DNA of 64,000 bases from Panagrolaimus kolymaensis (lineage: Eukaryota; Nematoda; Chromadorea; Rhabditida; Panagrolaimidae): the NCBI GenBank assembly GCA_028622995.1, contig JAJQJQ010000045.1, forward strand, positions 248,001 to 312,000, written 5' to 3'. Both the position numbers and the translations under genes were made by a program. Shown here piece after piece: positions 1 to 64,000 of this stretch (position 1 is its first letter; each line of letters starts with the position of its first letter). The notes under the pieces are model-generated. The model was not told the origin of the DNA. It ran no database searches and worked only from the letters and a program-made list of their open reading frames with translations.

Positions 1-146
1 AAATGAAGGAGAAGAAGAACCAATTCTGATGTTGTTATTTAAGGATATAAAATGCTGCACCTTATTATTCCAAATTTTTTTTGATGATTTCTTATTTCTA
101 ATGATTTCTTGAACTTTCATTAATTTTTATTTTGCCCCATTTTTAG

Positions 147-245
147 GCTAATCTGGCTTTTTTCTTTCTTGCTGTGTTGTTGAAAGGGATTCACAATAAA
201 TCGAGACAACGCACCTTCTTCAATGGATTTTTAAGCAGTATGTAA
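147..245 (+). CDS. possible terminal exon of a gene entering from the left edge
   Basis: After a TTTTAG acceptor at 141-146 a 33-codon open stretch runs to a TAA at 243-245. It starts Ala-Asn-Leu, has a short hydrophobic stretch (AFFFLAVLLKG), then a basic, polar end. No convincing donor pairs with it in bases 1-110; the GTs near 30-36 are in the wrong phase for this frame. The preceding exon is therefore probably outside the window. Another reading frame after the same acceptor also stays open briefly and would end in Cys-Cys. The gene would converge on the minus-strand gene ending at 998. Low confidence, function unknown. Confidence 0.22.
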   Translation, partial: ANLAFFFLAVLLKGIHNKSRQRTFFNGFLSSM

Positions 246-997
246 ATTCTCTTAAAAGATTAATACCCTTTCTCTCTCTCAGAGATTGATCATAGTTATT
301 TTACTGATGTTTTAACATTTTAAAAATCAAAAGAAAAATCAAAGTTAAATATAAGGATTTTTTATTTATCTTTTTCAATGCATTTTAAGCTCTTTTGTTG
401 TTTAAATTTCATAAGAATCAATAATAGAAAAAAATGAAAGCATAGGTTTTTGCCCAAACTTATCAATCCTGAGCTTTTTTTGTTGTTGCTTTTATTCACC
501 CCAATGGTGTGCTGTAACTTCTTATGTTTGGAATACACGAATAAGCTAGTAAAATCTTCAATGCACCTTTTGCGACGAAGTTTTTTTATTAACAAAAAAA
601 GAAAGCAAAAGAAGACACATTTTTTATAAAATCTTTTTCAAAGCAATTTTATGTTATTTTTCGCTCAAAAAATTGCGTGTCTTTGACTATCTACAAGAAA
701 AAATAAGAAGAACCTAGTTGAAACAAGCTTGTTTTACTATCGAAGAATTTTTCGCTTCATTTTTTTATTTTTCTTAACAAATTTTAAACCAAAATATTTT
801 CGATAAAAAGCCTTGAAAATATGTATGATTTTTTTACATAGCAAAAAAATATGATTTTTTTTCTCTAAGTTTTCACTGCAAAACTAAACAAAAGATTTTA
901 TAAAAATAAAAGAATTAAATTTATTTTTATTTTGATTTTCGCAAAAATAATTTTTTTAATAAATAAAAAATGCAAATTAAAAAAAACGAACAATAAA
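246..997. other. AT-rich intergenic stretch
   Basis: Between two convergent transcription units. It is dominated by A and T runs. I see no ORF with splice support and no repeat. Confidence 0.5.
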
Positions 998-3900
998 CTA
1001 AAATTGTGTGGATAAATGCCTATTTTTAGAATAATCTGGTGAACTTTTTATTGTTAAAGTTGTTGAAGATGCATTGTATCGAGGAGAAAATTCTGTGGTC
1101 GTCGTTGATTGTGGACGACTATCGATTGGAGAATCTCGAGGTCGAATTATTACATCGAAACCTGAAACTCAGTAATTTGCATATTTTTACAAACTTTTTT
1201 CAATAAATTTTTTAAATATTAAACCTTTTTTCTGTGGATTTATAGAGTTTCCATTATTACTGCCATTGCTTCCTCCGCTAGTGCTACTTTCTCCAGGTGA
1301 TTCTCGACGTCCAAAAAATATTTGATTATGAATTCGAGCAGCCTCAGATGATTCTTTTCTCGAATCAATATTATTGGAAATCGAAGAAATTGGTGAGGGA
1401 GACCAATCACGAATGGAAGCTGAATTCATATTGACGATGGTGGAAGTTGTCATTAAACTTGAATCACGCAAAGGTGAACGAGCAGAATCCCTTCGATCTA
1501 TGTCATCCATTCGAATTGTGGAACTTGCAGTTGAGTCTGAATAAAAATGCTTTTATAAATAATGAAAATAGGCAATAAAAAAGAGCGGCGAGGAAAAATT
1601 TTAGAGTTCCATACTAAATTTATTTTTTGCAAATTTTTATCAAAAAAGCTCGCAAAAATTAAAAAATTTGAAACTATGCAAATATTTAAAAATTATTTTT
1701 GCCCAAAATAGACGAAGAGAAAGCTAAATCATTGCAAGGTTTTCAAATTTGTCAAACAAAAAGAATTGAAAAAAAAATAAAGCTTTGAAACTTTTTTTAA
1801 TAAAAAAAGTTTTTTGTGGCCAAAAACATAGTATGTGAAAGAAAAAAAAACGAACCCGCAATAAGTGAAGTATCTCTCATTTGAGATGATGACCCAGTCA
1901 ACGATGAAATGGATCGCGATGGAGTTGAAGATAAATCATTTTCTTCATCTCTTTGATTTTGTTGTTGTTTGGAATTATTTTCTCCTTGAAAACTGTAAGG
2001 TCTTGCAATTCCAGTGATTACACCTTTTTGTGGAATCACTGCTTGTTTGATTGCAATTCGGGCTGGAATTTGATGATATTCCGAAATTTGAGTATCTCGA
2101 ATTTGATTATCTTTTGGGTGTTTAAATTTCGTTGGCATTCCGGGAGAATCATTGACACTAATGCTTTGATGACTTTGAATGGTGCTTGCCGAAGAAATTT
2201 TAAATACATTATTGCTGCTGCTTGAAAGCGGCGGCGGCAGATCTTTTTCAGGAGGAGCATAGCCGCTAAATGTTTGGTGTTGTTGTCTTGGAGCTTTGGG
2301 AGTTGCTTCAACATCCAGTGGAACATCAAGGGAATGTAAAGTTCCAGAAGAATGAGTATCACTATTTTTTCTTTCAGCATCGATGACCTCGATTGGACTC
2401 GCTTTATAACTTCCAACATCGATGGCTCTTTCACCATAACTTGGATTTCTTTGATGTTTTTGTTGTTGTTTTTTAGAATAAAAAACTTTATCCAATTCTG
2501 ATTGGGAAGACCAATGCGAAGCTTGGCTACTTGATTGACTAGTCTCAAATGGATTATTTCCTAAAAGTTTGGGTTGTATAAATAAATCGAGAAATTAAAA
2601 TTTTAATTATCTGAGATTGGAAACCTTAGGAATCATGAAAAAAATAGTAAGAGTATTAAAAAAGAAGCTTAGTAATTTTAAAATAAATATAAAGTTTTTA
2701 AAAAATCAGAAAGCGTTTAATTTAAAATTTTTAATTATAAAAAATTTAATATTCTCATTTTTGAACCTTATTGAGAAATAAAAATATGTATCTCTATAAA
2801 TTCCCCAATTTTTTTTCATTTAGACAACTCTACCTGAAGTGCTAATTTTTTTCAGGATACTTGGCTGCTGTGGCGGCTGATATTCCGGCTGTTTAGATGC
2901 TCGATAACTTTCTTCAAATCCTTCTTTTCGAGATGATTCAATTGTTGGTATAATTTGTTTTCGAGAATACGCGGTTGTGGAAGGTTTATAATTTTTTTCA
3001 TTGCTAATTATAGAATTTCCATTTCCTGCCATTAATTTTGGTGAAATCCTATTTTGATTTTGATTTTGTTTTTCTTCTTCAAGTTTTTGTTGCTTTTCTA
3101 AATTTTCGGTTGAAGCAAATTTTTCATTAAAATCTTCCATCAATTTTTCTTGCTGAATTTTCGAAGTTGAACGTTTCGGAACATTTGCAACAACATTTTT
3201 TTGTTTATTATTATTTGGAGTTGTTTCCATAAAATCTCGATATTGCTTCGATTTAATATATTGTTCTCGAGCATCCAAATGTGCCCCTTTCGAATTATCA
3301 GTTGGAGATGAAATAAAACTTGATTCAATCGTGGTTGTTGGAAAATCTTTTTTATTGTTATCTCCCGTATCCGTGAACCATGAAGTTGCTCGAGGTCGAC
3401 GTTCAATGGAATATTGAGGGGATAAACTTTGTTTGGGCTGTTGATAACTATATCGCTGATCATCATCATCACCATGAAGATTTTTTGGTGGCTCTGGTGA
3501 AGGAACCTAAAATCCAAAAAAAATTAGAATAAATTTATTTTTCTTAAAATGGAAATTTAAAAAAAAATAACTTACCGCTGATTTTCGGTGGATTCCAATT
3601 TCATCATCATTATTTAATTTATTTTTGCTATTACTATATTTTGATACACTTTCATCACGTTTTCGTGAACTTCCAAATAAATCCAAAGTTCTTTCATTGG
3701 GTTTATTAGTCAATGGACTCGTTTTGGAAGCTGAAGTTGAGAAAAGCTGAAAAAGATAACTTTCATAAATTTTAGGAAAACTATTCTTTTTAATATAGAA
3801 ATTTTAATTTGGATTGGAAATCCCCTTAAAAATACTTGCAAATCATTTTTTACAAAACATTTTTGTTTCTATGATTCTTTTTTTGCATGCGTCTAACTTC

Positions 3901-4815
3901 ATTTTTTCCTCCTTCGTTTTAATGTTTGAATGGTCGAGTGGTAAAAGGCGCATGCGCCATGATACCATCAACCATAGCGGTTCGATTCCGCGTTAGGCCA
4001 ATGATTTACAATTGTCGACTTATGAAGTCCATGATTTTAACACACAACCTTACCTACATTATATGAGGCAAATCAAAAATTTTTGATTTTTTTAGACTTA
4101 AAATTCTATGTAATTCAATAAAGCAAGAAAAAAACATTTTATTTTTTTTGTTTAAAATAAAAACAAACTTTGTGACTGGCAGGAAAATCAATAGTTCCAC
4201 TTTGTAATTTTCTTGTAAGCAAAATTCCATTCATTGCATATAAAATTGATAGTAATAACGAAGAACAGGCAGCAAGTAAAATTTTTGAGGTGAATGTCGT
4301 AAACTAAAATTTATTATTTATTTTTTCAAACAACTAATTCTTTTATATATTTTTGAAACTTACTTTAAAATAAAAAAAGAATAATAATAAAGCAAAAATA
4401 AAACACACTATAGCCATCGTGAGACAAAGCGAAATATCAACTTTATGCCAGCTTTTAGCTATTGCATTTAATTTATAATCTGCATATGGTGTACCACCTT
4501 TAGTTTTACCCGGAGATCGAAACATTAAATATATGCCTGAAAAAAAGAATTTTTTCTTTGGAACTCAAAAGACTAAAAAGCTTTATGGATTTTTAATTAT
4601 TCAGGTCAGTTTTTTTTAACTTTTAAAATATTAATAACATTTTTTTGTTTTAAATTTGTCTCAATAATGTGGACATAAAACTGACCATAAATAGGAACTA
4701 AAAGTCCAGCAGCCACAATCATCCAATAAGGAAAACCAATGGCATAAAGTAATAAAAAAGTTACAATAAATTGGGCGAATTTGAGAATCAGCCTGAATAT
4801 TTCTTCCAACTTCAT
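998..4815 (-). CDS. four-TM membrane protein with a very long disordered Ser/Gln-rich tail
   Basis: Eight-exon model on the minus strand: 4815-4686, 4536-4364, 4303-4169, 3746-3576, 3506-2834, 2560-1856, 1536-1225, 1161-998. All junctions keep frame and sum to 820 codons plus stop. Residues 1-145 hold four hydrophobic segments (FIVTFLLLYAIGFPYWMIVA region, YGIYLMF junction, LTMAIVCFIFALLLFFFY, ILLAACSSLLLSIL). The remaining roughly 670 residues are low-complexity Ser, Gln, Asn, Pro and Lys with no visible fold, so a cytoplasmic scaffold-like tail is an inference. The exon 1 donor (TATG|GTCAGT) was chosen because it alone gives the right phase to reach the MFRSPGKT exon. The intron 3747-4168 carries a tRNA-like repeat. 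I do not recognise the family; the layout recalls claudin-like or TARP-like tetraspans only in shape. Confidence 0.72.
3921..4070 (+). repeat. tRNA-like dispersed repeat, second family, copy E
   Basis: It contains a box-A-like TGGTCGAGTGG followed by AAAAGGCGC (3931-3951) and a box-B-like GGTTCGATTCC (3979-3989), the two internal Pol III promoter blocks of a Ser/Leu-type tRNA. It does not close as a tRNA: the seven bases before the D-arm do not pair with the bases after the T-arm. It starts TTTTAATGTTTG and ends ATGAGGCA, as does the copy at 41472-41620. It sits in an intron of the minus-strand gene, antisense to it. Read as a tRNA-derived SINE-like element, not a functional tRNA. Confidence 0.62.
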
Positions 4816-7800
4816 TTTTTAAAATAAATATTTTTCGAGTGTTTAATTATTAATCAATATAAATAATTTTATTCCAATGACCATTCTTTAAATTATTAAA
4901 AAATATTTTTATGTATTAAAGTTTTGTGACTATTGGTTGGTTGACTACATTAGAAAGAAGCAACCGATTTTTTTTTCTCAAGTAAATCGCCAAAAAAGTA
5001 TGCACTTTTCTTTTTGCGTCTTCTTGTTGTTAATCTGAAAATTGGTCGCATTTGACATCATTCAAGTAACTAACTACTTGTTTGAAAACCGCAAAGAACG
5101 AAAAAGTAATGGAACAAAAAAAAATCAAAATTTAAAAGGTTTTTTGAGGTTTGCGGTTTTTCGATTAAAAAGAACAAAATTTAAATGCGGAATGGAAAAA
5201 AACGGACCTAATTTGTAGTTTACAAGAAAAAATACATATATAAAAATAATGTTGAGTGAGGGTTGAAATGAATGTGGCGTAAAATACGTATGTAAATGTT
5301 AGGTTTTAAAAATCAGTAAAAAAATCAGAGGTTTGAAATAAAGAAAAAAGTTTTGGTCAAAATGAGTAAGAAAGAGAGATATAAAAAAATTCTATCATCC
5401 GAATAATTTTAAAAAATAGCAAAATGATATTAAGCCATGGATCAAATTTTGATAAATCAAACAAAAGACTAAGAAAAAATATTGATTAAAAGCAACAAAA
5501 AAAAGAAGAATGAGAAATTTAATTAAACTTTGCTCTAAAAAACATAAAAAACAAAACTGAAAATTAAATTAAAAAATAAAACATTGGATTGTTTTCTTTT
5601 CCTTTTTTGAAGACAATGCAATACCTGTTTTTCTTTTGATTTTTTGTAACACAAAAATGAAACATCGAAATATTTTTACAAAAACGGTTTCTTATTAATA
5701 ATTAAAAAGAAAATAATCGGGCATCATTCAAAAAAAATGTCAACAGCGGAATACAAAAAAATGTTAATATTGAACCGACGATGATGATATGTAATTATCT
5801 CTATCTCCACTCTTCTTTCTTGTGACTCGGTTTTTCTCAAAGTCATAAAACTAATACGATTAAGAAAAAATTAGTAAATAAAAAATAAGAAGACATTCTT
5901 CGCACAAACAATCCGTTTTTGATTGTTTCATACATATTTAATAGGCTCATAATTAGGTTTGGCGATATAATTACAGAAGAAGAAAAAAAGAGATCGAAGG
6001 AATCAACGACATCAACGATGATGACCACGGAAAATTTATATGAATGATAGATGAAAGGCGAAACAAATCAATTTCTATCCTTTTTTTCTCCACTTTTTTT
6101 CCTTTCCTAAGGCGAAAATAATCAACCCTAATCACCTTTTTTTGTTTTACGCATTCATTTTTTTTACACGCTTTTAACCCTTCTTTTATTTTTCAACATT
6201 TGAATCGCGTTTTTTCCTTCTTTTTTTTTTGTTTCATTGACTGACTGATTTTGGCTGGTCGACTGGCAGATAGATAGATGCATGGCTCGGACATTTAATG
6301 AAAAAAGGCGAAACGAGAGAAGAGAAACAAAAGCGCAGAAAATGTTTCATGCCCTGAGGGTAATAAAAATAAAAGACACAAGAACACCACTACCAGCGAT
6401 TATATTCTTTTATTTTTTTGATCATCGATTTAATGTTTTCATAAAATCAAAAGAAAACATAATGGTGAAAGACGCCGCCATCACACTGAAATAAAGAGGT
6501 TTATATATTTTTTGAAGATGATTGCTGCTGCTTTTTTTTGCGCGGAAAAGGTAGCATCAACAACAATCATCAACACATGTTTTTTCTTTATTTGTTTGAT
6601 GTCAATTTTTATTTTAGGATGGAAAGAAATAAGGATGTTAGAAAAAAAGCAACATAAAAAAAGACATAAAAAGGAAAAAAATAATCGACGGAAAAATATT
6701 AAAAAAGCAAAAAAGGTTGTTCTGCAAAAAAAAAATTGCGTCTAACATCGAAAAATAAAGTTTGAAAAAAATATTTCTGCTTTGAAAAATAAATTTAAAA
6801 TTCTTAAACAATCATAAAAATTTATTTTTGGACGTTAAAAAAATAGAATTTTATTGCCAAAAATCAACAAACATCAAAACAAGCCACAAACATATTTAAA
6901 TCTGTCATAAAAATAAAAAGTTCTAAAATTCTATTCACCGCCAAAAAAATTAAGTCGTAAAAGAACCACGCGTAGTCAAATAAAAAAATCAACAATATTT
7001 TATTTTTATTTTTTCTTTGCTTTACTTTATTTTTGTAAATCTACACTTTTTATTTATTTATTATTTTACCTGTTGCTGCCTGTGGCTGATGTTGTTATTT
7101 TTTTTCTCAAGGTCATCAATTCGGAGGACACATTTCCACTTTTGTGCATCAAAAAAAAAGAAAAAGAAAAGAGAATGTCCCAAAAAAAGTGAACATAGAA
7201 AAAAAAAAAGAACGTAAAAAAAGTTGGCAGCGAAAAAGAAAAAACAAATTTCCCAGAAACCAAAAAAAAAGAAAAAAATTCAATATTGTATTTTTTCCAT
7301 ATTTGTTTTTTTTCTTCACAGTTTTAGAATTTTTGAGGGTTAGTGAAAAATGGAAAGTGCAACCTGGTTGATACTAATTGGACCGGAACTAGTGCGTGTG
7401 CTGGGTGGCGTTTTTAAAAAAAGGTGAAATGAAAAAGATAAATCTGGTGTTGCTTTTTTCGATGAAAAAAAAGTATCATAAAAAGGAATAAATGAATGGA
7501 AGCGCTTTGATGGCAATAGAAAAAACGAGATTAACCCAAGGGATTAATATGAAATTGGAAAATCATGATGTTTATAATTTATTTTGCGTGCTTTTTTAAA
7601 ATTATTATTATATAATTTTGAGTTCATTCTTTGAAAGGTGCAAGATGATAGTTACTGTCATGGTTTTCATAATTCATTTTACTGTTCCTGTTTGTTTTTG
7701 CATGCATACCTTCGCAAGGTTACTGTAACTTTTGCAAAAAGAAAAAACAGAGGCATAAAAAGCTTTATGGATGCTTTTAAACAGATGATTTCACTCTTAT

Positions 7801-8098
7801 TTTGATGGCAAATGCTTTTATTTCCATTTTGTAGCTGGTCATCTATTGTATTGATTACTTTTCTGCAAAACTTATGAATAAAAAAAATTTGTAAGGACAC
7901 AAGAATGGAAAGAAAAAAAATTCACCATCTAAAAAATCTTTGGTTGCTATAAACAAAGCTATTAAATGAACACGAAATTAATATCTTTTTTTCATATGTC
8001 CATTAACAACCGGAAGGGCAGGACAACAGTTTGATTTTTTTTGTTAAAAAAAATTGAGTTCAGCTTTTGGCTATAGCGGCAGTTTTTATTTTGAATTT
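4816..8098. other. long intergenic stretch without recognised genes
   Basis: About 3.3 kb of A/T-rich sequence with many homopolymer runs. Open frames here are short, Lys- or Phe-rich, and lack paired splice sites or recognisable domains. It may hold upstream control sequence of the flanking genes, but I see no motif I can defend. Confidence 0.4.
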
Positions 8099-8341
8099 TT
8101 AGGCATTTTTTATTTTAAAACCGCTTTGTTTTATTGTTTTTTTCTGGGCTAATTCCTGAAATTTTTCAGAAACTTTCAATTTCTTGGGGTAAAAACAATT
8201 TCTTTGGTAAATAAAAAACATGACTATTCCAACCATTCCTGAAAATAAAGTTGCTGCTGATAATAGTGGTTGTAGCGATGATTGTGGCTGCCAAGATGTT
8301 AGTTGTGAATGTATTTGCTCAATATTTTGCTGTTTGTGCAT
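8099..8341 (-). CDS. small single-TM protein, 80 aa
   Basis: An uninterrupted 80-residue frame starts with ATG at 8341-8339. Residues 1-25 are polar and Gln-rich, about 28-47 form one hydrophobic segment (SAATLFSGMVGIVMFFIY), and the end is Lys-rich (YPKKLKVSEKF, KKTIKQ). A good acceptor (TTATCCAG) lies only about 9 bases upstream of the ATG, at 8350-8357. That is the position expected for spliced-leader addition or a 5' UTR intron, and it is the main reason to call this real. The charge pattern suggests Lys-rich C-terminus in the cytosol. Family not recognised. Confidence 0.5.
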   Translation of the reverse strand: MHKQQNIEQIHSQLTSWQPQSSLQPLLSAATLFSGMVGIVMFFIYQRNCFYPKKLKVSEKFQELAQKKTIKQSGFKIKNA

Positions 8342-8900
8342 AATTTGCGCTGGATAATAAACAAACTACCCTAACCAAAACTATGGCGCCAGAAAATGAA
8401 AAATGTCCGAATCTTAACAAAACAAAAAATTCGTTAAAATATTTTCCCCATTTTTTCATGCATTTTTTTTTTAAATTTATAAAATCTTTAATAAAACTTT
8501 TATAATAAAATCGAATTTTTTGATTTATATATTTCAAAATTTTCATAAACCATTAAAAATGAAAAATAGCTTCAGACTTTCAGAAACTATAAAATTATAA
8601 ATGTATTTTTTTTATTATTGATTCTGTGGAAAATTAATCTTTTTTTTATTGGCTAACAACAACCGCCGACGCAGGGCGACCTTTATCATTTTTGAGCTAG
8701 TTTCTTAGCAATGTTTTTTTTAAAATTGTATTTTTTAGAACTAAAAACGTTTTTTTTGTTAGATTTTTAGTTCTTTCTTTTCATATTCAGTTCAACTTTC
8801 TTTTTTTCTAAATTTTCTTAAATATTTCTAAAATATTTCAGGAAAATAAATAAATAACTTTCGAGCGATATTCCTCCAATTCTCCTTCCACTAATTCATT

Positions 8901-8993
8901 ATGGACAACAAAAAAGCGCCTGAAAATGAACTTCCTCCACCATCCGAAATTTCATGGCGAGAAGCTTGCTGCTTTCTTTGCATCTTTTTTTAA
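8901..8993 (+). CDS. candidate 30-aa micropeptide, Pro-rich then Cys-rich hydrophobic end
   Basis: ATG at 8901 opens a 30-codon frame ending TAA at 8991-8993. The peptide is charged at first (MDNKKAPENE), then LPPPSE, then ISWREACCFLCIFF. The Pro run followed by a Trp and a short Cys-rich hydrophobic end loosely resembles CYSTM-type small proteins. A TATTTCAG acceptor about 60 bases upstream (near 8835-8842) could be a trans-splice or UTR splice site. Base composition inside the ORF is clearly richer in C and G than its flanks, which supports coding. Too short to assign by eye. Confidence 0.38.
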   Translation: MDNKKAPENELPPPSEISWREACCFLCIFF

Positions 8994-9799
8994 TTCAAAA
9001 AACCAACATCCACCATTTTAACTTTTCTTTTTCCTGATGCTTTTTAAACTTTTGTGGTTTTTTTGAATAATAAATCCTTTTAAATAAAAGCAAAAATTGT
9101 TTCAATTAACAAAAAAAAACATAAACATAGAAACTATTTATTTTTTAGATAGAAAAAAGCGAGTAAATGGCTTCATTATTTTTTATAATTTTTTTCCAAA
9201 AGAATTAAAGGAAGAACTAAAAAATTACAGTTTTTTTGTTTAAAAAAATATGAAATCTGGAAATCTTCAAGCAATAATCGTTTTTTCTCTCGAAAGCAAC
9301 CACGAAAATGTCATTTTTTGTTTCCTCTTTTAGCCTTTAAAATTGAGAGGAGTGAGAAGTCAAAAAAAGACAATGTTCGTGACAAGCAAGACATAACTCA
9401 AAAAAAAAAAAAGAGGGAAGGGTGCTTATCCTTCGTTTATTTTTACCGTAGAATTTTTGATTAGACGACTTCAGCATGGATCTCCCGCATTTGAGGGAAA
9501 AAAAGCAAGCGATTACAGGGAAAAGCACTTTGTCACCTCAAAGTCAAGAAACAAAAAAAAAATGGGAGAAAAATATCAAACTAACTGTTTGACAATGAAT
9601 AAAAAAATAGGGTGAAAAAAAATGGAAGGAAACAGATGTCAAATGAATTTGTCACCATTTCACTTCCAAAGTATTGACATTGTTGACTTGAGGCTGGCTC
9701 CTCAACAAGTTTTTTGTCATTTTTTTTGTTGAGTTTACTGTAACTACATCGCCTGCTTTTTTCTTTCTTAGAATTACTTTTTTTGTTTTTACTTTATAA
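8994..9799. other. intergenic region upstream of mec-3
   Basis: About 800 bases. They presumably hold the mec-3 promoter, given its position. In C. elegans that promoter is bound by UNC-86 and MEC-3. I could not pick out a specific site with confidence. An antisense open frame at 9652-9918 overlaps mec-3 exon 1 and looks like a shadow. Confidence 0.35.
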
Positions 9800-11710
9800 A
9801 TGTTTGGAATTACTTCTATTTCTGATCCATGTTCTGAATATTTATCAGATTCGCTACATTCTGAAAGTTTCCATGAACATTTTGAAAATTCTGATGATAA
9901 ACCACCATTGGCTGCCATTGGAGAAGTTATTGAAAATATTGGACAAAATTGGGATTCAAATGAAGATTGCTGGAAAAATAAAGATGACTTACAGGTTAAT
10001 TATTTTATATTAAATTTGAAACACAAACTGTAAAATTTTTCGATGATTTTTAAACCTAAAAAAATATTTTTACAACGCGTTTAATTTTTTATTTGTTACC
10101 AGAAAGAAAACACTTTTTTGCAGAAAATTTAAATTATTTTTTTAATACAAAAATGAAATTTAAAAAGTTTAAATTTAACTTTACCCAATTTATTTTACTT
10201 TTCTTTTCAGCCATCGTCATCGTGTTGCCATGTTTGCACATTACCTATCCAAGAGCAATTTTTATTAAGGGTATTATTCCATTTTACTAATCCCTTTTTA
10301 ATAAAAGATTTTTTTAATAACTCAATTTTTTACAGGTTGGCAACATTTACTGTCATGAACAATGCCGCCTTCAATGTTGTGTTTGCCATGAAAATTTAAA
10401 TGAAAAATGTTATGAAAAAGATGGATATTTTTATTGTTATTTTCATTATTATTCAAATTATAGCCCATTTCAATGTTCTGGTTGCCATTTAGGGATATCA
10501 CCTAATGAAATGGTTTATAAACTCAAAGTTAGCGAAGACCATTAAAAATATTTTTTAGTTTTGATCTCTAAATTTTTTTAGATCGGCTTAATTTATCATG
10601 TTCATTGCCATTTTTGCTATCTCTGTGGCAGACAAATTGCTCCAGGGGAACAAATTGTTTTTGATGAAATAAACAAATCTATCGCTTGTATGTCTCACAA
10701 CGAAGATCTTCAATCATCCCAAAACCAGCCAGTTGCAGATTCTGTAGAGAAACCAAAAGAAAAACCAAAATCAAAATTTTCGGAATCAAAGAAAAAAGAA
10801 AAAAATGAATCAACAAAAAAGGAAAAACGAATACTTTTTAAAAAAGAATCATCTGAACTATTTGGTTCTTCGTCAACGACTTCAACAACGATGTTGATGA
10901 ACCCCATAATTCCTCAATACCCTTTTGAAATGTATGCCTTTGGTGAAATGTATAGCGATGATGGGAGACTTATGAAACGAAGAGGGCCAAGAACCACGAT
11001 AAAACAAAATCAGGTTTGTGACGTTTTTGGAAGTTTTAAATACAACTAATAGAGAAAGTAAAAAAGTTACTCGGAGACTTGCGCGAAAACCCAAAAACGT
11101 TTAATTGCATTTTTTTCTAAAAATTTTTTGTGTTGACCGCCAGAAATAATTAAATTAAATTATTAATATTTTCAATAATATTTTTGCTTTGATAAAAGAA
11201 AAATTTCAGTTGGATGTGCTAAACCAAATTTTTTCAACAACTCCAAAACCATCAAAGCATGCCAGAGCCAAACTTGCCTTAGAAACAGGATTAAGCATGA
11301 GAGTTATTCAAGTTTGTTTCTTTCTCATTTTTTTTTACCAAAAAGCAAATATAAAAAAATACAAAATAACTTTTTAGGTTTGGTTTCAAAATCGCCGAAG
11401 TAAAGAACGGCGTTTGAAACATTTGTGCAACTTTTTAAGGCATTACGAGCAACAAGGTCTTCCACCACCTCCATTTAATATAAATCCTGGTAAGTAATAT
11501 TCTAAGAAACTTGTTTTCCAGGAGTTTAGAAAAAAAGAAGTTTTCTGACAAAATTAAAAAAATTCGAGAATAAAATCGATGTTTTTTTTTTCAGATGATG
11601 GCATGGTAATAACTCCATCGGGAGTATTTTCGCCCCAATCATTACAATGCTTTGGCTTAGATGATTCTCAATTTATCTATGAAGAAGATGCAGCAGAGCT
11701 TTCATGTTAA
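9800..11710 (+). CDS. mec-3: MEC-3 LIM-homeodomain transcription factor
   Basis: Seven exons: 9800-9994, 10211-10270, 10336-10527, 10582-11013, 11210-11311, 11378-11489, 11595-11710; 402 codons. A stop sits directly before the ATG, fixing the start for this exon. LIM1 spans about residues 70-125 (CHVC ... HEQC ... CCVC ... CYFH). LIM2 spans about 130-185 (CSGC ... HVHC ... CYLC ... CMSH). A Lys/Ser-rich linker follows. The homeodomain begins [14 protein letters not shown] and includes [16 protein letters not shown] and [18 protein letters not shown]. It is followed by [14 protein letters not shown], a signature shared with C. elegans MEC-3 beyond the homeodomain. In C. elegans the protein pairs with the POU factor UNC-86 to specify touch neurons. 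The acidic C-terminus ([10 protein letters not shown]) resembles the acidic MEC-3 end. LIM1 has three residues, not the usual two, between its zinc modules. Confidence 0.95.
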
Positions 11711-13565
11711 AAAATAATCTTTTTATTTAATCATTTATCTTTTTCTTCTAAAAATAATTACAATAAACGCTTTTTTAAATTTATAAATTTATAAAATTTT
11801 TGGTAAAAAAAGAAAAACGAAATAATTTTAATATTTTTATGCTATTTTCTTTTTAAATTTTTCTAAGCTTTTTAGAAATTTACTGAATTTTTTGTAGTAT
11901 CTTTTTGACCAGAATAAAAAAATATGAGAGACACAGTTTTTTAAAAAGCGGAAAAAAAAGAAGAGTATGTCAAGTAACTGCATGAAATTGCATAAAATAA
12001 AATTTCACTGATGTCACGTCACAGTTTTAAAAAGTGTCAATAAAAAAAAGAAAAGAAAAGGAAGAAGTTTTAAATGGCTCAAAAAACTGGTGGCACTTAC
12101 TTGAGAGAGAAAAAAAACAGTTAGATCGTGATTTCTTGAAAAAAAAGATAAAAGATTAAGGAAGTTAAAAACTTCAAAACAAAACACACAAATTCATATT
12201 TTAAAAAAGCGGAAGGCGTTGATTTTTATTTTTCGTGGTCTTTATTTTTTTGTTGATGGCGAAAATGATTCGTGATGCTTTTGAACTCATTTTAAAAAGT
12301 GGATATAAAAAGGTCTCAAAAAAAAGGAAACTTAAATAAGTTAGTTAAGTTTTGGCTTTTTTTATATTTCCACTATTCTTAGAAATTTACAATATTTCGA
12401 TGTTTAACAGAAGTGAAATTTTTTTTAGTGAATCTAATACTTTCAATCACTATTTTTTTGAGAGATTCTAAATTAGTAAATTTTAAAATTTTATAAAAAA
12501 ATGGTTCAATGTACCATGTTTTTTGGCTATAATTTTTTAGTTTTGGCATTTCACAAAACGTTTTAAAAACATTTAATACATAAAACAGAGTTTTTTAGTC
12601 TTCTATTATTATTATTTTTTGTCCTTCAATTTGGATTGTTTATTTGCACATTGAGTTTTTGTAACGAACAAAAAATTAGTTCAAGTGCCGCCACTATTTT
12701 TATTTTAAACCATCTGTAACAAAACCGACTAAACCTTTTTTTTCCATGCTTGCTTGTTACATTTTTCTCGATTTGATCGAACAGAGGCATTGAAACACAT
12801 TTTTTGGTTGTTGTTGTTTTCATTCAGTGGTCATTTATTTTTTTTTTTTGAGTGTGTGAATAAATGAGTGGAATCGCTTACTCGCGTGCATGCGCAAATT
12901 ATTTGCCACTTTTCTCATTTTTTGAAGAACAAATCTGACAAATGTAAAGAGCGCGAGAGAGAAGAGACAATAATCTTCATTTACATAAATTTACCGCATC
13001 CTTGAAATATGTATTACGACGACAACAATCATCGATGAAGGATGATGGACAAAGAATTTTTAACGAAGTCTTTAATTTTTTGTTTTGTTTAATTTTTGAA
13101 ATTTTTTTCAACAACAAAAAAAGCTTTTTTTAAAACCACGGTTTTTTTTCTTTACTATTCTTAATCTGACTATATATCCATGGATATAGTTTCATTTAAG
13201 TCTAAAAAAGTACAGTTTTTTTGCCAAAAAAAAGATGGATCAAAATACAAGTTTCTATTTTAATCCTTTTCACACACATATTTTTGTACATTGGTCTTAA
13301 AGTATGTAAAACCCGCGTGAAAATTTGAATTTTAATCTTTTTGAGCCGACTAAAGTCTTTATTTGAGATTCTGTTTTGGATTATTTTTTTTTTGAAACAA
13401 ATAAATAACTGTTTTAGTTTTGAACTTTTATAAAAAAAACTTTTTTTGTATCATTTTTAAATCAGAGCAAATAAATTTTCGAAAAAATACATTAAAATTT
13501 TTCGTGTTCGTGATTTTGTTAAATTTTAAATAAATAAACTGTAAATTCTGACATTTTTCAGAAAA
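11711..13565. other. intergenic stretch, nothing recognised
   Basis: About 1.85 kb of A/T-rich sequence with poly-T runs. A slightly GC-richer patch at 12870-12960 (GCGTGCATGCGC, GCGCGAGAGAG) has no ORF or clear repeat partner in the window. Confidence 0.4.
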
Positions 13566-16500
13566 ATGATTTCCCAAACACTCCCATATTTTTCCATTTT
13601 GTTCTTTTTTGAAATATCTGCTGCTTGGCATGCAATTCCATCCCCATCAGCCACCTATCATTCGCCTCCCGCATCAATTTCATGTAAATCAGGAGAAAGT
13701 TTTGTTCGAGATAATATTCTTTATGATTGTGTAAGCAGCAATGGAGAAAATGGTCAAACCCATGCCAAACCCATTGGATGTGCACCCGAAGGAGACAAAG
13801 ATAAATCCATAGTTAAGCCCGGAGAAGTTTTTTCTAATGAACATTTTAAATATCAATGTGAAGAAGAAAATAATGCGCTGGTTTTAAAAATCATTAGTAA
13901 GTAAAAAACTAAAAGAGTGTTTTAAAAGTCGGTGCTAAATCACAAAAAAAAATAAAAAGTGTCAATAATGGAAAATGTCTTTGAACGAAGAAAAAAATCT
14001 TAGATCTAAATATTAATTTTTTGTTGAAAGGATTGATAAATTCTGTTTTACTTGCTTTGTTTCTTTTTAGTTTTCAATACTCTAAAAAAATTGCATTTTT
14101 AGATTGCATTGACTCCACTGGCACAGTAGTAGAAATCGGCAGCTTTTTTACTATGGAAGACGAAAATGGAAACCATCAAACCACGGAATGCTTAGGAGAT
14201 TATTTGAAAGTTAAAAAAACGGTTTTGCAATGTAAGTTTTCAACCCCAAAACCTCAAAAAATATTCTTTTTTCGAAAAAAAGAAACTTTAAAAATTTGAA
14301 TCAAACTAAACTTTTTGTAAACCATTTTTACAGGGACTAAATGCACTCTCCCATCTGGAGCAAAAGTCACGGAAGGCAATTTTCAAGTCCAAACTTTAAC
14401 AGCCAAAACCCCAAACAAACCCATTCTTCAAAAGGGTGAAATAATTTCATGCATTCGTAATGGAAAAGAAGTGGGTTTAAAATGCACTGGATGTGTCACA
14501 GAAAAAACTTCCATTCATGTTGGAATTTCGGGTTATGTTGAAGTTGAAGGTCAATGGACTCAATGTCGACGAAACAATAATGGAAATTGTCGATTAATAA
14601 ATGTTACAAGAAATTGTAAGTATCTAAAAAATAGAAAAATGCAAATTTAAAAAAAAAGTTAGGAAAAAATAAATTAAAAATTAATTTTAGATGTTGATTG
14701 TCAACTTCAAGGTGGAGGAGCAACATATCAAAATGGAGTATATTTTAATGATACCAATGGAATTTCAACTTATTATTGCAATCATGGAGTTGTATCAAAA
14801 CAAGGTAAATTCTATCAGAAAAACAAATTTTTTTACAAAAAAAGCTCGGTTAAATTTAATTTTTTATAAAAACTTTTTTTTATCGAAAAATAATTTTTCC
14901 TAATCGATTTTTAGTATGATTTTTTTCTCACTGCTTTTCAAAGCTAGCACCAATCTTTAAAATTCAAATTCATGTCTTTTTTAAAAATTGCTTTCACAAA
15001 AAATTTTTTTCATTAAATTTTATTTTAAGGTTGCACCATTGATGGCCAATGGGCTTTAGTTGGTGAAGTGGTTTATTCTTCCAATGGCGAACCATTCCTT
15101 TGTGATTCATCCTCAACTTATTCCTCATTTAATGGACTTAAAGGCTGCACTCTCCCAAGTGGATCAACGACAACAACTAAAAAATTCCAAGAAATTTGGA
15201 AGGATGGCGATGTAATGAAACGATGTTATTGGAAAAATGGTCCTAATGGGCCTAAAGAAGAATTAATTATTAGTTACGGTAATTCACAGAAAATAAAAGT
15301 TTGAAACTATAAAATTTAGACGATTTTTTTAGCTTGTATTCGAGGCGATGAAATTATTGCTGAAAATAAAGTTATTCAACGTGAAAATGGAATATTTGAA
15401 AAATGCGCTCGTGGAATGGATGGAGAATTGAGTATTCGAAAATTAAGTGAAAAAGAATTAATGGATTTTATGAAACGAAAAGTTAGTTTATAAAAGCAAA
15501 CTTTAAAAAAAATTTCAAATCATTTTTTTTAAAATACGCAAATTTCTACGAAAAAAATTTCTTCAAATAGTTTTTTTTATTTGGCTAAATTTGACAAAAA
15601 AAGGAAATATTTAAGCTTTTAAAAAAATTGTTTTTTGAATTTTAGACTCTTCGCCTTGATCTCTCTGAATATTATGCAAATGGAGGAAAAGGAAATATTG
15701 AAACTTTTGGCGGCGGTGAAGCAACAGATGCAAAACCCACACCCGCTGATGATTCAGCCTTAGCATCATCTTCCTCATCGTCTACTACTCCAGCAACAAC
15801 AACAACTTCCACAACCACAAAAGCTTCGACCACGACGACTTCAAAATCCCCCGAAGAATCAAGTTCAATGCCTCCACTTCCATCTCTTCCACCTCTAAAT
15901 GATAGCGTCAAAGAAAGTTCCTCATCTGAATCAAAAAATCCAGAAATAAAAAATTCAACAGTTATGTCCCTTTCAACTTCAGCAAATATTTCAACAACAA
16001 AATCCACAAATAAAAAAAATTGTGAAGATTTAGTTTCATTTTGTTCAAAACTTTCAAGTTATTGCCCTGATTTTGATCGATATCAAGTTATTGATGCTGA
16101 TACAAGCAATAATAAGGTTCAAAAAATCCCCGCTGATGTTTTAGTATTACAAGATATTCTGGGAAAAGTTTTTATTGATAAATTAATGGAAGACACAACA
16201 CGTCCCATGTCACATTGTGAAGCAAGTAAGTGTTTTTGTTTTTGTTATTGTAAAATTCAAAAGACAGTAAAAAAATAAATAAGTAAAAAACTAAATACAT
16301 TTTGGAAACTTTTTTCTTTGATTCTCCCTCCCATCGAAAACTTTGAATTCATTGGGGGATTATAGCTTTAGATCCATCCTACCACGAAAATTTTATTTTT
16401 TTTATTTTTAATAGCTTTAAATTCTCGAATTAATAATTTTGGAAAAATTTTAGATTTCTTAACTCATCAACGAAAACTCAAACTTCTTGTTGATATTATT

Positions 16501-16643
16501 TGCCCCAAAACTTGCAACAGTTGTCTTCAACGTATGTTTTAAAAAATCTTTTTTAGCCATTTATAAATCCCAAATCTTTTTTTTTAGCAAATCAATCCGA
16601 AAAAGTAATCACTCGTCTTCAAGCTTCTTCACGATGTGGTTAA
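13566..16643 (+). CDS. secreted Cys-rich modular protein with Thr/Ser-rich linker and ShKT-like C-terminus
   Basis: Nine exons: 13566-13896, 14103-14231, 14334-14615, 14691-14804, 15030-15278, 15333-15481, 15646-16225, 16454-16531, 16588-16643; 655 codons. A signal peptide is evident (SILFFFEISAAWHA). Residues 35 to about 385 carry repeating small modules with two or more cysteines, a Tyr-X-Cys and a Gly-Cys-hydrophobic-Pro-X-Gly turn (GCAPEG, KCTLPSG, GCTLPSG). These resemble the nematode fibronectin type I-like modules named after the cell-migration protein MIG-18; that assignment is tentative. A Thr/Ser/Pro linker follows, probably O-glycosylated. The C-terminus (CEDLVSFC ... CPKTCNSC) resembles an ShKT domain. 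Most internal introns are phase 1, as expected for exon-shuffled extracellular modules. Likely extracellular matrix or cuticle-associated. Confidence 0.8.
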
Positions 16644-16969
16644 TCCTGTTTTTTTTTTCTCATTTGTTTTGCTTTTTATTTTTTGAGCTTTATTAATTAA
16701 ACTTTCATTCTTCAAATTTCGTGCAATAAATTTTTTCCTTAGTTAACGCCGCTTTTTTATATTTGTAAAAAGAATAGAAATTAATTTAAAAAAATTACCA
16801 CAAAAAAGTAAAGAAAAATTGTTTAAAAAAAATTACAAATACCAGTTTTACCACACAAAAAATATTATTAACAAAACGTTATAGAAAAAAATTGCACACA
16901 CGAATTTTACAATAAGAAAAATTATAAAATTGAATAAAAAAGAGATCTCATATTTTTTTTGTTTGTTTT

Positions 16970-18551
16970 TTAATCGTCTGAAGCATTTACTGCAATCACA
17001 TTTGGTTGTTGAGGTTGTTGTTGTGGGACATTTCCTTCGGTCGAAAGTTTAGTGTATTCAGTTTTTTCCTGAAAAAAACTTTCTTTTTTTTTTTTCGTTA
17101 TTATCAAAACTTTTTTAAATAACAAAAAAATGTTTTAATTTTTTGAAATTTAAAAATTTACTCAAAAATCAAAAATGTAGTCAAGTTGTTGCCTCCGGAT
17201 GTTTTTTCCTTGATAACCCGAAGACTCCGGACCACACATTAATGGAAAAAACAACATTGCTTTTATAAAAGGGACGATCAAACAAAAATAGCAAAATACG
17301 CGTTGGGTCTTTTCAGTGGACCCAACAGAGTCGTTTCGGACCATAGAGAAAAAGATATACTCTCTCTTTTTCGTTTTTTTTTCACTCAACAAAACTTTTT
17401 ATAAAAAAAAAACATTTTTGTAGCGATTTTTAAAACAGAGAAAGTCTCTCGCTTTAGTCGTCTCGTTCGGAGGCAGCTAGCTCGTTGTTGCTGCCAGGTG
17501 TGTAAAAAAAATATGCGCAACAACTTGGCCTCTGTTTTATTTTGTGGTTTGTGTGTTTTATAAAATTAATTTTGCTTGAGTCTTTTTCGATGTGGTCCGA
17601 AGCTTCCCGGTTATCGCTTTACACGGAGCTTCCTTAAAGGAAGTTTTCCGGGGGCACAACTTGACTACATTTTTTTAATTTTAGAAAATTATAAACCTTT
17701 CCATTTTTCGAGGCCTTAATATTAGAAATGATTAGGTTTTACTTTTTTTTCAGTTCTTAAAAAGCATTTTGACAACAAAAAAGCTTACCCTTAAAAATTT
17801 TAAATATCGATTATAAACTCCAATAAAGCACATAGTAGCCGCGGCAGCCATATGAAGCATGATTGCAACTAAATAAATCCAAAATGGACCCAATACATAT
17901 TCAACTCGATCAGTATCAATAAAAATGCCCGGAATTGAAGCGGTGGCATAATTTCGTTTTCCAATCGCCATAATTAAAACTAAACACAGCGACATGAAAT
18001 CGGCGAGAACCACGAGGAAAGTTAAAATAAGAGTTTGAACTTGAACCAAAATAAGTTTTTCACGTAAAATTCCACAGAAAGCGCATAAAAGTCCGACGAC
18101 ATTGCAAAAAAATAATAGGATCATAGAAGTTCGACAAATATCCACAGCTCGAAGAAATCCACTGCTATCGAGATTTACATAAAGAATGGATAATAAAATG
18201 CAAAAAGCGATCTGAAAAATTAACGAGGTTTAGAGGTTTTTTAAAATTAAAATTAAAATCTGTCTAAAATTAACAAAAAAATATTTGCATTAAATCATTT
18301 TAAAAAAAATCGTGTTAGACCCCATTTAGAAAATTTCTTTTTGAGACTATTTAAATAATTTTTTCAAATTAAAGCTTTTAGAAAACAAAATTTACTTGTA
18401 AGAGAGTTGAAGCCAGCACTGCATTTTTAACATGCAAAGTCTCACAACAAGCTGATGGATAATATTCTGCTGCTTCTGGATCAAAATGAACTCCATTTGG
18501 GTGTCGTCGGGGTGGCGGTTGAGAGGCAGGATCGGGTTGTACACGAACCAT
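16970..18551 (-). CDS. four-TM (tetraspan) membrane protein
   Basis: Three exons on the minus strand: 18551-18396, 18211-17789, 17068-16970; 225 codons. A short Pro-rich cytosolic N-terminus (QPDPASQPPPRRHPNG) precedes four hydrophobic segments at about 50-70, 85-110, 115-140 and 165-190. The second is IYLV-poor and Cys-containing (LLFFCNVVGLLCAFCG), and the fourth is FWIYLVAIMLHMAAAATM. It ends with a polar Gln/Pro-rich tail (VPQQQPQQPN). Size and layout fit LAPTM-like or MARVEL-like four-TM proteins, but no diagnostic motif settles it. The last intron (17069-17788) contains a roughly 500-bp inverted-repeat element. The gene is convergent with the secreted protein gene ending at 16643. Confidence 0.78.
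17171..17675. mobile_element. non-coding terminal-inverted-repeat element (MITE-like) in an intron
   Basis: The left end AAAAATGTAGTCAAGTTG (17171-17188) is matched in reverse complement by the right end ending at about 17675. The terminal match is exact for at least TGTAGTCAAGTTGT. Weaker inverted similarity continues inward, with GATAACC..GAAG and CGGACCACA on both arms. The total inverted arm is roughly 70-95 bases with small gaps. The centre has GAGAGAG and CTCTCTC patches and no ORF. It is GC-richer than the host intron. The A/T run at each end prevents a clean call of the target duplication and the superfamily. Confidence 0.72.
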
Positions 18552-21500
18552 AATTATTTTTTGGGACTTTTTGGGAAAAAAGGCTAGAAAATTTTCAGCA
18601 TAAAGTAAATTTTTTTTAGAGAAGTTTAAAATTTCACGAATTAAAAAAAATAAAAATCAACGGTCGTCGGAGAAGAAAATCAAACTAGAAAATTCACGTC
18701 CCTAATAATTTGAATTCAAATATATATAAAAAACGTTTATTTTTTAATAATTGAATTATTACAAATTCGTAAGGTCAAGAAAAAAGAGACAAAACAAAAA
18801 AAGAAGCCCATAGCGCCTATTTAAAAAATTATTGATATTTGTTAAAAAAAATTATCGTCGATTAAGAAAAAGAAAAAACCCAACTGAATTATTTTTAAAT
18901 ATTCATAATTTGTCATTTTTTTATAATAAATATTGGCAAAAAAAAAGAAAGAAACAAATTAAATATAATTTTAAATTTTCAACCAGACCGAACTGACTCA
19001 AAATCAACAAATTTCAGATGTCAAAAAGTGAAATTAAGGTATGGCAAATAATTGGAACCAAATAATAATATAAATATCAAACTTTAAAATGTTTTTGAAA
19101 AAAAGTATACGAAGGTGAAAAAATTCTGAGAATGCAAGCCCTCTTTTATTACATGTCGTCTTTCAAGTTCAAATAAAAAAGAAAAGAAAAGTTTTTAATG
19201 CGATTTTTGTCACGTTTTTTATTTTTCATAATCATTCTAGAAGCCATTTTGATAATGATGATCACAAGAAGAAGCAAGCGATCATAATTAGTGAAAAATA
19301 AAAAAAACGTGATAATGAAAAGCTTTGAAATGGAACCGTCATAGTTTTCCGAAATATAACAAAAAAAGATGGAAGCAATTTTATAAATAAAAAATGGAAA
19401 CTCCGGTGTCCAGACTTCGAGAAAGAAAAAAGAAGTTTAAAATAGCCTAAAAATTCGATACATACTTTTTCGGGGTCATTTCTTTTTTCACCAAGGTTTA
19501 AACTTTTTTTTACAAAAGTTTTTAACCGGTTTTTATTTTAGTTTGATTGTGACGTAGAAGATGTCGAGCCAAAACTTTGCAACTTCTTTTTTGATAAGAT
19601 ACTTCCGTTTTTTTTCCTTTTTAATGTTGCAATTATTATGGCTGAAAACAGAAAAAGAAAGATAGGAGCAAAGAATAGTTCAAATTAAAAAGTAAAAAAA
19701 GTGGTCAGTTTTTTGGAAGGAAACAAACTCAAAAAATTGTAACATTTAAATAGAAAACTTTTTAACATTAAAACCCCAGGGAAATTTTCTCGTAAAACTC
19801 TAACTATTTTTTTTATTTAAATATCAAAAAGCTACCTTCGAAAAAAATAATAACAACTTTATAAAATAAACGAGATATGTATTTTGAAGAAAAAACAACG
19901 GATTTCAAAAAAGGTATGAAAAGAATAATACTTTTTTTTATTAGGATTAATAAAAGAAAAAAGTAGCCAGCCAGCCTGGTTTTGGGTTGTCCAAAAAAAG
20001 TTGAATTGGAAATGAGTCATTTATTTATATGTATGTGTGACGCAAAAAATTGGGGACGACATTCAAGAAAAATAACACTAAACTTTTTCCTTATTTGGAT
20101 TGAATAAAAAAAATTCAAAACAAAACATGTACTTCAAATTTACAAGTCTTTCGGGTTGAGACTCAAAATTATTTTTAAGCTTTTTCGATATTTCTCCAAA
20201 GCAAAAGTTCTTTTTATGGGAATTTTACTTTTATTAAAATTTATTAACACTATTTTTATTTTTACTAAAAAATCAACAACATTCAAGCAGATTACTTTAA
20301 AAAACTCGACCAACAAAAACAAACAAAAAAACAGGGATAAAAAGTTTTTAGTTTTAGTAGCTCACGTGGAGATTGAGAGCCAAAGAGAGCAAAATAAAAT
20401 AAATCGTTAAAGGAAATTCAATTTGAATGAATGGTAGTTTTTTTTGTTGGTTGGTTGATTGGTCGAAAGTGGAAAAAGGAGAATGAAAGAAAAAATAAAT
20501 GGATGACCGCGTTTGACCCATTTTTCTTTTTTTTTATTTCACTTCCACGCATCTGAAAAAAAAGGAGGTTGTTGTTGTCGTTAGTTAGTTAGTTCGAGGA
20601 CATCCACAATCGCGAACACGATGGAAAAAAAAGGGATTTTTGATTCCAAACAACTAAAAAGCAGGAAAAAACTTTTGTGCTTTTATGGGATAAAAAATCT
20701 TTTTGTTTCATAATTTTTGTTTTGATTGAAAAAAAAATAATTACAAATCGATTATTAACGAGATCTATGGATCGATCATAAAACAAGGATTTATTTTGTT
20801 ATGAAAAGAATTTTACTAAAATGCAAATAAATTAAATGAATTAAAGAATTTAACAGTTTTTTGAATACAATTTCAGAAACGAAATTTAAAATTTTTCTTT
20901 TTGCAATATCGGAAGCTTCGATTATCTTTTTTTATATTCTTTGGTTTGTATTTTAAAATAAATCAAAGCCAAAAGAATTTTGTGGAGGAAAGAAAAAGGT
21001 TTAGAAATGCAAATTTTAATTTTTGTCTTTTTGGTGACAAGTTCCTCCCAGATTCTTGAAGCCGTTAAATGGATTTCATTGATTTATCTTTTTTATAATT
21101 GCTTCGAATTTTTATTAATATTTTGCAAAACTTTTGAACACAAAGTATTATTCTTAAGCTCTTTCAGCCATTTGTTTAAGTTCAAATGCACCGGAAGAAA
21201 CTTGACTTCCATATTTTTTTAATAAAAAATTTAAAACATCATAAATTTCAATTTTATCTTTCTTTTTTTAAAATCCATAAAACATGTCTCCTTTTTTCAT
21301 CTATTGTTTTTTTTGATGCAGAAAGTTAGACAAGTTAAAAAGCAATTATTATTTTGCAAAAAAAAATAAAATAAATAATCCAACAAAGTTTTTTGCATGC
21401 AAAAAATAATATTTTTTTATAATCAAGCAAAGTTGGGCTTTAAGGTGGCAAATTTTTTTGGGAAATGCCGCCACAAAAAGCAAAACAACAACAATCACTT

Positions 21501-22762
21501 TTATGCTTGTCTATCAAAAAATCAAAATCAAAAAAGAAGAAAGAAAAGAATGTTTAAAAAAGCTTGAGACAACAATATTGGTGGTGACTCTTAAATAAAT
21601 CAGCAGCTGTTAATTGAAAAATGAAGGAAGGAATGAAAAAAGTGGGCGGTGTTAATTTTTTTTTGTTTCATTCATTGATGAGTTGTTAAATTATAAGCAT
21701 TATATCTTTATGAGAGAAAAAAATGCTCTTTGGCTTGGACTTGAGAAAAATGGGAATGGAAAGATAAAGCTTCTTTCCTTCCTATCTCGTTGAGATAAAG
21801 CTAACTTATCGACAAAAAAGAATGCGATTGAAAGATAGATTGTTAGTTAATAAATTTTTTTATTGGCTTTTATATTCATGCATTTTTAGCTTTTCTTTCT
21901 ATTTTTTTTTTGGTTCAGCAATTTCCATTTTAGCCTTTTTCTTGTTCAATAAAAACTTTGACATTGTTAAAACAGAGTCAAATTAGATTATGGCTTTTGC
22001 AACGACGGAAATTTTAAAACTAAAACTTCTAACTTTTCGGCTCAGGAATTTTATATTTACATTCTTTACTATAAGTTTATGGATTTTGAATTTTGAATTT
22101 AATAAAACGTATGACTCCATCTAATTTCGTTATTTAAAATACTTTATTTTTATTAATATAAAAAATTATTTAATATCAAATTTTTTGATGTGGCAAATAT
22201 TATTTTTTAATCATATTCTTTTTGCTTTTAAAATCAGACCACCGCTTTTTTATATTATCTTTCTTTAACTTTGATTCAAGCATTCGTGTCCTAGCCTCTT
22301 TTTTTTACATTCATTCTTGTGGTTGGTTATTTTTGATATGTATGTGCCAGAAAGTTTCAATCACGTCTAACATTTCCATCGAGAAAATATAACTGTCAAC
22401 TTTTTTCAAAAACATTCTTATCCTCAAAAAAAAACTATCATCAAAAACTATTATTTTTTGCTTCCTCTAAAAAAATATCCTAGAACAAAGAAAGAAGTGA
22501 GTGGGTCGTTAAAAAATGCTTCCGTCTTTTAGCCGACTTTAGTCACTTCATTTTTTTATTGTTGTTTTGAGGAAGAAATAAAAATGAAACTCAAACTTTT
22601 TTTTTAAAATGCTCGCGTTCGCGTTCCATATTTTTCTAGTCTCTTTGATTTTGTTAAATTATTTTTATTTACTTTTGTTGATTTTTTTCAGTTGGCTGGA
22701 ACAACAAAATTTAGCGGTGATTAATAAAACTTTTTGTATTGCTTCTTTTAAATTTCAAAAAT
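18552..22762. other. long intergenic region, nothing recognised
   Basis: About 4.2 kb of A/T-rich sequence. A signal-peptide-like start at 21007 (MQILIFVFLVTSSSQ) was examined, but it meets a stop right after the only plausible splice. No other feature found. It may contain the promoter of the gene starting at 22763. Confidence 0.4.
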
Positions 22763-25700
22763 ATGGGAAGAAGACTTATTTTTGATGATGATAAACAAAA
22801 GTAAGTTTTTTGCTTTGAGTAATATCTTTTGTGTTGAAAAGAAAATTTTTGCTTTAAATTTGAATATTGTTTTTTGACTTTTTAATTACTTTTTTGTGCT
22901 CTTTTTTTTAAAAACTTTTTTGTATAAAAATAAACAAAAAATTTAACCCCTACCCCATGGAATGACTACTGATTTTTGGCCGAAATCAGTGCACAATAAT
23001 GCATATTTTTTGCGCGCATTCGGGAGAGTTTTTTTCGGCGGTCGTGTTCACGAAAATCTTTATTTATTTCCGTGACGATAATGATCCGGGTCGCAGTGTG
23101 GACTCGATCATGGCCTCGCTTAAGCTATAGTGTTGCGCCGTCAACCACTATACTATTTAAGCGGGCCAGCAGACTTGCGACAGAGCGACTCACAGTCATT
23201 CGTTCATTCATTCACAAAAAAGCTGCAGTACCACCAAAAACTCGCGCACATATTTTGATTTTGATTTTTTGATGGAAAAAAAGAGAGTTTGAATTCGATG
23301 TGCATTTTTTAGTTGGTCAACACTTTTTTTATTTTTTAGCTTGAAAGTATTTTTCTAACCAAATTTTTTTTCTTTAACAAATTTCGTCTTAAATTTATTG
23401 GATCCTATATTCCTTTTTTCTATTAGTATAAAAATTAAGTATAAAATTAATTTTCTAAGAAATAGAAATAATTTTAAATTTAATTGATTGATTTACATTC
23501 GACGGCGCCACTTTCTATCTATTATATCAACTCCAATATTTTGTTGCTTTCATTCATTTATATTTTCTTTGCTTTTAAAAAAAACTCTGATTAAACATTC
23601 TTTTTGTTTAGTTAACTTTTGATTTAAAAACAAACCAAATTTAATAAGCAATAATTTTTTTGTCATTCACAAATCTAAGAAAATTCCAATTTCATAATTT
23701 TTTCCCCCGCATATAAAATCCAAAAAATGATTCATAACCATACAGCCACGAACATGTCAAACCCAAAAAAATTAAGTAACCAACTGTTTTTTATACATAT
23801 ATACGTGCACTTTTTTTGCTCTCATTTCAACGATATTCCACCCCCTCTTTACACTTCGTTCAAAACCTATGGAGACTAACAAAAAAAAACAAAAAAAAGC
23901 ATTTATTTTTGCGTCTAGAAAAAGTTTAGTTTTTTTTTGTCCAATCAAATGAAACAAACAGTTGCTTTTTAAAAAAATATGTGAATATTAACGTCATCGG
24001 TTAAATGAAAAAAGTGTGAAAGTGAAGGTGTGTGGGAGAAAGAAAAGAATTTTAGCCTTTGGTTTATTTATTTTTTTATTTTCGAGCCTGCTTAATAAAA
24101 ATATATATGAGGAAGTTATTATTGTTATTTTTTGTTTGTTTTTTATAAACAAAAAGTTTTAGTTATTTTTTAAAACTAAAAACTGTTTTAAAAAATAATA
24201 AGCAATTATGAATTTTTTGTTTTACATTGAAAAGAAACAATGGATTTATTTATTTTTTTGGAGTAACAGAAAAAAGTGATTAATTATATTCCCAAAGTCA
24301 AGATTGAAAAGAAAAAAAAACGACTAAAGGCATTTTTTTCTTCTCAGTTGATAGGAACAACAACAAAAAAAACTAAACATTTGTTTTTAGACAATTTTGA
24401 TAAACGTAAAATTTTGCCTTGGTGATTAGAAACAAAAATGCAAGGATTGGTAAAAAAAAGCGTTGAAAATTCTAGAAAGTAAAACTTTAAAAAATAAGAA
24501 TTTACTGCATTTGTCGTATAGGGACGATGGTAATAGGGACAGATGCTGTAATTGTCTCGTTTGACATAAATGAGGAATACATAAGTTTTCTTATATGTAT
24601 TACAACAATGAGAAACACAATAACCAAATAAGTTGATTACCGATTACTACTTTGAGTAAGGTAATAAACTACAGCAACGAGCTTACACACACGCGAAGAT
24701 ATAAAAAGAAGTTTATTATTAAAACTACACAAAACCAGGAACAAACAAATAAATAAATAGGAATTTAGCAGCAGAACACAATAGTTGAGAATGATGACCA
24801 ACAATGAAATGAAGATGAATAAAATAAGCAAGCATTAGATTGGCATAGAGACATACGAAGCCAATGATTGATGATGGAAGAAGAATGAAGAAAGAGAGAA
24901 TAATGTGGATTGAGGTCATCCATATGACACGCCGCCTCCCTCTCTTAATCGACGTCCTCGTCGATGGATACATAACGATCAGCATTATTGAGTTTACCAT
25001 ATATTTTGAACTTTGATGGTTGATCACTTGAAGGACGAGTAGCATCTTTGAGATATTCTTTAGAAATCATAACATCAGTTTTTACCATACGAGCATCTTT
25101 CTTAACAAGTTTCTTTGAAGAGCAAATTTGTTTACCTTTTTTAACATCAATAACTTTCATTTCACGTTCTTTAATAACATTACAACATCCTTTCCCATGT
25201 TCTTGATCGTTCAGTTTGGTTGACATTTCTTTATTATTATCAGCAGTAGAGTTTATCATACCATTTTGAAATTTGAGAACATTGCGACGAGTTTGTTTTC
25301 TACCAGAACCATGAGTTTTTGAGTATTGATAGTGTTTATCAGGAGTTTCCATACCAGCATTTTCTTTTTCTTTCCTTGATGAATCAGCACGAGCAGTAGT
25401 ATCCACGCGACCTTTTTCTTTAGCTTTAAGTTTGCTATGGTTTACTTTGAAACTCACAAACAAAACTTTCTTTTTTACAGTTGGCAAATGGTCAACGTTT
25501 TTATTTAAACTTTTATGGCTTTGCGCGATAGTTGGTTTATCGGTACCTTCGGGCAAACTATCAATTTTTCTTCTAATCCTTTCGTCCGTTTCTTTCTTAC
25601 ACGAACTTTGATTAGTAGCTGCTTGTTCAACAGATGATGTACGCCTCTGTTCACGGTAATAGCCAATATGGTTATTAATAACCGGTAATGTGTCTGCATT

Positions 25701-28700
25701 CACATTTAAGCTTTCATACCATGGACGATCGTCTTCCATCCTATCTTGGGTGTTCATAGCTATAAGTGAAGCTTTTCCAATAATCTGACCCTTTTGTACA
25801 AATAGCCGTTTATCCGAAGTGTTAGTAATATCAAGGCAACTATATCCTTCTGTAAAACTACCTTTGTGGCCAAGTTTAATGTCTCTCAATGTACATTTCA
25901 AGAAAACCACTCCATTGATACGAGCTCTTACTCGAACTCTTACTTTCGAATTTGGTTGGATTACTTCGTCCTCGCAAACTCTAATATCATAACTTTGATA
26001 ATTTGATCGGATTACTTCGTCCTCACAAATATCATAACCATTAAAATCTTCGTTTGATTGGGTTACTTCGCCCTCACAAACTTCAACATTAACAAACTCT
26101 TTGTTTGATTGGGTTACTTCGCCCTCACAAACTTCATCATTAACAAACTCTTTGTTTGATTGGGTTACTTCGCCCTCACAAACTTCATCATTAACACCTT
26201 TAAAGCCATTATTTATCGTTAATGCTCGAGGATTTCCATTGTTTACACCTTCGTTTCCATAGCTTATTGGTCGCTGATTTCCGTTAAAGTTGTTGTTATC
26301 ATTCTTTGGATAACTTAACCTTTTATTTCCTTCAGAATGATCTTGATATCGTGATGTAAAAGATACCTTTCGAGCAAGTTCAATGCCAATAACAAGTTCT
26401 CTTAAAACCAAGTAAGACTCTGCTATTTGAGGTAATATGATGTTTTGATATGATAAATCACGATCATTTTGAGTTATACGTATGAGGATTTTCTTCAACT
26501 CATCGTTTGCTCCCATCTTATCACCCGCAAAAGCTTCTGCTACCTTGTTTTCAACTTCAAGGAAAAATTCTGCATAACTTTGACCAAATGGTTTTCTCAA
26601 CCGATCCAGCCCAGCGCGAGCAGTGAACATTCTTATTGAGCTATCAGAACCCAACGCATTAAGAAGTTGCTTCTTTACCTTTTCATAACAATGAGTTTGC
26701 GCATAAATATTATAATGATGCTGTTGCAAATCAGACGGTAGATAGTGGGCCAAAAGTTCAGCTTTATCGTCACCGCCAATACCATTACGATCTGTTGATG
26801 ATTCGAAAGTTTGTAAATAACGTTCAAATTCACCACGAGTTTTACCTGTAAACTTTGATGGCATAGGCCATTTCGAGTTGACCGCTTTAGGTTCTTTCAA
26901 TCGATTTGTTTCAATAGGAGCATGACTATCTTTAGGTGGAATACCAGTATCAGAAAATGGTGCAAGTGGAGGTTTATTTTGACTCACATTGCTTGCATTT
27001 GTCAATTGAGGTTCAAGGCGCCTACTACTTTGAGATTGTTTATCTGCAACCATGTCATTCACTTCATAAACCAATTTCCGGTTCTGATTTTGTAATGCTG
27101 TCATCTTATTACACAATTCAAAGACACTTTTGCAATCCCATAAAGCAAGTTTAGCTTTTTCCATCTCCGAAAGATTACCAGTTTTCGCATTTAGCATGGC
27201 TTCATCTGTCATTCTTTTAACATGATCCTTTAAATCTGCAACTTGATTTTCGAGTGAAAGGTTGTATGTACTAACGCTATCAAACTCGTCCATCTTGTCA
27301 AAAAGTTTATCTTGGAGTTTTTCAAGCTCTTCATTGCCTTCCATAACCCAATTTCCAACCGATGATGCATCATGAACTAAAAGTTGTTCGATCTCATCTA
27401 CCAAGCCTTGTGGAATAGCATATTTTTGGTGCTTCATGGCAACCAAATCTTCGTTTTGCTTTACAATGCAATCTTTTAACTTTGTACAACTGTGGTTGCT
27501 CGATTTAATGAACAATTCAACTTGTTTTCCTTGGTCAATTCGATGTTGTTTAGCAAGTTCTATTGTGCTAACAACTACCACGCCTGGTGTTTCATCCACT
27601 TGCTTGTGCTGGTTATCTTCAGCATGTTCCGCAAGTCTTGCATCCGTATCATTTGCCCCTTTATGTTGTTCATCCGCTGTGGGAATTCCAACATTACCAA
27701 CTCCAATAGTCAAAATTCCTCGAGCAGTACAAGTACCACTTGAGCCGGTGGGCCCTCCATGTCGTATAGGGACGATGGTAATAGGGACAGATGCTGTAAT
27801 TGTCTCGTTTGACATAAATGAGGAATACATAAGTTTTCTTATATGTATTACAACAATGAGAAACACAATAACCAAATAAGTTGATTACCGATTACTACTT
27901 TGAGTAAGGTAATAAACTACAGCAACGAGCTTACACACACGCGAAGATATAAAAAGAAGTTTATTATTAAAACTACACAAAACCAGGAACAAACAAATAA
28001 ATAAATAGGAATTTAGCAGCAGAACACAATAGTTGAGAATGATGACCAACAATGAAATGAAGATGAATAAAATAAGCAAGCATTAGATTGGCATAGAGAC
28101 ATACGAAGCCAATGATTGATGATGGAAGAAGAATGAAGAAAGAGAGAATAATGTGGATTGAGGTCATCCATATGACACATTTTGAAAATTAATTTATTTT
28201 GTTTTATGTTTTTTTGTGGCTTCGATAATTTATTGTATTTTTGAGTTTTACAAAATTAAATGCAAATTTTATGAGTGACAAAAGCATTCTCAAAAAAATA
28301 TAACAACAAACGCAAACAAGTAAAAAAATCACAAAATAAATTATACAAATTCTCAAAAATAAAATTTCTGGAACTATTTTTATTACTTAAAAAATCTGTA
28401 AAAAAATACCTCCAATTTATTTTTGCATTTTATATGTAATTTCATTTTTTAGTAATTATATGGAATGGGCTCCACCCGTGAGAATAATAGCAGCCGTAAC
28501 ATTATTTGCATCCACATTAGATTTATTAGCGGATTTTTTATTATGTGCAAGAATTTATGAAATGTTACCACATTTTGTAACTGAAATAGCAAAAAATTGT
28601 GCATATGGTTATTTCTTTTTTACGGGTGTTTCAGTTTTTGTTTATGTTTTTGAAATGGTGGATGTTTGTTTAACTTTAAAATATGATGAAGAAAATGTAT

Positions 28701-29402
28701 TTTATGCGAGATTAGCGAAATCATTAGTTTTAACTTTGGAGGAAGTTCCGTTACCTGGATTTTTATATATTTTATTTACCAGTGAACCTAGATTATCTTT
28801 GGCAAGTCCTGTGCATATTTCTTCATGGATTAAATTGATTACTCTTACTTGGGGAATTGTGAAATTTACTAAACTTCGATTCTTTTGGCCTTTTTTGCCT
28901 CTCAATCCTAAACATGATAGAGAGTAAGTTTTCTTTGTTGTTGCTTTAAGATAGTATTTGATTAAATGTACATTTTTTAAATTTTAAATTTTTACTTCAA
29001 AACTCGCCAAAATTTGTAATTCTAAAATATTTTTGGCTTTCTTCAGATATTTATTTTTAATTAAATTCTTGACAAACTGAAATTATTATAGAATTTTTTG
29101 CAAAGAAAGTCACTGTAACAGCCATTTTAAAAATCTTAAATGAAATTTAAAAAACTTTCGAATCAAAAGCAGTTTCTGGAAATTTAAGAAAATTTTTAAA
29201 AAATTCTTCAAAAAAATAAAATTTTATATATTTATTTATTTTTAGTGAAAATGTTCGCCGATGTTTTACTTTTACTAAATATCGAATTGCTATGGTTATT
29301 GTAAACATATTTCATATGTTAGCTATTTTTATTGTAGTCAATAATTTAATTGAATCTGGCAAAGGTGGTCGACCCATCACTGTTCAAGGTCCTGGAACAT
29401 AA
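22763..29402 (+). CDS. multi-TM membrane protein with a 5.65-kb first intron
   Basis: Three exons: 22763-22800, 28453-28923, 29246-29402; 221 codons. Exon 1 encodes MGRRLIFDDDKQ and ends in phase 2 at a GTAAGT donor. Exon 2 restores frame exactly as Asn-Asn-Tyr-Met-Glu-Trp, which supports joining them across the long intron. Hydrophobic segments lie at about 25-45, 60-85, 108-125, 135-155 and 185-205. The ends are polar, with a short tail GGRPITVQGPGT. I do not recognise the family. The intron hosts a structured repeat (22947-23170) and a whole LTR element (24512-28177), both antisense. If exon 1 were wrong, translation could start at the Met five codons into exon 2 with little loss. Confidence 0.7.
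22947..23170 (-). repeat. structured intronic repeat, copy A (variant head)
   Basis: Minus orientation. The 3' module (22955-23030) carries GAATGCGCGC, a GCACTGATTTCGGCC block and AGTCATTC, as in the copies at 47 and 56 kb. It folds with CTGATTT pairing AAATCAG. The head differs from the other copies. A long stem (GGCCTCGCTTAA at 23112-23123 against TTAAGCGGGCC at 23157-23167) encloses a tRNA-like box-A block, TAGTATAGTGGTTGACGGCGC. Inside it TATAGTG can pair with CACTATA. It lies in the first intron of the 22763-29402 gene, antisense to that gene. Confidence 0.75.
24512..24929 (-). repeat. 3' LTR
   Basis: 418 bases, same length as and apparently identical to 27760-28177. Short terminal inverted bases TGTC...GACA. 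On the element strand an AATAAA-like polyadenylation signal can be read near 24716-24721. Confidence 0.92.
24930..24946 (-). other. polypurine tract of the LTR element
   Basis: On the element strand it reads AAGAGAGGGAGGCGGCG and directly abuts the 3' LTR, the expected place for the plus-strand primer. It overlaps the region just past the ORF stop. Confidence 0.7.
24945..27875 (-). CDS. gag-like polyprotein ORF, up to 976 aa, starting inside the 5' LTR
   Basis: The frame is open from 27875, within the 5' LTR, through the primer-binding region into the interior. A likelier start is the Met of MSNETITA, about 20 codons in, still inside the LTR. Residues 150-290 look coiled-coil-rich. Residues about 340-510 resemble a Gypsy-type capsid (KWPMPSKFTGKTRGEFERYL, then LLAHYLPSDLQQ and later VENKVAEAF). 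A 17-residue Cys-containing tandem repeat follows where a zinc knuckle would normally be. Next comes a stretch ending NTSDKRLFVQKGQIIG, which recalls the segment between protease and reverse transcriptase in Gypsy pol. The final 250 residues are Lys-rich. No DTG protease context and no YxDD motif are present. The coding frame has no stop or frameshift, consistent with recent activity. Confidence 0.85.
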   Translation of the reverse strand: MVIVFLIVVIHIRKLMYSSFMSNETITASVPITIVPIRHGGPTGSSGTCTARGILTIGVGNVGIPTADEQHKGANDTDARLAEHAEDNQHKQVDETPGVVVVSTIELAKQHRIDQGKQVELFIKSSNHSCTKLKDCIVKQNEDLVAMKHQKYAIPQGLVDEIEQLLVHDASSVGNWVMEGNEELEKLQDKLFDKMDEFDSVSTYNLSLENQVADLKDHVKRMTDEAMLNAKTGNLSEMEKAKLALWDCKSVFELCNKMTALQNQNRKLVYEVNDMVADKQSQSSRRLEPQLTNASNVSQNKPPLAPFSDTGIPPKDSHAPIETNRLKEPKAVNSKWPMPSKFTGKTRGEFERYLQTFESSTDRNGIGGDDKAELLAHYLPSDLQQHHYNIYAQTHCYEKVKKQLLNALGSDSSIRMFTARAGLDRLRKPFGQSYAEFFLEVENKVAEAFAGDKMGANDELKKILIRITQNDRDLSYQNIILPQIAESYLVLRELVIGIELARKVSFTSRYQDHSEGNKRLSYPKNDNNNFNGNQRPISYGNEGVNNGNPRALTINNGFKGVNDEVCEGEVTQSNKEFVNDEVCEGEVTQSNKEFVNVEVCEGEVTQSNEDFNGYDICEDEVIRSNYQSYDIRVCEDEVIQPNSKVRVRVRARINGVVFLKCTLRDIKLGHKGSFTEGYSCLDITNTSDKRLFVQKGQIIGKASLIAMNTQDRMEDDRPWYESLNVNADTLPVINNHIGYYREQRRTSSVEQAATNQSSCKKETDERIRRKIDSLPEGTDKPTIAQSHKSLNKNVDHLPTVKKKVLFVSFKVNHSKLKAKEKGRVDTTARADSSRKEKENAGMETPDKHYQYSKTHGSGRKQTRRNVLKFQNGMINSTADNNKEMSTKLNDQEHGKGCCNVIKEREMKVIDVKKGKQICSSKKLVKKDARMVKTDVMISKEYLKDATRPSSDQPSKFKIYGKLNNADRYVSIDEDVD
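25960..26205 (-). repeat. 51-bp coding tandem repeat (17 aa) inside the gag-like ORF
   Basis: Unit consensus (VND)EVCEGEVTQSNKEF, repeated about five times. The first copies are nearly identical at the DNA level with a 51-bp period. The later ones degenerate to ICEDEVIRSN and VCEDEVIQPN. Each unit keeps one Cys and an acidic core. Confidence 0.85.
27742..27759 (-). other. primer-binding-like site of the LTR element
   Basis: Immediately after the 5' LTR the element strand reads TGGAGGGCCCACCGG. TGG at this point is the usual complement of a tRNA 3' CCA. The tRNA itself is not identified. The gag-like frame reads through this site without a stop. Confidence 0.6.
27760..28177 (-). repeat. 5' LTR
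   Basis: 418 bases, apparently identical to 24512-24929. It contains the putative start codons of the gag-like ORF at 27875 and nearer the inner edge. Confidence 0.92.
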
Positions 29403-29747
29403 TACATGCATACCGTGACTGAATTAAAAGAAAGCTTCAAACCAAAAACAAAGTTTCAAAAGTGCCAAAAAAGAAATTGAATTCAAAAAATGGGTAGCAT
29501 TAAAAATTATTTTCACTATTGTCATTTTTCTTAGTCTTTGCTAGTTTTTTTTTGTAAAGTTTTTCTTTTATAAATAAAATATTATTTTTAAATCAATGAA
29601 ATAAATAACAAACAAAAAAAAGAGTTATGAAATAAAAAACAAAACAATACAAAAAAATCAAGCTTTTGAAGTTGTTTGAATATTAATTTTAATTTTTTTT
29701 CTTCATCGATAGTAGTATGCCGGCTGCTATTATGGAATAGCATGTTC
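29403..29747. other. short convergent intergenic stretch
   Basis: Lies between the plus-strand multi-TM gene and the remnant end of the minus-strand LRR gene. Poly-A/T runs consistent with opposing 3' UTRs; nothing else seen. Confidence 0.5.
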
Positions 29748-30104
29748 TCATTTTTTATAGAAATAAATTCTAACCACAATGGTTAGAAAAATGGTAATAA
29801 TTGCTACGATGGCAATGGTGATTATCAAATAATTAGATGTGTATAAATTATTTGGCGGTGGATTGGCGGGGCACAATAAATTTGTGGAAATATTAAACAA
29901 TTCTCTCCCTTTAAATTCTGGAGGGTATAAGCATTTCATTTTATTTTTACTTTCGGTAGAAAATGAAGCTTTAAAATCATTAATTAACCATGCCAATGAA
30001 CAATTACAAGTAAATGGATTATGTTCAACATAGATACCAGTATTATTCCAATTTAATAATTTTTCTGAGATTGTTTGCAAATTACAATGGCGAATATTTT
30101 GAAA
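29748..30104 (-). pseudogene. out-of-frame 3' remnant of the LRR gene (LRRCT plus TM segment)
   Basis: In another frame from the upstream LRR exon, this stretch still encodes the end of an LRR unit (ISEKLLNWNN), an LRR C-terminal cap (NPFTCNCSLAWLINDF) and a TM helix (LIITIAIVAIITIFLTIVV) with a short basic tail. The plus-strand paralog at 63602-64000 shows the intact reading up to the window edge. Relative to it, about 80 bases are missing near 30100, which shifts frame. The remnant is probably no longer translated as part of the protein, unless the break is an assembly error. Confidence 0.75.
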
Positions 30105-33031
30105 GATAAATATTTTTGAGATTTGGCAAATTACAAAAAGTACAGTCTTCAACAGTTGAAAATTCATTGTAATCCATATTTAAATTTTCTAATTTGGTGT
30201 TATTTTCAAATTGGTTTTTGACCAAAGTTGTAAGTTTGTTTTGGTCCATTCGCAAATGTTTAAGATTTTGAAGATGGTAGAAAGCTTTTGGAATTGTTGT
30301 GATATAATTTTGTGTTAAAAGGAGAGTTTTCAAATTTCTAAAAATTTAATATTAATTAACTAAAATCTTAACAAAATATGCTTACTTGAGATGAATAAAT
30401 ACGGCATCGTTAAAATTTTTAATTTTGCATCCAACTAAATTCAAACTATGTAAATTTGCTAAAAATTCAGGAAATATATTTTCTGGTAAAGCAAAATCAA
30501 TTTTTTCATTAAATTCCAAATTTAAATGAGTCAATTTTGTTAAATGCATAAAACCAATGGAATTTAAATTTGGAAAAATATTGAAACCCAAATTTAAATG
30601 CAATAATTTTGCACCAACGCTTTTAGTTAAAACTCCATCGGAAATATTTGTTAATTTTTGATAAATCAGTTGCAAAGTTCTTAAAGAAATAAAATTATCA
30701 AATGTTCCATTTTCAATATGCAAATAATCGTGATTAGCTTCATTGAAATTAAAAATTAATTCAGTGATTTTTTGTTCTCGACCTGGCAATAATTTGTCCT
30801 TAAAAAACCATAGTTTTCGAGTTTTATGCAAATTTTGAAAGGCTTACCTTTTTTAAACTTTTTATTCCAAAATGATCAAATTTTGCTATTTTTAAAATAA
30901 AATCTGGATCCATTATTTGAATATTTCCAGGATGGTTGAAATTTTCAAATCCAACTCCATCCGAACATACAAGATTGTGGCCTTCGCAAATGCAATTTGT
31001 CTCTGGAAAAAATTATAAAACACCGATATAAAATATGCAAATTTTTAGTTTTTTAGGTGGTGCAAACCTGTTTCTTCATTTTCGCCGCAAACATAAATAA
31101 TTTCAGTATCATCATCAATTTCATCATTATTGGTGGAATTACAAAATTCATCTGGGACGCGAAGCAAAGAAATGCCATAAAAATTTGGTGGTTCATGACA
31201 AATAAAAAATCCGTTGTGAAGGAATTCATCCCTTCCTTCTTCATCCATGCCACCATAACCATCATTTGTTTTCAAATGTTTAATAGATTTTTTATAAATT
31301 GAATTAAAAGATTTTAAATCATTAAGTAACCAAGCCATCGAACAATTGCATGTAAATGGAACCGAATCAATTTCCATGATTTCAATGTTTTTCCATTCCA
31401 ATAATTTTTCTGGTAAAACTTCGATGGCGGTAAACCAAATAGTAAAATGCTTGATTGGTGGAGCTTCCCTGGTACTGATTGAGCCAAATGCATTTTCATG
31501 AATATATTTTAATGCAGGATTAAAACCCAAATTAATTTTTGTTAATTTTTTTTGCCCACAAAATGCACAATCTTTTATGGATTCTATGGCATAAGAACTT
31601 ATGGATAATACTTCCAAATTTGATAATGTCTTTATGCTTGTTGGAATTGAAGTTACATCAGATTCAGAAAATTTAAGATGCAATTCTTTAAGATTTCTGG
31701 AAAATATGTGCTTGTTATTTTTTCCGATTTTCTTGGTTGTTGAATTTTTTGAAAGAAAAAAAACATTAAAATCGTTTTGAACTTAAAATTTTTTAAACAA
31801 TTCTTTTTTTTATTATCAAAATATGAAGTTTATTTCAACCGAATTTTTGGTCTTGCAAGGAAAAATACAAAAAAGTAAGTGCTTTAACAAATAAAATATT
31901 TTTGCTTCTGAGACGACTAAATATTTCTTTTTAATTAAATATAAACTTACATAAGATTTTTGAAAAAATCATCTCTTAAATCCGTTAGTTTGCAATATTT
32001 TAAACTTAAAAATTTTAAATTTGATAAACCTTCAGGAAATATAGTTGAACCACCCAAAGCTAAAGCATGATTGTTACCCAAATCAAGTTTATTTAATTTT
32101 GTGTAATTTTGAAATATTTTTAATTCCATTGTTTCCATTCCACAAAAACTTAAATATAATTCTTTTAAAGTTTTTCCAAGTTTTGGGGTTAATATTCCTT
32201 CATGAATTTCTTTTAATGTTGGATTATGAGATAGGCTTAATTTTTTTAGATTAACAAGTTTATCGAAAGTTCCATTTTCGATAAAATTAATAAAACCTCG
32301 ATCAAATATTAATTCTTCGATGGTATTTTCATGCCCGGGCAAAATTGAATCCTAAAAACATAAATTTTTTAGTTAATATTAGTTTTTAATTATAAAAGCA
32401 AAAAATACTCACTTTTTTCAAGCTTTGAATAGCATTATTCGTAAAAATAGCCTTTTTTACAGTAAAGTTAGCTTTAAGAATTGTAAGATTTGTATGAATA
32501 ATTGGCATGTGTCTTCTTCCATCATTGTAACAATCAAATATATTGTATTTTTTACATTTGCAAAGTTTATCTGAAGTAAAAAAAATAAAAGTAGATTAAA
32601 ATTGGGGTTAATAAATTTATTTAAAAAAATAGGTTTGAAAACTTACTTATTGTTTTATCATCATCATCATTTTTATCGCCGCAAGCATAAATTCCAATAT
32701 TTTCCACAGCTTGAGAAGCAGCATTTTTTTCTTCAGCGGCAAGATCGCTTTTATTTAGCTTTAGGATGTCTGTTGTTGGGTGTGGCGCTTCAAAATTTGC
32801 TTCATAATCATCAAGGATTTTTATAGTTATATTGCTTTTAATAGGCTGCTTAATGACACGTCCAACTACAAGTGGCTCTCCGACATTTTCAGAAGGGCCA
32901 TAATCGTCGCCATCGGGATCGCCACAATCCTCAACATAATCTTTTTCTTCACTATCACAAAAACCAATTGATAATAAATAGCAGACGAGGAAGGTAGCGT
33001 AAAATAATTTTCGAATAGGAAGTGGCTTCAT
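30082..33031 (-). CDS. two-unit extracellular LRR protein, truncated before its TM segment
   Basis: Seven exons: 33031-32647, 32570-32413, 32351-31951, 31696-31068, 31002-30848, 30798-30386, 30337-30082; 798 codons ending at a premature stop. Signal peptide (LFYATFLVCYLLSIGFCD), then an acidic disordered region. Two repeated units follow, each made of a Cys-X-Cys LRRNT-like exon (CKCKKYNIFDC; CICEGHNLVC), an LRR exon starting with ILPGHE or LLPGRE, and an LRR exon. Unit 1 ends in an LRRCT cap (FTCNCSMAWLLNDL); unit 2 is cut before its cap. Each unit uses the same intron phases (1, 0, 2), so the gene arose by tandem duplication of a three-exon block. Membrane receptor or adhesion-like by family; the break predicts a secreted product. 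The inverted paralog starts at 60956. Confidence 0.82.
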
Positions 33032-33729
33032 TTTAGAGAAAAAAAATTTCTAACAACTTTTTTTTTGAATAAACTCAAAAAAAAAAAAGAAAAAAAACTT
33101 GAGAGAAAATGAATAATCAAATTATGTCTTTCAGCCGCCATCATTCAATCTACCAAAATATATTTTTCTCATGCAATTTTTTGGATGGCACTAAAAAGAA
33201 TAGGTGAACAATCTCAAATCAAATCTTTTGTGTTTTTTGAGTGAGGGTCAAAACGCCCAAAAAAAATCAAGATAATACTACCCTAAAAGCCTTTTTATTG
33301 ACCAATCTATTTTATGAGATGAGAGAGATTAATTTTTTTAAAGATTTCTATTTTTGATTCCTAATGATCAGCTTTTGGATTTTTGCAAACCCTGTATTTT
33401 TCGACTAAAAACTTGTATGTAGTTTACATTGACATTGTTATTTAAAAAGTTAAAACCACTTTTTTCCTTGTTATACAAAAACTACTTTTTGCACGTTTTC
33501 ATAGCAATTTTTAATTACAAATTATTTACGCTTAACTGAATCCTTGGAAAAAAACATAGATACAAAACTATAAACATTTTTTATTTATTTCTAAAACAGC
33601 AACAAAGATAAAAGTTCAAAAACAGCAAACAACAAAAAAATATAATTTACAATTATTAAATGTAATAAAAATCTTTCAAACAAAAAAATCACATGGCTAA
33701 ATTTAAAGGTTCAAATTGTGTATTTATTA
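33032..33729. other. intergenic region between LRR gene start and Srh receptor end
   Basis: Upstream of the LRR ATG this keeps short blocks similar to the region upstream of the inverted paralog. One is annotated separately at 33161-33193. Otherwise A/T-rich. Confidence 0.5.
33161..33193 (-). promoter_or_regulatory. promoter block conserved with the inverted LRR paralog
   Basis: On the gene strand it reads AGTGCCATCC, a short A-rich spacer, then TTGCATGAGAAAAATA. The paralog at 60737-60768 reads AGTGCCATTC, spacer, then TCGCATGAGAAAAAATA. It lies roughly 130-160 bases before the ATG here and about 190-220 in the paralog. The surrounding sequence aligns poorly, so this may be a constrained site or the best-preserved remnant of the duplication. 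Confidence 0.4.
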
Positions 33730-35089
33730 TTAGGTCACTTTGGTTATAAATGGTTTTTCAACATTAATGGAATTTATTTTTAAACCTTTGACACCTGGAG
33801 ATGGAGTGCGTAAAGCTGCAAAAAAAAAGATAATGATCATCAAAACTTTAAAACAAAAAACAAAACAATATAAATTTTATTTGCAAAGTAAAAACTCTTT
33901 CTTAAAATTATTCCGATGTCAAATTTTTTTTAAAAATTGTCTCGCCGCAAAACATTTTAAATTTTTATTTTTTGCCTGTTTTTTGTGTCTCAAAATACCT
34001 TTTTTACGTACTATTCGAAAGTTGTTCGCTATTCAATGGCCCAGATTGATTTCTCATTACCGCCGAACTGGGCGCCACAGAAGAATCCATAGTTACATTA
34101 GTTTCAGGGATTCTAAAGATCAGCGATAAAACTATTCTTCGATATGGCCCAATTAAAGCTATCGTTCCACAATAACTTATCCATCCATGAGAGACCATAA
34201 TAATATTTAAAACCATCATAAAAAGTGGCGACTTTACATTTAACCATAAAGCTACAGTATACCCAAGCATGGGAAAGGCATAAAAAATGAGCATCATAAT
34301 AGTTTTAAATATAAATGCACGTAACATCATTTTTTCACGCATATACGTTGTGTGAGAGACCACATCTCGAGTGGTTGTAATTACATTGGATACAATTACA
34401 GTATAATAAAATCCAAGAAAAAATAAAAGTACTGATGATCCAAGTTCAAAAAAACCCAAAAAATATGATGCTGGATTGAGATTTGCAACGAAAGATAAAA
34501 TAATTGTCGTCTCGCTTTGAGACAATAAATCTTTGATAAAACTACTATCATTTCGGGATAAAGCATAATTTTTAAATTCATTAAAATTATTTACAGAAAA
34601 TGGAACCAAAAATAATGCAATAGCAATCAAAAATCCAAGATAACAAAAATATGATATAATTAATCTTTTACCCGTTCGTCCAAAATTAGATAAAAATGAA
34701 TTTGATTGTAAATTAGAAAATTGAAAAACTAATAATAAAATTGTGCAAAGTTCAGAATTGGTTAATACAATTAAAGCGATTTTAAAGAATTGTAAATTCG
34801 CTCCAGGACCCAAATGTTTCAAAACTCCAGTAATTACTCCACCAAAGAAGCCTGGAGTTAAGACGGGTGCCCAAAGGCAATATAAAATAGAATTTAGGAA
34901 TGAGGTTGTTGCACATCCAAAAAGCATATATTTATAAGCCAAATTTAGTTTCACATCGGTTCGAACAAATAATAAATATATGCAGAGAGGATACATGGAA
35001 CTAATCATTCCACAATTGACATACACGTAATAATGATATCCAGGAATAGAGCGCTGAAGTTCATCGTAATATGAATGGTCTTCGGCCAT
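33730..35089 (-). CDS. serpentine chemoreceptor, Srh type
   Basis: Two exons: 35089-34012 and 33815-33730; 387 codons. The donor AATA|GTACGT was chosen over the next in-frame stop because it alone joins the second exon in frame (LRTPSPGVKGLK). Seven hydrophobic segments can be counted from about residue 25 to 320. Family-like features are an LxYKYMLFG stretch after TM1, the AxxLTPGFFGGVITG loop, a Thr-rich third loop (SHTTYMREKMMLRAF), and the end of TM7 (SHGWISYCGTIALIGPYRR) with the SHG...PYR signature of Srh receptors. Expected in chemosensory neuron cilia. The C-terminal tail is Ser/Asn-rich. Confidence 0.85.
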
Positions 35090-35271
35090 GGTTGAAGATT
35101 TTTATATTTTTTTTCAGAGCAGAAATTTAAATATTATTATTTGTTTGCAATAAAAAATAAATGAAGTCAACAAATAATACTAATAAAACTTTGTTGAAGT
35201 GAAGCAGCGTGCATGCATCAAGAAAACATAATTGTTTGAATAAAATTTTTAGCTTTTTAAAACTTCTAAAG

Positions 35272-35615
35272 TAGGGTTGCCCTCCCCCCCCGTTTTTCAA
35301 AAAACCGGGGAACGGGGAATCGTTCGGGGAGAAAATTTTTCGGGGACGGGGAGACGGGGAGAAAAACGGGGAGGATTTTGTTCGGAGACGGGGAGACGGG
35401 GAGTAAAAAAATTTTTTTCTCGTTAATTATTAAGAAAAAAATTTTTTTCTTGTATGCTTTTCATTGCAATTTTTTTTTCGGGGAGAGAATCCTTCGGGGA
35501 CGGGGAGGCGGGGAGAAAAACGGGGAGAATTTTTTTCGGGGACGGGGAAGGGGACGGGGAACGGGGACGGGGAAACGGGGAGTCCCCGTCCCCGCGGGGG
35601 GGGAGGTCAACCCTA
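35272..35615. mobile_element. hAT-like TIR element filled with CGGGGA satellite, copy 1
   Basis: Termini TAGGGTTGCCCTCCC and its near-complement ending CAACCCTA. Flanked by a perfect 8-bp duplication TTCTAAAG (35264-35271 and 35616-35623). Eight-base target duplications are characteristic of hAT elements. The interior is mostly imperfect CGGGGA and ACGGGGAG units, broken by A/T runs. It is strikingly G-rich on the plus strand in an AT-rich genome. No transposase, so non-autonomous. Open frames across it are repeat artefacts. Confidence 0.88.
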
Positions 35616-35623
35616 TTCTAAAG

Positions 35624-38293
35624 CAAGCAGCAACCAAACTCAAATTATGCCATAAACATAGAAAATCTTAAAATTGTCAGAAATTTAAAAATTAATTACT
35701 TTATTACGCCTCTCGAAAATTTTTTTTTCACGCGCAGCTGTAAAAAAACAAAGTGATGTAAATGGGTATGTTTTGTTTGAACTCATCAAAAAAAAAGAAG
35801 TTAAAGTACAAATATAGAAAGCTGTCATAGTTTAAGAAAAAATAATTTGTCAATTTTGATAGAATTTTTTTAAACAAAAAAAATGTCAAAAGTGTATTTA
35901 GAGCAAAATTAAAGAGTAGGAGGTTGTGGTATGAACATTAATGATGCCATTAAGAAAAAAGAAAATAAACATACATAAATAAAACCAAAATTTCTAACAT
36001 TCTAAGAAAAACTTACTTTCATAAAAGTAAAGGAGTCATATGTCAGACACTTTTAAAAAAGACTAAGAAATCCAGGTGCAAGAAAAACGCCATTCGTTAG
36101 GTAATTTTGTAAATGACAGAACTGTTTTTTTGGTGGGAGTTTTAGTCTCAAAATTCACGATGAAGCTTTTTATGTTTTCATACTTGGGATAATTTTAAAG
36201 TAGGCTTATTTTTTTCGATGTCATCTCTTACTTTTATTTTATTTGAAAAGGCTTTCGTGGGAAGACTCGAGAAAAAAAAAGTGAACTTTAACATTTACAT
36301 TTTGATTGACATCAGAATTTTACTTTTACAACACGTGTTTTATTTTTTTTAGTGGAGTCTATTTCTCAGAAACATTACTGCAGAAGGGCAAAGTCAACGT
36401 GTCGTCTTCTAGAAGAAGAAAATCATTTGGCATCTATGTGGTGGTGTATAATTTTCAAAAAGCAGGTGTAAATGATTCAACCGTGCCAAAGAACAACAAC
36501 AAAAAAATAAATGTCAAATAAAAAATTAAATAAGTTAAATTGCAGCGATCACGAGACTGTTAAAAAATTAAAGTGTCACATATCGGAAAGAGGAATATTT
36601 TATAAAGCAAAAACCGTGGCTTTTTTGTTTTTTAATAAAAAAGACCAACTTTTTTAAAATTTAAAAGAAAAAGCTAAAACAAATTTTATTTAATCAAGCT
36701 AATTAATAAAACGCATCTTTTTTCGCTGTAAGATTCTAAGTAAATGAATAAAAATAAAATAAAGTTCATTAAATTTTTGCATTACGATTGCTTTCACTAA
36801 AATGCAAAAATAAATTTCAAACTTTACCCTTGAGTTGCTGAAAAAATTAGAAGGCTGCGAGCAAAAAATTCTCAGAAACCCATCCTCCTTCTTCAACGCT
36901 TCACACTGCAACAACAAGACCGCCATCATCGAAAAAAAAATAGAAGAAGCGATAAATGAAAAAATAAAGCGCAATTGAAACGACGACAACGAATAAAAAA
37001 AATAAAAAAGGCTTAAAAAAGAGAGAAACTAAATTAAAAAAATTGAAAAAAAGCGTAAAGAAAAACTCTTATTATTACTTTCTATTTTTTCAAGGCAAAT
37101 GAATGATGAGATGAAAAAGAAAATTGAAGGAAAATGAAACAAAACATCTGCGAAAAATGAAAAAAAAGTTGAATATTTAATGAATTCTTTAAAAAAAACA
37201 GACATCAACGAAATTTTTTTTTAATAAACTCATATTTTGCAACAACTTTTTTTGCGTTGCGTTGCTTTATTCGTTATTTCTTATTTTATTTTATTTTAGG
37301 TTTTGCACCCGCCTTAATATTGAAGTTTTGGACTTTTTTAAATTCATAAAGCTTTTTCTTAAAGGATGTAAAAAAAATATGGAACCTTTGTTTACTTAAC
37401 TTTTAAAAAAATAAAAGGGCTCAAAGTTATCTTTAAAACATAAATTTAAGTAGTTTCAAAAAATTGAGATAGTGTCTTGTCCGACGGCGCTAATGACAAA
37501 CTTTTGAGATCCGTAGCAATGGAAAAATTTTAATTCAATCTTGTATTGTACCTTTCCACCACTTCGGTACCATATCTTTTTCTTATAACTTTTCTTAATA
37601 CTTTGAAAAAATTATTTCATAGAACATCATGCATTTACATATTTCTGAGTCAACAAAAACGCACCTTTTTTAAAAGAAATTGTAAATTAAATTTCATAGA
37701 TCCATAAAACAATTCATTTAAAATTATTATAAAAATTTTAAAATGAGGTTGTTTTTGTAAATAAAAAATATAAAATTTACCTTTTTATTTTATAAAATGA
37801 AAATAATTATTATACTAAATGAAAACATTTAAAAATTTTAAAGTTTTTTGATTACCAATTTCGCACCTGCCTGATTCTCGCGGACAACCTTTTGAACTTT
37901 TGCACTTGCAGCCTTTTTCAAGGGCTTCTTTAAAATTTTCAAAAATCTTAAAAACTTTTTTAAATTCGTTTAGTTCTTTTTTAAATATGCCGACACATTC
38001 ATTTTCTGATAAAAAATGCAACTTTAAAACTTTGAAAAAAAATTCGAGCGTGTTTGTTCCAAATAAATAAAAAAAGTTAAATTTGTGATTCCACTTTTTT
38101 TGACTTCAAAAAAGACGAAGAAAATAAAAAATTTCGCAAATTTACAAATAAATGAAACTTTTATTGAAATTTTTGAAAGCCAAAAAAAGATTTTACTAAT
38201 AAAGAGAAAAAAAAGGACAAAGTAGCTTTAATAATAAAACGAAAAATACAAAAAAGTTAACAAAAATTTAAATAATAAACTTTGCTTTATTTT
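35624..38293. other. intergenic stretch with one tentative small gene
   Basis: About 2.7 kb, A/T-rich. A tentative two-exon gene is listed at 36455-36989. A minus open frame at 38021-37815 ends in a Cys-rich motif (GCKCKSSKGCPRESGRC) of unknown origin, perhaps a transposon zinc-finger fragment. Nothing else supported. Confidence 0.4.
36455..36989 (-). CDS. tentative small secreted or membrane protein, 87 aa
   Basis: Exon 36989-36828 encodes a strong signal-like N-terminus (FIFSFIASSIFFSMMAVLLL) and a short part with two Cys (CEALKKEDGFLRIFC). It ends at AGG|GTAAAG in phase 0. A TTTTTAACAG acceptor leads to 36556-36455, which adds a Cys and another hydrophobic run before TGA. Splice sites and frame fit, but composition is low-complexity and I have no homolog in mind. 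Confidence 0.2.
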
Positions 38294-41016
38294 TTATTGA
38301 TTCAAAACATGTGAAAAATGCTCTTCAATCATAGAAATTTTATCTTCCAATAAATCTTCCAATCGTTGCATATATGCATCTCGTTTCGCATCAGCTTCAG
38401 GATTTCCGCCATGATAATGAATGCAAGGCATAAAAGTTGCGAAAAGAATATTTTCTAAATCCGAATATCTTTTTGAAATAATTAAATCTTCTTTAGTAAA
38501 CGGAATTTTTCGTTCTTCGCCAATTTCATTTTGTAAATTTTCATAATACCAATCAATAACAATTGGATCTATTTTTCGTCGAACATCCGCGTTGCAACAC
38601 ATTAAAAGCACACGAGATATATCTGTCAAAGGATTTCCAGGGTGAACAATTTGCCAATCAATAATGGCAAGAATTTCATCGGTGATTTGTTTAGTGGAAT
38701 AATCATATTTAAAACAAATATTATTTGTCCATAAATCTCCGTGAATTAGAATTGGGCGAATCCCTAAAATTTCAGGGTTTTAGTGTTAAATTATGAAATT
38801 TTAATTTTTTTTAAATAATTATTTCGGAATTTTTATAAAATTTAAATGTTTTAAAAAGTTTTTGTTATTTTTAATTGGTTTTTTATTCCATTTTTTATTA
38901 TCGCCATGAAAGAAACACTCTTACCTAATTCTTTCCATGGTCCGCCACTAACATAATTTGCAGCTTCATGATCAATGAAAAATTTTTCCATCTTTTTAAA
39001 ATTTTTAACAAGTTTTTCTAAAAATCAGATAAAAAAAATTAATTTTTTGTACCCATAATAAATATTTGTGAGAGATAAATACCTGATTTTCCTTTTTTTA
39101 CATTTTCATAACAACTTTCAGCAAATTGTGGATCGGTTGCTTCGCCAAAGTTTACTTCAGTGAAAATATCTTTCCATTCATTTTCATTTTTCAAAGCAGT
39201 TGCTTGGAGTTTTACAATAAATCGAAGCAAGCTCATAACCTTAAAAATTATTGAATTTTTTAGTTTTTTTAAGCGAGATGAAAATATTTTGTTATGATTT
39301 TTTTACAAACATCCATCATCGATTTATTTTTTCTTATTTATTTTGATTTGATTTTTAGGGAAAAAAAGATAAAACGACGGAGCTCACATCGTTTTTATTT
39401 TTGTTTTTACACGTTCCTTTTGTTTCTTACGAATTTTTTATTTTAAAAATTTTTAACGTCTTTTTTTGAATATTTAAATTTATTTTTCTTTTCTTTTTTG
39501 TGCGACGAGCAAAAAATTTAGTTTTTTTATAAAATAATTAAAATATTATTTTTTAAACGCAATCAACTATACCAAAGCTTTATTAAGACTTTGTGAATCT
39601 GCAGCTTTTAATCATTAAATAAAATCATTTATTTATGTCCACCCTAATTATACCAAAGCAACTTTTTGTGTTAATATATTTTATTGTTGTTACAACAAAT
39701 GCTCCTGTTTCAACAATGGATACTTTCACGATATTCTTCTTTCACTTTTGCACCATTTTTTGGATTCGTATACAAAAAAATCGATAATTTTTTTTATGGG
39801 ATTTGTGGTTATCGAAAATGATTAATTTTTTAAAGGACAACGTAATTTGCTTTTTAACATTGCCGACTTTTTTTTCTTCTTACACACGAGAAATTATGAT
39901 TCATTAAACATGCTACACTATCGATCAACAAAAAAAAACACACAATGGTGCTTTTTTCCGCGATGAAGAAAAAAATGTTTCAATTTTTCTTGCTTTAGTC
40001 TCGCATTTTTTTTGAATATTTAAATTGGATTTTTATTTGCATTTTGTAAAAAAAATTAATAAAAAACAAAACCAAACAATGCATTCTGATTTAGTAATAT
40101 TAGCTTCCAGCTCAATTTTTTTAAAATTCAACTAAATATTTACTTTACGACTGTCTGATTAAGCATTGATTTATACATGCATGAAATGCCCAAATTTAAT
40201 TAAATTACATGACTAAGCTAAATTATCCAATCGATTTATGTGTTTATTTTCCAAGGTTAAATGCTTTTTAACATTGATAAGTGTAATTTTTTGAGATTAA
40301 CGAAATAAAAATAAACTCACTTGATTTTCCGATAATCCAACGTGCAATTCCGGAAATTTTCCATTACTTAAAAATTCCATAATTATATATCCAAATTGTT
40401 TTTTATCGGGAATCCACTCATCCGCTCCAAAACATTTGGGAATGGGTAAATTAGTTTTTCCAAACATTTTATAAAAGGTGCTTTCGTTGTGGTGAAATTT
40501 AATAATGATTGAAATCATATCATTTTTAGATTTTTCCTTTACTTCATCTGTCATTTCTGTGAATTCATTAAAATTGGCTTCAACCGATTCAACTCCTGGT
40601 TGTTTGAGAACCACCGAAAACAAGGCCGAATATTCATTGGAAGCTGGATCATCGGGTTTTAGGGCGATGTCACATTTAAAAACTTTTGAAAGATATCCGC
40701 TTCCTTCAGAAACGTCTTTGACTCGAATCTATAAAAGTCCAAAAGTAAAATAGTGTCACGACACCAAATCGAAAAAAATGATAGGGGCTTTGGCAAAAAT
40801 GAAAAAACACTTTTGATGGACTCTTGGAAAGAGAAACCCAAAAATAAAAATACTTACATTTGTAACTTTATATTTCTTTTCAAGATCACGAAATTGTTCA
40901 CAATTTTCTCGCAATTTTTCAAGCAAAAAAGCACACGTAAAACTTGATTCCCCTAAATTTGATTCAGGAAACCATGGTTTCATTGCGCCAACTGAGAGTT
41001 TCTTGAAAGCAGCCAT
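38294..41016 (-). CDS. CHK/DUF1679 (EcKinase-like) kinase-fold protein
   Basis: Five exons: 41016-40858, 40728-40321, 39239-39083, 39017-38925, 38763-38294; 428 codons with all phases matching. The glycine-containing N-lobe region reads SEGSGYLSKVFKC. A hinge-like stretch, GYIIMEFLS, follows. The catalytic loop is LIHGDLWTNN and the metal-binding segment is AIIDWQIVHPGNPLTD. These are hallmarks of the ecdysteroid-kinase/CHK family expanded in nematodes and insects. Biochemical substrates in nematodes are mostly unknown; small-molecule phosphorylation is the family expectation. The intron between exons 2 and 3 is about 1.08 kb and holds nothing recognised. Start taken at MAAFKK rather than an in-frame upstream Met because it fits the family N-terminus. 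Confidence 0.88.
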
Positions 41017-41471
41017 TTTTAGTGAAAATAAAAACAAAAATTTGAATAAATATTAGAGTCAAAACAAAATCCAAAAACGTTTACTTTTTTAAACAAAAAA
41101 TAAAGAAACTTGTTTGTTGTTATTTCTGTATGATGAAAATTTTTTTATGTACCAAAACATCGGTGATTAAAATGGCTAAAAGCGAGCTGATTATATTTTT
41201 TTCTTATCAAAAAATTTCCTTGATTATTGTTTTTCATGCGGTCGTTGTTGTTGTACTTTTTTTTGAACAAATAAAACCCATAAACATGTAAATAACTTGT
41301 GTCTGTTGCTTTATGTTAAAACTCAAGTAAAATTCTAATCCATAAAAAAGCTATTTCTTTGGCAAACAATAATCTTTATCCTTTCAAAAAACCTTTCTTT
41401 TTTTGCACTTTTCTTCTTCGTTTTCAAAAAATACTCAAACAAATCAAGTCTCTTTCACAGCAAGTTCCTTT

Positions 41472-41620
41472 AATGTTTTGATGGTCGAGTGGTGAAAGGC
41501 GCAACAGCCTCTGCACTTTCCTATCAAAATTTGGGTTCGAATCCTCCTCGCCTGTGATTAAAATAAGTAACATTTCTTGACCAACCATGATTTAGTGCGT
41601 TCAGGACTTATGAGGCATCT
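41472..41620 (+). repeat. tRNA-like dispersed repeat, second family, copy F
   Basis: Box-A-like TGGTCGAGTGG then GAAAGGCGC (41482-41502), box-B-like GGTTCGAATCC (41534-41544). Begins TTTAATGTTTTG and ends TTATGAGGCA, matching the copy at 3921-4070. TTTTGAT before the box A can pair with ATCAAAA at 41522-41528, giving a stem around the box-A loop. It does not form a proper acceptor stem or T-arm, so it is not a functional tRNA. Confidence 0.65.
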
Positions 41621-41871
41621 TTTTTTCATTTTTTTTTGTTTTTTTTTTACTGAAATGAAAAATGTTAAAGAAATAATCTGAAAATGAAATCTAAAAACGA
41701 ACACGGGCAGCTGTTTTATTTCAAGTTATACAACTATGGTTGTACGATAAAAATCAGTTAAAAGGCAGCAGTTGATTAATCAAAAAAATTTATATGTCTA
41801 GGACCACCCAAAGTTTACTACAATCATATAAAAAATGCGTATTAAAATTGTAAAATAGAGGAACTACTTAC

Positions 41872-41942
41872 TGGCGCCAATTATGGAAGCATATGACTGA
41901 GGCGTGTGCTGCTAAAAAAGCAGATAATATAAACTTCGACAT
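41872..41942 (-). CDS. orphan signal-peptide exon
   Basis: ATG at 41942-41940 opens MSKFILSAFLAAHASVICF followed by HNWR, ending at CA|GTAAGT in phase 2. The sequence looks like a cleavable signal peptide. I could not find a downstream exon; the CHK-like gene that follows has its own start. It could be exon 1 of a small secreted protein or a relic. Confidence 0.3.
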
Positions 41943-42926
41943 TTTTTACTGAAACCTTTTTTTTCACCAGCTGCTTTTTTTCTCGCTTTTTTAAGTTTTT
42001 TTGAAATGAAAAATCGAGGAAAAAACAACTAATTGGTCTCATTAAAGCTTTAATGATTTTTCTTTGTCGACAATTGCATATTTATTTTTGGAAAAAGAGG
42101 AATGGCGAGCACAACTGTTTAAAACATGCTACATCTGCTTCTTTTTCTTATTGCATTTTTTCATTTCTTTTTCAGGGAGGCATTGTTGTTGGTGTTGGTT
42201 TTTTTTTGACTTTTTGAAATTTAGTGTTGGCTTTTAAAAAGCAAAAAAAAAACAAGAAAAGAAACGCTTTAATTTTCTTGATTTTAGTTTAACCATCGAA
42301 AATTTGGATATACATAATCAAAAAAAAATTCTGTTAAGAATACTTTCTCGTAATGATAGCCGCCAGTCTTTCTAATGTTTCAATTATTTTATTTCGAGTC
42401 TTTAACTTTTTATGTTATTTTTGGCCATAGCTTAAATTTTTTATAGGTTTTAGAGTAATTTTCTCAATTTTTTGGGTGTTCTCTGATTATTTTCCTTTTT
42501 TTTGCAAGAAAAGGTTTTTCGATCCATGAAACAATGGTTTTTTTCTGTTTTTGTTTATCACTAAACAATTTTTTTTCTCGAACTTTTTTCCAACTTGACC
42601 TTTTCTTTGCCTCACCAAAACCGTTTTTACAGCTTTCAATGAAACTTTTTTTGCTTTTATTTTTTTTTTTTCTTCTTATCTTTGTAAAACTCTTGAAAAA
42701 GTTTTTCTTTGAGTAATGAAAAAACAAAAAATATGAAGATTGACACTTTTATAGCACTTTTAGTAGCCTTCATCAAAGGCAAAGGATTTTTTTGTGTCCA
42801 TCCATCCCAAAATTAGACACAACTTATTTTTTTGTTTTGTTTTTCATTAAAAATAATTTCTGTTTACGACCAGCTTGAACTTTGCTGAAATAATTTTTTT
42901 TAGGTAGAGAAATAGAAAAAAAAGAA
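41943..42926. other. intergenic stretch upstream of the TTL gene
   Basis: A/T-rich. Open frames here are poly-Phe or poly-Lys artefacts. A TTTTTTTAG acceptor at 42894-42902, shortly before the TTL ATG, could be the trans-splice site for that gene. Confidence 0.4.
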
Positions 42927-43669
42927 ATGTATTTTTCATTATTTTTAATTTTTGCATGTTATTTCGCGGCTTCAGTGAATGCTAAAACGAGATGTGTAAG
43001 AGCCACGGGAAAAGTTACATGTCCAACGGATAAATATATGGCTGCTAATGTTGAAGTGAGATTATTGGATCGAGATTGTAAGTTAATTTTTTTAATTAAA
43101 TAAAAACTTGTTTCGAAATAAACAAAACGAACTCTAAAATTTTTGATTGTGGAACCAAAAAAATGTGATTCTGATGGGTCTTGAACTGATTTTTTTTCTT
43201 AAAAAACTTAATTCTAAAAATGGTTGTAAATTTATTTGATTTCTTATTCTAACTAAATTTTTGAATTTTTCTAATCAAAAAAGAAAAAATATTAAAAATT
43301 TAGAAAAATATTAGTTTAAAACGAATTTTTTTCTGTAGATTTAAAAACTATTTATTTTTCAGCTTTACCCTGGGAAACCGATGATCTCATGGGTTCCACT
43401 ATAACCGATGGCAATGGAAATTATGTTGTTGAAGGATGTGGGGATGATGTATTTTCATGGAATGATCCCGATCCATATATTGAACTTAAACATCGCTGCC
43501 CCTCACCCGGTCATAGTGTAACTATTCCACATCGATTTAAAGAGTAATTTACTTTTTAATTTATATAATTATTGGAAATTAAAAAGTTTTTATTTTTAGG
43601 ATAGAAATCGCCCATAAATTTCTTCCAGAAAAAAGTGTGGAAGTTGAAATTATTAGACTTGATTATTAA
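42927..43669 (+). CDS. transthyretin-like (TTL) family secreted protein
   Basis: Three exons: 42927-43077, 43363-43543, 43600-43669; 133 codons. Signal peptide YFSLFLIFACYFAASVNA. The mature part starts with CVRATGKVTC, followed by VEVRLLDRD, the conserved turn STITDGNGNYVVEGCG, then DPYIELKHRC and an end of KSVEVEIIRLDY. This order is diagnostic of the nematode TTL family (PF01060), a beta-sandwich secreted protein. Cys residues pair as in other TTLs (C near residue 22 with C near 31; C of EGCG with C of KHRC, by family analogy). Size and exon structure are typical. Roles reported for TTLs include signalling in cell-corpse engulfment and host interaction; none can be assigned here. Confidence 0.95.
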
Positions 43670-46053
43670 TATTTGATTTATTGTATGGCAGATTTTTTTT
43701 TGTACATATTGTCGTTTTTTTAGTTTTTTCTGATTTAAATAAAATTTAGAATAAAAAAATTAGGCACCTTTTTACTTTTCCATTCATAATTTTAAAATAT
43801 TATTCACGTAACTGAAAGGTTAAAACTTTAGTCGGATATTTTAATAACTTTTTTAAAATTTTAAAAATGGAGCTGCAGGAAATGGAAGATATTATTTTTT
43901 ATTTTCCAAAACCACTCATTCTTATTTTCTGAGAACTTTTTTTTGAACACTTTTGTTAAATAAAATTTATGTAGCCTCTTTCATTCCTTTTTCTTCTTCT
44001 GAAAAATAAATCACTTTTCTTCTTCTTACCATTGTCGTCGTCGGTTTCAGTTTTCATACTTGAATCAAGTGAGTGGATTATGTTTTCTTTCTTAAATTGA
44101 AAAGATCTGGTTCAAATATTCATCTCCTCAAACTTGATTAAAAATATAAAATCTTCTTCTTCCTTGACCTCCAAAAAGCGTAAAACTTTATTAATAAATT
44201 TCAATAACCAAAAAATTTGAGAAGATTTTTTATTTATTAAAAAAAAGCTGTCACAATTTTTCATTTTTGCAATTTATATATTATTTTTTTTGAAGAAAAA
44301 ACTGTAATCATTTTTTTTGAATTTACAAGAATGCATTCTCCGGTTAAATTACAACTGTTTTTTTAGAGATTTTCTTAAAGGGATGCACCAATTTTGAAAG
44401 AAATAAAACATAGAAAATAAAAAATAAATAAACTAAAGATCATTTTTTTAGGTTGAAAGAGACAGTGAAAAAAGACGCAAACAAAATTTTGAGCGAATTA
44501 AATTATATTTTTTTTGCGGTCAAAAACAGTTTTTTTCTTCAACTTAAACCAACAAAAAAAAGACAGAAAATGGAGGTTTTTTGCAAACAAATAAATGAGG
44601 TTTGGGAAAAATTTGTTAGAAAAATATGCAACTATTTTAAAAAAAATTTATGAATGAAATTTGAAAAGAAAATAATTTGCGCCAATTTATTTCTATTTTT
44701 TTGAACGCTGAACAATAAAAAAACAACCACGTGGCTAACAAGACATACGTATCTATTTTTTTTTCTATGTGGTCAAAAAGTGATTTTAATTAAATTAATT
44801 TTTTTCTTTTTGAAAATAACCCCATTGAAATAAACGAAAAATTGCTTGGAAGTATCTCTTTTTTTTTCTCCACTTTACTCGGAATTACATGGAACACAGA
44901 CTCACACCCAAAATTAAATTTAAAGAAGTTCAAGTAAATAATGTTTTTTTTAAATGAATGACCTTGTTGATTTTATTTTAGTTTTCTTTTTTACGTTTAC
45001 TTTAGGGTTAATTTAAAACACAACAAAAAACTTTTTATTTTATTTTATTTTGGTTGACCGGAAGCCATTCATTCGATTCTTAAAAAAGCATAAAAAGGTT
45101 TTATTTTAACCTTTTTTTTATTGAGTTTCTAGAGTTTTATTTTTTTTCTTTATTACTATTTGGGTGTTTTTCATTATTTTTAAGAATTTTGGTTTAATAT
45201 AAATAATTTTATAGAATTCTAAAATCTCATTTTTATTTTTTGTCGTCTGATTTCTTATTTACAAAAAATCGGATGGGCGTCGTTGCGGAGGCGATTCAGT
45301 AGTTTTCATTCATTCATTTTTTTTGAGTGACGAAGTTTTTATTTTTTCTCCATGTTTTTTTTTTTGAAGATGCGCAAATGGAGAGAGGATGAAGAAGAGG
45401 AGGACACTAATATGAAATGATCCGTGACCGTGTGTGTAGGAAGATGAAGAGGAGGGTGATCACACAAATTTTTTTATTTATCATTTTTAAGATTTCTTTC
45501 TTTCCATCACTTTTTTGAAGAGTTCAAACCTCTGCAATTTCCACCACCCGCTACATACATATACATATAAAAAGCATATTCACTCGTTTATGAATGAGTT
45601 TATTTTTCTTTTTTGATAAACATGCAAAAAAATTTCTTCTTTTGAAGAAGAGGTTTCAATTTATAAAAAAGGTTATGTTTAAACTTTAAAGGTCCTCATT
45701 TTTTATTGCTGTTTTTTTTATTATGATTTTTTGTTGTTTGAATAATTCAGTTTTGGATGTTTTCTCATTAATTAAAGATGGGTATAAAAAAAGAGGAGAG
45801 CGGAGAATCGCTAACCTTAACTTTTTTTTTGATCTTTATTAGTCAGACAAAGTTGAACAATTTTATGACTTATTTTTGAGTCATGGAAAAATTTATAAAC
45901 TTTCTTCAACATTTTTTTTTCATTATTTAGAAAAATTATTCACTGTAAAATTTTATTTTTTGCACAAAAAAAAATTTTAAAAATTTTATTTCTCGTTTTT
46001 CGTTTCGAAACCATTTTTTAACATCAAATCTGTAATTACCATAATTTTTAGCC
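43670..46053. other. intergenic region, nothing recognised
   Basis: About 2.4 kb, A/T-rich. A slightly GC-richer patch at 45360-45460 (GATGAAGAGG repeats) has no ORF support. Confidence 0.4.
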
Positions 46054-48561
46054 ATGATAATATTATTCCTTTCACTGATTTTGTTTTCTTCCATTTTGCA
46101 AATTTGTAAGTTTTTTCTAAAGCACTTTTTTTTTACAAAAAATAACTATTATTTCAATAAATTTTTTTCTAGCATTTGCAACTCCATTCAACCCTTCAAA
46201 TCCTCAATTTAAAGAAGACGCCTCCACGTCTTTTTTAGACAATCAACAACAGCATTTAATAAAAGTAAGTACAGACACTTGCCCTTTTTAAATTTTTATT
46301 TAATTTAATTTGTGTTTTGAACATCAAAAATTTTTTTCAGCCATTTCAACCTTCAAAAAATAATAATAATGTTGGATCATTTTTTGTTGGAAATTATTTT
46401 AATTCACAACCAAAAAATTTAAAAATTGCAACTAAAAAAGTTGATGGAAGTATTAATACTTCTCAATCTCAAAATTCGGCTACGGTAATCAAAAACTCTT
46501 CTAAAAATAATGAGGGTCAAGAAACAAAACCCTCCCTCGGGGTGATTGGTTTCCAACCGCAACAACAAACTTTTAATGAACCAAAACCAGTGGATTTTGG
46601 ATTTTTTCCTGTTTTTCCATGGCCTAAAAATCTTAAAGTTGGCCATTTATTTCCTCAACGAGCCAATAATGAAATGTGGCCTCCTCCACGATCGGATCCA
46701 AGATTGAGCAGATTTCCAGCTGCGCCAGTGCCAAAATTACCAAACACTCTAAATGTTGGATTTGCCATGCAACCTTTGAAACCTGTGAGAAGAGTTCATG
46801 ATGGAGAAATATTTCCAAAACCACCACCTTCAACAACAACGAGAAGGCCAATTATCAGGACCTCCACCACAAGAAAACCGCCAACAACGACTACTTTTAG
46901 ACCAGGTTTGATTTTTTTAAGTTTATTGATAAAAATTTTGTGTTTATTTATTTATTTTCTTAAGTATAAGGAAAAAATTATTTAAAAAAGTTAAAACAAA
47001 AACAATAATTATTAAGTTGAAAATTTTTTTCATTGCCTTTATCTTTATCGCGATAAAACCTTTTTTGTAAGAGTACCAAAAATTTTATGTTATTTTTTTC
47101 CATCCCTCACTGCAGTGATTTGTGCCTTCCTTTCAATGGCAGCATATGAGTCGCATAGTTACAGCTCACTCAACCTGTCAGAATAGTCGAGTGGATTAGG
47201 GCGCGAACCATTCGATCTGGCAGGCAGTGCCATTGGTATAAGGAATAGGTATAAAGCTTTCCTGAATGCGTACAAAAACATGTATTGTGCAATGATTTCG
47301 GCCAAAATCAATAGTCATTCAAAGGGCAAAAGTTTTTTTTTTTTTTATTCAAAAAATAAATATGAACAAAAAACATTTTGTTTACTGATTTGCAGATTTT
47401 TTAAGTATAAATTTAAAAAAAAAAACCTTGTGTTTTACTCCGCTAACCTTATTTTATCATAAGAAATGCTTTTTTTTGCCGGAGTGGCTAAAAAAGTGCC
47501 CACTTTTTTATTTCACTTTTTTCTCATAGCATTTTTTTAATTCACATTTCTTTCATTAAAATTAAAGCTTTATATAAAAGCCGCGCAGTTGCAGCTTACT
47601 TTGCCTGCCAGAATAGTCGAGTGGATAAAGGCGCATACTATTTCTGGCAGGACCGACCGACGAGACCAAAATGACTTTCCCGAATGCGCACAAAAAAATA
47701 AGCTTTATTTGTGCACTGATTTCGGCCAAAATCAGTAGTCATTCAAGGGGTAGATGTCTCACTTTTTTCTATTAAATTAAAATATCAAAAAATAATTTAA
47801 TCATCAGAAATTTTTGTTTAGATTATTTAATAAAAAAAATTTCCAAAAAAATAAATTCGAGAATATTTTTTACTCAACGGTTATCAAACTGCCAATCGAA
47901 TATTTTAAAATTTTAATTTCAGAAACCACAACTTTTGATGATAGTCACAATCATGTATGGAATTTTGCTCCAGTTACTTCCTCTCCATTGGAATTTGATT
48001 TTCATGGGTTTGGGCATGAAATCACATCAACTTCACCACCACCACCACCATCAACGACGAAGACAACCACCACCAGAAAATCTATTGGTTCCCCTCCAGG
48101 TGTAGCGCCACCAGATTGGATTGGGCGAAATCCTGAAAATGGATTATTGGAAGAACCAAGTTTCAATAGTAATAAAAAATTTATTGCTCGAGATATGCCA
48201 AATCGAAGAAGGATATTTTCTTCCAAATCACAAAATGAAATCAAAAAAATTTCAATATTCAAAAAAGAATTTAATAAAAAACAAAAAAAAGTAAGCTAAA
48301 ACTTTTTAAAAATCTACAAACTTTTTTGTTACATAATTTATGAAATTAAATTTTTATATTACAAAAAAATTTCAGTTCCGTCAATGCCGCCAATTAAGCC
48401 CATCCACCGATTCAATTCTGCATCCAAAAACGGATAAAAGTTGTGATCAAAGTTTGCCGGGATTTCATAATGATGATCGTTGTCGATGTCGATTTATCGT
48501 GGCTACAAGGGATTTTGCTGGTTGCGCAACAAAATTTTATTCACTTTGTTTTAGAATTTAA
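46054..48561 (+). CDS. secreted Pro/Thr-rich protein with a small Cys-rich C-terminal domain
   Basis: Five exons: 46054-46105, 46173-46264, 46341-46905, 47923-48290, 48376-48561; 420 codons. The first exon is almost only a signal peptide (MIILFLSLILFSSILQI). The middle is disordered, rich in Asn, Gln, Pro and Thr, with PPPSTTTRRP and PPPPPSTTKTTTTRK tracts that look like O-glycosylation sites. The last exon adds six or seven Cys in about 60 residues (CRQL, SCDQSL, RCRCRF, GCATK, SLCF), probably a small disulfide domain. Intron 46906-47922 contains two copies of the structured repeat in tandem, both sense to the gene. Extracellular or cuticular by inference. Convergent with the transporter ending at 48801. 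Confidence 0.72.
47160..47327 (+). repeat. structured intronic repeat, copy B
   Basis: Head CTGTCAGAATAGTCGAGTGG (47175-47194) with GGCGC after it; ATCTGGCAG at 47215-47223 can pair back to the head start. The 3' module runs from CTTTCCTGAATGCG (47257) to AGTCATTCAAAGGG (47313-47326). The GATTTCGGCC hairpin is present, but this copy has an A opposite A at the stem base where others pair. Sense to the host gene. Confidence 0.78.
47590..47751 (+). repeat. structured intronic repeat, copy C
   Basis: Head CTGCCAGAATAGTCGAGTGG (47605-47624). CTATTTCTGGCAG (47638-47650) pairs with CTGCCAGAATAG, a 12-pair stem with one bulge. The 3' module runs from CTTTCCCGAATGCGCAC (47675) to AGTCATTCAAGGGG. Its hairpin CTGATTT/AAATCAG closes with a C-G pair where copy D has T-A. 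It lies 260 bases after copy B in the same intron and orientation. Confidence 0.8.
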
Positions 48562-48800
48562 AAATAATTAAAATACTAAAGAAATTTATTTTTGGTTTGT
48601 TTATTACGGTTTTTTACAGTGGAAAAATATGTACATTTTTTTGAATATAAAAAAATAACTTTTAAAATAAAAAATTAAAAAATACAAAAAAAATTACAGG
48701 AATTTTAATATTTAATATATTTTAGTTTTAAAAAATGAGATCGAAAAAAAAGTGGGATAAAATAAATTTCCAAATTTCTATTGCTTTTTTACTCATATTT

Positions 48801-51526
48801 TTAATAAAAGCTTCCAGCATGATCTCGAACATGAATATTTTCATTACTGCTCCAAATGGGTTGCAAATTTTTCATTCTTCCTCTTTCAATCGCGTGCTCA
48901 TAAATCGATGGGGGTTCTTTACCTCTTTTTTTAAATTTCATTTTCTTTGGCGCGGAAATTACTGGGGATTCTATTCTTGTTCCTTCAGAACCTATTTCAG
49001 AAATGGCCTAGGAATTAATTAATTTTTTAATATTTTCTAAACAAAAATTTAAAAAACTTACACGTTGAATATCTCTTGGAGGTTCCGATGGAGCAGCAAA
49101 AACTCCTTCTCTCACAGCTTCTATGTGGACCCAAACCATAGCCAAGCAAACCAGCATTTGAACGATTGTTATAAATATAAATAAAAAGCCAGGCCACCAA
49201 TCAATTGTGACTCGATAAATATTGCTATAAACTACATTGGCAATAATGAAAGATAGATCGCCGCCAATACCAAAAAGTGAAAATGCACGGCCAACTTCTT
49301 CATTGGGAACTATCTAAAAAAGTGGAATTAAATTATTTCTCGAGATAAAAAGAATCTATTTTAAAAAACATTATAGTAACAGATTTACGCGTTGAGACAA
49401 ATTTTCATAAAAATAATGTTTTTCACTCTGTGAGACTCCATATCACTTTTTATATTTTTATTAATGTCTTTAAAACTTACTTGTACGATAAATGAAACAA
49501 CTGCTGGCTGAACTAATCCAGCAAATAACCCTGCCACGTTTGCAACATACATTTGCCAATCTTTTGTTGCAAATGCAATAATCGCAGTTCGAATGCTGCT
49601 TGAAATAATTGCAATAATAATAATTGTAGTTTCACGTAGATGAAAGACTTTTTTAAATATGAATAATCCAAGCAGAGTTCCAATAATCACTAAAAAATAT
49701 ATTACTTAGACTCTCACCACGAAAAAAATTGTTGCTCACAAATTAAGTATCCCACGGCATTCCAATACCCTAAGTCTGAGGAATCCCAATTTAAGCCATT
49801 ATCTCCAGCCCGACGAAAAACATAACTATTAATTACTTGACCTAAAAAAATTCAAACTATTAATAAATATAATAAATTTGTATAAATTCTCAACTCATTC
49901 TTGTTTCCACAGCAGTGGTGTAAGTAACCATTAAAGTTAAAGCTGTAATCCACATAAAAGCTCTTCGATATCCAATTCTTCTTCGAACATAAGTGCGGAA
50001 ACCAATTGTTAATAAATGCCATAATTCAAGAAAAAATGTTCGAACATCATAAATATTTGAGGTTACGGAAGTGAGGGTATTAACTGAAATAATAAAAATG
50101 GAATAAAAAAATTAGTTATCCAAAAAATTCGGATGAAAATTTGCATTTTAAAAAAATTAAAAATAAAGAAAAAAGTTCCAAAAAAATTTCGGAGGCACTC
50201 AATCGAAAAAATTAATGTTTTTTGCAAATTTAAAAAACTAACCTCGACTTCTCCTTTCAATTTCCCTAAAACCAGGTTTTTGAGGAATTCTCCAAAAAGT
50301 ATAAATAAATGCAAAAATATACATTAATATTTCGATATCCACTGCTAATGGAATAGAAATTCCGTCAACTAAAGCAGCCACAACCCCGCCAAATACGGAT
50401 GCAATGGATTGAGAGACACTAAAAATTCCGGAGCGAATAGTTAAAAGTTGAGGATCGTCAGTAATATCCGCCAAATATGCATTACATGAAACTGGAACCA
50501 TGGCTATGTAACCCGTGAATCCCGTGAAAATTCCAACCACCGTGGTTGTCCAATATGGAGCTGCAACCGATCGACTCAAAGCTAAAGAAAAAGAATATTC
50601 AGATATTGCAATTCCAGCAATTCCAACTAAAATATTCATTTGTCGACCATATTTATCTCCAAATGCTCCAAGTATAGTATCAGCAATAATGGCAGGAATT
50701 AAATATGCCAATGAATTATATAAAGACCATTCAGCGGAATGCATTTGAACTTTATTTTCAATATTTTCTGCATCAATATGATAACAATTTATATATGGAT
50801 CATCTGAATAATACATTTCACAAATTCTAAAAAAAGAAAATGTTTTATAAATAAAAAATGAAAATAAAAAATCTTTTTTTAAGTAAAAAAGTTTGTTTTT
50901 CAAAAAATTTGGAGAAAATGGATCTCAAAAACGAAAGTTTTCATTGTTCGAAATTCCCAAAGTTGTGTACTTTAAAAATAGAATTCCACGATCCAAAAGA
51001 AAATACAAATTCATAAATTTAAAAAAATTTCTGAAAGAAACTCTCGTAGCGAAAGCTTATTTTAAAATTTATTTTTATTCAAAGCTGACCGTATTTATTT
51101 GGACACTTTTTTAATTGAAAAATATTAATTTTTAACATTTTTGAATTTAAAAAAATGAAGAAAATATTTTAAATTTCTCCACGCTGCAAATCTTACTCAC
51201 TTTCTATATAATCCTGGTGATTGAATGGTATTACCAAAAATCCATCCTAAATAAACTAAAAATATTATTGGTTCCACAGTTAATTGTGATAAAGAAATTT
51301 TAATATAATTTAAAGTTTTTTTAATAAAATCCAATTTATTTTCTTCATTATTTTCATTTTTTCTTTCATCTTCGTCGTCCTCAAAATTGTTGTGAATATA
51401 ATTTAAATGTGGCTCATCAATTGATGGACGAAAATGATGAATTTCATTATTTGAAAAGCCATTAATGGAATTATTTGCAGCAGCAAGTTCATCGATTTCC
51501 ACCGTTGATGGAGTATTTGATGACAT
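48801..51526 (-). CDS. SLC46-like major facilitator transporter
   Basis: Seven exons: 51526-51201, 50826-50243, 50083-49895, 49841-49740, 49689-49481, 49313-49062, 49007-48801; 622 codons, all phases consistent. A long acidic cytosolic N-terminus (residues 1-80) precedes TM1, which starts LTVEPIIFLVYLGW, the Glu-Pro motif typical of SLC46 proteins. The loop with Cys residues (SPGLYRKICEMYY) also fits. After TM2 comes GDKYGRQMNILVG, the MFS G-X-X-X-D-R/K-X-G-R-like signature. About 12 hydrophobic segments can be counted. The polar C-terminal tail ends HAGSFY. SLC46 members carry folates or related molecules with protons; the substrate here is unknown. The exon 3 donor (GTTGAG) is weak but required by frame. 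Confidence 0.85.
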
Positions 51527-52982
51527 TCAGGGAATCAAAAACTTTTAATTTAAAAAAACCAAATTAAAAATAAGGGTTTTTCTGTAAAAAATGAAAAAAG
51601 TAATAAAAACAGAGAAAAGTTTTTATTAGAAAAAAAGGAAGCGAATGAAAGTAACTCAATTTGAGCGAACGATAAAAAAAATGAAAAATGTTTTTTTTGA
51701 AAAATATGTTACTACAATATTATTACCGGAATTCCGTGGGATAGGAAGAGAAGCTTGCTCATCATCATCAAATGGGGAAAAAGTAAAAAAGATGACGAAT
51801 CATGATAGAAATTTGACACGAACAAAGAAAAAATTTACTACAAATTTTGAGAACTTTTTTGATGTAAGAACCGGGAATTTAGTTAGCATGCTTTGAAATT
51901 GTAAGAAATTGCCAGGCTAAAAAAATAAAAACGTGAAAGAAAAATATTATAAAAATCTCATTTAACCCCAAAGAACACAATCGTTAAAAAAAACGATTTG
52001 TTGGGTATCCATCGAAAAAAAAGAAAAGAAAATAAACATTTCCGTTTTAAGAATCCCGGTAACTCTCTTTTTGGTTCAAGTGAGTCAAATCTCTTTTTAA
52101 AAAAAAGTTGGATAAAAACTTATAGAGAAAACTCATACAAATAAATTTATTTAGTCTTTCAGGAAATCAAACATAAGTTTTCAAACCCAAAAAACCATCT
52201 AACTTTTTTTTCATTTCTAAATTATCACCTTTTCCATGGAAGATCCTTCACAACAACAACTCACTCTACCTCTTTTTACTGACAATAATCAATAAAGAAA
52301 GAAAAAAAAATTATTGAGTACAAAAACGCACTGATAAAATATTTTACATTGATATAAGCAAGCAACAAAACAACAGCTAATAAAAAAGCGAAAGGAATGT
52401 TAAAACATTAAAATAATGTGAAAAAAAGAAAAGAAACACAGCTCACAAATAAACAATGATGTTTTTCATTATTTATTTTTTTTCTTCACTAAATTTGGTG
52501 ATCAAAAGTTAACGAAAAAAAGAGAAGAAAAAAATAAGAGTGAGAAAACGGAAAAAAGGAAACAAAAGAAAAAAAATGTATGAAAGTGAAAAAGGAAGCT
52601 TATCAGCTAAAAAATTTTCTGTTAATATAATATTTATGTGTTTACGTTGATGATGTTCAACTTTCCTTGGGGTTTTTTTTGTGGTAATTAAGAAAAAAAA
52701 CATGCGTACAAAAGTTGAAAACAATTACAGATGTTTTCTTGATACCAATCAATGAAAGAAAAAATGTTTGTCAAGTGTTTTGAGTAAAATATAAAAAATG
52801 CCTCTTTATTTTTCTTGACATCGAAAACAAAGTTATAACGTTTGAAAACAAAAATAAAAATACATATTTAGCTTTAAAGCTCAAGAAAAAACCTTGATGC
52901 TTTCGAGACTATTTTTTATTACCAAATTTTTTACATAATTATTTATTGAGAAAAAGATTAAACCTATTCAGGATTATATGTA
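51527..52982. other. intergenic stretch upstream of the transporter
   Basis: A/T-rich. No supported gene or repeat until the transposase fragment at 52983. Confidence 0.4.
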
Positions 52983-53157
52983 TTATTCAATAACATGGTT
53001 CCAGAAATTAAAAAAAGCCAAATCATCGGTACCATATTCTTTACGTCAAGTATGTTCACCGATATAGTCAGCTAATTGAAAACGATGAGCCTCAAAATGA
53101 CTTTTATGTGATGCTTTTAGTTTTTGCCAAGGAGATTCCATTCCTTGGGTATGAGCA
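52983..53157 (-). pseudogene. C-terminal fragment of an IS1595/Merlin-type transposase
   Basis: The minus frame from 53157 reads HTQGMESPWQKLKASHKSH, then FQLADYIGEHT, a TGA, RKEYGTDD and FFNFWNHVIE before a terminal TAA. HTQ-x-(I/M)E-x-x-W-x-x-(L/M)K followed by a Tyr-containing helix and (W)R is the C-terminal signature of ISXO2/IS1595-like DDE transposases, which in eukaryotes are the Merlin superfamily. The in-frame TGA stands where the family has Trp (HT-W-RKEYG), a one-base change from TGG. No upstream catalytic region is recognisable, so this is a dead fragment. Confidence 0.68.
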
Positions 53158-53420
53158 AATTAAGTTTTATGAAAAATATAAAATAAAAATTTGATAAGAT
53201 GGTTGAACTGAAGAAGTACCGCTTTATAAATATGGAATTAAGATTCAGCTTTATTTTATTATCAGTGCAAAACAAAAAAATAGAAAAAAATTTATATAAA
53301 AATATTCAAAAAAGAGAAAAGTGGATTAAAGTGAAACAACAACAAAAAAGGCAAAACGTTAAAACCAAATTAGCAACCGCCAACCAAAAACAAAAAAATA
53401 AAATGAAAGAACATTTGCTG

Positions 53421-53789
53421 TAGGGTTGACGTCCGTCCCCGTTTTTCGAAAAAACCGGGGAACGGGGAGTACCCGTTTTTGAATTTTTCCTCCCCGTTCT
53501 CCCCGGTCGGGGACAAAAATCTTCGGGGACGGGGAGACGGGGAGTAAAAAATTTTTTTTAATGTTATTTATTAAGGAAAAAATTTTTTTTCTTGTTTATT
53601 ATTAATTGGAATGGGTCACACTATGTTTGTTTTAGACTATTTGAGTCAAATGTCCCAAAAACAATGAAGAAAACTCAATAAAAAAATCTTAATTTTTTAT
53701 TTCGGGGAGAAAATCCTTCGGAGACGGGGAACGGGGACGGGGAAACGGGGACTCCCCGTCCCCGCGGGGACGGGCGTCAACCCTACAAA
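53421..53789. mobile_element. hAT-like TIR element filled with CGGGGA satellite, copy 2
   Basis: Starts TAGGGTTGACGTCCGTCCCC and ends with a near-complement through CAACCCTA (53785), then CAAA. An 8-bp duplication ATTTGCTG flanks it (53413-53420 and 53790-53797), with the four bases CAAA between the right terminus and the duplication. The G-rich interior (CGGGGA units) is interrupted by about 170 bases of ordinary AT-rich sequence (53555-53700). No ORF of substance. Confidence 0.85.
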
Positions 53790-53797
53790 ATTTGCTG

Positions 53798-55243
53798 CAT
53801 AAAATTATCGATTTTTTTTGCGCAAACAAAAATGCTTTTCTTCTTCTTCTTTTTCTATACAAGCTAGCTTCAAAAGCCAGCGCAACAAAATAAATGCTTT
53901 TGTTTTGGTTTTAAAACTTTTGAAACAAAATCAAAACGTTATTTTTCTCTTTATTTAAAAATATTGCTTGGGAGAATCCAAAAAATTCCAATAAACCACA
54001 TTACGTTTGAATAAACAAAAATTAAATTATTTGTCTTCAGCAATTTGTCTTTAAAAAATATAAATTTCATAATTATCATGGAACAGCCTTCCATATGAGA
54101 TGCGAAAATTCTAAAAACTATGGTCTTTTGGAGCCTTGTCATTATCTGAATTTTTTTTAATGTTTTGTAAAATGAATAGCCACTCACTTTTCACTAAACA
54201 AATTATTTTTATTTGAAGTTATTGTTTGGGGCTTAAAAGTTTAATATTTTTAAGAATAAATAAGTTGTCAAAAATCCTTAGAAAAAAAGTTTTCACTTAA
54301 TTTTTTTGAAGAAAAAAAATAGAACTAAATATTCAAAAAAAGCAGCAGTAGTGTAAAAGTGTAAAAATGCAAAAATTTATCCAACCCACAGCCAACTGAG
54401 AGAGAAGCTTTGTGTAAAGATAAACAATTTTTTTTTCTCAATCGAAATACAACATTTTTATCGACGTTTCTTTCATCAAAATTGGTTATATTTTTTAAGC
54501 CCCAAAGAAAAAGCAGTGATTTTTTTCATTATTTTTTTGTTGCTAATATATTAATAATATTTAAACCAAAATAATTGCAACATTCGCATCACGAACTTCG
54601 AGAAAAATATTTATTGCTATGATATTAATTTTCTATTCATCAGCGAATGCTATTAATGTCATTCATGGATATTTCAATAAATATATTATGTAATTGTTTT
54701 TTTGATTAAGGCTTTTATTTTAGAAAAAAGGTAATAAATATAATTTAATAAAAGTAAACCAAAGGCTTCCAAATCAAAGTATTCGAAAATTTAGTTTCAT
54801 TTTTCACAAAAACCACAAAAATATGAGATAAAATATTTAAAAAGAAGGTGCTAAACCAAAAAAAAGTGCAAAAATGAATGGTTTTTTTCTTCTTCATCGA
54901 TTTACGAAAAAAATAATCGTCTTCTCTTTGTGGTGAATGTGCATCTTATTTTCTGATGATGAAAACATCAGATAAAAGTTATAATTTGATTTATTTCTTT
55001 AAAAAAACATTTGCTCAAGATATTTCATCGTTTTGCAAGATGGAATGACGGCGTTCGATGACTAAACAAAAAAATGGAAGATCATGACTATAAAAATTAA
55101 TTATTTTAATTTTTACTCATTTAATAATTCTTGGAAGATGTAATGAAAAATATATGACAGAAAAAATGGTTAAAAAATTTAATGCGTTTGACAAAATTAT
55201 TAACAATTATTAAAAATTATTATAAATTAAAGAAATTTCGTTG
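53798..55243. other. intergenic stretch with a possible receptor fragment
   Basis: A minus open frame at 54187-53951 has two hydrophobic segments and follows an AAATTCAG acceptor (LQKTIVFRIFASHMEG ... VMWFIGIFWILP). It could be a terminal exon or relic of a chemoreceptor, but nothing upstream joins it. The rest is A/T-rich with no support for genes. Confidence 0.35.
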
Positions 55244-57321
55244 TCAGCCCCATAGTTGCTTTAAATCTTTAAAATAATTATCATGTGAAATCGTTGTAGG
55301 CAAATTTCTTCCAAGTGCACTTTCAACAATTAAATTATTTGATGTTGTATGAGATTCAACTTGAATCGTATTCTGAAGTTTTAAATTTGCACGAATTCGA
55401 ACAAATATTGCCAACGCAAAAGCGACATTATAGGTCTGAAAAGAAAAAACGTTTGTTTACATCACTGCTTTTTTTAAATCGTCAGCTGCTTCTAAAACTT
55501 ACAATCAAAAATAAACAAGTTGGAGCAGGTTGATTTGTGAACCATGCGAAAACTATAGTCATAACTATTCCAATTGGAGCTATGGTGGAAAAAAGTAAAA
55601 TTGATGGCCATAAAAAACTTAAAACTTTTATATTTTCAACAATCTAAAAATATCTGCTTTTTAGTATTCCTTTTTTCCGCCAAAATTAATTTTCAAAGTC
55701 ATAAAAAGTTTTGGTGGAATTTTTTTTTCCAAAAAAATAATTTTCCGGGAGAAATAAAAATAAATTTACAAACCTGTGATCGCCGTTTCAAAGAAACTTT
55801 ATATGCAAGCAGCCGATACATGGTTCGATTCCTTCGATGTAAAACATGCGACATAATTACCGTACAACCATGAAGGAAAAGATTTAAATATAAAAGAATG
55901 TAATAAAAATATTGAAAATCGGTTATAAAAATCCCTGCAAAAAAAAAATTGATTTAAATTTATTTTTTCGAAATTTTTTCTTTAATTTAAGTATTTTTTA
56001 ATTTCGTAAAAAATGGAAAAAATAAAGAAAAAACTCTTCTCCCCTTTGAATGACTATTGATTTTGGCCGAAATCAATGCACAATACATGTTTTTTGTGCG
56101 CATTCAGGAAAGGCTTTATTTTCTCATAGGCGACGAATTCACTGCACTGCAGAATAGAATGGATGCGCCCCTGTCCACTCGACTATTCCTGCAGGCCAAG
56201 CGAGCAGCAATGCAGCCGTGGACATGTTCAAGGAAAGAGAAAAGAACTATGAATCATAATTATCTGTGAAGGAAAATAAAAGAGAGAGAAATGAAAATGG
56301 GAGCTTTTTTTTAAATTTTCTATGTAAATTAGTTGAAAAAAAATATATTTAAAAGCTTTAAAAATTTTTTTTTCGAATTAATACTTTTTTATTTTAAATT
56401 TCGCGCTAAGAAAAAAAAACTGAATTTATTTCGTAATTTTTAAACAAAAAATACGCTTAGTTAATTTTTGTCAGAAAATTTTAAAAACTCGAAGCACTTA
56501 AAAAATATCAACTTACAAACTATGCTCGGAGCAGTATAAATAAAAGTATAAAGATATAATATAATCGATAAAACAATAAACATAGTTAATCCAGAAGTAA
56601 ATTTGCTATATTTTTCAAGAAATATTGTTGAAATAATTCGTTCAATTACAATTAAAATTAAACTTGCTCGAACTTGTTGAGCTGTAATTGCAACGGTGAA
56701 GCGGATAGCTTTAAAAAAGAAAGTTTTTTCATCTTGAAATATTAAAAAATGTATTGTAAAATATATTGATCCCGCGGCGGTTAAAACTGCAAAAAGAAAT
56801 GGAGCTGTTAGAAGGTAGAATCTGAAAAGGTAGGATTCCATTAAAAGAGGGTTACAAAAATTTAATGAAGTAAAAAACCCAAACAAATTATTGTATCGAA
56901 GTGAAACCTCAAAAGTTGATATTAAAAAACTTTCACTGCTAGACAGTCTTTTATTATAATTTTTAATTAGATACCTTTTTTTTACAGGGTCGTTAGTAAT
57001 ATGAAAATTTTTATTTCCTAAATCTTAGAAATCGCTCATTTTTTTGGATGAAAGCACAAATGGTAAGATTTGCCTAAAAAGGAAAAAAAGTGATTCTAAC
57101 TCCCTTAATAAATTCTCATTACGAAAAATAAGTTACAGAAATAAATTTTCGTGGGGGAAAAATTAAGAAAAAAAAGTTTAAGAAAAAACTTACTTTAAAC
57201 TTTTTGGAAATTGATTCAACCTTTCTTTTTGAATTTTCATATAATAAATAAATACTACCATCGCCGCAGTTCCAGCTAACATATTTAAAATATATATTAT
57301 TTTTATTAAAGATTCATACAT
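55244..57321 (-). CDS. serpentine chemoreceptor, Sre/Sra superfamily type
   Basis: Five exons: 57321-57194, 56938-56517, 55934-55774, 55643-55503, 55435-55244; 347 codons. The exon 2 acceptor (TCTAG|CAGTGAAAG) was chosen because earlier acceptors run into a stop. Seven hydrophobic segments fit TM1-TM7. Family-like motifs are the ERIISTIFLEKYSK at the end of TM3 (ER...YE-like) and SLKRRSQIVENIKVL before TM6, matching the LSxRYQxxENIxxL motif of Sre/Sra-type receptors. The C-terminal tail is polar. Intron 55935-56516 contains structured repeat copy D, sense to the gene. Likely chemosensory by family. Confidence 0.8.
56041..56215 (-). repeat. structured intronic repeat, copy D
   Basis: Minus orientation. 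Head CCTGCAGGAATAGTCGAGTG (about 56193-56174), then GGGGCGC; CTATTCTGCAG (56156-56146) pairs with CTGCAGGAATAG. In copy C the equivalent stem uses CTGCCAG with CTGGCAG, so both sides changed together. The 3' module runs from CTTTCCTGAATGCGCAC to AGTCATTCAAAGGGG (ending 56041). Its hairpin closes TTGATTT/AAATCAA with T-A where copies A and C have C-G. Confidence 0.8.
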
Positions 57322-58492
57322 TTTTTTCTCAATAAAATATGAACTCAATTTCAAAAATAAAATTAATTTTACTTAATCTTAGCAGCAAAATTTTAGTGAA
57401 GCAGCGTCAAAACAAACCATTAAACTTTTAATAAAACAAAAAAAAGTGTGAGTCAAAACAGAAAAAAAAATAAATACGAATTAATAATTGCGACACCTCA
57501 CTTCAGTTTTTTTTGTTATTGGTGAATAATGGTTTCTAAATAATTCTTAATAATAATTTGACCTAGCTTTGGTTTCTTAGAGAGGCGTGGGAATTGTGAT
57601 GTCGATGTTGTTGCCAAGAAAGAGGATAGAGGATGATTAAAGATTATTTAAAAAACTGCCACACTTTTTCAAATTTTGAGTTTACGAAAAAAATATTTAA
57701 TTGCATTAAATTACTTTCCGTTTCCTGTTTTTTATTCAACACTCATAAATCTTGAAATTTATGTTGTTCAAAATACAGAAATTAAATAATTACAAGAAAA
57801 TTACTTTTGAACATTTGTATTCAATGCTTAAAATTAAAACTTTGCTGCAAAAAATATGAAAATGAAAAAAAGTTTGGAAGTTTATTTTTAAAAATAGTCC
57901 ATTTTAAGAAAGTTGTAGCAATTAAAAATTTAAAGATATCGTATTTCGAAACAAAACAGAAATGTACTTTTTACTATATTTTTTTAGAAAGACTAGCTTC
58001 CTTCCGTTTGAAGTAAATATGCCAAAAAAAACTTGATAAACTCATAGATCAAACTTGGATCATACGTGGCACGTCAAATCAAAGCAAAATATTTTTTCAT
58101 TGTGGATCAAGACGCTATCGTTTCCAAATAAAAAGATCAAAAAATTCCTTCCTTCAGAGCCAAACTTTTTTTTTATCTTTGGCACATTTACTAATTTTAA
58201 CCCAACCGATAAGAAGAACGAACACTTTCGACAGCACAAGATTGATAAGATGTTTGCTTTTCTGCTACAATATTTTAAATTGATATTTAAAAAAACATGT
58301 TATGGTTTGGGCTTTTTATCTTCAAGGCATGTATTTTTTTTTCTGATAATAAAAAAGTTGATAAAGAATCTTTTGCTTTTCTAGTTTTTTGGATTACAAA
58401 GATTTTAGTTCTCTCATTCATATTTTTTATTTCTTGAAAATTTGGACATTTTTTTTCAACTTTTAATTTATTTCGATTTTGTCCATTTAAAA
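57322..58492. other. divergent intergenic region between receptor and LRR gene
   Basis: About 1.2 kb, likely containing both promoters. An open frame near 58030-58280 (TWIIRGTSNQSK, FHCGSRRYRF) vaguely recalls a transposon zinc-finger fragment but is not assignable. Confidence 0.35.
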
Positions 58493-60277
58493 ATGAAGCC
58501 ACCATTTCAAAATGGAATAATTTTTATTAGTCTTTTTTATTTTTTGGTTTTCGTCTTAGTCACTCAAGCAACAACAACAACTGCCATCAATGCTGGCGAT
58601 GTATCAGAAAATATTATTAGCATCGATGGATTTAATGCAACCGAAGCTGTTGTTGTTATTCCACGCGATGATGAAATTCATGTTTGTAGTGACGAGGATG
58701 ACGAAAATGATTTTACAATGAGTAAGGTTTTTTCTTGAAAATTTTAATTGCCAAAAAAATAGTTTATTTTTTGTAGGTAGAAAGTGCACTTGCGCAGACA
58801 ATACTTTTAAATGTCGAAGTTATCTTCAACGTGTAAATCGAACGGATTTTATAATTCTCAAATCAAATTTTACTGTAAAAATCGTAGATTTTAGTTTCAA
58901 TTCCATAAAAAGTTTGAAAAAAGTGAGTTTTTTATTACAACAAAAAAGCAGCGACAATAATCCAATTTAATTTTTTAGGATAAAATTTTGCCCGGCCATG
59001 AAAAAACTATTGAAGATTTGGATTTTGAATTTAGTCATATCGAAACAATTGAAAATGGAACCTTTGATAAATTTGTTTCATTAAAAAATTTAAATTTAGC
59101 TCATTCCAATATAAAAATTCTTCATGAAGGAATTTTCACTCAAAAACTTGGAAAAACTTTAAAAAAATTGGATTTAAGTGGAAATTCATTGAAATTTATT
59201 TCATTTGAAAATTTGCGTAATTTAAATGAACTTAATTTATATCATAACAATCTTTCTTTGCTTGTTGGTGGATCGAATTCAACTCAAGCTTCAAAAGGTT
59301 TATCTAATTTAACAATTTTGGATTGTTATTATTGCGGAATTTCAAATTTATCTGATGATTTTTTTGTTAATTTAAAGTAAGCTTTTTAAAATAAAACTAA
59401 AAAATATGTAGTGTTGATTAAATTTTCTAAGTTTCAGTTTATTAAGAAAAAAATTAACTGTGACAATAAAAATCTTTTATAATATATAATTTTTTTCCTC
59501 CAATTTTTTAGAAATTTACAAAAACTCCGCCTCGTTGGCTATTCAGTAACCTCAATTCCTAAAGGTTTAGGGGCTCTTACAAATTTACAAGAACTCACAA
59601 TTTATGAAACTGAAATTATAAATATTGATGACTGTGCATTTTGTGGTTTAATCAATTTGAAAAAACTTAATTTGGAATATAATCGCCATTTAAATTTTAT
59701 TCATGAAAATGCTTTTGGTTTTGCCGAGGAAAATGGTACTTCTCTTTCCCTGAGAGATTTTTCAATTGAAAATTGCAATATTTCAATTTTACCTGAAAAA
59801 TTATTAAATTGGAACGAAAAAGGTTTGAATATGAAAATTAATCAAAACCCATTTACATGTAATTGTTCGATGGCTTGGTTGATTAACGACCTTCAATCAA
59901 ATTGTTCGGTTTTTGCACAAAAAATAGAATTACATGAATTTAGCAGCTATTATAAAAACCACAACGTTCGTCAATTGCGTTGCCATAATTCTCCATTCAT
60001 TCATATTCCATTTATTTATCTTCACAAATATCATAAAGCATTTTGTAATTCCACTGAAATTGGTTATGGAATTCATGGATGCCCTGAGAAAAAAATTATA
60101 CCATCGCCAAGTTTTTTTACTCGTCATTGGTTTTTAATAATTTTTATTGTTTTTGCAATTATTGGCGGAGGTAGCATTGCTGGAATTTATTTTTATCGAA
60201 ATCGAATTATTGCTGTTCCATATCAACGACGAAGTGAAGAGGAAGATATAATCGAAGAAGATTTTGATTCAAATTAA
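58493..60277 (+). CDS. one-unit extracellular LRR transmembrane protein
   Basis: Four exons: 58493-58721, 58777-58922, 58979-59376, 59512-60277; 512 codons. Signal peptide (FISLFYFLVFVLVTQAT), an acidic region with DDEIHVCSDEDDEND, an LRRNT-like CTCADNTFKC exon, and LRRs starting at KILPGHEKTIEDL. The cap follows as FTCNCSMAWLINDL, then TM helix HWFLIIFIVFAIIGGGSIAGIYF and a short acidic cytosolic tail (RRSEEEDIIEEDFDSN). Exon phases 1, 0, 2 equal those of one unit of the two-unit paralogs. It therefore represents the basic intact design: surface receptor or adhesion protein. Only 678 bases separate it from the next LRR gene, in the same orientation. Confidence 0.88.
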
Positions 60278-60955
60278 TATTTATCTAACTTTTTTTTAAA
60301 AATATAAGACACATTTTTTGAAATTTGATTTACTTTGTTTTCTTTTCTGATTTCGACCATTTTTTTTTGGAAAATTGAATGATTTTTTTATTGAAATTTT
60401 CTATGGATTATTTTGTTTGTTTTTTTAAATATTTTTTCCTTTAAATTTTTTAAAATAAAATTGGATTTTAATCATCAACAAAAAATTAAAGTCTATTTGC
60501 AAAACATCCAAAAACCTAATCACCAGAGATCAAAAAATTGGAAATGGCAAATGGTAAAAGGAAATCTTAATCCCTCTAATCTCCAACATCACAAAACTCA
60601 AAGAAAAAAGGATCAATTAAAAAATGGAAGATGGAAGAAATCTTTTAGGGCATTTTCTCTCTTGATCTTTATTTTTAGGGTAATAGTGCGCAACTTGTCT
60701 CAAAAAAAAGCTAATTTATAATTGACCCTTTTTTGAAGTGCCATTCATAAATCGCATGAGAAAAAATAGATGATTGATTGAAGGGGTTTAAAAAGCACAC
60801 ACACATACATAATTATTAGGAAAACAACAATTTATCCAAAGCCGCCCAAAAAAAATTTCTTTCCATTCATTTATTTATTATTTTTTGTTCCCCCAACTTT
60901 TATTTTTGGCTTCTCGAAAGAAAATATTGGAAAAAATTGTTTACTTTAATTAAAA
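60278..60955. other. intergenic region between the two plus-strand LRR genes
   Basis: 3' UTR of the first gene and promoter of the second. Contains the conserved block at 60737-60768 and AGGGTAATA/GACCCT patches also seen upstream of the inverted paralog. Confidence 0.5.
60737..60768 (+). promoter_or_regulatory. promoter block conserved with the inverted LRR paralog
   Basis: AGTGCCATTC, spacer, TCGCATGAGAAAAAATA; counterpart at 33161-33193 on the minus strand. See that entry for the alignment caveat. Confidence 0.4.
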
Positions 60956-63900
60956 ATGAAGCCACCTCCTCCTATATGTAATTTATTTTACAATATCTTC
61001 ATTTGCTATATTTTGTTGGTTAAATTTGTTGCTACCGAACAACAACAAAAAAATTTTGATGATAAACTACCGGATGACGCCACCCTTCCGTCACCATCAC
61101 CTCCTAAAACTACTGATCCGATTAGGATTAATGGCACAGGCATTGTCACTCCTACTAAAATCATTGTTAATGCAAGGGACACAATTGACGATTATGAAGC
61201 TTCTTTTGAAATGCCTGAATCACAGCCAGCGGGAGGGCAATTTAAAATTTTTGGTTCAATTACGAATGTTAAAGTTGTTATTCCTCCACCCGATCTTGCA
61301 ATTTATGCTTGCGGAGATAAAAACGATGATGATGAAACAATAAGTAAAACATTTTCACAAAATTTTTAAATAATAAATATACATAAGTTTTTATTTCCAT
61401 CTTTTTTTTGTTGTAGGTAAACTTTGCAAATGTTCTAACAATATTTTTGATTGCTACAATAATGGTCGAAATGAGCAACAAAAAATTTCACGAACAAATT
61501 TTACAATTCTTCAAGAAAATTTTATTGTAAAAAAAGCTATTTTTAGTGAAAATCGAATTGAAAATTTGACAAAAGTGAGTTTTTCTTTTTGATCTCAAAT
61601 TTTTTTCGTATGGGTTAAATTTATTTTTATTTTTTAGGGTTCCATTTTACCCGGGCATGAAAGTACCATCGAAGAATTAATGCTTGATCGAGGTCAAATA
61701 AATTTTATCGAAAATGGAACTTTCGATAAATTTGTTAATCTAAGAAAATTAAGCTTGTCTTTAAATCGATTCAAAGAAATTCATGAAGGAATATTAACTC
61801 CACAACTTGGAAAAACTATAAAAGAATTATATTTAAGTTTTCTTGGAATGGAAACAATGGAATTAAAAATATTTCAAAATTATATCAAATTAACTCATCT
61901 TGATCTTGAAGGAACTATGGGACCATTTTTAGATAGCTCAAATATTTTTCCTGAAGGATTATCAAATTTAAAAGTTTTAAACATGAAACATTGTCCTTTT
62001 TCAAAAATAAACAACGATATTTTCATAAATCTTAAGTGAGTTTGTTTTTTTAAATACAAACAAAAAACATGTTTGAGCCGAGATATTTCCTTGAATGAAA
62101 TGGCTTTGAAGGAACTTTGAAATTTTTCTTGCAAAATTCGCATTTTTGCAAAATAAAAACTATATAAAATTCTTTGCGAAATGATAAAAGCTTTTCAAAA
62201 AAGTTTCAAATAGTAAATTATTTCTTCTTTTTTTTCTTCAGAAACCTCAAAGAATTACAACTTCGTCTCATCGATGTTACTTCCATTCCAACAAGCATTA
62301 AAGTTCTCTCAAATTTAAAAGAACTTTATTTAGGCGCTTACATGATTGAAAACATTGGAGATTGTGCATTTTGTGGTTTAAATAAATTAACTAAAGTTAA
62401 TTTGGGCTTTAATTCTGCTTTGAGATATATTCATGAAAATGCTTTTGGCGCCATTTCTAATCACACCACTGCGCCAATTAAATATTTTACAATTTGGTTT
62501 TGTCAAATAGAAGTTTTACCCGAAAAATTATTAGATTGGAAAAATGTGGATACTATGGAAATTGATTCAAATCCATTTACATGTAATTGTTCCATGGCTT
62601 GGTTAATCAATGATCTTCAATCTAAGAATTCCATTTATAAAAAAACTATTAAACATTATATGGATGTAATTGGAGCTTTAGGCGGCATGGGACCTATGGG
62701 ACCAATGGGATCAATTGGAAATGCGGCTGCAGCTCAAAATCAATTTTTAACTTGTGCTAATCCACCAAATTTGAGAGGCACTCCTCTTATTAATGTTCCC
62801 AATGAATTTTGTAATTCCACGAATTCCATTGAGGATGAAAGTGAAATTATATATGTTTGTGGCGATGGCGAAGAAGCAGGTATGAGTACAAAAAAAATTT
62901 GCATAATTTTTTCTTGCTTAACATTTTTTTTACAGAAACAAACTGCATCTGTGAAAACAACATTTTGAGATGTTCGGATGGAGTTGGATTTGAAAATTTC
63001 AACCATCCTGGAAATATTCAAATAATGGATCCAGATTTTATTTTAAAAATAGCAAAATTTGATCATTTTGGAATAAAAAGTTTAAAAAAGGTAAGCCTTT
63101 CAAAATTTGCATAAAACTCGAAAACTATGGTTTTTTAAGGACAAATTATTGCCAGGTCGAGAACACAAAATAACCGAATTAATTTTTAATTTCAATGAAG
63201 CCAATCACGAATTTTTGCATATTGAAAATGGAACATTCGATAATTTTATTTCTTTAAGAACTTTGCAACTGACTTATCAAAAATTAACAAATATTTCCGA
63301 TGGAGTTTTAACTAAAAGCGTTGGAGCAAAATTATTGCATTTAAATTTGGGTTTCAATATTTTTCCAAATTTAAATTCCATTGGTTTTATGCATTTAACA
63401 AAATTGACTCATTTAAATTTGGAATTTAATCAAAAAATTGATTTTGCTTTACCGGAAAATGTTTTTCCTGAATCTTTAGCAAATTTAAATAGTTTGAATT
63501 TAGTTGGATGCAAAATTAAAAATTTTAATGACGCCGTATTTATTCATCTCAAGTAAGCATATTTTGTTAAGATTTTTGGTATTAAATATTAAGCTTTTCA
63601 GAAATTTGAAAACTCTCCTTTTAACACAAAATTATATCACAACGATTCCAAAAGCCTTCTACCATCTTCAAAATCTTAAACATTTGCGAATGGACCAAAA
63701 CAAACTTACAACTTTGGTAAAAAATCAATTTGAAAATAATACCAAATTAGAATATTTAAATTTGGATTATAACAATTTTTCAACCATCGAAGATTGTACT
63801 TTTTGTAATTTGTCAAATCTCAAAAATATTTATCTTTCAAATAATCCCAAATTAAATTATATTCATGAAAATGCTTTTGGATTTATTTCAACTGAAAAAA

Positions 63901-64000
63901 CACCAAAATTGGATTATTTTTATATGAAAAATTGTAATTTTCCAAATATTCCTGAAAACTTATTAAATTGGAAAAATGTGAAACATATTTTAATTGGATT
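60956..64000 (+). CDS. two-unit extracellular LRR protein, 3' end beyond the window
   Basis: Exons: 60956-61343, 61417-61574, 61638-62035, 62242-62879, 62936-63090, 63140-63552, 63602-64000 (cut by the edge). Signal peptide (NLFYNIFICYILLVKFVAT), Pro/acidic linker, then unit 1 (CKCSNNIFDC; ILPGHESTIEEL; LRRs; cap FTCNCSMAWLINDL) and unit 2 (CICENNILRC; LLPGREHKITEL; LRRs). A GMGPMGPMGSIG insertion sits after the first cap. All intron phases match the minus-strand gene at 30082-33031. Unit 2, including an identical 49-base intron (63091-63139), is nearly the same in the two genes, while unit 1 is clearly diverged. In the last exon this copy keeps the LRR stretch deleted in the other (NPKLNYIHENAFGF). 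Confidence 0.85.

Follow-up and report, generated by a model that had tools for sequence, protein, structure and literature searches.

Elements and host introns in the window

The window analysed here is a stretch of 64,000 nt (bases 248001-312000 of contig C44) from the Panagrolaimus kolymaensis assembly (265,843,910 bases in 807 contigs; ~28% GC), which is described as triploid in its report (PMC10374039). Four related elements, A to D, lie in the window, and three of them are carried in sense by introns of protein-coding hosts (Table 1), one of 1017 bp (B and C) and one of 582 bp (D). A Pfam search of the exon-bearing frames named neither host. Elsewhere in the window, Pfam found an Srh-type receptor, DUF1679/EcKL proteins, an MFS transporter, a transthyretin-like protein and LRR repeats, a content that fits a nematode. 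The Srh-type receptor shares 73% identity with its best named relative, a Panagrolaimus davidi protein, with two closer relatives at 83% and 74%.

An intact copy is built, from 5' to 3', of ~40 nt of conserved upstream sequence, a head hairpin carrying a tRNA-like box A, a spacer, a 3' module with the form of a three-way junction and a T-run. The ~40 nt located 5' of each head (e.g. 47580-47602) are conserved and partly common to A-D. The spacer between head and 3' module varies, and in A it holds an additional predicted hairpin.

Table 1 Positions of the elements and of their host introns in the window
Feature	Position	Strand	Evidence
Copy A, 3' module (three-way junction)	22951..23028	-	R1 E 3.5e-20; alignment A2
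Copy A, head hairpin, box A 23145-23155	23111..23168	-	z -4.0, 0/200 shuffles as stable
Copy A, T6 run, proposed Pol III terminator	22936..22941	-	T-run scan
Copy B, head hairpin, box A 47184-47194	47173..47225	+	z -4.4, 0/200 shuffles
Copy B, 3' module, closing pair A.A	47257..47329	+	R1 E 2.4e-20
Copy B, T14 run, proposed terminator	47333..47346	+	T-run scan
Copy C, head hairpin, box A 47614-47624	47603..47652	+	z -4.9, 0/200 shuffles
Copy C, 3' module	47675..47753	+	R1 E 3.2e-21
Copy C, T6 run, proposed terminator	47763..47768	+	T-run scan
Copy D, head hairpin, box A 56175-56185	56144..56196	-	z -1.5, 14/200 shuffles as stable
Copy D, 3' module	56039..56112	-	R1 E 1.7e-22
Copy D, T6 run, proposed terminator	56028..56033	-	T-run scan
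Intron holding B and C in sense, protein-coding host	46906..47922	+	GT..AG, flanking ORFs, by eye
Intron holding D in sense, protein-coding host	55935..56516	-	GT..AG, flanking ORFs, by eye

All 16 copies of the family were used to build a covariance model (R1) for the 3' module. Run on the 64,000-nt window, R1 found A, B, C and D, each with E ≤ 3.5e-20, recovering all four copies where a sequence-only reading of this DNA had placed them. The next matches, with E values from 0.023 upwards, were partial ones to the same hairpins on the opposite strand, followed by one over the full length of the model with E 0.51. With up to three mismatches, the 18-base hairpin of the module matched the window 8 times, versus 0.12 times expected by chance; three copies match on both strands because the hairpin is nearly palindromic, and one match (16068) falls outside the family.

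No match to Rfam 15 above the gathering threshold was obtained for the whole window, and ARAGORN predicted no tRNA in it. At a loose threshold, a search with three loci gave 12 Rfam matches (best E 0.46), and the only one to reach the edge of an element was to STnc410, an sRNA family of bacteria (E 1.2). Copy C, the sole copy searched alone, gave three matches, the best being a Dictyostelium C/D family (E 4.2). None of the titles and abstracts listed by literature searches naming Panagrolaimus concerned such an RNA. The statement in the sequence-only reading that no named nematode ncRNA has this layout holds at the Rfam 15 thresholds, but the head is less unusual than it seemed, as box A leaders ahead of ncRNAs that end at T-runs are known from the UM2 loci of Caenorhabditis elegans (PMC2527325).

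Distribution and conservation of the family

BLASTN with copy B as the query found 16 copies genome-wide, and the 3' module of B gave the identical total, a count that rests on BLASTN and one hairpin pattern and may miss members with a differing hairpin. The copies belong to five paralogous loci, A, B, C and D inside the window and E at C44:144009, and are labelled by locus letter and contig number (B44 is locus B on contig C44). Loci A-D have one copy each on contigs C44, C62 and C1, which we infer to be the three haplotypes of one region. Locus E has copies on C44, C62, C83 and C494, one per haplotype and one extra; the C494 and C44 copies are almost the same in sequence, and the comparison of the surroundings on C83 and C494 spans ~3 kb only. 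E lies on the same contig as A-D, ~127 kb from A on C44 and ~118 kb on C62, and all five loci fall inside ~160 kb of a single contig on both. A genome-wide search with the pattern TGATTTN{0,2}GGCCN{0,4}AAATCA recovered the same 16 copies and one further site on C26, with one match for its reversed control, and the family is therefore a local cluster. The elements had been taken for dispersed repeats, a description that applies within the window only, as the genome holds just 16 copies at five loci, gathered within ~160 kb on C44 and C62. A-E are thus the five loci of one family of putative small, folded ncRNAs, clustered in a triploid nematode genome.

Comparison of the haplotypes in 60-base windows showed that D is 92-100% identical within the element versus 53-77% on both sides. 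For A, identity is 93-100% in the first 240 bases, against 80-85% in the sequence upstream and 81-90% at the junction of its end with the flank. Copy C is 89-100% identical across haplotypes, a range that also holds between C44 and C1, where the upstream sequence is 45-59% and the downstream sequence 84-92% identical. The haplotypes thus differ less within A, C and D than in the adjoining noncoding DNA; as nearby coding exons reach the same identity, these three elements are best described as constrained like an exon and no more than that. B is 94-100% identical between C44 and C62, but these two haplotypes hardly differ over several hundred bases around it. E62 and E83 are 88-97% alike within the element and about equally so beside it, and locus E therefore gives no conservation support.

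Three of the 16 copies (B1, E44 and E494) have no intact head, and E83 has an altered box A without the word AGTGG. The head of B on C1 is replaced, next to ATCGATAATCGA-like repeats. In E44 and E494, an insert of ~190 bases with inverted ends and GGTTATCACC at both sides splits the head. This MITE-like insertion, at ~1300-1510 of L061 in the case of E on C44 and also seen on C494, is present in two of the four E copies.

Copies B44 and B62 show 8 differences in 787 bp (window 47093-47879), four of which fall in the 3' module of B, and the DNA on either side of this block differs by more than 10%. We read the block as a probable recent homogenisation of the two haplotypes that was followed by local change. 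Gene conversion from D to B44 was considered as well, but only two of the four module differences match D by eye, which is too little to claim it.

Folding of the head hairpins and the 3' module

All three stems proposed for the 3' module by the sequence-only reading, GAATG/CATTC, GCACAA/TTGTGC and TGATTT/AAATCA, are seen in the aligned copies, as short stems of 6, 6 and 8 pairs. The 20 named pairs of alignment A2 (16 copies, 13 distinct rows) are formed in 95.0% of the cells among the 13 distinct rows. Nine of the 20 never vary and are therefore uninformative, and two, 17-42 and 48-68, changed on both sides, each occurring as C-G, U-A and U-G. The pair closing the last hairpin, from which covariation had been argued, is indeed C-G in two copies, A and C, and T-A in copy D, but it is A and A in B (47160-47327), so that copy B breaks the very pair cited as evidence. 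In addition to A.A at 48-68 in B44, pairs are broken at 12-73 in copy C on C1, at 47-69 in E and at 8-77 and 9-76 in E494, and pairs 18-41 and 19-40 fray in the alignment.

When the columns of A2 were shuffled, the observed count of pairs changed on both sides was reached in 235 of 500 cases and the pairing percentage in 37 of 500. Evolution without pairing was simulated on a tree with all 16 rows, for which the observed pairing is 95.9%. With whole-alignment branch lengths, this value was reached in 0/400 simulations and the both-side count in 109/400. With branch lengths from the stem columns, which make the fairer simulation, the expected pairing was 86.8 +- 5.0%; the observed value was reached in 11/500 runs and the both-side changes in 98/500. 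Covariation in the 3' module is therefore not significant on its own (235/500 column shuffles, 98/500 tree simulations), and the earlier covariation argument was right in direction but weaker than claimed.

Single modules from five copies fold modestly better than shuffled sequences (z -0.72, -2.23, -1.75, -1.31 and -1.16), and the full-length z is -2.67 for C, -1.58 for D, -2.12 for A and -1.79 for B. Part of the module is lost in the best fold of full-length B44 and of full-length copy C on C1, and in the best fold of the module of E62 the outer stem is mostly missing, although the centroid retains more of it. The head stems are present as first described. The head of E62 has a z of -4.4 and, as for A, B and C (Table 1), none of 200 shuffles was as stable, while D reaches only -1.5. 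The heads of A, B, C and E62 thus differ in sequence yet fold well, in four of the five paralogs.

Among the three haplotypes of A, 10 of 265 columns are substituted, and two of these are partners in one pair of the head, which switches from A-U to C-G on C62. This compensatory change is the cleanest single sign of structure. A further substitution, at column 254 of A, turns U-G into U-A in a predicted terminal stem. The three haplotypes constitute a built-in evolutionary test, which has so far shown this one compensatory change. In 15 of the 16 copies, E494 being excluded, shuffled tails served as the comparison for a terminal stem that would close the 3' module. This stem is clear in three E copies (1/500 shuffled tails each), weak in A1 and in copy C on C44 and C62 (38-48/500), and not significant in A44 and A62 (117-120/500), copy C on C1 (225), B (367-422) and D (340-346). 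Selection on RNA structure, as first proposed from paired substitutions, is supported by module pairing beyond the tree null (11/500), by head folding in four of five paralogs and by the compensatory change in A, but not by covariation (98/500).

Putative transcription signals and the probable nature of the RNA

A strict box A (TRGYNNAGTGG) stands ahead of the hairpin in 11 of the 16 copies, namely every copy of A, C and D as well as two of the three B copies, and E62 has a near match. The strict motif occurs at 8 sites in the window, four in A-D, two in the candidate loci F and G described below and two elsewhere. Its variant GTCGAGTGGNNNNNGGCGC is found 19 times genome-wide, 14 times in this region (B, C, D, F and G) and five times elsewhere. 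The motif TGGCCGAGTGG..GGCG, presumably of the tRNA-Leu type, gave 36 matches, all on other contigs and none on C44, C62 or C1. Box B, searched as strict GGTTCRANNCC or relaxed RTTCRANNC, was found in 0/4 of A-D, with a near match by eye in A.

A run of T6-T14 follows the module without an earlier T5 in 12/12 copies examined, the body being counted from ~11 nt upstream of box A through the module end; B1, E44 and E494, which lost the head, and E83, for its altered box A, were left out of the 16. The longest T run within the body is 3 in B44, B62, C, D and E62 and 4 in A. In this window, a 160-nt stretch lacks a T4 with a probability of 0.064, and a T6 occurs within 35 nt with a probability of 0.20, values that overstate the surprise because the GC content of the elements exceeds that of the window.

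In C. elegans, the UM2 promoter consists of tRNA-like boxes A and B, both of them needed and box B lying ~33 bp downstream, within a short-lived leader; transcription starts 9-13 bp before box A and ends at T-runs, and short ncRNA loci are often intronic (PMC2527325). A-E resemble this arrangement in having a tRNA-like box A near the start, an ncRNA downstream and a T-run at the end, and B, C and D are likewise intronic. When the UM2 start rule is applied to A-E, the predicted start lies 10-13 nt before box A and coincides in 5/5 paralogs with the base at which pairing of the head stem begins. This fit depends on head ends chosen from the folds; longer folds of D reach further upstream. A-D differ from UM2 in having no strict box B, and A-E in a leader that forms a strong hairpin in most paralogs and in a downstream RNA without snoRNA boxes (0/16). 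By analogy, A-E would work like UM2 transcription units, but they are not filed as UM2 snoRNA genes because they have no recognisable box B or snoRNA boxes.

We favour, with moderate confidence, the reading that A-E are genes of one small ncRNA family, independently transcribed by Pol III behind a UM2-like leader. The tRNA-like box A of the head would serve as the binding site of TFIIIC. Pol III would initiate 10-13 nt before this box, on the base that opens the head stem, and read 160-226 nt without a T5 run before stopping at a run of at least 6 T. The head would fold as a hairpin and probably be trimmed off, as are the C. elegans UM2 leaders, leaving the 3' module as a stable RNA of roughly 80-95 nt with a three-way junction and a nearly invariant hairpin (TGATTT, a loop with CGGCC, and AAATCA). 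Its U tail could be bound by La protein, and a protein or partner RNA would most likely recognise the invariant hairpin within an RNP, through which the RNA may exert its function. Several observations count against this reading, namely the lack of a strict or relaxed box B in A-D, the three copies without an intact head, the altered box A of E83, the equal similarity of E62 and E83 within and beside the element, the broken pair in B44, the incomplete best folds of B44, copy C on C1 and the E62 module, a terminal stem that is clear in E alone, and the conserved ~40 nt upstream, for which a purely internal promoter gives no account. If expressed, these genes would add a structured RNA family without an Rfam match to a triploid nematode revived from permafrost.

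A bolder version, in which A-E represent a novel type of Pol III RNA in nematodes that is neither snoRNA, sbRNA nor miRNA and has a conserved three-way-junction core with locus-specific heads kept in the mature RNA, is put forward as a speculative and rather doubtful proposal. The co-located members could in that case dimerise or present different heads on a shared RNP core. The loop of the nearly invariant hairpin holds the palindrome GGCC. The nematode sbRNAs/Y RNAs are described as a single bulged stem whose loop carries the motif UUAUC (PMC4450293) and as using UM3 instead of a tRNA-like box A (PMC2527325). They share with A-E a short structured RNA, a U tail and a presumed Pol III origin, but A-E have a tRNA-like box A and a three-way junction, and TTATC, corresponding to the sbRNA loop motif, occurs in 0/16 of the 3' modules.

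A snoRNA of the H/ACA or C/D type, diverged so strongly that its boxes have become unrecognisable behind the UM2-like leader, is an unlikely identity for the mature RNA. C. elegans UM2 loci mostly encode snoRNAs (PMC2527325), loci with the same box A in this genome look like C/D (L070-L072) and H/ACA (L073, L074) genes, and C-like boxes with 1 and 2 mismatches occur in the tails of F and G. However, a C box with at most one mismatch in the first 45 nt and a CTGA in the last 30 nt were each found in 0/16 copies, a search that was positive for 3/3 of the control loci L070-L072, and ACA, which H/ACA snoRNAs carry three nt from their 3' end, was likewise found within the last 12 nt in 0/16 copies, whereas L074 has it there. 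In addition, the C/D family matched best by copy C is from Dictyostelium and reaches only E 4.2. To our knowledge, a three-way junction is no usual snoRNA fold, which also counts against this identity.

The sense location of B, C and D in introns would also suit a Pol II-made structure that is processed from the host intron or acts in cis on splicing. This is improbable, as the layout of box A and T-run argues against it and hosts were seen only for these three loci; the 3,228 bases around E62 contain no stop-to-stop frame longer than 89 codons.

The elements could also be relics of an old SINE or another mobile repeat, as tRNA-derived SINEs likewise join a tRNA-like head to an unrelated tail and the several copies here share their box A head and a common 3' tail. 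This origin is disfavoured and very improbable, since the 16 copies are confined to five loci with no scattered copies found genome-wide, the heads vary from locus to locus, and A, C and D are conserved between haplotypes beyond their flanks.

Pol III-made precursors of Dicer-dependent small RNAs are a remote prospect too: the C. elegans mir-1829 genes (PMC12157501) form a similar small intronic family with box A/B before the hairpin and a T5 just after the structure, but the 3' module of A-E is a three-way junction of 6, 6 and 8 pairs instead of a single miRNA-like hairpin, and its most conserved hairpin seems too short for a Dicer product.

Box A leaders of the kind that would drive A-E are also found ahead of other candidate RNAs in this genome. 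The five GTCGAGTGGNNNNNGGCGC sites outside the region correspond to L070-L072, three haplotype-like copies, and to L073 and L074. L070-L072 are near-identical; behind a tRNA-like leader they carry TTGC-ATGATGA ... CTGA-GCAA, with exact C and D boxes, and then a T-run, and they look like genes of a Pol III-made box C/D snoRNA. In L074, a tRNA-like leader precedes an H/ACA-like RNA that ends in ACA just before the T-run, and in L073 it precedes an H/ACA-like RNA matching SNORA15 at E 0.0025, below threshold. As L070-L074 combine the same box A leader with a snoRNA-like RNA, a UM2-like system seems to be present in the genome. The variant tRNA-like box A marks candidate ncRNA genes of several kinds here, and a box A scan could therefore expose hidden Pol III RNAs in such nematodes.

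Two further candidates in the window, F and G, have one copy per haplotype each. They were considered as additional members of A-E and rejected, being missed by R1 and single-copy per haplotype. Candidate F (41466-41635, +) has box A at 41482 and a strict box B at 41534, and its tail carries the C-box-like GTGATTA and TATGAGGC near the T-run. F may encode a C/D snoRNA of non-canonical type preceded by a tRNA-like leader; shuffled sequences fold as well as F is predicted to (z -0.05). Candidate G (3917-4095, +; box A 3931, box B 3979) has the same layout, with C-like boxes ATGATTT and a fold z of -2.23, and the fourth match in a genome search with F is the head of G.
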